The translations under genes were made by a program, and so were the position numbers. Positions 1 to 64,000 of a stretch of 64,000 nt of DNA are shown here, one piece after another. The DNA is from Bugula neritina (lineage: Eukaryota; Bryozoa; Gymnolaemata; Cheilostomatida; Bugulidae), in contig OZ037769.1 in assembly GCA_964035545.1 (NCBI GenBank), positions 8,738,429 to 8,802,428 of the forward strand, written 5' to 3'. Position 1 is the first letter of the stretch. The number at the start of each line of letters is the position of its first letter. The notes beneath the pieces were generated by a model, which saw only the letters and a list, made by a program, of their open reading frames with translations, had not been told where the DNA came from and made no database searches.

Positions 1-188
1 GCTATTAGTGTAAGTATTAGTAATACTTTTAGTGATTTGCTGTCAGTATTAGTGTAATTATAATGTTAATGCTACTGTCACTATAACTATAAATATATCT
101 CATTTATAACTATAGCTTATAAGTACTAGTATAATTATTTGTATAACCATAACTATTTGTGTTTAGACTTAATAGTACTAATTAAATA
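1..188. repeat. Degenerate hexamer low-complexity DNA
   Basis: AT-rich sequence made of loosely repeated 6-bp words of the type TTAGTA/GTAATA. The same texture recurs at 11.1-12.1, 18.5-18.9, 20.8-21.3, 23.5-24.4 and 26.4-27.2 kb. No gene is visible. It ends where a retrotransposon remnant begins. Confidence 0.5.
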
Positions 189-800
189 GTGGCAGCAGTG
201 CGTTACACAGCAGGAATACTTCACTGTACTGCTGATAAGCTAAAGCAGATTGACGGAAAGACGATGAAACTTATGACAATAAATCGTGTACTCCATCCAA
301 AAGCAGGCAAGTTGTATGTTAGCAGGAAGGAGGGCGACAGGGAAATGATGTCAATTGAAGAATGTGTAAGAATTGTAGACTGCAGATGCTCAGATTACAT
401 AAAGATCATATGCATGGATGGAGACACCATACTGAATACCTTCCTAAAAGATAACACAGCAGCAGAACCAACTAAGGAAAAAGTATAGAGAGAACTGAAG
501 AATCGAAAAAGGCTTTACATAGTAAATGCATCAACATGATGTAAAAAATGAAAGCATACTTATTAAACTAATTAAAATCTGTTTGATTGAAAAAGGAAAC
601 AGAAGTACTATAGTGGTTGCTTAAGATCTAGCACTTCCTACTAGAATTTGCAAGTTGGCCATAATGAAGGAACGAGGCAGTAAGAAGTATCGAATGTGTA
701 CTGCGAGGGATGAAGCTGTGATGCATATATTTAGTGAATGTGAGAAGGTAGCATAAAAAGAATATAAAAAGACAGGACTCTTACTCTGATGATTTCCGGA
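189..800 (+). pseudogene. C-terminal remnant of a non-LTR retrotransposon reverse transcriptase
   Basis: An open stretch (189-488) reads AVRYTAGIL, then NRVLHPKAGKLYVSRKEGDR, then SIEECVRIV. This is the post-RT segment found in a widespread family of invertebrate R2-like/non-LTR polyproteins (R-Y-x-A-G-I, L-H-P-K-A, P-R-x-E-G-G-R-G). After a stop the similarity resumes near 690-770 with CKLAIMKERGSKKYRMC and HIFSECEKVA, matching the C-terminal C-x2-C-H-C motif region of the same proteins. Stops and frameshifts separate the pieces, so this is a dead 5'-truncated copy. Family assignment is from recalled motif order. Confidence is good for RT origin and moderate for the clade. Confidence 0.7.
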
Positions 801-1246
801 AGTTGTGTGTAGCAGGGAGCTGATGGATATAATATTATGATAAAAGAACCATTAAATTTCTTTTTCTACTTGAAGAAGCAGAAGTGAATGTAACAATCGT
901 ATCATGAATCTATTTACATTGAACTTATACCAATGAAAATTTGTATAACTTTATTGTTAATTTAAATTTTTAGAATGTTGCCAAATGAAATATATTATTA
1001 TATATTATTTTCAGAGATATATATCTGACACATTCATACCAATGTAATGGTTAAATACTGTGCAATACTAGGATTAACCATTTAGCTACCCCATTTTTTT
1101 AAAAAAAAATTTAAGGAAGTAGTAAAAACCTATCATTTCATTGTATGTATTTATATATTTTAGAGGGCGAATGCATAAGCATCTGCTGAATTCTACGTCA
1201 TATAAAATTCAGATGTGCCTCGTGATTACCTGATGTAATTTTAGTG

Positions 1247-4200
1247 ATGAGTGAGGATTATGGCAAGAGTATCCTACGGGTGGTCATAGCACAGATCTGC
1301 AAGAATGTTGGCTGGGATTCAATCCACAGCTCAGCTCTGGAGGTACTTGTTGACTTTGCTGAGCGGCACATCAGTCAAATCGGGAGAAAGTCCAGAAGAT
1401 ACTCTGAACAATGTGAGTTTAAACTAAATATTTAAATTTCAGAAAAGGAGCAGCCGTAGTCTAGGGGCTAGAGCGTTTGGCTTAGTGAACTCGAAGTCAT
1501 AGGTTCGAAGCCCAGTAAAGGTCATTGGTGATGCAAAGGAGAGCATTAAGTCATAATTGCTCCTGTGTCCCATCTCACTAAGTCCTAAGTTTTATTTAAC
1601 AAAAAGAAGGTACACACTTCTAAGTTGCATAATAATAAGTTTGAATTTACAACTGTAGTTTACTTATGTGCCTCCGAGTTAATTCAAGCAGCATACATTG
1701 CATTACTCCTGGGAAGTTCCCCATTCAACTACTGTTTGTTTTATCTGCATATTTGTTCAAAACTAGTTAAAGTTCCTGACTGGAATTTTGTTTGCTAGTT
1801 GGCAGGATTGACCCGTCTGTTCACGAACTTGAGATGGTGTTCAAAGAAGTTGGTATTAATCCGAAAGAAATGCTAGACTACACCAAAAGCATTGATCCCA
1901 TTGCCATTAGTCAGCCAGTCTCAAGGTTTCCAGCTGAGTCTACTGACAAAGTTGAACTATTGATTCCAGTGTTGGATGATGAAGGAAAATTATCTGCACC
2001 TTCTGTTACCTTTGCTGACGAAGTTGACAAAGGTGACCCATAACGTTCATTTTGTAGTTGATGTAGTTTTTTGGTGACATGGTGGCCATATTGATTTCTC
2101 GTAAATATGAAAAATATTGTTGAGGGCTATTTGAGTTGAGTTTTTTTTTATAATTATCAATATTAGTTTTTTGAACCAAGTTGTAAGTTTTTTTCATTAT
2201 ACTGAAATTTTTTCATTGAAGTAGTAAAGGATTTTCAGTTTATTGTTTTTATTTAATAATTTGAATATTTATGTTATCAGTGTTTTTGCCAAGTGGGAGC
2301 CTCAAGATATTTGTCAAACCATATCTACCCCTATCTGTTGTAGCGGGGGTGAGTTCTGATGGACAAGAAGATGCTCCATCCTTAACTAATGACAATGCTG
2401 CCAGTCCTATTAGACCAGCTGCCGGCAAGTCTAGCAGGTAAATGAAACACGCTGTTCCATATAATACATAGAATGTGCTCATTTTTCCAAATTTATCTTT
2501 AACTTGCCCTCAATGTCTAATCATAGTAATTTCCTTTATTAGTATTATTGGAACTATCTTTTAGTTTTCATTTATTTTTGTGATTGCAGAGCTGGGAATG
2601 TGAGAGAAAATGTAAGATTTAAAGTTCGATCTCAAATGATGCTGGAGAATGGAGAGTTGTCCTCCTTTTTTTCATGTGGAAAAGCCCCCTCTGCAAAACG
2701 TCCCCCCAAACTTCAGCACGAATCAGCCATTCCTAAGCTAAAAGTTGAGCCAATCACCAAACCAAGAATTAATACTGGCATTATGAAAGCCAAGCCTAAG
2801 GTATTTAGTTCTTTTATACAAATCATCTATCTAGAAATTCTGTTTCATTGTGTCCACAATAAGTCATGGTGATGCCGTGTTCACAAACGTTCTAATCTTG
2901 GAAAAGTGCACACATACTGTTGTGTTTTAATAGATAAGTGTATTTAATGTATTTTATTATCGCAGACTGAATGAAAGAGAATGAATAACAAAAAGTGCTA
3001 GGTTTATAATAGTCTAAAAAGATAGCTTTTTGTGGTAGCCAAAATCCCTGTATATCAGCCCATCACAACAGAGAAAAACATAATGTAGTTAACATAGCGA
3101 TGAGCATACAATTACAGCTGTAATGTTTTAACAAAAGCTTTCCAAGCTCATGTAATGTCCCAACACATACATTGCACCAACTGTATTAAGTCATGGCTGA
3201 CTGCTTCTTAAGCCGGAGTTTATTTTTTGAAATATTAAAATTACATGCCCGTTGCTGAACCAGCGTTGGCAGTATAGAACAATAAATAAAACGTAGCACA
3301 ACCACATTAAGCAATAATCACAATAATGAATGTCGAAATTATCAAATTCTCCTTGGTGTGAGTCTGCACAAAAACTTAGTTAGTAATTTCTGTTGAGGGA
3401 CTAAAATACATTAAACTGAGTAGCCATTTTCTGCAGTCAGGTTTCTTAAAGGTGGATTTGAGTTATAAAATAAAAATACAACCAGTATGCAGTTTATAAA
3501 TGCAACTTTGTAATCTTTAAAAAAGTTATACCTTTAAAAATTCTCGTAAAGATTTGTAATATTTTATTTTCAGCCCAAGTCTCCCCCACCTATAGACGTG
3601 GAGGTAGATGTTTCTACAGTAGTTACTGAACCTTCTCCTCCTCCAATCACAGATCGGCTCAAACACAAACCTCCTAAAAAAGTTATCAAGAAGAAAAAGA
3701 AAACTGCTACTGCCGCACAGCCTGAAGGTACATTCTTTCTTACAGTCTCTCACTGTAAAATAATCACCTATGAATGTATTATTATTACTTGGCTATAATG
3801 CTGTTGCAAAATTTACTTAGTGTGTATATTCAGTTGAAGGTCGCATTTTTTGAGTGGTTTGTGAATATGTAGCTTTGACCAACTGTTTAGCATATTAGTC
3901 ATAGTATATTTTTATGTGGTTAGTTGAAAAACATTTCTTGGAAATATTATCTAAATCACGTAAATGAAAAATCACCAATGATGAATGAAATACAAGCATA
4001 AAAATAGCTATATAAGGAGTACATAATTACCATTAGTTATGTAAAGTAGATTTCGAACAGCTAAAAGCTAAGCATTAATTCCACCCAGTTAAAGCATATA
4101 TGTCAATATTATTTGTGTCCTAGTTGTAATATTCAGCATGCCCAAAGACATTCACTGACCTCTCTACCTTTTCCTGCTAATGATTTCATAGGTTTTACTG

Positions 4201-7200
4201 ACATATTTGGAGCTACGCTGGAGAAACCTCAGTCTAAATTGAAGTCAAAGCTGAGCAAACTGCAGCAGGCTATCTCTGAAGCTGAGACTATAGAGCGACC
4301 AGTAAGTGCTGCCAGTGCAGTCAGCGCTACCAGTGTGACCAGTGCTGTCAGTGCAGCTGCGCCCGTCTACATGGACGACATGTCTGACAGTGAGCTGAGG
4401 TCTCTTGCTCCAGACCTCTCACCAAGTCACACCGAAAGCATACCAGGGGCCAAGGTTGGTACAGTAGTTCTTGTTCAGCTGTTTTTGAAAGTGAGTTTGT
4501 CAGTTCATGTGAATAGACCCTTTTCAGTTGTTCCCAATATCCCCTTTACAATTAAGAGTTGTGTCCTCCCAAAGAGAATAAGTTGAACCTTTGTATAAAG
4601 AGCCAACTCATTAAAAGTTTAAAGTTTGGCTGCTACTTAAAGTTTTAATTATCCTATAGAATTGTTCTTTTAGAAGATAGATATTTTGGTATAGGCACAC
4701 ATGTTAGTAGTTTAAACAAAAATTTCTTCATTGAAAATTTTGAAAAAAATTAAGCTTGAAAGCATTTTTGTGGTTTTGATTACTGAGCAATGCTGAAGTG
4801 GTACTTCATTGCTCAGCAACCAAACTCACAAAAATACGTTCTAGTTTATTTTGTTCAATAATTTTCATTTTAGGAGAACACAACTCTTAATTGTAGGGGA
4901 AGATCTTGGGGACCTATGAAAAGGTCTATTCTACTGTGTATCTAACGTTACTTATTTTGAATAGTTGAGGTGCAGACCAGAGTTTTAAAGTTAATCTTAT
5001 AGATCTGTAGTCAGAGTAAGCTGCAGTATAAGAGAATATATAATTTACAACTCTCTTAGTTTGCTTCTGCCGTCAATGACTTCAATTTTTGAGCTAGAAA
5101 TTTAAGATTTAAAAAGAATTATAAACACATTACTAGACAATATTATTTGTCTAGATTTATTTTATTTTAAATGACATTATTTTCAAAATGTTATCTTTTT
5201 AATAGTAAACCTTTGAAACAAAATTTTATATTGTATCTTATATTTTTAGCTCTATTCAACATTAGCTGATTACTTGAAATGCATCTCATATTTTTGAATA
5301 ATTGATTACTCTAATTAAACATTAACTATGCTGTTTCTATTACATATAAAACACTAACATTTATCTTAGCATTTGGTGACCTCTGCCGTCCTTGTAGGCT
5401 AGACTGAAGAAATATGGGAGTACTATAGAAGCAGTTCTATCTAAAAGTAGTTCTGAAATGACTCGAGATGAGAGTGCAGTGGCTGATGCTTTCTCATTTG
5501 ATGACAGCATGTCTGGCGCAACTTCCGTATGTGTCACTTCCTGCTTGGGCTTATGTTAACTTTTCTCCACTACTATATGTTGATAATGCATTTGCATATA
5601 ATTTGAAGTTCTTATTTTTGTATTTACTAGAGCATGTCATTGTTAAGGTTAAACTCAAATTCAAAAGTAAGCAACTATGATATAACAACCAATGAAAGTA
5701 ACTACATTGAATAGCTCTTGAATTTAGCTAACTGCATGTTTGCTATTAACTAACCAGTTAACAAGTGATGTGTACATCCTAGGAACTATATACTAGGCAC
5801 TATAGGTAACATCATATTATATTATATTATATCATATTATACTCGTGTAGTTGAAAGGCACAAGTGAAAAGAAAACATCAAAAAAGAGCAAATCATCAGG
5901 TAGCTCTCGTTCTCCTCTCAATAAAAGTTCAGCCCCTGATTTGAACCCAGCAGCTGATGCGACTAATTCAAAAGACAAGAATGTAGCCTCTAAGGTGTGT
6001 AGTCACTGGTAGTCTAGTTAATTGAGAAAGTTACATAAATCTGATTAACTATGATCTGCGGGGTGTCCATGTACATAAGGCTAGTGTGTTAGTCTGCTAC
6101 TTTACTATTGCTATGCTGTAGAAACAGGAAATACTATGAAGGGAGAAACTGGTTAGGTCTCAGCGCACATTGTATAGCGTTAGAGTATGCATCTTGAACT
6201 TGTCCATATATTTAGACTGAGGGTGTTGAAAGTTTGTCCACAACTAATTCAACCTTGTAACTTCATTTGCTGTATACCTATTGAAGTCTTCATTCTGACA
6301 TGTTATCGCAGGCCAGTGCTAAAGACAACTACAAAGCTCAGAAAAGAATCAATATCAGGCGTATAAAAATGCTGGAAAAGTTAGCTACATCTACTAGCGT
6401 GGTGAGCAGACAACTACAGATTTACTCTGTAGAACTCTTTCAAGAGTTTGACTAATGGTCGCTTTAATGTAATGTTAGTTAGTTGTTTTTTTCATGTTTC
6501 ACTTTAGTTTTGGTCAGCTGTTCAAAAATGTGAGACTACCTTTGCTGATGATAGTTATGCTGGGCAATCTGTATTATATATAATATATAATATATAATAC
6601 ATATTATATATAATATATATTATATATTATATTATATTTTATATATAAGAGTTAACTTCTCCATGTATAAGCAGATACATTTCAGTTGATGATTTGTGTT
6701 AGGAACTCAACCCTTCTGTGAAATCTCCTCTGGAGCCCGAAGCTCCACAGCCACCTGCAAAGGCTGTAGATGTAGAGCCAGCAAACAAGGAGGAAGATGA
6801 TGAGGTATATAGCTTGCTGTCGTTTTCCTGGCAGCTCAAACATTTCCTAAGTGAACCGTTTGTTGGAATCAGCTTTATTATTTTTGATGGGTGCAGAATA
6901 TAGTCACATTGAGCTTTTTACAAAACAGCTTGTTTTATGCTGCACAGGGCTATAGATACGTGTTCTATGCTGCACAGGGCTACTAGTCAATTGTGAACAG
7001 TTAGAGTTTAAACATGCACTTTGTTTGACTAGGAGATAGAGGTGAATGTAGATGAAGACAGCGATGTAGATATACTAGAAGCTAGCTCTCCCACCCCTCT
7101 TCATCAAAACCCATATTCTTCATATTCAGAGACTGGATTTGCTGATTCATATGCTGCAACCCCACCCGCAGCTCCTTCCACTCCTCCTTTCCCACAGGCT

Positions 7201-10200
7201 ATGTATACTGAGCCTATGGATTATCAGCAAACACATTCAATAGAGTATGTTACTGATTTGCATAATAAATACAAATGACTTATAGCAAAAAGAAAATAGT
7301 TTTGTTGCAAAATGTTGCTAAATTTTGAAAATAATTAAAAATTGGCTTTTTGTCTTTGGGTGAACTACAATAATATTTCCACTACTGGTTAGGCCTTGGT
7401 CAATATTTATTTTTGTGTTGTGTTGCTATAGTTATATGAACATGTTGTCACTGCATCTCATCTGTGCATACGTTCATATTAAGAGTAATGATTGTTATTT
7501 TTTGATAGGCTTAGTCATACTGGAATGAGCCAATGGGAAGAACCTCCTACAGAGCCACCTTCTGTACCATACAGCAGTACAATGATTGACTTTGGCGCTG
7601 GTGTGACAGCCACCGAAGGTGTCCGGAAGGTTTGTGAGACTATTTTGGTTGAATGGTTTTATTGAAAATGTTTTTTTATTTGTTATAAAAACTGGAGTCT
7701 TATTTATTTATCGTAGGAGAAACACAAGAAAGAAAAAAAAGAGAAAAAAGAAAAGAAAAAAAAGAAACATAAGGAAAAAGACAAGGAAAGACAAGTCCAA
7801 AAAGAGGACAAATCCAAACACAGACATCACAGTACCTCTCCTCTTGTTGAGGTAAACAATATATCCAATGGCAGTTAAACAACTCTACTGAATAGAACCG
7901 TAGTTTGTCCTGTATACTATATCTTGTCTACTATATACTGTATACTATATCCTGTCTTCTATATACTGTATACTATATACTGTATACTATATACTGTATA
8001 CTATATCCTGTATACTATATCCTGTCTACTATATCCTGTCTACTATATACTGTCTACTATATCCTGTCTACTATATACTGTATACTATATCCTGTCTACT
8101 ATATACTGTCTACTATATCCTGTCTACTATATACTGTATACTATATCCTGTCTACTATATCCTGTCTACTATATACTGTCTACTATATCATGTATACTAT
8201 ATACTGTATACTATATCCTGAAAACTATACACTGTATACCATGTTCTGAAAATATATTTTCTCTGATTTTATGTTTTTCATAAAATGTGCCAAACTATAC
8301 TTATAGTTAATAGTTCTTGTACTGAACTGGTGTATCTGTTGCCATGTTTTACCGGAAGCTAGTGCAGAATGCCATCATTTCTCGAATTCAATGAGCTGCA
8401 CAATATCATACAGTTCCCTGCTCTTCTTTATGTTTTAGTATTTGCAATAAACTCTGCTTTACCAGCTTACTTAATCATTTTAAAAGCATGTTATTATTTG
8501 ATTATAATCATACAATTGGTAAGTAGTTGATTCAAACTTTTGAAGGGAGCCGATGATTCGCCCCAACAAGACACTGTGCCGAGGCTGACCTTAAAAATTG
8601 GATCTCAGGTTGTACAGGAAGAGCTAAACCAGACTCCTCCCCAGAGGGACACCTCCTATACATCTTCTACACAGCTACTAGGAGAAACAGTTCCTAAACT
8701 GTATGTTGAACCAGTTTTACTTTTTCTTAGCTGTTTGTAATACGACTATTCATAGCACTCATTCAATAATCACGTTTTAGCAGGGATTATTGTCTGTGTA
8801 GACAGTATACACTTGTAATAATTTGCATATTTTTGTCCCTCTGTGCTGATGTTATGTGGCAAGATTGTAATTTACCCAGCAATAAACGTATAAACACAGC
8901 AGCATTAGCTGACAAAAATCACAAGCACTGTAGTGGTATAGCAGCACTATTTAATAGTACAATAGCAGCTTTCTTGTTCAATCACTTTAGCTCAGTTAGG
9001 AAACCTAAACCTCTTCAAATACTCAGCAGTAGTCATCAAAAACTTGTCATTATTTTGCATTATTTTGCAGGAAATTATTTTTCTTTTTCTGTTATTTCAT
9101 TGTGCTGAGTTGTAATAGCTTAATACCTTTTACTGATGTGCATAATTGACTTATTAGTACGACTCAGTATCTGCTTCCACTAGAACCTATACATAATTTC
9201 GGTTACAGCGTTGTTTCGAGATTAGAGTAAAATTAGCTCTACTCTTATGAAATGTTTTTATTGACAGCCTGTAACTTGAATGTTTGTTAAACTCAGCCCA
9301 CTTCCTTGGTCTTTATTTCAGAGTGATAAAGCCAGTTGATGCAGGCATTGGCTATGGATCATACCCAGAGTCCACCAGTTTTGCACCACAGCCTGTCTTC
9401 CCGGTAATTGTATTTCCAATTATGTGTACGTTATTATTTTACCCTTTGATATGTCACCAGTCTCATCACTACTGTGTATTCACAGGTGGCCACCAGCTAT
9501 GCAGCCCCTGCTTACATTGCTGACCCAGTTGCTATGCCCGATGCTGATGGTAAAATATGGATTTGTCCTGCTTGTGGTAAACCAGACGATGGCAGTCCTA
9601 TGATTGGCTGTGACAGTTGTGATGAGTGGTACCATTGGTGAGTTTAGTTTATTGAAATTGACTTGCTGTCTTGCGTATTGCAGTATCTGGTACAAAAGTA
9701 TATGAAAATCTGGACGGTTACTAAAATGAAAATCTCTTCATTTAAAACTGTAATAGACCCTTTTCAGAGGCCCTCAATATCTCCCTTACAATTAAGAGTT
9801 GTGTTCTCCCAAAATGAAAATTGAATTGTTGAACAAAATAAACTAGAACACATTGTTTTAGTTGCTAGGTAATGCTGAAGTGTCACTTCAGCATTGCTCA
9901 GTAACCAAAACCACAAAAATGCTTTGAAATTTATTTTCTTCAAAGGTTTTCACGAAGAAATTTTTTAACAATTTTTTGAACTGCTAATATGTTTGTTTAT
10001 ACCAAAATATCTATCTCTTAAAATTACAATTCTATAGCATAATTAGAATTTTAAGTAGCTGCCAAACCTTAAATTTTTAATGAGTTTGCTCTTTATACAA
10101 AGGTTCAACCTATTCACTTTGAGAAGACACAACTCTTAATTGTGAAGGAGATATCGGGAACCTCTGAAGAAGGTCTACTCGAAAATCACAGCATGATATT

Positions 10201-10422
10201 TTAATGTTCTTTAGGGTTGTGTTATCTCTAGTAAATTCACTAGAGTAAACCCCTAGAATGCACGTGCGCATATAAGAACGCACAAGTATATATTACTTCA
10301 CTATTTTTAGGACGTGTGTTGGAATTTATGAGCCTCCACCAGATGATATGGAATGGTTTTGCCAACCTTGCGCAGAGAAAGACAAAAAGAAAAAGAAAAA
10401 ACGAAAGAAAGATAAACGATGA
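1247..10422 (+). CDS. TAF3: TFIID subunit 3 (TAF3), histone fold plus PHD finger, 17 exons
   Basis: TAF3 is the TFIID subunit that pairs with TAF10 through a histone fold and reads H3K4me3 through its PHD finger. Exons: 1247-1412, 1799-2032, 2344-2437, 2590-2800, 3574-3727, 4192-4454, 5398-5526, 5851-5994, 6312-6401, 6703-6804, 7033-7244, 7509-7629, 7717-7851, 8546-8700, 9322-9403, 9486-9637, 10311-10422. All phases join, giving 851 aa (human protein about 929). The N-terminus (about residues 1-80) is the BTP histone fold (VVIAQICKNVGWDSIHSSA). A disordered middle follows, then a Lys/Glu tract (exon 13), the conserved block VPRLTLKIGSQV (exon 14) and a PHD finger at about 789-835 (IWICPACGKPDDGSPMIGCD...WYHW|TCVG...WFCQPC). 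Both aromatic-cage Trp positions of TAF3 are present. It ends in a Lys-rich tail. The GTG at 1244 is not the start; the ATG at 1247 gives MSEDYGKS, as expected for the family. The exon 2 donor (GTGACC) is weak. Confidence 0.95.
1450..1602 (+). repeat. tRNA-derived SINE, copy 1 (TAF3 intron 1)
   Basis: A tRNA-like head carries an A-box-like TAGTCTAGGGGC and a good B box GGTTCGAAGCC about 40 bp apart. A body follows (AAGGTCATTGGTGATG, then AGAGCATTAAGTCATAATTG) and then an A/T-rich tail. The body is shared with copies at 33.4 kb (inverted) and 42.2 kb, which defines a family. The head has no convincing cloverleaf, so it is not a functional tRNA gene. Confidence 0.75.
4514..4928. mobile_element. 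MITE copy A (TAF3 intron 6), TA target site
   Basis: The two ends are inverted repeats of about 50 bp: TAGACCCTTTTCAG...ACAATTAAGAGTTGTG on the left and CACAACTCTTAATTGT...GGTCTA on the right. TA at each border suggests a TA duplication, as for Tc1/mariner-type MITEs. There is no ORF. The centre has a small hairpin around TGCTGAAGTGGTACTTCA. It matches the element at 9754-10177 in reverse orientation. Confidence 0.8.
6570..6652. repeat. TATA-type microsatellite (TAF3 intron 9)
   Basis: About 80 bp of (TATATAA)n-like sequence, self-complementary, inside the intron before exon 10. Confidence 0.85.
7908..8245. repeat. 20-bp-class minisatellite (TAF3 intron 13)
   Basis: A tandem array of 10-bp words CTATATACTG, TATACTATAT and CCTGTCTACT that combine into about 20-bp units. 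Long open frames across it (poly-Tyr/Leu/Ile) are products of the repeat and not coding. Confidence 0.9.
9754..10177. mobile_element. MITE copy B (TAF3 intron 16), inverted relative to copy A
   Basis: Same family as 4514-4928: TA-flanked ends TAGACCCTTTTCAGAGG and GAAGAAGGTCTA, with inner inverted repeat ACAATTAAGAGTTGTG/CACAACTCTTAATTGT. Internal sequence matches the reverse complement of copy A: the TTTGTATAAAGAG side of A appears here as CTCTTTATACAAAGG. There is no coding capacity. The two copies lie in one pre-mRNA in opposite orientation. Confidence 0.8.
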
Positions 10423-10479
10423 CTCATTATCTAAAGATGTTAGTTGCAAATTACATGTTTACTTGTACATATTTTTTCA

Positions 10480-10485
10480 AATAAA
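10480..10485 (+). promoter_or_regulatory. Poly(A) signal AATAAA of TAF3
   Basis: AATAAA lies 58 bp after the TAF3 stop codon and is followed by a T-rich stretch, as expected for a cleavage/polyadenylation site. Confidence 0.7.
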
Positions 10486-10973
10486 TTTTTTGACACGCAT
10501 ACTTTGTATTTAGTCAATGTATGTTTTTTTACTTGATTTCACTTACATTCCTCACAAGAGACATTAACAGCTCAAAGTTAGTATTTAAAGTTTAAATTTG
10601 GAAACATTTTAATTCAATATATCTTCACAGCATAGAAGTTTTCTTTCCTCTGCATTATTATACCCATACCAAATATTTATTGGTATTTAAGGGTTGCATT
10701 ATGGTGTGACATTGAAGGCTATTTGTTAAGAGTCTGGTCAACTACAGCAAATCTTATCTTATGGTTATGAGGGGTCTCAGGTGCAGTCAATAAATATTGT
10801 TAGCGCTATAGCAACTTTAGTAGAGTTGTCCTACCATAACGCGTACGCTGAAAACGCTTCAAAAATTGTCTTGTGGGTATATTGGTGTAGTAGTCACGTT
10901 ATTCATAGATAATTGCCGACATTTCAAGGGTCTAACAGTCGGCTACGTTACCTGCACAATTTCTGTCACAGTC

Positions 10974-13747
10974 ATGGCCACTAAAGTGTTCCAAAATTTG
11001 AGGCACCAATTCGCGAAGGGTTCTACCAGAAACTATGCTCATGCCGGTTCTCATGAAGAGCATGTAGCAACTGGTAAGTAGTGTATTTTACTTCATAATT
11101 ATTGTTTTACTTATACAATGTCCATTGGGCGAGAAACAGGCACCATTGGCCATAGTCATAGTGATAGTGATAAAATCATAATGATAATGATAGTGATATT
11201 CATACTGATAGTGATAGCCATACTCATAGTGATGGCTTTGACTCATCCTGTTGAATCAGAGTCGAACAGTGTCAGTCTGAGAGTCAGAGTGGGTCTCTGA
11301 TGGTTACTTTGACTTAGAGTTAGTGTTGCAGTTAGCATTACTCCAAGTTTAACTCTTACTCCTAGTCCTAGTCTTAGTCTTAAACTTGAAGTCTTTCACT
11401 CTGACTCACAGTCACTGTTACTGGGCTCCTCGTAGTCAATCACAATGTCATATGTAAGTGTTACAACTTACAGTTACAGTTATCACTTAAACTTAATGTT
11501 ATTCTTATACTTATACTAATATTCATATTGACAATATGAGTGTGAGTATCGGTGTTACTGTTAGTGTTAGTGTTACATCTGTACCACTACTAGCTCTAGC
11601 TCTAAGTCATGAGTAAGTCTAAGAGTAACTTAAACTATAAGAGTAAAACTAAAAGTTTTAGAATTGGAAACTCTTGTAGTAATGGTGTAACTCAAGCTGT
11701 ATCACTTCCGGTATGATGGTTGTTGTGACCGACTATCACTATGACTATGAGTACATTTAAGTGTATGTCAATGTGAGTGTAGACTGTTGGTGTAGGTTAA
11801 GTTAAGGTATAAACTATGGCTTTGGCTTTGACTTTGGCTTTCAGGCTGAGAGTAACAGTGTGTCAGACTCCCAAGTCCAACTCCAGGTATTGCTATGGCT
11901 TATCATTATCATTATGATAATACCATTGACTTATTGAGTCTGAAACTGCCTACTGGTACTGGTATACTAATTCATAATCACCGAAACTTGGCTGTGAAAC
12001 TAATTGAATAATTGTGGTTTTGTCAATATCAATACGAATATTAATATTATTATGTTTATTGCGATTATAGTAACTGTTAGACTTAGTATTAGTATTGCAA
12101 AAAAGTGGTGAAGACCTAAGCTTCAGTTTGACTGTAAAATTGAAAGTAAATTTTCGTGTTACTTTTTAGTTACTACAGTAAAGTGATTACATTTACTGAT
12201 GGCGATAACTCATTGCAAAATGCTGTTGGCAGTCTGATTAACTGTAATGGTCTGTCTCTAATTGATCACTAATTAATTACTAATACAAATTGTAATGTAA
12301 CTACATATTTCACATTATTCATTGACTTTAGGACTGAAATAATGATGTGTGTTTTAAATTTAAAATTTTGGTTTTGTTGATAACAATGCTAATAATTATA
12401 TGACTGCTAAGTTTATTTAAAGAGAAATTGGCAACATCCGTTCATATCAATGATTATTATTATAATGATTGAGTGAATCTAATTCTGCGACATCTAAAGA
12501 CTGAGATTTAGGGTAAAAATATTAAAGTATAATGCTTTACTGAATAGAGCAATATATTGTTTTGATTTCCAGTGCATTATTTGATATATCTATATTTTAC
12601 CGATATACAGTGCTCACCATGGCCTGTATAACTTTATAATTGTTTGGCTATTGTTATTATGTTTCATAATATCTTAGTTACCTTTACTCTGTTACCACTA
12701 TATTTATATATCAATAACTGAATACACCATTATAATATCTTGCTTCTGAAAATTGTATGCAGCCAAGCTTTAGAAATAATTTGGGCCTGTGATAATGATG
12801 TGTCATGTATTTTATTTCTCAGCCAACTATATACCCACACCAACATGTCCAAACCTGTCAGCATATTGAATACAGAGCTCTTTTTATTGGTCAAAATGTC
12901 GTCAGTATTAGTAATTGGTTTAAAAGTAGTTGATATTAATAACTTTTAAAAGAGCATTGAACTGTTGAGACTGAAACATGTTGCCTTTTGTAGCCCGTAG
13001 ATGGAAGTTGATGACATACTTTTTGGTCCCTCCTGCGCTATTAGCTACCTGGTATAATGCCTTTTATATCTCAGAACATCACCAGAGACCAGAGTATATT
13101 GAGTATGATCATCTCAGAATACGAACTAAGGTCAGTTTTTTCATGTCTGCGTAAATACAAATTGTTTAGTTTGTACTTCTCTATAGATTCTAGAACTTTA
13201 GCTATGAAAACAGTTTGTTGCTAAGCTGATAGACCATGTTAAATGGCTACAGGGTTCATATGTCTTTCATAATACTATGAATACATAGTATTATGAAGGG
13301 TTAATACACCTGCAACGTTTCTCAAAAAGTGATCATATTAAAAAGAAGTAGTGCAAACACAATTTGACTTACAGAAATCTATAGTTTAATTATTTAGCTT
13401 TGTGATCAGCTGTGAACCATTAGTTTCAAGGCACATTTAAAATAGTTCTCAACTTGCACTTATAGTGGTATTGCTGGACATTTAATGGTTCGAAACAATG
13501 ATCTGTTGGGCTAACGCAACATGTTATGGATTGCATTCATTATAGTTTACAGTGTAGGCCATGTGAGTTTTGTTTTATTCCCGTAATGCAATATTTGCAC
13601 ATTTAAATCGGTTCGACATGCAATACGCAAATAATTTGTGCTGTTTAGGCATTTCCTTGGGGTGATGGAAACCATACACTCTTCCACAATCCTGAGATGA
13701 ACGCAGTACCCGGAGTGGGTTATGAAGCAGACCCCCCACACCATTAG
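10974..13747 (+). CDS. COX6A: Cytochrome c oxidase subunit 6A, mitochondrial, 3 exons
   Basis: A nuclear-encoded structural subunit of respiratory complex IV with one transmembrane helix in the inner membrane. Exons: 10974-11073, 12994-13130, 13649-13747. Phases join to a complete 111-aa protein, a normal length for the family. Exon 1 encodes a basic, Arg-containing mitochondrial presequence ([13 protein letters not shown]...). Exon 2 carries the helix ([18 protein letters not shown]) and the signature [15 protein letters not shown]. Exon 3 has [17 protein letters not shown] and ends ...DPPHH-stop. These blocks are diagnostic of COX6A. Intron 1 (1.9 kb) is filled with degenerate hexamer DNA. 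The gene follows TAF3 on the same strand after 550 bp and converges on the homeobox gene. Confidence 0.95.
11118..12110. repeat. Degenerate period-6 array (COX6A intron 1)
   Basis: About 1 kb of words of six bases sharing a core such as nnTAGT, nnGATA, nnTACT, for example CATAGTGATAGTGATA then CCTAGTCCTAGTCTTAGT. The phase is kept over long distances although the words drift. It shows no coding pattern and is not a simple microsatellite. Confidence 0.6.
13266..13298. repeat. Perfect-arm palindrome (COX6A intron 2)
   Basis: TTCATAATACTATG is followed after a few bases by CATAGTATTATGAA, able to form a hairpin with a tiny loop. It could be the tips of a small MITE or a chance AT palindrome; no function is claimed. 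Confidence 0.6.
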
Positions 13748-14574
13748 TACAGTTACCTTCTTGATTCTTAAGGTAAGCTTTTCTTTGCTGGCTGATGAGG
13801 AACTGTAAATTATAAAGTTAGTGACTGTACAGGAGAATGTTCCATCATGCAATTATAGTTTCAGGCAGACCTTGGTCATTGGGTGAAACCTGCGCTATTA
13901 ATTACTAGTTCTAAATTGAGTCAAGTTATGGAATATTTGAAGAAATACTTTAAAACTGCAAAAAAATGTTAGGATTTACCTCAGGCTCTTTTTTTGTATC
14001 TCTCAGCCGGGCATGTTATCATTAACCTAACCACACTGATTTAATAGTGTAGTTGTAAATAGGTTCCTTGGATTTTATTATAAAGTTTACATTCATTGTA
14101 GTATGCCTATTAGTGTGTCCCAGCCTCAAGATTTTTCAAGGGAAGATAACTTCTATCATGCAGCAAACATGCGACCTTTGAAATGTCATTTCCTATTTCT
14201 AATGTTCGCAACTTCCCTAAATTTTATGATGAATGATTAAGCTTTTGGCAGATCTGTTCTTATCATAGTTTAGATGATGTTCAGATATGTCCCAACTTTT
14301 TTCACAATTTCATTTCAGCTTGTTTTTCTTTCATCCTGGTAGGATTCTGGCAAGAAATTATTCTGCTTTACCACTGTAGTAAGTAATCATGGACAACCAT
14401 ATGTTTAACCCTGTTCTTGTTTATTTTATAGAAATGTTTAGGAGTGGTTTTGTTGCGTATGATAGCTGACATAAAGAGAATACAAGAAAGTTTCGCCTTC
14501 AACTTCTTGGAGGATTTGTAATGGTCTAAAAGTTTTACTAATTATATTCACATATTTATATAATAGAGAAAACT

Positions 14575-14580
14575 AATAAA
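14575..14580 (+). promoter_or_regulatory. Candidate poly(A) signal of COX6A
   Basis: AATAAA on the plus strand, 0.83 kb after the COX6A stop. It is the first good match noticed, so the 3' UTR may be long or may contain a further non-coding exon (an acceptor-like site precedes about 14,432). Confidence 0.4.
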
Positions 14581-14600
14581 ATTTCATTAACATTAACAGT

Positions 14601-14606
14601 TTTATT
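14601..14606 (-). promoter_or_regulatory. Candidate poly(A) signal of the MKX-like gene
   Basis: AATAAA on the minus strand (TTTATT on plus), 457 bp past the MKX-like stop. It lies about 25 bp from the convergent COX6A signal, so the two transcripts would overlap or abut tail to tail. Confidence 0.4.
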
Positions 14607-15062
14607 AATTTTGTGTTGCGCGACATAAAAGTAACATACATACAATTGATATATATATACAATAAGAATAATATAGTGTGCAGCAAAACAAATCTGAGGG
14701 CATCACGTAAGATAGTATACAATATATAGCACCAATGCAACTATGTCAAGCAATAAACAAGTAAATTGACACAAAATGTACATTTTGTAAGGTATATAAG
14801 CAATGAAAGGAAGACTAAAAAGCTAACTGTACAAGAAGTGACTATTGGTTTTATACAAACAAGACATGACTGAGAAATCATTTCATTTAACAGATGAATG
14901 GCAAAAATTATAAAAATGCTTAGTAATTGGCTGTGTCGCACTTTAATAAACCTAGAGAAAAATGTTTCATATAGACGAGGGAAGAACTCTCAAAGTAACC
15001 TGCATATTTCTAATTGGCATGTTTCAAGGACTGAGTGTGGGTGGACTGTGCTTGTTTGCTAG

Positions 15063-18000
15063 TCAACGGTGACCCAAGGCTAGATATGTCAGAGCACGAA
15101 CTGCACTCAGCTCTTTGTCGTTCAGAGACCTACAATTTATAACATTGTGATAGTTACACTTCAAGGTACCTCTTCACAGGCACAAATAGAACCTATTCTT
15201 GAAAAATCATACATACATGTTGTGAGGAAGCTCCACATTGTAGGACGGCGACGATGAACCATTTCTATTAACATGCACTTGTGTGGAAGCTGCAGAACGA
15301 AAGTAAAACAGTTATCATATTGATAAAGAAAACAATTTTTATTATACGCGAATAGCCCAACAGGTGGCTAGTTTTTATATAAATAAAACTGAATCAACAT
15401 GTCATTTATAAGCAAGATATGTATGCATGTCTTAGATTCATTTACTAGTGGTAACGACAAATATTATTGAAAAATTGTGTCTAATATCTATTTAATCTAA
15501 TTACAATAAAATATATGAAAATTGATAGATCTTTCAATTTCTAAAATAATGAAAATACTCTCAAAAGATAATGAAAAACAGAATGAGTTAAGATGTGAAC
15601 CAATAGATGCTCTGAGATAGACACTCACTAGGTGTAGGCTGATCGAGTAGAGATTGCTGATAGTGAGTCACAGAACTTGCATCATCCTCATGATCTGCCG
15701 ATGAGAGTGAGTCATATCTGTGAATAGGATTGGCAGATATTTCTGGATAATGTGAGGTGCTGTGGCCATACCTCAGAGTGTCATTCAAATACCTTTGTAG
15801 TATACTGTGTTTGTTTTCACCCTATAAACAACATAATGGACATATAGTTGCAGAGGGTTGGACCTTATGTACTTTGGAAGGTTTTCTTTAATAAAAGATA
15901 AACTAACCAGTCTTCGCCATCTCTATAAAGTAAAACCACCATCTTTTTTATACTACAACAGTAAAGTAGTTCAAAAATATCTATTAAGTTAAAGTGCAAT
16001 ACTGAGTTCAGTTTGTCAAAACACATAGATTTCATCCATCTTTTTATATTAATTGTTTAAAAACCAATTATTTTAGTTTAAAAACCAATTATTTCAGTTT
16101 AAAAGACATAACATATCAATTGTATAATAAGCTGTCAACACACACGAGCTAAATTAATAGAGAAATCATTATAGTCATAATACCATGATAAAACGATAGC
16201 AGTCTGCTCGTGCAGTTTACTACTGAGCTAGAATTCTAGTAAGCTGCATAACATGTTTTGAGCACGTTTTGATGTAATGATATTATAGCAGAAAGATGAA
16301 AGATATGTAATTTTAAATGTTCAACTCTTGATAAGTTAGTGCTATAATTTGCTGCATATGTAGAAACTTACATTATTATCGATTGTTGTTTAATGTTCTA
16401 TTTATAACTCTATCTAATACCAGCAGGATATTCTTATAGATAGCACTTAATTTAGAGAAAATATAGCGTACAACAACTATATTATCAGTCACAAACAACA
16501 TGTTTATATATTATATACTAGCATAATTGATTTTAGATTGCCACATTAAATACATCTCTAGTAACTTGCTTACAGCTGGCTTAGTCATATAGCAAACAGC
16601 AATGGTTCCATGCCTGCTGCTGCTTAGCACTTACTATATTACCAAAAAGCTGGAGGTCTGTCGATTGGTGGATGTGAAAAAAAAACATTAACTTACAGAT
16701 TGACATTGTCATTTGAATGCATGGTGTGTTATAACATATCCCACCCAGTAGACCTCCAGCCTTCCAGTGCTATAGAACAAACTAAGCAGTGCAGAACCTG
16801 CCAGAGAAGTTGAGATCCCTTGATGAAGGAGGTACAACTTCAACTCCACCAAAATCCTGGGCCATACAGAGATTTCTACTCATGCTCACTAATGTAAATG
16901 TTACTATTATTACAAAGGTGAAGTATCAGAATATCTAGATCACAACATTGATCTACAAAGTGGGAGCTATTGTTACTTAAACAAGTAGTGTATGAGGAAC
17001 GCCAACCTGCGGATAGACAGAGGGTTCTGGTTCACCCGCCTTCAGCCTTCTCCTGGCATTGCAAAACCAATTATTAACCTGCAAAAGTTCATTGATTAAA
17101 GTAATAATTCTATAGGAAGTGAAACAAGGAAGAAAGTTTAATGTTACATGAATATATAATATTGCAAACACTAGCAAAAAGCTAATTGCAAGAAAATAAA
17201 AAATTGAGAAATTATATACCATGTTTCCAAGATTAATTTTATGCAAAATTGATTTTCAAAGAAGCTATAGCCCCATAAAGAAAACTTCTTGATGTCTTTC
17301 TACAGTTACCAAAATATGCACCACTTTATGATTCTATGGTTTTGCAAGAAGAAAATGTGGCGGGTTTGAAATAGAATTATGTTTTTTTAGACTAAAACTG
17401 CAGCTCCTTTCTTGGAGTATGTAATTATCATAACATGTAGACATCATATTAAAGAATCCCTGACACACTTTACTTATATAGCACGAAAATATTCATCTAT
17501 ATCTTAGCTATCACTAGACCACCCCTTTGAGGGTGGATGGCTAGACTATTTTGTTTTATAACAAGATTAGTGCATGCATGTCCAGAAAACTTTCGGATTT
17601 CTAAGCTCTCAGTGCACACGTATTACGCCGGTTTCCGGTCTGCTTCGAGTCCTAGTTACTATATAACTAATAGTAATAATTGCATACTTTCACAGCATTT
17701 TATTTTTAGCCACTGCAACACACAGATAAATCACTAAACTGACATAAATTTTAAAACACAGAGTACAACTAAGGCTCAATGAAAAAAACAAATGATACCA
17801 TTTTATTATTGATATTAAGAGCTAAAGTTACTTCCGTTAGAAATTTTGAGCATCGGAAAAATGAAATAGCCTCACCCTCACGATGTAATTAGAACGGGTG
17901 GCTAAGTACGGGGATAACACGATATTGTTGAAAGAAATTAGCTAAATCCAACGAGTGGTAAACTTTTCTATAAAACATTACAAATAATTGCATATTCAAT

Positions 18001-21000
18001 TATGTAACTTATTACGCTTCCAAATAGATTATCATTACCGTAACCGGATATTACCAATATAACCTGTGCCTAGTAGTACTACTACTAGTAGTAGTCGCTC
18101 GCTATCTATATAAATTAGATTTCATATTCATATTGCCATTGGACTCTAATGAACAAACTTATTACCTATATTACTAGTTACACTTACTGTCGACATGACT
18201 ACACGAATGGCTTCAAGTTCTAAAGGCAAATGCAAAAGAAGAGTGTGTGAAGCTGCAATGTGTTCGTACAAGGAAAAACACATGTTTAAACGGCCTGCTG
18301 ATACTGCGTGTGGTGAAAAATGGACCAAGTTTGTCAATACGAAAAGAAAAAACTTTCTGCCTGATAACAACTCTCGTTTGTGTTTTCAGCATTTTGGTGA
18401 TGAACAATTTACAAACATGGGCATGTATAAAACAAAACTCATTAACATGTAAGTGAATAACTCACTCAAACTCATAGTCATAGTGATACTGACTAATGAC
18501 TTAGTGATTGTGATATAATTAGACGATAGGCTAATGATAGTTTTTTTAATGTTGATTTTCAACAATAAGTATAGCCTAACTATAACTATCAACTAGTATC
18601 AAGTATTACTACAAGTTGGTATAAGTCAATAGGATTGTCATGACCGTGTTGATTCAATTTCATGTGACTATGACATAAACTTGCAAGTACAAGTTTGCAT
18701 TTATGATTTACACGATAACCATTATTGTAAGGAAATTCATTTATAATGGCGATAATATGAAAGACTTATGATTATCAGAATGTGTCATAGTCACTTGGAT
18801 ACATACCATTAATATTATGATTCATACGCACTGATACTCATGCTATGAGTATGATACTGGTAATGGTGCCCATCATCAATACCAGTAAAAATTAATGGTA
18901 AATATTGTTCACTTATTGAAAGAATAAAAATTCATTGTCTTTGATTTACTCTTTAGATTGCATTTAGAGAAAACAGCAGTCCCAACTATTCATTTAGTGG
19001 AAACTGAGGGTGCAACTGGATGCACTCCATTAACTCCTCGGAAACAAAGTCAGCAGGCGGCCACTATCACACCTAAAGAAGCTCGCTGGTTAAAAAGAAC
19101 AGACCCTGGTTCTGTAAGGATTATAATATTGAAAATGCGATCTTGAGCAATAAAATTGAAATATGATATAGACAGCAATTGAGATTTTCTGCAGCTGTTT
19201 CAATAATACTTTTCCAGTTACCTTCATATATAATAATATTTTAGAGCTTTGCCAAGTCAAACAAAAAAACCAGCTCTCCATCGTAAGCCAGAAAAGAAGG
19301 GCCTACAGAAAGGAATAGGACACAACAAATATGTGCAAACACCTAAAAGGATGCAGAAAAAGATTAGAAGCAAAGCTGTTCAATGCTGGTATATAGAAAT
19401 ATGGCGAAATAGTATTGTTCACTTAGCTCAAAAACTGAATTCATAGCTTTTCTACATATTTATTTTTATTTAAAATGCATGTTCTAATGCAACAAAAAAC
19501 CAAATATTTTTGTGTAATGGAAATAATATTTTTAATTTTCCACCTCAAGGTGTGTCAAAAATAAATTTGGACAATATATCTACTTGTAGTCTCAGTTTCC
19601 ATTGAAATGTAGATATTGTAGAATATGATCTTAGAGTCACTTGAAAAGTTCAGCGCAAAAATAGTCACCATATTGAAGTATATTCACCATTATTGCAACT
19701 CAAACTCAACGGTAAATTAATTTCAAAGGTCAGGGAGATTGCAAATAATGAGGTTTATTCTCATAGTAAGCTGTACACACTACAAGAGGCAGTAGCAACT
19801 GACTGCTACTAAAAATCACCAGAGTGTTAATGTTCATAAATCTTCATTGTACACGAATTTGCTGAACATCCATTCAGCAAATTCTTCCTCATCTTCAGTT
19901 GGGGGGAATGTAGCTTGCACCCAATCGTATAAGCAAGCTGGTAAAGGGCGTCTCTCACCCTTTTTAATATCTGGAAACAGCCAGAACACCAAAAACCGGT
20001 AGCTGCAGAACCTTTTTTTAGTGTTGAGAGAATGGGCCTTCTCATCAAACAAATCATCTACCAAAATAAATGATTGGCTAAATAATCAAGTAAGACTATC
20101 TAGAAAAACTAACAATGACAGTTACTGATCTACAGTAGCAATTGACTAACCATGATATCTCAGGTAGCTGCTGTATGCAACTTCTAATACAGCTGGTTGC
20201 GTCAATTGCTGTACTCCCGGGTGCTGTGTTATACATTCCATGCTGCTATCTAATCGAAGGTTTGCAGCATGATCACGGCAACAAACAGACTGTTCCACTG
20301 TAGGCTGATTTTGGCAGCGGTGGCAAGTGCACCACTCCGTGGCTGGCCTTATATTTTTCTACAAAACAAACAAGCTTTTCTAAAAACGTTATTACCAGTA
20401 TCATCCACATTAAGTCCATTGATTACTGTGTCTAAATTTGTTTCCTGTATGTTTCTTTGTATTGAAAATTGAGTCCAATGAGGCTGAAGTTTGAAAATAC
20501 TTTAAAATCATGGGTTTTAAAATATTCCAAGTTTGCATTACTGTTCAAACTATTTTTATATTTATAGTTGAAAATTAATTAGATTTTTTATATCAAAACA
20601 AACTCATAATTTTTGCTATGAAATAAACTAATTTTCAGAAATTTTAAAATATTTTATTGTTGTTAGTACTATATGTTATACTATAAAAGCAGAAATTCAG
20701 AGAAATAGGGGGCTTAGAAATAAAATACTAAATGCTATCATCGTGAATGCAAGTTTCACATGATTATGTATGTGATTAACTTATTTTGTTAAGGATCGGT
20801 ATAACCACAATTACAATAAAAGTGAATAATAATTATCATTATTATGCATTTATAAAAATACGGTCTTTCCCTTGACTTAAATTATCAGGTAAATCTAACT
20901 ACAAATAATTAATACTAATACCTGTATTGGTAGTAGTAATAACAAAATTAGTATTGATCAAATATTTAATTACTTGACTGGAATTTGTAATCATTAAATT

Positions 21001-22291
21001 TAATGATTATCACTTTATTATTAATAATATTATTATTATATAAACCGGTAGCAATCATCAAATATTTAGCTTGTAATTTGATATCATGCTTGCTCTAAAG
21101 CTTTAGTAGCACAAAACTCAGCTATATTAACTAATTAAGCCAGGATCAATACGAGCATTGGCATTGAGCATTGGAATTTCGATTACAAAATGAAAATGAA
21201 ATATTATAATTATAATAATTTATAACTTATACTAGCTTATACTTATAACTTAAAGTTAAAGTATTACTATTAGTATTAGTATTACTATTAGTATTACGGT
21301 ATTAGTAACACTATAGTTTATAAAATTAAATCGTACTGATACTGTAAAATTATAAATATTATCACCTGTTGCTCATCAGTAACAGTAAAATCCTTGTCAT
21401 GACTATCATCTCCATTTTCATCTTGATACGTAAACGGCTCAAACTGATAGCCCATTACTTCAGAAATCTCAGTGACAGCGTGAGTGTGATTGTCATAGTC
21501 ATACTCATTGCGATTCTCACTGTGCTCTAAGTATTCTTCGTCAGAGCCAGATATGTTCATATTGATATCGTATTTATGTTATTTCTGTATTAGGTTTATC
21601 TTTATCACAATTACACTGCACAGACTCGGACACGGTAAGTTGGTAGCTATGTATTTATTGCCGCGAAATTTGTTTATGAAATAAAACCTAAATTCCACAA
21701 AAAAATACTAATTGGGGGCTAGACAGACGTCCGATAAATTAAAAATGCTAAAACTAAGGTTACATGCAACGGAAAATATAGCCAATACTTAATTTCCGAA
21801 TGTCTTACAGGCGGCGTTTCCATCTATTTCTCGCAACTGCGGTGTAATACGTCACAGAAGGGCGAAAAAAATTCTCGAAGTTTTTTGGACATGCATGCAC
21901 TAAAACTGTTATAAAACAAAATTGTTTAGACCTGAAACCCTAAAAGAGTGTTAAAATGATAGCTAAGACATAGATGAATATTTTCATGCTATATAAGTAA
22001 AGTGTGTCAGGAATTCTTTAATAATAAAATCAGATACAGAATAGGTATTTATCATAGCAAGTAATAGGTGTTTATGAAGTAGGTATTTATGATAGTAGGT
22101 GATAGGTGATTATGAAGTAGGTATTTAACATACTTGGTTAAACTTCAATCCAGATTGCTCAGCTAACAAAACTTTCTCAGCCCTTGATGGGTAGGGATGA
22201 GCTCTGTTTTTCAAAAACCAAAGCTTTAATGGCTGTGTCATGTTCAGCAAACCAGAGATGGACACAAAACATGGGCCAAATCACTCAGTGT
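15063..22291 (-). CDS. MKX: Mohawk-like TALE homeobox protein (partial, N-terminus outside)
   Basis: A homeodomain transcription factor of the Mohawk/Irx branch of TALE. Exons in transcript order: 22271-22291 (candidate), 22134-22232, 17007-17078, 15629-15821, 15217-15289, 15063-15129. The homeodomain reads (TLSDLAH)PLKLWFLKNRAHPYPSRAEK...LKFNQ | VNNWFCNARRRLK, with the PYP of the TALE three-residue loop extension and helix 3 split by a 5-kb intron. Exon 4 begins GENKHSILQRYLNDTLRY, matching the family block with R-Y-L-N-D-S/T-L-R. The last exons give LSAVRALTYLALGHR-stop, matching the Mohawk C-terminal motif (x-A-x-x-A-L-T-x-L-A-x-G). All phases join. The conserved W-A-L-R-I-K-L-Y segment after the homeodomain was not found; exon 3 can splice in frame straight to exon 4. 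Residue 50 is Cys. A transposon fills the homeodomain-splitting intron. Confidence 0.88.
17449..17452. other. TTAA target-site duplication, left
   Basis: TTAA directly outside the left inverted terminus; the matching TTAA lies at 22,018-22,021. Together they fix the ends of the 4,565-bp transposon. Confidence 0.75.
17453..17512 (+). repeat. Left terminal inverted repeat
   Basis: Sixty bases from AGAATCCCTGACACAC to TCTTAGCTATC match the reverse complement of 21,958-22,017 with three substitutions. Confidence 0.85.
18195..19286 (+). CDS. THAP-domain protein encoded in the transposon
   Basis: A C2CH zinc-finger DNA-binding protein. Exons: 18195-18448 and 18957-19113, then a third from 19245. 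Exon 1 has the THAP signature: C18-x4-C23, W43, and C63-x2-H66 within RLCFQHFGDEQF. Across the splice the protein reads KTAVPTI, the conserved A-V-P-T-[IF] box that closes THAP domains. The tail is Thr/Lys-rich. With the first acceptor the third exon ends quickly at 19,284-19,286 (150 aa in all). Another frame of that exon stays open to about 19,445 and is Lys-rich, so either the splice differs or the end is frameshifted. THAP domains bind the ends of P and Kolobok elements, which fits a role in recognising this element's termini (inference). No catalytic domain follows. Confidence 0.82.
18456..18900. repeat. Degenerate period-6 DNA (THAP gene intron 1)
   Basis: Words such as CTCATAGTCATAGTGATACTGA with a loose six-base phase, the same texture as in COX6A intron 1. 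No exon signal is seen inside. Confidence 0.5.
19754..19759 (-). promoter_or_regulatory. Poly(A) signal of the ballast-domain gene
   Basis: AATAAA on the minus strand (TTTATT on plus), 75 bp beyond the stop codon of the P2X7-ballast-like gene. Confidence 0.55.
19834..21560 (-). CDS. P2X7 cytoplasmic 'ballast' domain-like protein, 208 aa
   Basis: A stand-alone homologue of the zinc-coordinating C-terminal domain of P2X7 receptors; no channel part is present. Exons in transcript order: 21366-21560, 20151-20358, 19834-20057. Phases 0 and 1 join to a complete 208-aa ORF. The N-terminal 65 aa are acidic, ending in a GYQFEPF motif common in invertebrate members. Exon 2 gives WCTCHRCQ, then CCRDHAANL, then ECITQHPGV. 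Exon 3 gives FCSYRFLVFW and RRPLPACLYDWVQATFP. These match the Cys pattern of the family (W-C-x-C-x2-C, C-C, C-I-T, C-x-Y-R, P-x-C, I/V-x3-F-P), which binds two zinc ions in P2X7. It lies convergent with the THAP gene inside the same inverted repeats and starts about 460 bp from the right end. Its role in the element is unknown. It looks intact. Confidence 0.87.
20800..21340. repeat. Degenerate hexamer/AT low-complexity DNA (ballast gene intron 1)
   Basis: TTAGTATTAGTATTACTATTAG-type words and AT runs fill most of the intron between exons 1 and 2. Nothing else is seen there. Confidence 0.5.
21958..22017 (-). repeat. Right terminal inverted repeat
   Basis: Reverse complement of the left terminus (see 17,453-17,512). 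It ends ...GTGTGTCAGGAATTCT and is followed by TTAA at 22,018-22,021. Confidence 0.85.
22040..22131. repeat. Short direct repeats between transposon and homeodomain exon
   Basis: AGGTATTTATGATAGTAGGTGATAGG-like units are repeated about twice with variation (TAGGTATTTA four times), filling the gap between the right TTAA and the MKX-like exon donor. Confidence 0.7.
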
Positions 22292-22299
22292 CTGCAAAA

Positions 22300-23530
22300 T
22301 TAGAAGATTACCCGCTCAATATCAACTATATGTTACATATGAAAGACATAAACGGAAATTAAAAAGAACAGTAAGCAATTCTGTGTGTTTTCAACAGCTC
22401 AAACAAGGAAGTATTATACTGACGTGAGTTTCAAGTGATGACAAAAATCTTCTAACAACTAGTACTTTCTCATTATAAATATGAGACCTGTAGCTTTCGC
22501 TCAACCTCATTCACCATACACAATACATGTATATACTAAAATGTAGGGAGGCAAAAATGTCTATAACAGCACCTTTTTGCCTCTATAACATAAAATGTTT
22601 AAAGTGCACTTGAGCTTAGGAGAAATAAATTCAATAAATTTCAAGTTTATAACAATATGGTAGCAGAAGACTTTTAACACAGCTGGAGGACTCGGTGACA
22701 AATTTGTAGTTGGCAAAAGTTTCTTGCATACTGGACGTTATTATAGACGAGTATGATTTATACTACTAGTAAATACTTTACAGTGCTCTACAATACAAAT
22801 GGCATCAAGAAACAAAAATATCACTTTGAATCTTTTACTCCTGCCCTTCCTCTTAAAACATAAGTAGGTTTAAGTTCTCAATTTAAATTAATTGCTGTCA
22901 GCATCTCAATTATTTTTTTAAATAGAAAAATTCCAAGATTCTGACCTAACTCAGTTGCTCTAACTTGAAATATATTTTTCATGACAATTAGTCTAGTATT
23001 TAAATACATTGCACTTGCAAGTGTGAAGTACCCATGACTGGTTACACTCACTTTTATCCCCAATCTTCTGATGGCAAACAATGGCACCATGAATAAAACA
23101 GTCTCTAATGACCTAGCAGCAGTTTCGTAGATGCGTCTTATTGTCTTTTTAAAAATAACTGCAAATAAAAAATAGCATTCTATAGATAATTAACAATATG
23201 CATTTAATTTGGTAAACGTCTTGTCAAGTATTGATGACATCAATATGTGATAAATATAATAAGATTTATTAACATTTCTAGACCAAGATAATTTACGATT
23301 CAGGTACTTTCAAGCTTAACTTTGAATTGATAGAACAGTAGTATCACCACTAGTATGACTATCTTTAGATTTACTTGTATGAGACAATTATGAGTATTAC
23401 CAAAATAAAGCAAATTAAATTTAAACATTACACTACTTGTGTAAATTTAGCCTGCCCCAAACCTAAAATGAAGTCAATGTCATATTTGACCTAACATTTG
23501 TCAAACAACGATTGATCTTGCAGCTAGTTA
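22300..23530. other. No gene seen; probable MKX-like intron/5' region
   Basis: AT-rich sequence without a convincing exon on either strand. The remaining N-terminal MKX-like exons should lie here or further upstream; I could not identify them. Confidence 0.4.
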
Positions 23531-24360
23531 TAAGTAAGGTTGCTATTTACAATTGTAGTACTAGTAATACTGATACTTATACTAATAGTTTTGATATTAT
23601 TTAATATTACGAAGCATATTTATTTCAAGACCAAAGCTCAATCAGTAAGTAAATAGAAATTAAAATTACGATTCACAGTTATTGAATTCAAACTTAAAGT
23701 AATAGTAACATGAAACCTAACCATCAGTCATCAACTCAAGTGCAACACTAGTTAACTGTAAAGCTGCATCTGATCTAAGTGTTACGCTAAGTCTAAAAGT
23801 GAGAGTAAAACACAGACTAAGACAAATAATCAAAAACTATTAGTTAAAGCTAAACTTACACTAGCTACAACAGTGGCATTGAGAGTTGAAGTAAGTGTCA
23901 GGCAGAAAGTAAAATCAACTCAAACTATTACATTCAATATTAGTATACTATTAGTAATACTCACTACTATCCGAGTATCAGTAAAGTAGGAGTATGAACA
24001 TAGTCATTAGAATTACATAAGTATAATCGCTCTATAACTATGAGTTATAGTATTGGCCTGAAGTCAAGGAAAAAAACTCAAATCGAAAGTGAAACAGAAA
24101 GAAAATTTACTTCTAGCTTTTATTTAAGCTAGACTAGCTGCTCAACACTAGCTGTCTGAGTTTATCACTTGTACTTACAGTGACTATTACTACTATTATT
24201 GAGTAATGAGAACTATGACTAACAGCATTACAACCACTAGAGCTATTTTAGTATAAATATATGTGAATATCAATATAAAATAATAATAGTTATTACAATC
24301 GTCAATACTCAATAGCCATTGGTAAATTTAAAGTTAATTATAATGTTACACTTAGAGTTG
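23530..24360. repeat. Degenerate period-6 array
   Basis: Long run of drifting six-base words (AGTACTAGTAATACTGATACTT and CTAAGTCTAAAAGTGAGAG). It immediately precedes an RT remnant, as at the start of the window. Confidence 0.5.
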
Positions 24361-26170
24361 TTAAAACACTCATATCTGGCAAGGCACCTAGTTCTGATGA
24401 CATTAGTAAAGCCTATTTAAATATTGACCCTGAGCAAACTGCCGAGTGTCTAAACCACATTTTTAATGCATCATTACCAGGGTTGGAGTAATTGTAATTG
24501 GGTGTAATTAATTACATTTTTCCAAGTAATTGTATGCAATTTGTAATTGTTGTATAAAAATGTAATTGCAATTGCAATTAATTACACTGCTAGTGCAATT
24601 TATTTTTACAATTACTTTATAAGTACATGTCAATTACTTCAAACTTTTAAATCTCAAAAAATTCAATCTTTTTCTACCATGCCAACTGTTCAAGAAAAAT
24701 TTCAGATTAATTCAATGTAGTATTGTATCACCCTATTAATCACTGTTGAGAACAAAGGAGGTTCTCCCACTGTCAAAATTGCCCGGGTAGTTGGACTCCA
24801 GAAGTGAGATTATATAACAGCTATTTGTCCCTTTAAAGAACTAAAGTAATTGTAATTGTAATTAATTACATTAATTTTAACTGTAATTATAATTGACAAA
24901 CTTTCATGTAATTGTAATTGTAATTAATCAAATTCACATGTAATTGACCCCAACCCTGAACATTACCCTCTGGAAAGCTTCCAAAAAGCTGGAAGACAGT
25001 TAATGTTTCTCCTTTACAAAAGTATGGCTCCAAAAGGAGGTGTCCACAACTATCGACCAACACCACTAACAAGGATTTTTATGAAATGCTGGAACATTTT
25101 TTCTTAAGGTTTTTGCTGGAAAAAGTTTATAAAGTATTACAGAATTGACAAAACAGCTTTAAAAAAGGACTGTCATGTGAAATGCAATTGTATACTACAA
25201 TGCAGGATATTTTCCAAGCTGTTGACAGCCGACAAATTGTTCATGCTGCCATTTTAGATTTCACAAAGGTCTTTGACTGAGTGCATCAACTCTCTATGAT
25301 TGCTGATATGGATGACTATCTCTTAGGCTGAATCTCAAACTTCCTGACAGAAAGATTTCAAAGCGTTGTCCTGCAAGGTCATGGCTAGGAGCCAATCTCC
25401 GTTACATCTGGTGTTCATCAAAGATCAGTCTTGAGCCCTATTTTATTTCTAGTCTTCATCAATGGCCTGCCAGACACCTTTGGTTGCTCAAACGACGGCC
25501 TCTTCGCTGATAATATTGTGTATCAAATGCCAACACTACTGATGACATCAAACAGTTTTACCAAAACCTTAATCGCTTAGGAGAATGGGCTGACATATGG
25601 GACATGTTGTCCAACATAGTCAAAAGTAAAATTATAGCTTTTAATTCTGCACAAGACTTAACGAAATACCCTTAAATAATCCTGAGGTCGAACATGTATG
25701 TAGTACCAAATACCTCCGAGTATAATCAAGTCAGATTGTAAGTTTGATGCACATATCCATGAGAAAGTTTTAAAAGCAAAGAAACAACTTGAAATGATTA
25801 GAAGAGCACTACACTCGGCATCGGCTTGTCAGCTTGCGTAGGTATAATACTCTCTGTCTACCACAACTGAAATATACTTGTGTGGTCTGGGACCCAGTTT
25901 GCAAAAGTGACATTGCTAGCTTGGAAGATGTTTATTCAGATGTTGTTCGCCTAATATGCGGCATAAAAGAACGGACAGATTTGAATTAGGCTATGAATAA
26001 ATTTGGGATAAAACCACTAGTATCCAGAAGAAGAAATAAATGCATCTATCTGCTTCTCCAGATTTAAGCCATAGATGAACACCACCCATCACTAACCGAA
26101 TCACATGAGCCCCTGGTTAAACAAACAATGTCAACAGTTCAAACTAGGTCTCAGGCTCAAGACATCTGCA
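24361..26170 (+). pseudogene. Dead non-LTR (CR1/Jockey-type) reverse transcriptase
   Basis: Conceptual translation in changing frames gives, in order: SGKAPSSDDISKAYL; after the inserted MITE, SGKLPKSWKTVNVSPLQKYG; F-T-K-V-F-D-stop-V-H-Q (RT motif A); SVTSGVHQRSVLSPILF and FINGLPDTFG (motif B); LFADNIVYQ (the F/YADD box, now ADN); then HEKVLKAKKQLEMIRRAL and VWDPVCKSDI of the post-RT region. Many stops and frameshifts occur and motif C is broken, so it is inactive. The 5' part, with any ORF1 or endonuclease, is missing. Confidence 0.85.
24478..24958. mobile_element. hAT-like MITE inserted in the RT remnant
   Basis: Termini are CAGGGTTGGAGTAATTG and its inverted partner CAATTGACCCCAACCCTG. 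Flanks ATCATTAC and AACATTAC form an 8-bp duplication with one mismatch, as for hAT elements. The body is rich in TAATTGTAATT words and has no ORF. Removing the element with one duplication restores a continuous RT reading (FNASLPSGKLPKSW), which confirms the borders. Confidence 0.85.
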
Positions 26171-26439
26171 CTCAATCAGTACAAACCAAAATAAATAGTA
26201 ATACTATAATAGTTCAAGTTTATCACAGATAATTAGATATTTGAACATTGGATCAAACACAAAAAACCACAGCGCGGGCACATACTGCCCTTTCACCACG
26301 GAAAGGTTAAGCAGGCCTGTTTTGAATCCACTGTAAATTATATTTAAATTAAAATATATCTTCACTAACTACACGTACATACATGTAACCCATGATTGAA
26401 AATGTGGCACACCTTTTCTACCCAACAGGGTGGTTTAGT

Positions 26440-27240
26440 ATAAAAAAATTCAACAGGTATCGACAGGAATAGTAATACTAATATAAACATCAATTAACAT
26501 TATCAAATTTAATATGAATATTTATACTCATAAACCTCAACTCAAACTGTCTCCTACTCACACACATACTCACATAGTTACGGTAAGTATAATATTATAG
26601 TGATGGTCTGATATTCCTAGTCACACACATACTGATAATGATAGTAGAACTAAGAGTAATGTTTATTATCAGTATCAGTACAAATATTCATATAATCTAT
26701 GAGTATGATAGTCAAAGTCGAAGTCAATTGGTATTACAACCACAATGCGAGTTTCTTATAAGTTATAACTAATATTATATTTATAATTTATTGTTATAGT
26801 AATACTAATATTAATAGTTAATGTTATGCACATGCCTCATAGTCATAGTGATACTGATACTCATACTAATACTAATAGTAATAGCCGAGAGGTAAGCATA
26901 TGCATCGCGATCAAGTTGGCGTTGAAGTTTTTCTTCAAGTTCAACTGAAACTTCAATCACGATCAGTATCACTATCAATACTGAGTAATGTAATGGTAAC
27001 GCACAGCCACAGGCCCAGACTCGTTCAGTTCTGTCATTTAGTTTTAGTTTTACTAATTTAGTGATTACTCATTGAGTCATTACTCTCAGAGTGAGAGTCA
27101 GACTGAGACTCAGTCTGCGTAAAGTAACAGTTTGCTTATAGTTATACCTATAGTTAATTACTATTAGTATTACTAATACTTGTAACTTGGTCTTAGTACT
27201 AATACTGAAAGTGAAAACCAAAATTTGAATATACTTGGGT
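26440..27240. repeat. Degenerate period-6 array upstream of SLC3A2
   Basis: Words such as CATAGTCATAGTGATACTGATACTC and TACTAATACTAATAGTAATAG. It shares the six-base texture of the arrays at 11.1 and 23.5 kb. No promoter element was recognised in 27,240-27,699. Confidence 0.5.
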
Positions 27241-27699
27241 TTTAGGTTTAATGGTTAGCGGTAAAGCGTGAGTCATTGCAATTGTCAATTTATAACGTAC
27301 TAAGAATATGGAACGGGTAGTAAATCTTATTGCATAACTCAGACAAAAACAGAAGCACGTGCACCGTTAAATTTTACGGCATTCAAAGTTAAGCTAATGG
27401 TAAAATTGTAAATACAAAAGTTTAAAACCAATTTATAATTCATTTTTCAAAAAAAGTTTTATGCATTTGGTTTCAACATCAAAATTTAAACATTTATCAT
27501 TGCGGATACAGTTTACTTTGTTTTAAAAGATTTAATAAGCTTTCCAGTTTCATCATTTCCGACTGTAAACAGCGGTTGCCTCGCTACGCTTGCAGTTGCA
27601 GTAGTTTGTCTCAATCCCTAATTCTTATATTCATAGCTCAGTTTATATTTCATTGGCAATATTTTGGTTGTTAGATAAAACTAAATTAAAAGCAACAGT

Positions 27700-30600
27700 A
27701 TGTCTGGTGGAGAAAACATCACCAAACTTAATGCAGCTGGTGATCAGCAAGAAACTGAGTTCACTGAAATGCCTGCTGCTAATGCCAACGATTCCAAGAC
27801 TAGGTCTAGCGGCGCATCCGAAAATGGTAGCGAGACGGATGCCTTTTTGGGAACTGCAAAACAAGAATCAGATGATTTGGAGGCTAGAAAAGTTGATGGT
27901 TATGATAAAGAGGCTGATGGACAAGGAAATGAGCACTTTTATGGACTTAGTCGAGAGGAGTTGGAGAAATACGCCAATGACCCCGTATGGGTGAAAACGA
28001 GAAGAGTTCTTTTTGCGATATTGGTTGTTGGATGGGTTGCTATGCTGGTCAGTGCTATAATTATAGTTGTCGTTACAGAAAAATGTCCTAAAAATCCAAA
28101 TTTGTTGTGGTATCAAGATGGTCTTGCATATCGTGTGGATACGGCAAAGTTTCAAGATTCAGACGCAAATGGTGTTGGAGATTTTACAGGTATGTATTTT
28201 TCTAATATATTAATTGTCATTATTTATTTACTACGTCTAGGTCCATTGCTACTTTCTTTCGATAAATTTTCGATATTCCATACATTTAGTCTTACAATCA
28301 CTATGGTTTTTCTGTTTCTGATGAATTATAAATGTAATACCTATACTAATACTTATAGGCTATAAGTTAAAATAATATATTGATATCATAAATACACATA
28401 TATTTTTGTTATTTGTGCTCAGTGCAGTCTCTGCTTAGTACATATTGTGACTATCATTATTGTGTAACTATAAGATTAAAATTAAATGATACCAAAACTG
28501 CATCTGTTAAAAAAAATTTGTTTTATACTTATAGTGTAGAACAATGCTTTATCATTATGCTAGGGCTTGAAAAACATTGTGATGTACGTTGGAATTTGGA
28601 ATAAGTTAATTTTAAGATGTTCATCCATGTGAACAATTTTTACATGGCTTAAGACCATATTTACTTTTAGTATGTATGTTTCTGATATCAAGTATCTATA
28701 TAAGCAAAAATTCTTCACTTCAGGTACTTCCTGCTAATAACTGGTTTGCATATAAATACTATTTTGTTACTTTATACCTCTACTAATGTTATACTTATCA
28801 AAAAGTTAACTACAGTATTCTCACTTTTAGTTCTTGCCTATTCCTATCACTACTATCCAATTATTTATACAATGTTATACTAATGATTCACTGACAAGTG
28901 ACATTTAGATTTATTTTATGTGAATTTTAAAAATCTAAATAATAATAGCGACATATTTTTGGAAAATCTCTAATGAAAGTGCTAGGCAATGGCAGATCTT
29001 CAATGACTTGTGGCCTGCAATATCACAATTTATTTCTCTGAGTCTCAACACTTTTATTCTAGGTATTGAACAGCACGCTGAACACTTTGCTGAGCTTTCT
29101 GTGGTGTCTGTATGGCTTGAAGATATGTCTAGCAAAATGGCTTTTGAGGGTAAAGATATAAGTTTGAACTCTACTGATGTTGGTACACTGGAAGCATTTG
29201 TAAACCTCACCAAAACTTTCAATAAAAAAGGTAAATTTAATATTTTTTCAGCAAGTATTATTTATTCATAATTTCTATTTTTTCCTGGACAGCTGAATCT
29301 ACAAATTGTAGTTTGTTCTGGTTGACAAGCTGCTCTTCTGATTAAATAGCTGGCAAGTAGTCATTAGCTCTTTGTGTACACTGCAAACATATAAAACACT
29401 TTATTAAGCTGTAGCAGGCTTTACATCAGAACAGCTTGGTTAAATAAATTCTAGTAGAGATGTGATAGTGAATAATGAATTATGCTTTGTTGGTTCGCAG
29501 GTATTCGAGTGGGTGTTGGCTTGACATTGACAGCTTCCCAGCTGTCTTCTAGTGATGGAGACATTACTTTCAAGGTACATGATTACAGAAAACTTAGTGG
29601 CCAAGTCAATTGTTAATATACATCTAAACAGTGCCATTATTAAATGTTTAAAGAGCGTTCACTATTTTTTTTAATTCTTATTTGATTTTTATGCCTAATT
29701 CATCATAATTCTGATAGCTTGAGATCCGTGGGAGTCAGCATGAACTGTAAGTAATTAGCATAAAGGTTAAGGGTCAAATTCCAGAATCTTGTAGATGATA
29801 GCTGAAATAAATTAATTCTTCTGTTAGTGTATATTAAATTACACTTGTTCCCTAATTACTATCATATTCCCACATTGCTAGCACTAATCACCTCTCTTTG
29901 TGATGAATTCTTATCCATTCCTATCAGTAGCTGACCTACATTCACAAGCCAGCTGCCTCCTCAGGGTTTTATCTATTACTAACAGGGTTTTCACTTCATG
30001 TAATATGTACTTATTGATTGGCATTCAAGTATAATACTTCCACCAGGGGGATCAGTCTACTTTGAGTTGATAAGTGTTTACAATTTGTCTGGTTGCTTTT
30101 CATCAACCTTGTACCAAATAAGCCCTGTTGTGAAAAACAAGGTGCATTTTCTAAATCCTAAGACTTTAACAAATGGCCTTGTATACCTAAAGTGGTGTTA
30201 GTTGATTGTCTCCCTTGTCTCTTTTCTGTCCTAACTCTGTCCTATTAAATCTAATTGGTTTCTACATGATATCCCAGTATGTTACTGGTCCATCACTTCT
30301 CCCTTCAATATTAATTATGTGTGGCAATGAGCAACTATCTATCTACTTATTTTAGGGAACTTAATAAAGAAGGCAGGCAGTTTAGAATCTGCACTGTTAT
30401 TGTCTAGCTCAATTATACCTCCATAGTGTCACATCACACGCACTATAGCAGGCTATATGATGTTATTGATTAGTGTCACTTAGTTTCACAATTATACTCA
30501 TGGATTTAACTCTACTTTGTATTAGGAATACTGTGTGTTTGCCAACAGCTGCTTGTTCTACTTGTCAATAGATGTCAGCTATCAATTTTGGATTTCTTTT

Positions 30601-33600
30601 AAAAAAAAACAGCTTTTTCTATAAAAAGAAGAATTACAGTGGCTGTTATGTTGATTGTAGGATGTGGTGAAGTATTGGGCTGATGCTGGTGCAGAGCTGT
30701 TTGTGGTAGACGCTGCTACGGAGGTAGATGATGTATGTATCAGTAATTTCATCTCCTTGAAATATTGGGTAGTCAATTATATCAGTTATTAGTCACTGTA
30801 TAACTGTGTAACTCATTGCAGATAGGTTACCTGGATACACTGATAGAATGCCAAGAGGTACTAGATATCGAGTACAACAAGAAAGATGATAGAAATAGGT
30901 AAACTATATTATAGTTTTAGTAATCAACTCTGGTACCAGCTGTGGTTCAACAATGTTTTAGTTTGTGGCATGTCAAACAAGTAAATCTACCTTAACCCAT
31001 GACTTGCTTGGCTGACTGTTTGAATGGCTGTTAAATATCCCGTATCTGCTGCACTTCTGCTGCACTTCCGTTCAAGTTTTTAATAGTAAGTTTTGTGCTG
31101 GTAGAAGTTTGTAAAAATACCACATGGATGTAACTGTACAGCCTTATTTCAACAGAGTTTATTAAAACCTGAGTAATTGAAAAGCTGTCTGACTGCTTCA
31201 AACCTGTTACCACTTATCCACTGCCTTGATTATTTGAAGTGTTGCCTTTATAGAGTGATGGTGAGCAGTGCTGCCATGCAGGGAGCTGTCAATAAAAGTG
31301 AAGCTGTCATGGCTGCCATCACTGTTGTGAATGATGTGTGTACTGGTGACCGAACTGGCAGTTGCGTCTTGGAGACTTTGAAGAACACTGGAATGGCAAA
31401 TGATGATTTACCATGGAAAGTGGTGGATGTAAGCATAGTGCAACTCATTTGCTAATTTATTATCTGTTTTATTTTACTACTAGTGCTTTAGTTTTGAGCA
31501 ATACTGTGGTATCTAGTTCTTGCTGTCCAGCTCTCTTGTCTGGAAGGTCCGCTTGTTTACTATGACCTATTTGCCTTATGTACTGCTAAATAAGTAATTC
31601 CAATCATGATTTGCATTGCAGGTTAATTATGATCTGGGTAACCCAGCATGTAACTTGGCTTTGAGGCTCACTATCCCAGGCACCCCTATAGTTGCATACG
31701 GCACAGAGATTGGGCTAGCTGCTGGAGGGTTCATGATCTGGAATGACACCAAAGCCAGTGGATTTACTAATAAAGTCAACTGGACAATGCCTCCCAGTCA
31801 AGTTATGGTAGACAGTGTGCTGGTAAGTGTTTCTAGACAGTGTGGCTCCATTACTTACCCTATGGATTCTCCTATTCTCTTATGCATTATTTTGTGGTTT
31901 GCATGAACTTATGGCTGTGGTTTCATTAGTGCAACTTCTTGAACATCAATGAAAAATTTTGTGTGAAGCAATTTAAACAATCAAGCATAACACACTGCGT
32001 TTCCATTATCGCATTATGCGAATGGATTTTTTCATTCGGCTAATGGAAACAGTTACATCGAATGAAACCGCAACTATAAGTTAATGCAAACCACAAACCA
32101 CAAATAATCCGTACGAAGCATTATGCGCAGTCATGGAAACGCAGTCACAATCAAACAGCTTCAGACACCCTTTGCTGTAACCTCCACCATTAATCATTTT
32201 AAAGACACCTTGTTGAAGTTCTCAAAGTCCGCTATTGAGTACATCTATGACACCTCATTGGACATTTATATCCAATGAGTTGATCCCAATGTCTCCCTGT
32301 CCAATAGGAGCCCGACATTTGTTTAATCAAACAGTGTTTGATCCTCGATGTACTGTAACGGTCAGCCGAGACATTTTTTAAACATGGCCAACATTTGATG
32401 TTACCTTCGATGTTAAGGCAGAGTGTGTCTGAGCTGTAAGGGTAGCCACCATATAAATTGGTAAATAATGTACACATAATCTCTATTGTTCAGCACTTGC
32501 TATGTTAGTACATTGTAAAAGTTGATATAATAGCAAATAGATTAGACTGTGAAAACAAGTGGCAATTAATTGTCACGAAAACATTGAAAACATTTGGGCT
32601 TACGTGACTCAACTCATGGCAACAGTAATTTATTGCTTTGAGTGAAGCTGATTTGATGGCCTCTATGTGGTAAAATATATTGATATTAGAAAATGTTAGT
32701 CAGGATCTAACTTGTACTTTACAGGCTCAAAAGTCGGCAGGCTATGATGCTGGCTCATCCATTTACTCTCTCTTCAAAGATCTGGCTGCAGTGAGAGCTG
32801 AGCAGAGATCCCTTCAATGGGGAGAGTTTCTCCCTCTCACCTTCGGTGGTCAGTGTAATAATATAGTCTACTTATTGCCTTGTGCGAGAGTTGTTATATA
32901 TTCTCTATAGTCAGCCTCTGCATTATGCCCCTCATTCCATTTCAGGCTTTCTATAGTCTAGTGCAACTCAATGTTCAATATCGGTTTAGTAAACAGATTT
33001 GTTTCATATTCAATTTGCATAAAATAAATGAAGCTAAAGCATTATCAATCTCTTGACTCCCTCTGATATACACACTTTCTTTGTGTTCTCATTGTCCTTT
33101 GCCGTTACCTTAGATTTAGATACATCTATTAGCCAAAGGTGATATAGACAATTCTAATTTGAGTTTATTATTTGTATTCAAACTATACAGTCAGTGTTCA
33201 ATTGAGTATGTTTAATATAAGCATATAAATGTTTATCTGGTGTGTAATACTTGCATATTTTTGACTAGGTAGATAATATTTGTCCAGTGAGTGTCTAAAA
33301 TATGCTGTTGGTTGAGTTCCCATTCTATTCCTCAGGTATTGCCTAATATATTATACTCAGTTAGTTCTACTTGTGACGGAGTTACTATAAAAAAGCTCAC
33401 GCAAGTTTATAGTCTCCATCTCTGTGAGAAAAAAACCCCAGGAGCAATTATGACTGGATGCTTTTCCTAAACATCACCAATGACCTTTGCGGGGGGGGGG
33501 GGGGGTCCTTTTGTTTACTAAGCAACGGTGGCTGCTCCCTCTCAACATAATCTTGGTTTAGCTGTGAAAAGTGTTGCATATGAAAATAAATTCACAAATT

Positions 33601-34684
33601 ATAAAGAATATGGCCGCTTGAAACCTAACCTAACCGTGGTAGATATTATTACAGTTATACGCATATAATTAGGGTTGGAAAAGTGTGTAAGCAATTCTTA
33701 TCCAACGCCTAATTAGTTGTGTAACTTGGGCCTGCTGTACTTGTGAAAGTTGATTTAACTCTTCACATTCCAATATATTTTCAGTCCTACTTTAACGTAT
33801 ACTAAAGTCTTTGCTTTGTAGGTCAAGTTCAGGCGTTTGTTAGAGAGGCTGACAAAATAGACCCGGTAGTGGTGGCGGTGAACCCTGGAGGTGACCACGC
33901 TGGCTCTTTAGAGTATGGTGATTTCACCAGGGGGGAGGTATGTAGTCCTCGACCATGCTCAATTGGTTCTTCTAAAACTTGCTAAATGGCTAACTGAACT
34001 TCATATATTTTAAATTGGTGAAAGCATTCCCATCTTCACAAATGTGCACGTGCTACACAACTGTTGCTTTATTATACTTGTGAGACAGAGTTTTATTTAA
34101 AGAATTTAGCTGGCCTACAAATGGCTTTCAAAATGTGTGGAATATTTAGTACTCTAATGTTATACAGCATGACTAGACCGTTGAGCTATCTGCAGAGTGG
34201 AAATGCTGATATAATAACTGCTGTTGTAGAGGCTAATGCTATGTTGTTATTGGGGAGACAACTTCTGCGTCAACTTTAGGCCATGCAAATTATATACATG
34301 TGCAGTCCGAGTAAAATCGCTGCTTTCTTTAGACGTCATTAAAAGTTTAATGTTTATAGAATCCTATCTACATCTACTTTATTATAAAACTGTAAATGTG
34401 TTGAATCCAGCAAACCTGAAAATATGGGTTACTGTAGCAATATGTTATAGTATAATCCACCTAGCCACCATTTAGTTTGCTGTTTCTCAAGCCTTCTTAC
34501 TATGACATCTAAACTTACGGCAGCACTATATAGTACATGGAGTATAACATTACCATCTCTCTTTCAGGTTCTCGTCACCAGAGGTTTGGACCTGGCTCCA
34601 GGGGATGAAGTGGACCTTAATGCTGTTTTCATGCCTAGTGGAGGGGTTTTTGTTGCCAAAATGATGGAACCAGAAAAAATTTAG
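27700..34684 (+). CDS. SLC3A2: 4F2 heavy chain-like amino acid transporter subunit, 10 exons
   Basis: A type II membrane glycoprotein that escorts SLC7 light chains to the plasma membrane. Exons: 27700-28189, 29063-29230, 29501-29574, 30661-30732, 30822-30898, 31254-31428, 31622-31822, 32725-32848, 33822-33937, 34568-34684. All phases join, giving 537 aa, the usual length. Residues 1-100 are a cytosolic tail ending in the family motif YGLSREELEKYANDPVWVKT. Residues 102-125 are the single TM helix. Cys129 just outside (TEKC) corresponds to the Cys that forms the disulfide with the light chain. A GH13-like ectodomain follows (YRVDTAKFQDSDANGVGDFT; FWLxAG-like YWADAGAELFVVDA; IPGTPIVAYGTEIGLAAGG). 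The ectodomain is not expected to be an active glucosidase, although an Asp sits where GH13 enzymes have the nucleophile. Confidence 0.94.
31994..32145. mobile_element. Short MITE with ACTGCGTTTCCAT ends (SLC3A2 intron 7)
   Basis: It begins ACTGCGTTTCCAT and ends ATGGAAACGCAGT, a perfect 13-bp inverted repeat, with CAC on both sides as a possible 3-bp target duplication. It has inner GCATTATGCG palindromic words. At 152 bp it is non-coding; PIF/Harbinger-like by end sequence, but unproven. Confidence 0.75.
33425..33542 (-). repeat. tRNA-derived SINE, copy 3, with poly-G run (SLC3A2 intron 8)
   Basis: On the minus strand it reads GGAGCAGCCACC...GCTTAGTAAAC, then a C-run, then AAAGGTCATTGGTGATG and AGTCATAATTGCTCC. 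This is the head and body of the SINE at 1450. The B-box region is replaced by a homopolymer of about 17 G on the plus strand. Confidence 0.75.
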
Positions 34685-35079
34685 TGTACTATGATTCAAC
34701 AACTTTGTTTAACTTTATTCTCATAAGTTCATCAGATTTGTCTTGCTGTCAAAGGTGTATATGTAGTTACAAATGTAATCTTTGAATTAATTGGACACAG
34801 ACTTGTATGAAATAGTAAAACATTAGCATTATATAACTATTATATAAATAATGAAGGGATGGATGTCAACTGTAATAGTCCTAATGATTCTCTACTTTCT
34901 GTTGTACAAAACAAAATTGTTGTACTTTTTTATTTTAAGTGAGTTTAATGTAACTGCATACATCACTTCTTGGCAAAAAAAGACTGCTCATGTTGATTTT
35001 TTGAGACCATGTTAATTCAAAGTGGCCTATTTACTAACTTTAGTATAATTATAAATCAAACTGCAATGCAGACAATGAA

Positions 35080-35123
<44 letters not shown>

Positions 35124-36902
35124 TGTATGGTTTTATATATTCATGATGACTTCACTGTCACTATGTTATTGTAATTAAATTTTAGCCAAAACTTTTTAGT
35201 CTTTGCTAATTATAACCCTTGCCAATATTAATTTGTAGCTTTTTGTAACTTTCTTTTGCGTTTTATATGCATGTTCTTAAATATAGGTCTTGTACGCTTC
35301 TATCAACTCTGACAGTCTGAGAAAACTTACTAAATTTTCTTGTAGACTACTTTTGTTACGTTTATCAAATTGCAGTAACCCAATAATCACCTTTCTGTAT
35401 AATATTTACTATAGACTGCTTAATATTTAATTTTGTATGACCGTGGTGCAGAAAGTTTGGTTTTTAATTTGCAACTTTTAGCAGGCAAAGTTATCTGCTC
35501 CTGTACTTTGCACTAAATACATCCATTCACCTGCCAGTCTAATTGGGCAACTAACATTGCATTTGACCTAATTATTCCTCCTCACTACATGCATTGCTGG
35601 ACATCTCTCAGTTGGAAGCACAAAGATTTTCAACTGTAGAAATAATAGGAAACTGGAATTGATGTGAGAAAGCTTGTATACTACTCTTTACATGGTTATA
35701 GAGTACAGAACAACAGATATATCACATTTTCCCTTTTTTAAGAACTATAGTTCGCAAAATCATTGAATGTATTTGATTTTATAAGGAAAATTTTAGGCTG
35801 ATCCCATATTTCTTTAACTTTATGTCTATTGTATAAACAGCTGCTGCTGGAACAGCCAGCCAGCTATAAGCTGCTGTTAGTTGCTGACTGTGCTTTTATG
35901 CAGTACGTCATCTACTGCTCTACAGGATACTCTACAAGTCTGCTATTTCTTATGCATCAGCAGTAGCAATTTACTAGCTTTACTTGTACTATAAAATATT
36001 ATAGTTAGTGTAATAATATACTCGAATAATGCGCTTCTGAGTGGAACAACACATTTTAAAATCTGCTGTGAATTTTTTGGCATAGTAATCAACATAATGT
36101 TTTGGGATGGTGAGACAGTGCCGATAGCGTACATAGCCTCGTATAGACAGGACATTTGATTTACTTCCAACTAGTCCAAAGTTATTTTCAATTAAGGAAT
36201 GTCTTCGTTTAATTTTATGAAATTAAATTACACAGATAATAATGAATTACCCAAATAATAATGTTCTCATGTGCCTACAATCTATTTGAATAACAATTAA
36301 ACATAATGTAGCCTGATACAAAGTAATGCCGAACACAAGTATGACTAAAATATTATGCACTGTTTAAAAATTGTCTTGTATAATTAACTTGTTGCTTGTA
36401 AGGTGCTATGTGCATGTCAACAATAACCTAGCTTAATTTTGCAGGATAGACTTCATCAATAATTGCAATTTTTAAATCATTATTTTAAAGATTGGCTGTT
36501 TTTAGATATACCTAGTCTAGTAAATAGCGCATCTAATATATTTTATATATTATAACATAACAGCAGAATAAATCATTTCTAGATATAATGTACATATCAA
36601 CTAAGAACTGACAATCACAAACCAAATTATATTATAATATGTATACTTGATTGTTGGAAATAATTTGCTTATTCAAAGTAAAAACCCACCGTCTATTGCT
36701 ACATAATCATTTAAAGCAAAGCATAATAATTGTAATAAGACATAGTAACTTACATATTCACTAGAGTGACTAGCACTACCAGAAAGTTAATTTTTCAGTC
36801 ACAATTTGAATGTGGTATAAGTATTAGCAGTTAAAATATGTTAGTAGAATAAAAATTTCTTGTTCACAACTTGTTCGTGTCAGTCACAGAGTTACATATC
36901 AA
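34685..36902. other. Intergenic, no gene seen; (TA)n tract at 35,081-35,121
   Basis: Tail-to-tail spacer between SLC3A2 (+) and the 7TM receptor gene (-). It holds a 41-bp TA dinucleotide run and AT-rich DNA. No exon or element was recognised. Confidence 0.6.
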
Positions 36903-39900
36903 TCAGAGCTGAGAGTTTTGGGTCATGCTAATTTGTGTATCGCTGGTTCCATTTACTTTTTCTTCCCGTATGCGAAGGAACATTCTAGATAACTTTGAGA
37001 AGCTCTCCAATTCAATCACTTGTGACAGAACGACAGAAATACCTTGCAGTGTAATGAAAACACTTAAAACAATCCACAGCTGCCTTTTAGCTGGTCCAGA
37101 TCCACCAATCTCAGTAAAAAACAGCAATATCCAGTGAAATCCAAATATTATCTGAAGTTTTACTACAGTCAAAATCTTCTTTTTGCTTCGTTTCTTATCT
37201 GCAGTATGAAGATTCTGATCTGATTTGACAATTTTGTACACAGCAATAACACACAGAATTGAGTTGACTAAAATCAGTGCGTATATAAACCCTGTGAATG
37301 TCAATACTCTTATCCAGCCTCCCTCCACAAAACACAGGTATGGGGAAAAGACTGGGTAGAGGCCTGCAACTGGAAATCTGTCTAGTACATAAGTTAAGGC
37401 AATGAACACTCCTGGTGTGAGCCAAGAATACAAGGCAAATTTAATGTATGTTTTTTTTCCACTGGTGGCAGCAATTTGAACTTTAGTAATTCCACGTATC
37501 ATCCAAATAGCCAGAGAGTTTGTCCATGTGTGCGTACACATTAGAAAATACTGGGCAAGCGACCCAACCACCTGACAAGCAACTCTTGAGTTTCGTACTT
37601 CCTTAATAATACTGTAGAAGAGCAAAGCTCCCACGAGGGTGGCTATTGCACTTACAATGAGATTTCCTGTTAAAGTCCATCGTCTTCTGACCAAATAGTA
37701 AATTATGTAGATAATGGAAACAGTAATTGATAATGCTGACAGTATATAGTCTTGTAGCTGCAAATCAAAACCAGGTAGCTCATATTCAGCACACACTTTG
37801 ACGACCTCCCCTTTCAAATAATATTCAGCGTATTTTGACACACCATCAGTTCTGTCAACTTGAATACAGTCATCATTACAGAATTTGAACTTAGAAGTTG
37901 TATTGATAGTTTTAAATTTTGAACAGTAACTTAATGTGCTATGCATTATCGTTGAAAATAATGTATCAAATCCAATGTGCGACTTAGAGGGTTTTATATT
38001 TAATAGGTATGTTAAAGGCGTATATTTGATTTCAAAAACATTTGGCATTATATCTTTGAATTTTAATTGCTGTCTTGGAAGAGCTTTCAATCTTCCAGCT
38101 ACTGTTTGAAAAATAATGCTGTTCATTCTTTCACTTTCAGAAAGAGCAGTGCAACGTAATAATTCTGAGGTATAACAATGAACACTGGGCACTACTTCTG
38201 ATCGATTTGTTAGATAAATGTCATAGGTATATACCAATTTGCATGCTGACATGTTGTGGATGGAAGCTGGTTGCAGCTGCTTACATTTGTCACATTTTAG
38301 TTGAGCATCTCTGGGTAGTAATACTTTATAAGTAAAGCCTTTCTGACACCCAGCGGCCTCAGAAGGTGTAATCAAATGCGCAGACGTTCTGTTAGGGTTT
38401 GTTCTGCAAGCTAGATCTGTGACTTTAGTTGAAAACATACTTTTGCACGTCATTGTGCTAAGATCTATGACCTCATTACAGTCACACCGTCTGAGAGGTG
38501 CGACCATGTTCTGACAGGTGTCTTGTCCAGTCTCATAGTTTGGGTAAACCAAATATGCATCCGAGTCTCTTGTACATGTCCTCTCATTGAAGTCTATGCG
38601 GAAAATGAACATATACTTTCTCTCTCCATTTATGTACTGGTTAAATAGTTTCGTTTTATTCGCATTCGATAAGTTAAATGTTCTTTTCAAATGACATCCT
38701 TGCAAGGCTACATTATAGCAACTTGCACAGTAACTATTACGGAATTTTCTATTGGCCGAGAAGACTGTGATGTTTAGGGCCTTTTCGGTTTTGTTATTTA
38801 GAGTGGTCAGTTGAGCAGAAATCTCCAATTTATTTTGATATAAAGTATTGTTGATTACCTTGTTATAATAGCTATCTTCATAAACAAATGATGCAGGTTT
38901 TGTCTCACACAATTTGGCATTTCTATGAGCTTTTAAGTGGTCAGGGCAAGAGGCAATATACTGTTTGCTATCTAAGCGACACTTTCTGTAGTCATCTTGA
39001 TCTTTGGGTGGAACAAACCTTTTGATTTTGCACAATCCTGTCCTGAATTATAAAAAAATATAACAAAAATAAAACATTGATTTGCCATGTATATTTAGGT
39101 CTAAAATCAAAGTTGCTTCCAAAGTAATCCATCCATGTATAATATTTATATATAAAACAACAATGCAGTTTTTGAAAACGCAATGATTAATAGCAATTAA
39201 AGTATATATACACCCCTCACCCTTTGTTTTGAGTCAATTAGAAGGTTTTTAAGTAGCATGTTTGGAGACTTCCCAGGCAGTCTCTTGAGACATTTAAAAG
39301 ATACTCTGCTAAGTAACATATTTTTATTGATTCTTTGGTAGTGATAATAATTGGCTCTTTTAGTTTATTCATAACTACTAGTTAATTAAACCAGCAGTTC
39401 TTCTAATAAGTGTACATCTAGTTGTTGTTGCTGAATGACTGTTTCTCGACGTATTGCGGTTACCATGTATCACCCGCAATGCTCTGGCATACTATGACTA
39501 GAAATATTTTTATTTACTATTTATAGAACTTGAAGTGTGGATGATTGTGTATCCCTACCTAATTTCACTATTTATATTACACAGCAATACTTCATATATT
39601 ATATATAAGTTATGCTTAATGTAGGATATCAGTTTTGTTTTGTATAGGCTGTTTTATACTAATCACGTATATCATAATATGCACCTCATAAGCAGATTGA
39701 TATCTGGGTCCAATCGCAGGCGATATATTGTTTCTCTGAACTTCTCTGTAGTTGGATCAACTCCCATAGGCTGAGGATACGTGTCATTTCCCACTTCAAC
39801 ACACCCAATTTCTAGCCTTCAGAACACAAAATCTTTTACTCCATGACAAGCCGCACAGTATTGGTTCTTGTAGCTGTTGAAATAATTAAGTTTTCAAAAT

Positions 39901-42900
39901 ATTCTGTAGAATAAGATTTTAATTATCACAACTTTATTTTATGAACTATTAGCAATGACTATACCCTTACCGCAAGCCTGTTTTCATATCTGTAACTGGG
40001 ATGTTCCAGATACTCCAAACATCATTCTCAAAGTTAAAGACTTTTGGCACCAGGCAATGCACACACAGTTGATCCAAGCAACATTTTGGACATCGGTCAA
40101 TTTCCATAACGCCCATTTTATAGCCGTTAACAATATTCAAACCTCCAATTACTTCATGGACGCAAGAGAACGTACCATGTCCTAATGCAGACTCACTGGT
40201 AGCCTGGTAGTCAGAATCTTCACAGCAGTCATTAAAGTAAACACAAAACTTATCACAATAACAATTCAACTCATCCTCCCTCATTAGTCCCTGCTTGACA
40301 GCTTCGCATCTGCTAAGATATTGACACATTATATCAGAGTGCCATGTTAGATTGTTCAACTGAGTATTTGGAAGAATGGTAAACTTATTTACTTCAGTGC
40401 AGGACAGTGTCTCTGGATCCAACAAATATCCTTCACCACAACCTGGCTCTGTGCAACTCAATGAAGAATTCGCATTGCTTACTATAAACTGGTCACAGAC
40501 CTTAGCATGAGGACTATGGCAGCTAAAAGAGCCCAAGTTCCAGATAGAAACTAAACTATCTGTTGAGTTTTCTGTAATGTTTACTCTACTTTTGGAACAA
40601 AAATTGTAATACAAATAAGAATTATATGGAAAGTAGGAACAGGTTATCTCCACTCTGCTGCTGAAAGCATTTAATTTGATTGTGGTGTTAAAAGAGTGCA
40701 GCTCGGGCCTGGCTATCATTAATAGCACAACTTCTTTCATATTGTCGCCTTGTTGACTTAGTCTATTGTTCTTCCATCTAATATTCAGTTCATTTAGCTC
40801 TGACAGCTTGGTGCTCAACTTTGCTGGCTGGGTAGTTGTCAAATCTTGGTCATGACATATTGCACAAAACTGATTTCTAAAGGTTATATTAGTGTGAATG
40901 CCAGTTAGATAGTTTGCTGGTCCTTCAGCACACAACCTCGAAATTTCATTGCTTGAGTCTTTGGGACAGGTTCTTATTGCATTGAAGCATAAATGTGGAG
41001 TGATCGGTGGATGAAAAATAGTATCGCATGTTCTACAATGGCAAAAATTGCATACAAAGTTTCGTTTTATATATAAGTAATTCACTTTTGATTGGGATTC
41101 ACCTTCACTAAAAGGCATCCAGACTTCACAGCTAAAATTTCTTTTTCTGTAAAATGCATTCTACGCCAAAAGTTTAGATGGCTACACTAACTTATCCCCT
41201 ATACCTATTACCTACATCGCTTCTCATGTGACCCATGAAAGCTGAAATTTAACCTAAAAGAAAAAAACTGCTAATAATAAAAACTGAGGAAATTATATAT
41301 TTTTAGCTACCCCTTTATTATTAATAGCAGACATATTAGTCAGATAGCTTTCAAAAAAAATTATATCGATTACCTGGCATTTTTTTCAAATTATAAACCT
41401 GGAATTTTTCGAATATGTTGAATATATTATTTTGGAAGTCCTAACTTGCACTAATCTATCAAACGTGAAGGCCATAACTCGATATTTTTAAATTAAGTAA
41501 ACATTCTTAACTGTTAGAGTTCAGTCATACCTTCTCATGATACATTTCAGATCCCTATAGACTAAACATTTTTATTCCAAGCCAATAGTTTATAACCAGT
41601 AAAATAACTAGCATATAATGTAGAACAACAGTTTTAGTGTTTTTAATTAATATACTTTTCACTACTATTGACAACGCATATAAATATACAGTTCTTGATT
41701 TTTTTATATTAACTTTCATTGTAGAAGCAGTTGGCATTTTAGAAAAGGAGGACTAGGCAGCTTAGTGATTAAAGTGGTTCTAAGCCAACAATTTAACCTG
41801 TAGACAAACTAATTACCAATATATGCAGGCACAAAACCTATTTAGTAATATTGCTAGGAAAGCCCACACATATGTAGCTGATAAAATTGGTTTACGCATG
41901 CTGTATTTTATGATAATACTATAAAGTATAACTAATCTAATATATTAGCAGTCTAATACTGGCAGTCAATGCAAATAACAACCATGGCTCTGATACTTAT
42001 TTTTGCCTTATTTTTTGTTTGAATTTTTTAAGCCCAAATATGCAAAAGTTCATAATATTTTGTAATTCTTTCTCAACTACAATTTTGTAATAAGTTTAAA
42101 ATTGAAATAGGTGTCAAAGTATTAGGTACTGGAGAACCAATCTAACAAAAGAAATAATTGCTCTCTACTACATACTCTAAAGTCTGAACCAAAAATAAGA
42201 ATACCACATGTAGTGCAACATAGGAGGCAGTGTAGTGTAGTGGTTAGTGGTTAGAGTGCTGGTCTAGTAAACAAGAGGTCAGTGTTTTGAGTCCAAACAT
42301 GGGCAGTGATGTTAAGAAGAGCATTCAGTTATAATTGCCACAAATGAATAACTAATCCTTATAGTCCTTTAGCCTGCTTTAAAAAAAACCCTTTCCACCA
42401 GAGGCTCTCACTGAGATTGCAACTATTAACTCATTTGAGTGAGATTTAGTTCAACAAAAATAGCATGTTTGCAAATAAGAGTATAAATCAAACTAGTATG
42501 TTTTTGAAATTTTACTGAATCGATTTGGTTGGACAGGTTTGAGAAACTGCCAAGGAAAAGAATTCGATTGACAAAATGATGCAGTTAAATACAGCAGCAA
42601 ACATTTTGCTGTGTTTGAGAACATCCCTAGCATTTGTTGATCATGTAAGTACATACTATATAGATGGTACCTTTCACTCCAAGTTTGGTCTATAAGTGTA
42701 TATTAACTGAATTTCAAGCTGTTTCTAGAAGGCCTTTAGACTGTCAATAGACTTATAAACTGAATAATATACAAGAGAATGAGAACGTATAGTAAATAGT
42801 AACAGTTTAAAAAATGTTGCAGTGGTAAAAAGCCTAATTGAAGGAGCTATTAGGAAATGCTTTTTCAGGACTGCATGCTACTGAGATATTACAAAAAACT

Positions 42901-45900
42901 AAGTCTAATTAACATCTATTTTCCCAATTGGAAGCATCTAGGCTTTGTCAACATGTAATGTAAGTCATATAATACCAGAAACTTTTTACAATACTTGTCA
43001 CTACTCTAATACTACACATTACACCCCAACGTTCTGTGACAGTTGTAAAACTATTGCTTTTGACCTAATATTAACAAACAGCCTTTATATTATTTCAATA
43101 TACTATTTGTGAAAAAATGTTTGCTGTACACATCTCCACCTACTTATATAACAATGAAACATTATGGGCACCTTTTATACATAGCACTTACTGTGAAATC
43201 AATTCGATAAGTTCTTCTCTGGTAGGTTGATTCTCAGTGTACTCCTTGAGGTACTTTTCAGCACACTTAATGGTTGCTGGGAGCCATTCAACCCTGTTTA
43301 GGGTTTCGCTGTAGTTAAGCTGCATGCCTCGTTTAGTCTCCAAGTACAATGGTTGATCAGCCAGGTTGATCTTCTGATAAGGATCCACTCCATTGCACAT
43401 GGCACAGTATATATTCTTGTATAACAGATGGCTAACAACTCCTCTAACAGGCCAATGTCTTATAGAAATATCTAAAATACGCCAGGTCTCCACCCATATA
43501 AACTGTCAGCACCTCATAAAAATGCTTAAAACAAGTAATATTATTTGTTGTAGAAAAGCTGAAAAAAACATATAAAATGAGTGCAGTGGCATCAAAAAAA
43601 AAAATAGTTTGAGTTTAAAAAAGTCAAGCTTACAATAATTGATAATGTTAATCTGCTTATATCTTAGTATAAAAACTTTGAAAATTTGAAACAAGAATGA
43701 TTACAGTACACTTTTCATATATTAAATGATACCTAATAGTTTGCCATACCGATTATATATTTTGTATAGTAGTGGTAGTACTGGTGGCAATAGTGTTGGT
43801 AGTAGTAGCAGCAGCATCAGTAGTAGTAGTAAAATTTAGATGACTTTTAGTAGGAACATCAATAGAATAATATAGATCAACAGTGTGAATATATATGGCT
43901 CAACGGAATTAATAAATTAATCATAGGCCTATTCATTTTTAAAAAGTTCTATAGGATATGTATATTACATACTTATATTAAAATATTGCCTAAGTCATAG
44001 ACTATATTATAATATAATATTTCTTTTTCACTGTTGTGTGGGTATTGTATTTATAAGTCTCAATACAGCATTGTAAATAAGAAATGATTAATTAATCAAA
44101 TGAATCAACTGTAGAAATTAAACCGTCGAAAATTAATATTTCAGATCTAACATAAATATTGGCTTTATTCTTTAGTAATCAGTTTAAAATAGTTTTTTCA
44201 AGATTTTAAAGCTCAGCATGAGTAATTAAAACTGATGTACTAGCAATAATATACACTTTATCATATATAAACATATAAACAAATATGCATATACTGAGCT
44301 GCTACTTACAAGAAAGGAAGTAACAATTCTTACTTAAAATATTTAAGTATTATTAGAATTACTTTTGCATAATGCACTAACGTGCAAATTCCATCAGTTT
44401 GTAATTTAAAAAGTATCCATACCCAGCAAAGCAAAATTAGTAGCGAAGCTGTCAAAAAAAAATTGCCAAAGGCACAACTGTAGTCATTGTAGAGTTACTC
44501 ACAGTAGAGATATTAACAGTAGAGTTAGTCCCAGTAAATGTAGTTACAGTTAGAGATAGTTTATCGCAGTACAATTGAGAATTTGCAAAGCAGGAAGGAT
44601 ATGATTTTAACATGCCAGTTCTTGGTTAAAAATCATTTGCTGAAAATAACCTCATTGTTTTTCAGCACTTGCAAATTTTTAAATAGTTGATTCATTTTTC
44701 TTTCATAGGTTTACCAGCCATGCATACCTGCTGAGAGTTAGCCAGCAGCCATGTTTGTTTTTAGCCCATGCACTGTCTAATGAGCAAAGGTAGGAATTTA
44801 ATATAATATTCTGTATACATGGACATATTATGTATTTGTTGAAAGTGAGTAGCTATATACAATATTCAATTTTCGTCCACCATTTTACATAACAGATAGG
44901 ATATTTAAGATGTTGAAATTAAAGCAGTAGTAGCAGTGGCAGCACTGGCAGCATCAGTAAAGTAAAGATAGTCAACCTTGTGAATTGCTGAATGTGACTA
45001 TGTGACTAAGTGACTAGGTGACTATGTGACTATGTGACTAGGTGACTATGTGTCTATGTGACTAGGTGACTATGTGACTATGTGGCTAGGTGACTATGTG
45101 TCTATGTGACTATGTGGCTAGGTGACTATGTGACTAGGTGACTATGTGACTATGTGACTAGGTGACTATGTGACTATGCGGCCAGGTGACTATGTGACTA
45201 AGTGACTATGTGACTATGTGACTATGTGACTATGTGTCTATGTGGCTATGTGACTATGTGACTATGTGACTATGTGACTATGTGACTATGTGACTATGTG
45301 ACTATGTGACTAGGTGACTATGTGACTATGTGACTATGTGGCTAGGTGACTATGTGACTAGGTGACTATGTGACTATGTGACTAGGTGACTATGTGACTA
45401 TGCGGCCAGGTGACTATGTGACTAAGTGACTATGTGACTATGTGACTATGTGACTATGTGGCTATGTGGCTAGGTGACTATGTGACTAGGTGACTATGTG
45501 ACTATGTGACTAGGTGACTATGTGACTATGTGACTAGGTGACTATGTGTCTATGTGACTAAGTGACTATGTGGCTAGGTGACTATGTGACTAGGTGACTA
45601 TGTGACTATGTGGCTATGTGACTATGTGGCTAGGTGACTAGGTGACTATGTGACTAGGTGACTATGTGACTAAGTGACTAGGTGACTATGTGACTAGGTG
45701 ACTATGTGACTATGTGACTATGTGGCTATGTGACTATGTGGCTATGTGACTAGGTGGCTAGGTGTAAAGTTTTTGCAAACAAAGCAGAAAATAATAAAAT
45801 CAAATAATTTAATAGAATAAACTTTATATTTTGTGAAAATAAATAGCTAATGCTTGTAAAGATGCAATTCAAACTAAAGCTGATTTATTAAGGATAATGA

Positions 45901-47556
45901 AATAGAATTTTTGCTAATGCAAAATAAAATTTCCTCACTCCAATTTTTCAGTTGTATATAGTTAAAAAAGCACAGTAACCTGTCCAAGCTCTTGTCATAG
46001 TTGTTTTGCTAGTGGTAGGGTGTATTTCTCTTAAGGATAAATGCTTCTCAACGTTACATGTTTATTTATTTTTCCTTTTCTCTTTAGTCAGATTCACTTT
46101 TGAAGATATAAGAAAAGTCATGCTTGATGCTATCACCACTTTGCACGTTTACACTTTCTATGCTGCAAAATTTTGCCTTCCGAACACAAATATAACAAGC
46201 AACTCAAAATTAAGTACATTAAATCATATTACCATGTGATCAGTATCATCATAGGTCATTCAAGTTAGTATATTCAGTAGAGATTTCTTCAACAAATGCA
46301 AAACTTCTCTAGGTAATATTATAATAAGGGTTTTCAAAGTGCTAGCTGTAATAACAACCAGGTGCTACTGATCGAAGACATCTTGCACTTTTTATACAAT
46401 ACCAACTGGTTTTCTTGTAAATATGTTTTCAAATGAAAATAAATTGAAATCTGATGAAACTATTGCCAAAAGCAAACAAACCAATTGGATATTGATTTTC
46501 TGCAGGTAATTTTAGTCCTATTAATCCTTATCCATTAAATTGAAAATTATAAAAATGATAACAGGAAGTAAGATTGTATCTTCCACCCATCTTACTTTAA
46601 TCATCACTTGCTTCTTTAGAAACAAATTAGAATGAAAAATTACCTTTGAAAAAATACTGTTATTTGTTTAATTATTTGCTGTAGATCATACAGTTTCGAA
46701 CAAAGTATTTAAACTGTAAAAAACTTTATGCAGCAAGGTGGCACAACTCTCTATAGCTTTGAGTTTTTAAGAACAACAAATAGATAGGCACTTTTGTTTT
46801 GTAGCGACTGTTCTTGAGTGCTAGACTCAAAGGAAAGATGTACTATTTTATGCAATATACATTGTGTAAGTCATATTCAAAGAAAATCCCCTGTAAAAAT
46901 GAAATGTTTCGCAATGTTTGCCCTCAAGATCTTACATGGCTATGGCAAAACTATGAGCAAAGTAGTACCGATCCAAGCTTTATATTTTGAAAATAAAAAC
47001 ACTAGGAAAAAACTTGAACAAAAACCGTTGCTCAAACTGCAACACACTGAAAGAGTTGAAAGTCCATACCTATGGTGACAGCACTGAAAAGGGAACAGCT
47101 TATGCCTTTTAGAGTAGCTATAACTAGCAGGACCAAAAAATAAAATAGTAACTAGTAATTATAACACTTAATCACTATAAACAAACCTGTCAGCTGTCCA
47201 TCATCTTGCTCACAGAGTTCTTCTAGTTTCTTATCTGTAGTGGTGACTGGACACTTGTCTATAACATAGTATCCATTGTGGCAGGAGAACGTACCAGCTG
47301 GTAGCTGCTCTTCCACCCTCACTGGAGTCATGGCGCTGTAGTACTTACAAAATGTTTCTCCCAGACTATCATAGGCAATGCAAGAGCTATTCACCAATAC
47401 TAAGTTTGTAATGTTTACTTTAGATAAAAGTCCATATGGAAGTTGCGAAGGAACATCGATATATCCCGTATAAAAATTGGGTTGTACTTTTGGTTTGTAC
47501 CCAAAAGTAGTCAACAAAAATAACATGAAGACATTGAATACTAAACTCAATGCCAT
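36903..47556 (-). CDS. Somatomedin-B/cysteine-rich secretin-superfamily 7TM receptor
   Basis: A Methuselah/adhesion-type orphan G-protein-coupled receptor. Exons in transcript order: 47187-47556 (start; signal peptide MALSLVFNVFMLFLL), 43192-43502, 39971-41146, [39685-39873, optional], 36903-39042. Joins after the second exon keep phase. The first join is unsettled: its end phase 1 does not fit the phase-0 acceptor at 43,502, so a small exon or another donor is missing. The ectodomain repeats a module with GTFSC...CP... followed by YKNIYCAMCNG, FRNQFCAICH and FRNSYCASCYN. A somatomedin-B-like knot lies at about 40,210-40,330 (CQYLSRC...CYCDKFCVYFNDCC). Seven hydrophobic segments span about 37,010-37,750, with the 7tm_2-like YLCFVEGGW loop. 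The tail is short and Ser/Thr-rich. No GPS cleavage motif is seen. The ligand is unknown. Confidence 0.85.
39685..39873 (-). other. Cassette exon with in-frame TGA in the receptor gene
   Basis: It is bounded by acceptor TTTCAACAG and donor AG|GTGCAT, and is 189 nt (63 codons). Both neighbours use phase 2, so skipping or inclusion keeps frame. It reads YKNQYCAACHGVKDFVF-stop-RLEIGCVEVGNDT, continuing the conserved K-N-x-Y-C-A-x-C module of the ectodomain. The TGA is at 39,819-39,821. Inclusion would give a secreted protein ending after the somatomedin-B domain; skipping gives the full receptor. It could also be a simple nonsense allele or an assembly error. Confidence 0.65.
42223..42380 (+). 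repeat. tRNA-derived SINE, copy 2 (receptor gene intron)
   Basis: Head GTAGTGTAGTGGTTAG...AGAGTGCTGG with degenerate B box GTTTTGAGTCC, then a body with AGAGCATTCAGTTATAATTGCC like the copy at 1450, and an A-rich stretch near 42,385. No functional tRNA fold is expected. Confidence 0.7.
44991..45764. repeat. 8-bp satellite, TATGTGAC units
   Basis: About 0.77 kb of tandem TATGTGAC octamers with recurrent variants TAGGTGAC, TATGTGGC, TATGTGTC and TATGCGGCC. A block containing TATGCGGCCAGGTGACTATG appears twice, about 230 bp apart, indicating secondary duplication. It lies in the receptor gene's large 43.5-47.2 kb intron. Confidence 0.95.
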
Positions 47557-47599
47557 GTTGCGAATCTACTGCTTTGTGCTTTGCCAAGCAGTTAAAGCC

Positions 47600-49915
47600 T
47601 GTATGAAACAGCAGTGTGGTGGAAATATGTATTTATATGTAGGTAAATAAAAAGGAGTATTATATGAAATACAACAGACATGAGTCATCACAAATGTGTA
47701 TGATGCTCCCGTTTGATGTTTGGTTATCACTCTATATAGTTAAAGCCAATCAACATAATGGGCATTAGAAATTGTCATACTAAGCAACTTTGGTCAAATG
47801 TTCAATATGCATGATTGTTATTAAAACTGGTTAGCAGATAGTATTATAGTTTAGATTATAATATATGTATATACTACTCCAAAATTAAATATTAGCTGAT
47901 ACTCTAATCCACAAAAATTCACATCTACTTCCTAGCTCTATCTATTTAACAATACTTAAAAATTAAATTTCAACTTTAAGGAATGATTACATGTCTCAAA
48001 TTATGCAGCAGAAAGAAAGAAGGTAAAGTCAGTTAGTGAAGTCTAGGTTGTATTAAATAATTGTAGCATGACAATTTCCTTGCCTCTAATTCCAACATTT
48101 TCACCTCAAATATCATGCAAGCCGATACATAGAAGCTATTGAATTTTTTTACCAGTCACATAAGCCAACTCTCGACACATTCCGTCTCCTAATTCACCAA
48201 TTTGACAAACTGCTATCCTGACACATTTGAATATAACTTCTACAACACTTAGCAATTATGGTACTCTGGCTATATTACTTAACTTTCTAACTCTTCCTGC
48301 ATACTACAATAAAGTTTTGTAATGTATTGCAGTATTATATATGATGTTCTATCATAGTATTTTAAGATGTATTATAGTATAATATTGCAAATTTATATTG
48401 CTATACTGGACATTGTAATGAAATGTGATGAATTATAACAAATTGATAATCTTCTAGGCTTATATAATGTATATAAAACAGCACCATGATCATAATATTA
48501 TAAAGTATAACAGATGGGTCTATAAGTTTATAGTATACAAAATTGGCAGCATCAACCTAAATATTTTCAACAATTTGCAATATAGTAATGGTGACTGGAG
48601 AGAAATATCTCAATATTTCAAATAACCATCTTGAATAGAATATTAGAATAACTTTTGGAGATTATTAGCTTTTAATCATGTAGGTGTTTTACATTAAGCC
48701 TGGGTGAATATGAAGATGTATCACAGGAGACCAGACCATAATTGAATATTTATGTATATGCTAAAATAAAATATAATATAACAATCGATAATATTAGTAT
48801 AATGATAGACAATTACAGTATATTCTATACCTGCATCCATGAGATAAAATATGATGTAACATTATATACAGCTATATAGCCTGCTGCAAGAAATAATTTA
48901 GTAAAAGCCAAGAATTTACATTACTTAGTTTTTAAGTTTCACAGAAGCAGCTGAGCATGAATAGATTGTTATTGGCTGAGCAAAGGAGTTGGAAAATTCG
49001 AGCTGTCTGGTGAATGTCGGCTTCTTAAAGAGCAGAGTTTATTCGCGCCTCTTTGACGGCATGACTACAGTAGTTTTCAGTTTTCACTTATAAACAAATT
49101 TATTTTAATAAGTTTTAGTTGCATTCTATTATAACTAAAAATAATATTTAATGCTTGTAGCTGGCAATATAACTATAGTTTATGTATTAAGTTTGATGAA
49201 AACAAAATGGAGACTAGCTTGAGCATCTTTTCGCAATTTTTGAGCAAATTATATACAACACTCAAGAAGTTAGTAAGCTAATAATATATTGATTCATTAA
49301 CTAAACTCTTTTCATGCCTATAGTACCGCAGTTCCCGACAGCAGAAATGTTTTACTGTCTAGTCAATAAACACCAATTAAAAATGTCAGCCAGAATTGAG
49401 AGGAGGCAATTCCCATTATTCAGTATTTATTCCTAATATAATTATATATTTTAGTGACTCTCTCAAATTAAAACTGTTGTGTGTCAAGTTACTTGAAGTT
49501 GTTTAAACAATTAAAGTACAGAAATGTTACCAAGGCTCATGTTATTTTAATATATTCTCGTTTCCATAAATTTTGCAATCATATATATTAAGTTTAAGTT
49601 ACTGATTATAGCTCCCTATACCAGGAGCAGTTTAAACTTTATCATTATTTAAAAAATGTTAAACTATTTTTAACACTGCAGAGATTTAATCATTGTTCAT
49701 ATCATCTAAAACAGACATAAATTGACACACTTGGGTTTGTGGTATATACTATAACAGAATTGCAGCACCTTTTCAACTCTCCACTATACTGTACAGCCAG
49801 TCAAACCTTTGAAAGCAGACTACAAAGTAGTATAAATGTACAAACAGTTCACTCTACACTACACAGGGTACCTCTATAACAACGTAGAGGTGCAGATAGT
49901 CTTGCTTGCTGCTGT
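47600..49915. other. Intergenic AT-rich DNA, nothing recognised
   Basis: Upstream of the receptor start codon. No exons, TIRs or tandem arrays were noticed; the receptor promoter should be at its left edge, but no clear TATA or Inr can be argued. Confidence 0.5.
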
Positions 49916-50562
49916 AATACCTACTACTGCTACTGCATACTGCATACTGCTACTGATACTGATACTGCTACTGATACTGATACTGCTACTGCTACTGCTA
50001 CTGCTACTGCTACTGCTACTGCTACTGCTACTGCTACTGCTACTGCTACTGCTACTGCTACTGCTACTGCTACTGCTACTGCTACTGCTACTGCTACTGC
50101 TACTGCTACTGCTACTGCTACTGCTACTGCTACTGCTACTGCTACTGCTACTGCTACTGATACTGCTACTGATACTGCTACTGATACTGCTACTGCATAC
50201 TGCTACTGCTACTGCTACTGATACTGATACTGCTACTGCATACTGCTACTGATACTGCTACTGATACTGCTACTGATACTGCTACTGCATACTGCTACTG
50301 ATACTGCATACTGCTACTGCTACTGCTACTGCTACTGATACTGCTACTGATACTGCTACTGCATACTGCTACTGATACTGCTACTGCTACTGATACTGCT
50401 ACTGATACTGCTACTGATACTGCTACTGATACTGCTACTGCTACTGCTACTGATACTGATACTGCTACTGCATACTGCTACTGATACTGATACTGCTACT
50501 GCATACTGCATACTGCATACTGCTACTGATACTGCTACTGCTACTGCTACTGCTACTGCCAC
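49916..50562. repeat. CTGCTA/CTGATA/CTGCATA hexamer-heptamer array
   Basis: About 650 bp built from three short words: CTGCTA (long pure block about 49,985-50,155), CTGATA and the 7-bp CTGCATA. The mixed block to the right repeats in patterned order. Open frames across it (poly-Leu, Ser/Ile, Val/Ala) are repeat artefacts. Confidence 0.95.
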
Positions 50563-52910
50563 TTCTTTCTGTTATAACTAAAAATCAAACAGTTTAGCTA
50601 ATATTATCATAATTAAATATGAAACTTTAAAAGCAGTATATTTGTATAGATTTTCACAATTTTTCGCTATTTTCCTTATTATGAAAGTTTATCTGAAACC
50701 AAGCTCTGAAAACAATATTTAAAATACATGCTTATAGTTAAATTGTTGTTAAAGTTATTATTATGTAGTGATGATTGCCCCTCCAGCATAGGCCTGGGCA
50801 GTCACAGTAATGCTGCTCAGGAAAAAGGAGTCTTGCTCTCCAGGTCATAAATGATTGATGAACGTCTGATAGTAATTTAATTAAGGTGATTCCATTCATG
50901 TCCAAGTGTTTGAAAAACTGCAGTAAGCGAAATTACTCAATTTTTAGAGACCAAGTACATCTGCTTTATTTACATTTTGCGATTTTGTAGTAATGTTTTC
51001 AATACAATCAGATGAAATGTTCAAATCAAACCTGTTATTTACAAACTATATGTTGCTTTCATATTATTGTAAAAAAGTTAAAAAATATTTTTTAAAAGTT
51101 GCTTTCATTATATGCGTTGACAACTCCAATTTGAAATTTCCACACACCTCTGATCTCATATATTATAATACAGGCTGTTGTGTTTGGCTAGGCCATAGAA
51201 ACAGTCTTTCATAGAATGTTAATTCATTAGTTAGCCTACTGTTGTATTTACTCATTTTAGTTTCCAGTTGCTAGTTTTCTAGAAATTGACAACTAAAAAC
51301 GAAAATAAATGATCGTATATGGTAATGAAAGTTTCCAGTACAGGTGTACCGGGATTACATATACAAGGATATATGCAACTATGTGGGCATGCTCCACAGC
51401 TACAAATAGTTACGAATGTTGGCTGGCAAGTTTACCAGCTACCATTTTGTAATTCAAATTCTAGTTGATATCATGGAATTAACATCTAGAGTAATTTATA
51501 TAATATACCCAGCATGTTCAATAGTTCTGACACGGTATAAGGCTCTTAGTCCGTGTGATGTCAGCAACATTAGTGTACACATAGAATTCTCTTGCAATTT
51601 ATGAATAGGTTTGACAGTTCCATTATATGCTAATCTGGATTGGAAAATGCATGAAATTTTACCAGCACATTGCAAGATATAGTAGGCATCCCGGGTATAC
51701 TCTGTAAAAGTACCAAATTATGTTATAGGTTGTTTTTTTCAAAATCTTAGGAAAAAGTCCTTTTATATTTGATTCCTTTTATTAACTCTGAGAAGAAATG
51801 TGCTAAGTGAGTCATAACTATTATCACGCAGCCTGTTATTACAGTCTACTTGCCATTATAAAACCGTTTTGGAGAACAAAATAAAGTTTTAATATAATTG
51901 TTCTAATCATAAGTTAATCATCATTTCAACAGCTCCCTCCATATCTCACTAAGCTATGGGTCCTGAAACCTCAATTAAAGACATAGTAGAATAACAGGTT
52001 TAACTCACGGATTTGTTCAATTTGGCCATTTTGTTTCTATACATTCCTCCGAAAGCTACAAAACATGGGTCCAAGCCCTTCTCGTGACATGGAACATGTG
52101 AGAAAGGTATCCATAAGATATGGAGAGAGAGTACTTATAATATCCAACTGCTAATCCTTCAATGGCAGCATATAATTCGAATGTTTGTGTGGCAACTACT
52201 TCGCTACTTGTAGTTGCTTATAAGCTAACACAGCTGCCAACTAACAACTGCAAATTAGTGAAAATATTATTTTCTAAATTTTTACCAAAAACTATTTTAA
52301 CTACCTGCCTAAAAATACTAGATTTATTTAGTTACTAACTTTTATTCTGCAGGCACAGCTAATGACATTTCATAAAGGTGGCTAAAACTGAATGTTTGCC
52401 TTGTATTGTGCTGCTAAGTTTAGTAAGCTTACTCTTACTTAGCAGTAGATGTCTTCCTCCAGGTGTTGAAACGGTGCAACAGATCAAAGCCTATAGGCTA
52501 TAACTCCACCCCAACATTCTACAGTGTGCAGCTGTATGTGTCAATAATTCACTTGCAGTTAAAGGTGATAAGCTGCTATCTGACATATAAGAACCTAAAG
52601 CAAACCTTCTATCATATGACTTCAGAAAAAACAACTTTTTTTTAGAATATTTAGTAAAAAATTGATTTCGTTATTATAAAAGCATGCTGTCTTTTATTAG
52701 ATATCATGATTCATATTTTGCATCTAGTTTTATTTATGCATTAATTTATTTGCATTGAAGATGGCACAAGGCTCTGTCAAACGTCAGTAAATTCATTAAT
52801 TGTTGTACCAGGGCAATGTGAACTATTTGCTCTCATCTAGACATAATTAAACCATTTGGACACACACATGACTTATCACACACAGTGCTTCCATACTACC
52901 ACGTCAGCAC
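50563..52910. other. Intergenic DNA, nothing recognised
   Basis: No convincing exon or element on either strand; short open frames lack family motifs and splice context. Confidence 0.5.
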
Positions 52911-52912
52911 TT

Positions 52913-53425
52913 CAATATACCATCAATATATCCCTCACAGCACTACAATATATCCCCCACAGCACTACAATCTATCCCCCACAGCACTATAATATATCCC
53001 CCACAGCACTACAATCTATCCCCCACAGCACTATAATATATCACCCACAGTACCACAATATATCACCCACAGTACTACAGTATATCACCCCCACAGTACT
53101 ACAATATATCCCCCACAGCACCACAGTATATCCCCCACAGCACTACAATATATCTCCCACAGTACTACAATATATCCCCCACAGCACCACAATATATCTC
53201 CCACAGTACTACAATATATCCCCCACAGTACTACAATATATCCCCCACAGTACTACAATATATCCCCCACAGCACTACAATATATCTCCCACAGTACTAC
53301 AATATATCCCCCACAGTACTACAATATATTTCCCACAGCACTACAATATATCACCCACAGTACTACAATATATATCACCCACAGCACCATAATATATCAC
53401 CCTCAGCACTACAATATTATATTGC
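52913..53425. repeat. About 21-bp minisatellite (ACAGCACTACAATATATCCCC)
   Basis: Around 24 imperfect tandem units with variants CCCCAC/TCCCAC/CACCCAC and GCACTAC/GTACTAC/GCACCAC. Long open frames across it (YHPQY/IPHSTT) are due to the repeat. Confidence 0.95.
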
Positions 53426-53919
53426 TACTGCACCACAATATAGGCTACCATCCAAAGCATGTCATAATTCACTGTCTCCACTGCAAATCTATATCGCTGC
53501 AAAACCAACCATCTATTGGTTTTATCATAGAAAGACACGGTGAATCCTTTTGGAGTCATGACTTCAAAGTGACCCTTCAATGCGTAGAAAGACAGTAACA
53601 AATAAGATAGTTAATAATAAATATGTCATGGCTATCATATACGTAGATGTTATAAGCATATAGAAACTGTGCTCTTAGAGATATAATTCAAAACTCCTTC
53701 CTTTCAATAGCTGCTAGAAATGTCTTTGATATCTAATACTCTACAATCATATGAGGAACTAGTCAGTTAGTCTAGAAGTAACCTCCAATTATCTTTCACT
53801 CATTACACTTCGAGGGGTGGCCACGCAATTTTTTTAGAAATAGAAAGTTTGAAGGGTCCTAATTAATCTGTGAAAACTCTAGACTGTTCTATGCACCAAA
53901 GGCCACAAAAGCGCTTCAA

Positions 53920-54265
53920 ACTTTTAAAATTGATCAGGAGTTGTTTTCTCTTAACATTTTTGTGAATCAGCTAAATATCTTGGAATTATTCAAGCTAATT
54001 TATTTTATATAAGCAAAATAAATTTGCTAATAATTATAGATACTTTTTTCGCTTTTTTTTATAAAAACTCTAAGTTTTTCTGTTCACCCGGTTAGTCACA
54101 AAAACTCTTTTAAATGTTACAGGAGTTGTTTCCCCACAACTTTGTCCAAATCTATTAAATATTTACTTGAAATTATTGAAGCTAGTTTATTATATATACA
54201 AGCAAAAACTTTTGCAGATAATCATAGATGTGTTTTTCACTTCTCTGAGTTTATTTCTAGTGATT
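53920..54265. repeat. Diverged tandem duplication, about 180-bp units
   Basis: Two neighbouring copies share CAGGAGTTGTTT, AAATATYTTG/ACTTGAAATTATT, AAGCTARTTTAT, AAGCAAAA and ATAATYATAGAT in the same order. It is probably the upstream flank of the decayed element gene that follows. Confidence 0.6.
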
Positions 54266-54886
54266 TTCTTGTGAAAAAAATCTGAAAAAAGTGGATTATT
54301 TGGACGGAAACAAGCAAAGGAATGGGTTTATTAGTTATAAGGCAAACATTATTATTGATCGGCTATAAAAAAGGCGAATTATAAGTAAAGCTGTGTCTGA
54401 TAATGATTTTCTTCACCATTTTTATTATATATTAACTACTTTTACAAAAAAGTAATGAGAAGCATGAGCTGGTTGATCTGGACTCCAGAAGATAATATTT
54501 TAAATGTGTACAATTGAGCTTTGCTAATAAATTTAGGCTGAACTATATATACAATATACATAAGCAATCTGGTTTTTAAAACAATGCTATTGGTTAAAAT
54601 GCATATTTTTATACTATCTTGATATAATGACTATAGAGCCAATTTATTTCAGAAGAAATACCCTAAAGCTTTCCTATAATGTTTAATATATATGGTTATA
54701 TTTAGACCACCCATTATAGAAAAATGATCTTGGGCTGCCTCATTCAAAGATCATAGGCATGTACTTTTTTCATGTGTGCCATTTGTTACAAAAATAATAA
54801 TTTCTTATCAGCAAATAAAATAAGCTGAGTTTGAGACTGGTGCATTTTTGTGTGAAACATGAAGTAAAAATATTTTAGAGAACAAT

Positions 54887-56300
54887 ATGGTTATTATAGT
54901 TGATGCATACCAAAAAAAATTGCGTTCGCTACAATTTTTCAAACATGGTGGAATTCCTAAGAAAGCAGAACTCAAATGCTTACAATTAGATCATGAGGAA
55001 GCAGATACACAAACTTTGTTACATGCAAAATATCTTATGAACATCATAAGCCCACGTGTAATAATCAAATCTCAAGACACTGATGTCTCGCTATTTGCAA
55101 AACATTACCTTCTTACCAATTTTTTTTTCACTGGTGTGGTAATCATGGTGTCATGCCAGATAGAGGCTAGACTAAATTTCCTACTTAGACGCTAGTTATT
55201 TATTTTGGTAAAATGTATTTTCATGTGCAACTTATTTTAATATTATTGAAATATATGTATATTTAAATAAACTTGGATCAATTGCTTGTTATTTAGCACA
55301 TAAATAAATTCTTTTGATTTGCATTAACTTATTAATTTTGTATATTATTTTATACATCTTGTCTGTTGTTTGAAAATATATTTTGCTAATAAGTATCCAT
55401 TAAAGATAGTGTCTATTATTAATGTATTACTATATTAGTATTAGTATTAGTATTAGTATATGTATTAGCTACATATAGCTATTAGCATATTAGCAATCAA
55501 TTCATCAGTTATATAGGTAATATTAATATATATGGTAACAAAATAAAAATAGCGTCTATCTGGGAGAAAACCATAATCATATTAGATATTTGGATGTCAA
55601 CATTGCAGCAAATAAATCTAAACCGCAGTTGTGTGCAGCACTTGGTAGAATTCATGCTTCAACAGGTTTTTATTCGACTATAGTGCTTTTTATGGAAAAG
55701 GATAGCGCACAGCCTACTCTTTTTTGAGAAAATATCCATAATGTATGGGAAACTTTGAACACCTTGGGAAGTATTTTAAGCTGTAAGCCATTACAGCGGC
55801 TGAAGTAGAACAATTTGTCTATAAGCTTTATGGAGCAGGAAATTCATATATATAGATAATGTCTGATACACTGTATTCCTCCAACAAAATATGAATTAAA
55901 TTTGCATGTAAAAAGAGCAAATTATCAGGCAGCCATTTGGAGAAGAGTGACAACAGCCTATATTGATGCACTACCCCCAGAACATTATGAAAAGATTCAA
56001 TTGCTTCCGTACCTGAACATGTATATTGCAAAGTTTAAACTGCTCCTGTAAGACCAGCTCCAACATATCAAGATTTGGATGTCAGAAGTCTCAAATGCAG
56101 TGCATGCACTGATGTTTGTCAATGTAAGGATTGTCTGAGAAAAAGCTTTATATTGGGGAAAAAGCTGATGAGACTGATGGCGGTGACAATGGTGACGAGA
56201 ATACTTTTTCGTAATAAAGCACTATTTTTAAACATTTGTTATATATTTTGCTGCAACCAATTTGATTTTGATAATCTCTCATGCTTCTGTTCCTCTGAAT
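54887..56300 (+). pseudogene. Decayed copy of a repetitive invertebrate gene family (D-H-E-E-A-D-T / CXC-like)
   Basis: Part 1 (54,887-55,195) reads LQLDHEEADTQTLLHAKYL and SPRVIIKSQDTDVSLFAKH, the conserved D-H-E-E-A-D-T-x-x-L-x-H-A and I-x-S-x-D-T-D-V blocks of a multi-copy family in cnidarians and lophotrochozoans. Part 2 (from about 55,600), in shifting frames, gives AALGRIHASTG, FVYKLYGAGNSYI, VKRANYQAAIWRR, then LKCSACTDVCQCKDCLR, a cysteine-rich C-terminal end. Many stops and frameshifts lie between, so this is a pseudogene. The family's biochemical role is not known to me; its copy number suggests mobile-element origin. Confidence 0.7.
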
Positions 56301-56559
56301 AATTTTACAAAATTTTGTTGATTTTTGCAGACGTTTAACGGCTACCCACAGACTATAGCAAATGGTTCACTTGGGCTGAGCTCAAAAGATTTCAATATTT
56401 ATTCATTTTAACATTTATTTTGTACTATAATTTTATAAATATAGTTTTTTCACACATCAGCATGACTTTGTTTTTATTTTTGTATAAATCGCTTGGTCAT
56501 ACATGATTATTCTGCATGCTTATGCCTCATGCAATATATGTCGATTCATAACAAACACA

Positions 56560-57276
56560 TATGTTTATATAAACAACTTGGTTTTAATTTGAGATAGCGT
56601 CTTGCAGTCTTTAAATTCAATATCAGCATAAAATTCTAAGTAAGAGGCAATTACTTTTGGTATTTCAGCAAATATTTTTTCTTCAAGATAGCTTGATAAA
56701 ATTGGATACTATTTTGCACAATCCACATTTCTTTTAATCACCCATCTAAAATGTCGATTTGTTTTTTGCAATAACTTGAGTTTGGGTAGAGATAGAATTC
56801 TAAAGTTTGTAGATTTAGAATCAGCACAAAATTCTGATCTAAAAACAACTTTTTTTGAGTGGCCATTTAGTAAAGTGTAATAAGCCAATTTTTTGAGCAC
56901 TTTTTGGGAGGTTACTTCTAGACTATATATGTTTATATAAACAACTTGGTTATAATTTGAGATAGCCTCTTGCAGTCTTTAAATCCAGTATCAGCATAGA
57001 ATTCTAAGTAAGAGGCAATTATTTTTGGTATTTCAACAAATATTTTTTCTTCAAGATAGCTTGTTAAATTGGATACTATTTTGCACAATTCACAAATGCC
57101 GATTTGTTTTTTGCAATATCTTGAGTTTGGGTAGAGATAGAATTCTAGAGTTTGTAGACTCAGAATCAGCACAAAATTCTGATCTAAAAACAACATATTT
57201 TTTTGAGTGGCCACCTAGTAAAGTGTAATAAGCCAATTTTTTGAGCACTTTTTGGGAGGTTACTTCTAGACTAAGT
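56560..57276. repeat. Tandem duplication, two copies of about 0.35-0.37 kb
   Basis: Copy 1 is 56,560-56,927 and copy 2 is 56,928-57,276. Both run from TATGTTTATATAAACAACTT to GGAGGTTACTTCTAGACTA, with few differences and one about 20-bp deletion (CTTTTAATCACCCATCTAAA is absent in copy 2). On the minus strand both read YLEEKIF-EIPK-IASYLEFYAD, which may be a leftover of coding DNA; I do not recognise it. Confidence 0.9.
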
Positions 57277-57299
57277 AGTATGAGGAAATCATGGTACAA

Positions 57300-58540
57300 C
57301 ATACCAATTCTTACTCACAAACACATACTTGGCAAACAAACAGTTATAACAGCACAGAAATATTGTGAGCATCTAGGTTCCTTATAGTGCAGACTTCCTC
57401 TTACTGTAAGGTTTCATTATGCCACCATATCTTCTTACAAGTAACACAGGCATTCTCTTTATATAGTATCGTATACCGTAGCTTTTATTGTATTCAGGTG
57501 CAATTAACACCAGAAGTGAAAACATGTAGGATATATCATCATGTAGTTAGAATAAGTAATTTTTAAGGATATAAGCTACAAGTGCAAGATAGCAACTTTC
57601 AGTAAAATACTTTTTATAAATGCTGAAAATAATAATAAATTCAAATTTGTAAGACCTCCACACCTTGCAGCACCTAATCATTTTGTAGGTTTGAAACAAG
57701 ACCTGTTCACTGTGTTCAATGTGTAGTCTAGCTCGATATTTCATCCTCAAATTTATTAATGCTCAACATGCCAAAAGAATAGCTGCTTATCTTAAAACTA
57801 ATTTTTAATGCACTGAGTTAATTGAAAAGATTTTTTTAGATTTGCCTAGAGTTAGCCGTGCCCATTTAATTACAGTTATGTTGCATGTTCTACCCATTTA
57901 TTCTAATCAGGCACACGGGGGGGGGGGGGGGGGGGCTTAAAAATGTGCTAAATATTCCTATTGTATGCTCAGGACTCACGCAGTAGATTATTATGAGTAT
58001 AGTGATTTTGTTGCCAATGTTATGCATGTTTTGGTGTTTAGGAATTTAATGCTGCCTATTAACTAAGAGTGGTGAGCCAGCCATGAACTTGGAATGATCA
58101 AGTTTTATCTTAATCAGTTGTCTTTTTATTTTGCCTGTAAGGTAAATAGCAATATATAAAAGTCATTTACTTGTCAGTTTTGAGTCCATCACTTCTGCTA
58201 TGAAGTTTTGTTACCTCTACAATAAAAGACACAAAGGAAGTTTGGTCTTTATTAGTTTTGCATAAATTTACCTGTTTTACTCACATTTTAGCTGATTTGA
58301 TTCATAATATTAGCAGGGCAACCTTTTTTTATAGTGAAGTTAATAATCCAATGCCTGGCCACAATGTAACTCACCATCTTTTGAGAACAGAATAAACCCT
58401 CAACTACTCTCAGATCAACTAAATACTCTCTGTTGAGCCACAAAGTGTTGAGACACGGTTTCTTACTTTGTGAGTATTTTCAAATTATTTTGATTAGAAA
58501 TTCATTTCATTATCATATTAGCATGAATTTTTTATCTTGA
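57300..58540. other. Intergenic DNA; poly-G run at about 57,919-57,936
   Basis: No exon was recognised. Contains an 18-G homopolymer and ordinary AT-rich sequence. Confidence 0.5.
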
Positions 58541-58548
58541 GGTTTCAT

Positions 58549-58800
58549 AGTCTAGTGCAGTAGAGTATAATATTATAGTGCAGTGTAGTATAATATAGTG
58601 CAGTATAATATAATGTAGTGTAGTATAATATAGTGTAGTGTAGTATAATATAGTGTAGTGTAGTATAATATAGTGTAGTGTAGTATAATATAGTGCAGTG
58701 TAGTATAATATAGTGCAGTATAATATAATGTAGTGTGGTATAGTGTACTGTGGTATAGTGCAGTGTGGTGTAGTGTAGTATAGCATAGTTATAGTACAGC
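58549..58800. repeat. TAGTGTAGTGTAGTATAATA minisatellite
   Basis: About 250 bp of imperfect 20-bp units built from TAGTG and TATAATATAG words. Open frames on the minus strand (YYTTLHYIIL) are repeat artefacts. Confidence 0.95.
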
Positions 58801-59650
58801 AAGGCATATTATTATATTATAAAATAGTACACTATAACGCGCAGCGAAGCACAGCCCAGAAGAAAACAGCACAGCATATTAGTATTGTATAGTGTGAGGT
58901 AAATATAGTATATAAGGTTATAAGATACATATAGTATAAGGTATGAAGTACAATATAAAATAGTGAACTAATAAATCACATTAGACCAATATTCTATTCA
59001 AGTTATTAGCACATAGCATGACTATTGAATATGACGGGATAGCTTTCTATAGACTCCAAGGAATGTTCTCAACTAACTGCAAATTACAAAAAAGTGGAAC
59101 TTTCCTTCGGAGTTGTACTCCCTAAAAATGTTTGGTGCTTTTTCTACATTATTCTAGACCGTTGTGAGCCCTTCAGTCTACTAGTTACATACGAAAGTGT
59201 GCTGACTAATGCCTTATGACTTGTACTCTTGGCTACCTGTAGGTTTGCCAGTTAGCTTAGAGATATGTGTGTAACTCTCATATGCTATCAACCGTTCCAC
59301 CATTTTACTCCTCTTTGTTTTCAATGATGCTATTGATAACTAGTTTCCTGCTACTGTCTGCTTTTAGTTTGTGTTGAGTCTGATATTTGGTTGGCACTAA
59401 AGGCATTCATTTAGTAAAATTTTGGTGTTGTCTTCTCACTAGTCGCTTGTGTCTCAACATTTAATAGTTTAAATCAATTATTAAAATGAACTGCTAGTTT
59501 TATTTATACATGTTTTAAATGCAATATATTGTTTCATCATAAAGTAATAATATCAAAAAATCATCATAGTATTATTATGGTCTCAAAGGCTAGAGTTTGG
59601 TGACTAGCTCATTACAATAAGAGCTATACATGTACAACATAGTATAATAT

Positions 59651-59836
59651 GTGCACAGTATGTTTCACACTGCTTTAGAGAGAGAAAGCAACTCCTTTTC
59701 ATCTGCTGGATCAATGCTTGTAGACACTAGCAATGTGTATGAAGTCTTTGAGAATTATCCCCTCTTTCTGCCAACTAGCCAGAGCTCTCTGAAGTTTCTT
59801 GTATACAGTCAGGAAGACAGGGACAGACTTACATGA
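59651..59836 (+). CDS. Possible terminal coding exon of an unidentified gene
   Basis: After an acceptor-like TATGTGCACAG (to 59,660) a 58-codon open frame begins, reading MFHTALERESNSFSSAGSML... and ...SSLKFLVYSQEDRDRLT-stop. Its amino-acid composition is ordinary and unlike the AT-rich noise around it. AATAAA follows about 40 bp downstream. No partner exon was found in the preceding 2 kb and I do not recognise the protein, so it may be a real last exon or a chance ORF. Confidence 0.35.
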   Translation: MHSMFHTALERESNSFSSAGSMLVDTSNVYEVFENYPLFLPTSQSSLKFLVYSQEDRDRLT

Positions 59837-60119
59837 GGAGTTTAAGTTGTTCAACATCTAGAACAGTGTTATAAAATAAAATGTTGACAAATTTTGTACA
59901 ATGATATGTATTTATGTGTAAACTGCTTTTCCTTTACCATTATTGGCCGATAAACTGACAAAAACAATATCAAAGTTTGATTTTTTGTGAAGAAAGTCAT
60001 TATAGCAAGAAATTTATCATTTTTAAGAAAAGGCTATTGGCTTCCACACCTAATTTCACATAGAAATTAAAAGATCTTTGGTAAAATGGCTATTTTTATG
60101 CGGATGTAACACCATTGAC

Positions 60120-62950
60120 AGACTATATAATATTATATAGAGTATATATTATATACTCTATAAGTATATACATACTTTGACAGAATATATATACTCTATA
60201 TAATATACAGACCTTGATAGACTATATATATACTCTATATAATATACATACCTTGATAGACTATATATATACTCTATATAATATACAGACCTTGATAGAC
60301 TATATATACTCTATATAATATACATACCTTGATAGACTATATATACTCTATATAATATACAGACTTTGATAGACTATATATACTTTATATAATATATAGA
60401 GCATATAATATACACTCTATATAATATACAGACCTTGATAGACTATATATACTCTATATAATATACATACCTTGATAGACTATATATACTCTATATAATA
60501 TACAGACCTTGATAGACTATATATACTCTATATAATATACATACCTTGATAGACTATATATATACTCTATATAATATACATACCTTGATAGACTATATAT
60601 ACTCTATATAATATACATACCTTGATAGACTATATATACTCTATATAATATACATACCTTGATAGACTATATATATACTCTATATAATATACAGACCTTG
60701 ATAGACTATATATACTCTATATAATATACATACCTTGATAGACTATATATACTCTATATAATATACAGACTTTGATAGACTATATATACTTTATATAATA
60801 TGTAGAGCATATAATATACACTCTATATAATATACAGACCTTGAGAGACTATATATACTCTATATAATATACATACCTTGATAGACTATATATATACTCT
60901 ATATAATATACAGACTTTGATAGACTATATATACTCTATATAATATACAGACCTTGATAGACTATATACACTCTATATAATATACATACCTTGATAGACT
61001 ATATACACTCTATATAATATACAGACCTTGATAGACTATATATACTCTATATAATATACAGACCTTGATAGACTATATATACTCTATATAATATACAGAC
61101 CCTGATAGACTATATATACTCTATATAATATACAGACTTTGATAGACTATATATACTTTATATAATATATAGAGCATATAATATACACTCTATATAATAT
61201 ACAGACCTTGATAGACTATATATATACTCTATATAATATTCATACCTTGATAGACTATATATACTCTATATAATATACAGACCTTGATAGACTATATATA
61301 CTCTATATAATATACAGACCTTGATAGACTATATATATACTCTATATAATATACAGACCCTGATAGACTATATATACTCTATATAATATACAGACCTTGA
61401 TAGACTATATATATACTTTATATAATATACAGACCTTGATAGACTATATATACTCTATATAATATACAGACCTTGATAGACTATATATACTCTATATAAT
61501 ATACAGACCTTGATAGACTATATATATACTCTATATAATATACAGACCCCGATAGACTATATATACTCTTTATAATATACAGACCTTGATAGACTATATA
61601 TATACTCTATATAATATACATACCTTGATAGACTATATATACTTTATATAATATACAGACCTTGATAGACTATATATACTCTATATAATATACAGACCTT
61701 GATAGACTATATATACTCTATATAATATACATACCTTGATAGACTATATATACTCTATATAATATACATACCTTGATAGACTATATATACTCTATATAAT
61801 ATACAGACCTTGATAGACTATATATATACTCTATATAATATACAGACCTTGATAGACTATATATACTCTATATAATATACATACCTTGATAGACTATATA
61901 TACTCTATATAATATACAGACTTTGATAGACTATATATACTTTATATAATATATAGAGCATATAATATACACTCTATATAATATACAGACCTTGATAGAC
62001 TATATATACTCTATATAATATACATACCTTGATAGACTATATATATACTCTATATAATATACAGACTTTGATAGACTATATATACTCTATATAATATACA
62101 GACCTTGATAGACTATATACACTCTATATAATATACAGACCTTGATAGACTATATACACTCTATATAATATACAGACCTTGATAGACTATATATACACTC
62201 TATATAATATACATACCTTGATAGACTATATATACTCTATATAATATACAGACCTTGATAGACTATATATACTCTATATAATATACAGACCTTGATAGAC
62301 TATATATATACTCTATATAATATACAGACCCTGATAGACTATATATACTCTATATAATATACAGACTTTGATAGACTATATATACTTTATATAATATATA
62401 GAGCATATAATATATACTCTATATAATATACAGACCCCGATAGACTATATATACTCTTTATAATATACAGACCTTGATAGACTATATATATACTCTATAT
62501 AATATACAGACCTTGATAGACTATATATACTCTATATAATATACAGACCCTGATAGACTATATATACTCTATATAATATACAGACCTTGATAGACTATAT
62601 ATATACTTTATATAATATACAGACCTTGATAGACTATATATACTCTATATAATATACAGACCTTGATAGACTATATATACTCTATATAATATACAGACCT
62701 TGATAGACTATATATACTCTATATAATATACAGACCTTGATAGACTATATATACTCTATATAATATACAGACCTTGATAGACTATATATACTCTATATAA
62801 TATACAGACCTTGATAGACTATATATACTCTATATAATATACAGACCCTGATAGACTATATATACTCTATATAATATACAGACCCTGATAGACTATATAT
62901 ACTCTATATAATATATAGAGCATATAATATATACTTTATATAATATACAG
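60120..62950. repeat. 2.8-kb satellite, 37/39-bp unit, with higher-order variants
   Basis: Unit: ACAGACCTTGATAGACTA, then TATATACTCTATATAATAT; it varies by one TA (37 or 39 bp) and by ACAGACC/ACATACC. A longer variant with TATATAGAGCATATAATATA recurs near 60.39, 60.80, 61.16, 61.95, 62.40 and 62.91 kb, each time after a CTTTGATAG...ACTTTATATA unit (except the last), which shows blocks have been copied together. The array ends against the 5' splice site of the minus-strand exon at 62,953. Confidence 0.97.
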
Positions 62951-62952
62951 AC

Positions 62953-63142
62953 CTTGGCAGCAAGAACTCGAAGAGAATCAGCATTCTTCGTCTGCTCCAG
63001 AGCAAGCACAGCTGCCATAGCAACTTTAGCATAAACATGAACCTTCCAGTAGGTGTTCAGCTCTTTGGGTTGCAATGCTTCCATCAACACAATAGAGTTT
63101 TGCATCTCCAAAGGAGAAGAAAATTCCTTCTTTACTAGCATA
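62953..63142 (-). CDS. Internal exon of an unrecognised helical protein
   Basis: Acceptor ACTTGCAG, donor AAG|GTCTGT, 190 nt (start phase 2, end phase 0). It reads MLVKKEFSSPLEMQNSIVL, then ALQPKELNTYWKVHVYAKV and AMAAVLALEQTKNADSLRVL. The pattern is Ala/Leu-rich and amphipathic, consistent with paired helices of a repeat-solenoid protein, but I cannot name the family. GC content and codon use stand out from the surrounding satellite. The next downstream exon would have to lie beyond the 2.8-kb array. Confidence 0.7.
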
Positions 63143-63388
63143 CTGCAAGTTAAATCACTGCATATCAATCCATTCTGCAGGTAAACTATTGTAATAAAAT
63201 GATTCCCTGTTGGTCATGTAATTGCTTCAACACAACAGCATATGCAGAAATATTTCAAAAAGGGCACATCTAGACATATAAGCTCCAAGGGTAGATGTTA
63301 ATGCTAGTAGTAGATTACAAACTGCGTACTAGAGAACATAACTAGCTAATATATTGTGCTCGTAGACGTCTGTATCCAAAGGGGTAAC

Positions 63389-63492
63389 CTCATGATCTGG
63401 AATGTTCTCTAATCTGTAGTCTAAGGTTTCTTGCGTATATGACATCATTTCCTCCTTCAAATCAGCTGTAACTAGCTCATTCCCCACAAAAC
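63389..63492 (-). CDS. Probable upstream exon of the same unrecognised gene
   Basis: After acceptor GTGTTTAG the minus strand reads FVGNELVTADLKEEMMSYTQ and ETLDYRLENIPDHE, open until about 63,320. The chosen donor (GAG|GTTACC, 63,389) ends in phase 0 and does not fit the phase 2 needed at 63,142, so the true end or an intervening exon is unresolved. The protein is not recognised. Confidence 0.5.
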
Positions 63493-64000
63493 CTAAACAC
63501 GTGAACATTGCTTGATGTCTAATGATGATTATATATATTGCTTAAAGAGCTGTTTTGGAAAAATTATGCATTCATATCAGAATAATGTTAGCATATGATA
63601 GCCTTTCCAAGTTTTATGTAACAGTAGTATTTATTTTTGATTAAATTACATAACTAATTAAATTGAGTGTTTTTGATAAGGTGCAAATGTTACATCCAAT
63701 AAAAATTTATGTAAGTGCTTTATTATTATCTTGAAACAATCTGGTTTTCTCTTAGAACAACAAAGTTTTCAAACAGTAATATACGTACATCTACTAAATA
63801 GAACGTTATTTAGAGCAGCACTATTTAAGAGCTTTGTTATGCTACATGTTAACTGATTTGAGTGAGTTAAACAAATTTATTACTTTATAATGTTTAATTA
63901 GAGTTAGCAAAGTATTAATGCTTTGATGTGCATAGTTGTATTAATAAATGAAAGTACAATTAAGAGCACCGTAGCAATATACGCTAAGAGTTCAAGTTAT
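63493..64000. other. AT-rich DNA, nothing recognised
   Basis: No exon or element visible up to the window end; probably an intron or 5' flank of the minus-strand gene. Confidence 0.4.

Follow-up and report, generated by a model that had tools for sequence, protein, structure and literature searches.

How can a DNA transposon have spread when it carries, between its ends, a THAP gene and a gene related to the P2X7 ballast domain and no visible DDE transposase? The question is raised by a TTAA-flanked element of the bryozoan Bugula neritina (assembly GCA_964035545.1), which lies in a stretch of 64,000 nucleotides (contig OZ037769.1, positions 8,738,429 to 8,802,428, forward strand), hereafter the window. 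We report that the element very probably derives by internal deletion from a Kol0-type Kolobok transposon and is non-autonomous. Full-length relatives and both types of gene are already known, and what is unusual is how often the same loss has recurred.

Ends, target site and the two genes

The features of the element are as follows (positions are those of the window):
17449-22021, whole TTAA-flanked element
17449..17452, no strand, left TTAA target-site duplication, from copy comparison; single TTAA at the empty sites of two sister copies
17453..17592, plus strand, left terminal inverted repeat, starting 5'-AGAATCCCTGACACAC (5'-RR)
18195..18448, plus strand, THAP/transposase gene exon 1, PF05485, with C-x3-C ... 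C-x2-H and the P, W and F of the THAP domain
18957..19113, plus strand, THAP/transposase gene exon 2, holding the AVPTIH box; 3' end 2 nt short in the window copy
19245..19446 (start approximate), plus strand, THAP/transposase gene exon 3, basic, running into intron 3 to a stop in the derivatives; frame of a sister copy
19615..19617, no strand, deletion junction with 3-nt overlap; approximately 2.85 kb with the DDE exons of a 7.4-kb sister gone
19834..20057, minus strand, KolX exon 3 including the stop
20151..20358, minus strand, KolX exon 2, motifs WCTCHRC ... VCC ... ECIT
21366..21560, minus strand, KolX exon 1
21878..22017, minus strand, right terminal inverted repeat, final bases ...GTGTGTCAGGAATTCT-3' (YY-3')
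22018..22021, no strand, right TTAA target-site duplication, from copy comparison

A sequence-only reading of the window had described near-identical inverted termini of about 60 bp with TTAA on both sides, and this description holds: 57 of the first 60 bases are alike, and the inverted repeat without gaps spans 146 nt at 85% identity (17447-17592 / 21878-22023). The 215.8-Mb genome was scanned with a 32-base end pattern, allowing up to three mismatches and using the reversed pattern as control, which gave 108 matches (60 + 48) versus 0 + 0 for the control; the recurrence of the pattern across the genome exceeds chance. All 20 fetched copies have TTAA at both sides, i.e. the 4-bp duplication of Kolobok, and both genes recur between the ends, while the flank pairs are all distinct, which means 20 different insertion places. 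Copies of the subfamily are 99.4-100% identical. For two of the 20 (L047 and L048) empty sites exist elsewhere in the genome: at least 14 loci, among 40 scored out of 127 candidates, span the joined flanks of the former at 95-100%, and those of the latter are spanned at 91% by one locus (3 of 3 candidates scored); in both cases the left and right parts of the filled site share an overlap of exactly four bases, TTAA. The end-pattern scan also revealed two shorter two-ended forms, of 1.16 kb and 408 bases. Elsewhere in the window, 5-bp duplications with filler are in some excess, in a test confounded by tandem repeats.

The THAP and KolX genes are both spliced, lie inside the element and converge, as had been noticed at the outset; their exon joins were read by eye from the sequence alone. 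The spliced THAP reading, with the letters of a sister copy, matches PF05485 (2.1e-07) and has the C2CH and P/W/F residues and the box AVPTIH (known form AVPTIF). In the window copy, alone among 20, exon 2 is 2 nt short at its end, and because of this the frame is broken into exon 3; the predicted product is 150 aa versus 204-206 aa in whole copies. KolX of the window copy has 208 aa, and its spliced reading matches PF20478 (P2RX7_C; 8e-14) and P2X7 chains of known structure (8.4e-05; 6u9v), with WC-C--C, CIT, C-YR and LP-C aligned. By sequence, the predicted protein has the similarity to the P2X7 cytoplasmic ballast that characterises Kol0. A genome search with the PF20478 family gave no match, and none in the controls either; the splitting of the gene into exons is the probable reason, and matches were obtained with protein queries instead.

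We know of no tested role of KolX. According to the available text of PMC9587614, Kolobok elements use TTAA and have 5'-RR/YY-3' ends, and Kol0 elements encode a transposase and KolX, which was reported in 2022 as their second protein, has the P2X7 cytoplasmic ballast fold and is thought to be the source of the P2X7 ballast domain. Hence the combination of THAP and ballast genes, which the sequence-only reading had taken to be undescribed, was already published. The termini of the window copy, AG...CT, have the 5'-RR ... YY-3' form, and the features found here appear to fit the published description; the assignment to Kolobok, made initially on TTAA and THAP, now draws on TTAA, the end bases, KolX and the predicted transposase of a sister copy.

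The missing DDE core and a 7.4-kb sister copy

As first noted, the window element has no visible DDE transposase, and when the whole genome was queried with a DDE protein, the window copy gave no match, neither the Kolobok DDD/E nor C/DxxH being found there (the domain scan of the element took in 6 of 29 readings). The junctions assign this absence to internal deletion. A sister copy at C8:9090467-9097893 (7.4 kb; L040) shares these ends and both genes, and its extra 2.8 kb, between THAP and KolX, codes for ...TTDRH...FDTWHICKG... and NTSELESFHALLN. Positions 1-2169 of the window copy (L031) correspond to 1-2154 of L040, and positions 2167-4573 to 5001-7427; approximately 2.85 kb with the DDE exons are gone from the window copy, and the ends, THAP exons 1-3 and KolX are kept. 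Deletion of the core was an option absent from the sequence-only reading.

The suggestion that longer copies might carry a DDE core was borne out in part: the second D, DTWH and E exons are present in L040, but the first-D exon is absent. Its place is taken by 101 bp, inverted and identical to the right flank of L040, and a genome search found this filler at just two places, the right flank and the first-D position; the loss of the first-D exon from L040 happened in situ, once the copy had inserted. A query joined from the extra exons of L040 retrieved seven proteins, including one (P0005) with THAP (PF05485) and PF20700, and the L040 transposase is predicted to be of Kolobok type. With the DDE query, the assembly yielded no intact DDE member of the subfamily (15 of 15 candidates scored), and L040 is the only remnant of full-length sisters seen there.

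A protein query of the genome also found more distant relatives, at C6, C5 and C1, in which both D regions of the transposase are matched. Those at C6 and C5 also match KolX, in convergent orientation, and the C6 relative (L054), which reads GDGRCDSPG, TTDRH...FDTWH and NTSELEAFH, matches THAP too; these relatives are predicted to keep the whole arrangement, with DDE between THAP and KolX. The reverse history, in which a DDE segment inserted into a two-gene element to give L040, was rejected: the derivatives have unlike junctions on either side and retain differing L040 remnants, and the relatives show the same gene order.

We infer a parent with two convergent genes, KolX and a spliced transposase that would have had the THAP domain in exons 1-2 and the DDE core further down. 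Transposase must be supplied to the window copy from elsewhere, in agreement with the partner envisaged in the sequence-only reading, and the element would have moved by cut-and-paste with Kolobok transposase given in trans by full-length sisters. The internal deletions may have arisen from interrupted gap repair, and, speculatively, the truncated THAP protein might bind the ends and repress, like the KP element of Drosophila. Three points count against this explanation: the assembly has no intact DDE source for the enzyme that moved copies this similar; the ends of the C6 relative, the only one included in the end comparison, are unlike those of the window subfamily; and the exon joins come from reading the sequence by eye.

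Recurrent deletions and their possible causes

The two-gene, DDE-less form is present in 21 of 23 two-ended copies (ends paired from the end-pattern scan, plus protein matches). The catalytic exons were lost in at least six and probably seven separate deletion events, each of which left THAP exons 1-3 in place and KolX whole or almost whole. The left breakpoints of the seven classes range between 2154 and 2803, all within intron 3 (about 1926-2807 of L040), and the right breakpoints between 4810 and 5257 (L040 transposase stop about 4903, KolX stop 5220). Each deletion was shifted along the element with its length held constant, success being defined as retention of THAP exons 1-3 and of KolX to 5260; the result was 4.75e-06 for seven of seven successes, and 3.3e-05 to 3.7e-04 with one to three smaller derivatives counted as failures, all with limits chosen after the data had been seen.

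A neutral origin in the geometry of gap repair has, in our judgement, somewhat less than an even chance: about 2.2-2.8 kb would be copied inward per end and then joined through microhomology, the genes being kept by position alone. This agrees with the like lengths of the kept tracts (left 2154-2803, right about 2170-2617), with the 1-7 nt overlap at the main junctions (19 copies mapped) and with the flank-derived filler in L040, a mark of gap repair, and abortive gap repair is known to occur between short direct repeats (PMC8700633, available text). No direct repeats of at least 22 nt able to yield deletions of similar length are present in L040 2300-6000. However, the 1.16-kb and 408-base forms imply that far shorter tracts also yield copies, and gap-repair geometry does not predict breakpoints near exon and stop boundaries.

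Those boundaries, the placement test and the prevalence of the two-gene form would be expected if a KP-like repressor had been selected, which we consider possible, if rather unlikely. Loss of DDE would then be favoured, with the truncated THAP protein binding the ends and blocking or tuning the transposase and KolX still being supplied; this builds on the derivative explanation and does not contradict it. Precedents are KP itself, a self-encoded repressor (PMC8700633), and Xenopus Kolobok proteins without DDE that keep DNA-binding motifs and were proposed as suppressors (PMC6004289), as given in the available texts. The post hoc limits of the placement test argue against selection, as do the frames, both of which are whole in 7 of 20 copies and at least one of which is broken in the other 13, and the ratios of nonsynonymous to synonymous changes in THAP (7:4 shared, 17:12 single; 439:116 sites) and KolX (3:2 shared, 26:7 single; 507:117 sites), where the counts are too few to reveal selection. 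Still more doubtful is the wider proposal that Kolobok repeatedly evolves KP-like regulators, six or seven deletions in one bryozoan genome having each produced a stand-alone THAP protein (ending in intron 3) plus KolX, with such derivatives now making up almost the whole subfamily; a weak negative is that no description of KP-like Kolobok derivatives was found in open PMC papers.

Cross-mobilisation by another Kolobok family, rather than by the element's own full-length parent, seems unlikely. A further group of termini in the genome with 2-3 mismatches, many ending CTTCACTTATGCA, and three other loci matching both D regions speak for it, but the C6 relative has different ends, and L040 shares the ends of the subfamily and lost its first-D exon only after insertion. 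Although the TTAA target is also that of piggyBac, a piggyBac-type or piggyBac-mobilised element is very improbable: by the published distinction the ends 5'-AG...CT-3' are those of Kolobok, the cysteine motifs retained by KolX here are mostly absent from the piggyBac proteins in the available part of PMC9587614, and membership was rejected on the AG termini and the Kolobok-type sister transposase. That the element works in a new way, without any DDE transposase, is hardly credible even though the subfamily has no intact DDE member in the assembly, since L040 keeps second-D and E exons between the same two genes, relatives match both D regions, and the deletion junctions account for the absence.

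Meaning and comparison with known systems

As derivatives of Kolobok, these young copies without the catalytic half but with THAP and KolX represent a natural experiment on the roles of both, and self-repression in the manner of KP may have arisen in them a second time, independently. If the KP-like reading is true, KolX would be something that derivatives need or exploit, and its P2X7-related domain would acquire a functional setting within a transposon; under the neutral repair reading, the copies are an ordinary set of deletion derivatives.

The P element makes an 8-bp target duplication and to our knowledge has no KolX, and the T2-MITEs of Xenopus are miniature and not known to carry the two genes. 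The Drosophila KP element has likewise lost its catalytic part to an internal deletion, retains the THAP end and is non-autonomous; KP belongs to P, not Kolobok, and repression is reported for KP but only putative here (PMC8700633, available text). T2-MITEs, which are non-autonomous and probably derived from Kolobok, share TTAA and AG termini with the window copy (PMC6004289). The same termini and target are given for Xenopus XKol subfamily A1 (AGCGATTCTGACATGG versus AGAATCCCTGACACAC here; PMC6004289 Table 5), and its THAP domain has C2CH, P/W/F and the AVPTIF box, corresponding to AVPTIH here; unlike the window copy, XKol elements have full transposase genes, and the available text contains 0 mentions of KolX. 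Finally, Kol0 Kolobok (Kolobok-1_XT type; PMC9587614, available text) shares TTAA, the 5'-RR/YY-3' ends, the ballast similarity of KolX and, through the sister copy, part of the transposase, and the window copy differs from it in being without the DDE core.

Insertion at TTAA and near-identical copies

The window lies on contig C5 (C5:8738429-8802428) of the 215.8-Mb assembly and the element in it was placed as follows.

17449-22021, element including the TTAA duplications

The two ends agree at 57 of their outermost 60 positions and the inverted similarity continues to 146 nt at 85%. A 32-base end pattern gave 108 matches genome-wide at ≤3 mismatches, while its reversed control gave 0 at the same threshold in the whole genome. 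Pairing the matches by hand yielded 23 two-ended copies with ≤1 mismatch at each end; the 20 that were fetched (L031-L050) are all flanked by TTAA on both sides, and their flanks are all distinct. The same search revealed a further terminus group with 2-3 mismatches, many ending CTTCACTTATGCA, which suggests a related family or MITEs sharing the outer 22 bases.

The element inserts at TTAA. Copy L047 resides inside a repeat; at ≥14 places a 95-100% match to its joined flanks runs across the junction (40 of 127 candidates scored; a further 24 rows at 70-72% are left out of this count), while its own filled site is matched in two halves with a four-base overlap, TTAA. For copy L048 there is one empty paralogue (91%). 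Read by eye, the flanks in both repeats resemble what we take to be Ty3/gypsy integrase and gag. Since the seven window-form copies are 99.4-100% identical to each other, we infer that their movement was recent.

Immediately left of the window copy, a minus-strand reading at ~16977-17080, LLQVNNWFCNARRRL, resembles a TALE homeobox exon, and the element may have landed within or next to a TALE-homeobox-like gene. Elsewhere in the window, a 714-aa reading (36903-39047, minus strand) shares 94% identity with a Bugula neritina protein across 81% of its length, so the host is probably Bugula neritina or a closely related bryozoan; 52847-53598 is a long low-complexity reading with a SPTVLQYIPHSTTIY-type repeat, i.e. 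a coding-like tandem repeat.

The THAP and KolX genes

The plus-strand gene encodes a THAP domain (exons 1-2) with C2CH, P/W/F and AVPTI(H) features; C2CH, P/W/F and AVPTI-box features are listed for Kolobok transposases in PMC6004289. The minus-strand product (208 aa) matches P2RX7_C at 8e-14. It also matches structurally solved P2X7 chains at 8.4e-05, the cysteine motifs being aligned, and the gene is KolX. According to PMC9587614, Kol0 Kolobok encodes a transposase and KolX; the paper reports that KolX shares the fold of the P2X7 cytoplasmic ballast and proposes it as the origin of that P2X7 domain. The sequence-only reading had correctly described a TTAA-flanked element with near-identical ends and two genes; it is a deleted form of a known kind of transposon, and the THAP-ballast combination, held to be new, was already published for Kol0.

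Among the KolX matches listed, ~60 cover only KolX residues ~146-184 (50-63%, mostly in a 50-aa frame), and these loci are a separate abundant repeat with a KolX core fragment. Six KolX C-terminal matches (47-51%) at C6:12940873-12946177, on one strand with ~1 kb spacing, are a possible tandem array. Small insertions are abundant in the young copies (L031-L050) at 17983-18587 and 21028-21452, clustering near the first exons of both genes; of 53 events, each present in ≤4 of the 19 copies aligned, 17 have a length of exactly 6 nt, and many of these consist of a 5-bp duplication plus 1-2 filler bases, e.g. ATGTT-G-ATGTT and GTAAA-G-GTAAA. They resemble either footprints left by the excision of a transposon with a 5-bp target or the products of staggered-break repair.

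DDE exons in a sister element and its relatives

The lack of a DDE core, previously regarded as a novelty, is due to deletion, and some of its exons remain between the same two genes in a sister element, L040.

C8:9090467-9097893, sister element L040, 7.4 kb
C8:9093914-9094014, filler in L040, 101 bp
C8:9097897-9097997, right flank of L040, source of the filler (inverted copy), 101 bp

Between THAP exon 3 and KolX (the frame of which is shifted near its end), L040 carries exons reading TTDRH...FDTWHICKG and NTSELESFHALLN; this transposase reading matches seven proteins, one of which, P0005, has THAP and PF20700 domains. For the first-D exon, genome searches with the DDE and first-D regions gave no match in L040. 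In its place are 101 bp identical to the element's own right flank, inverted, and a genome search located them nowhere else (2/2 candidates). Because of this identity we infer that the exon was lost in place, after insertion, with filler templated from the flank, which would be a mark of interrupted gap repair.

Genome-wide, >90%-identical DDE exons are confined to C8 (17 matches, 15/15 candidates scored), and the search detected no copy in the assembly that belongs to the subfamily and has an intact DDE core. Other DDE-exon matches (36-79% by exon) are on C6, C5:13.49 Mb, C1, C5:7.80 Mb and C4; the first-D region is also matched at the first three of these, and KolX on the opposite strand at C6 and C5:13.49 Mb. 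The C6 relative, L054, has all three catalytic stretches, and three segments share 93-97% identity with a Bugula neritina protein, while the alignment of the fourth passes through an intron. Given the DDE exons, the opposite-strand KolX and a weak THAP match (36%, E 2.1e-4), C6 shows the order THAP - DDE - KolX.

Recurrent deletions and the retained genes

The deletions of the 19 other fetched copies were mapped on L040.

Deletions, as left/right breakpoints in L040 element coordinates
2154/5001, 7 copies, the window's class
2394/4950, 7 copies
2310/4810, 1 copy
2547/5130, 1 copy
2737/5159, 1 copy, plus a smaller deletion
2336/5196, 1 copy
2803/5257, 1 copy
~2790/5223, older copy C1:34836502-34849099, ~55 unaligned bases between

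In most of the compared parts the older copy has 88-91% identity. THAP and KolX matches with no DDE match characterise 21 of the 23 two-ended copies (19 of these 21 fetched whole), the remaining two being L040 and C1:3630181-3631340 (1.16 kb, outer parts only). Deletion 2336/5196 may be derived from 2394/4950. By position the window class encloses both 2394/4950 and 2310/4810, but shared variable sites group it with L040, L047 and L048, not with those two. Breakpoint classes, nesting and shared sites together indicate at least six independent events, probably seven, if gene conversion is disregarded.

What retains interest is this repeated, confined loss of the DDE core. All left breakpoints fall inside intron 3 (~1926-2807 of L040, intron by eye) and the right ones mostly between the stops of the transposase (~4903) and KolX (5220). 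The exceptions are 4810, which falls in the last transposase exon, 5223, which coincides with the end of the KolX frame, and 5257, which removes ~12 codons of KolX. With limits chosen after seeing the data, a sliding null gave 4.75e-06 for 7/7 deletions, and 3.3e-05 to 3.7e-04 with 1-3 smaller derivatives counted as failures. The derivatives would be mobilised in trans by a Kolobok transposase, the deletions arising, presumably, by interrupted gap repair. Neutral repair tracts of ~2.2-2.8 kb from each end fit the pattern at least as well as a role for the retained genes, against which it counts that both frames are whole in only 7/20 copies (THAP in 11/20, KolX in 12/20; the THAP frame of the window copy is not whole). 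Nonsynonymous:synonymous counts (THAP 7:4 shared and 17:12 single, KolX 3:2 shared and 26:7 single) are too small for a judgement on selection. The retained genes may matter; in favour are the confined breakpoints and the precedent of KP, the internally deleted Drosophila P element that encodes its own repressor.
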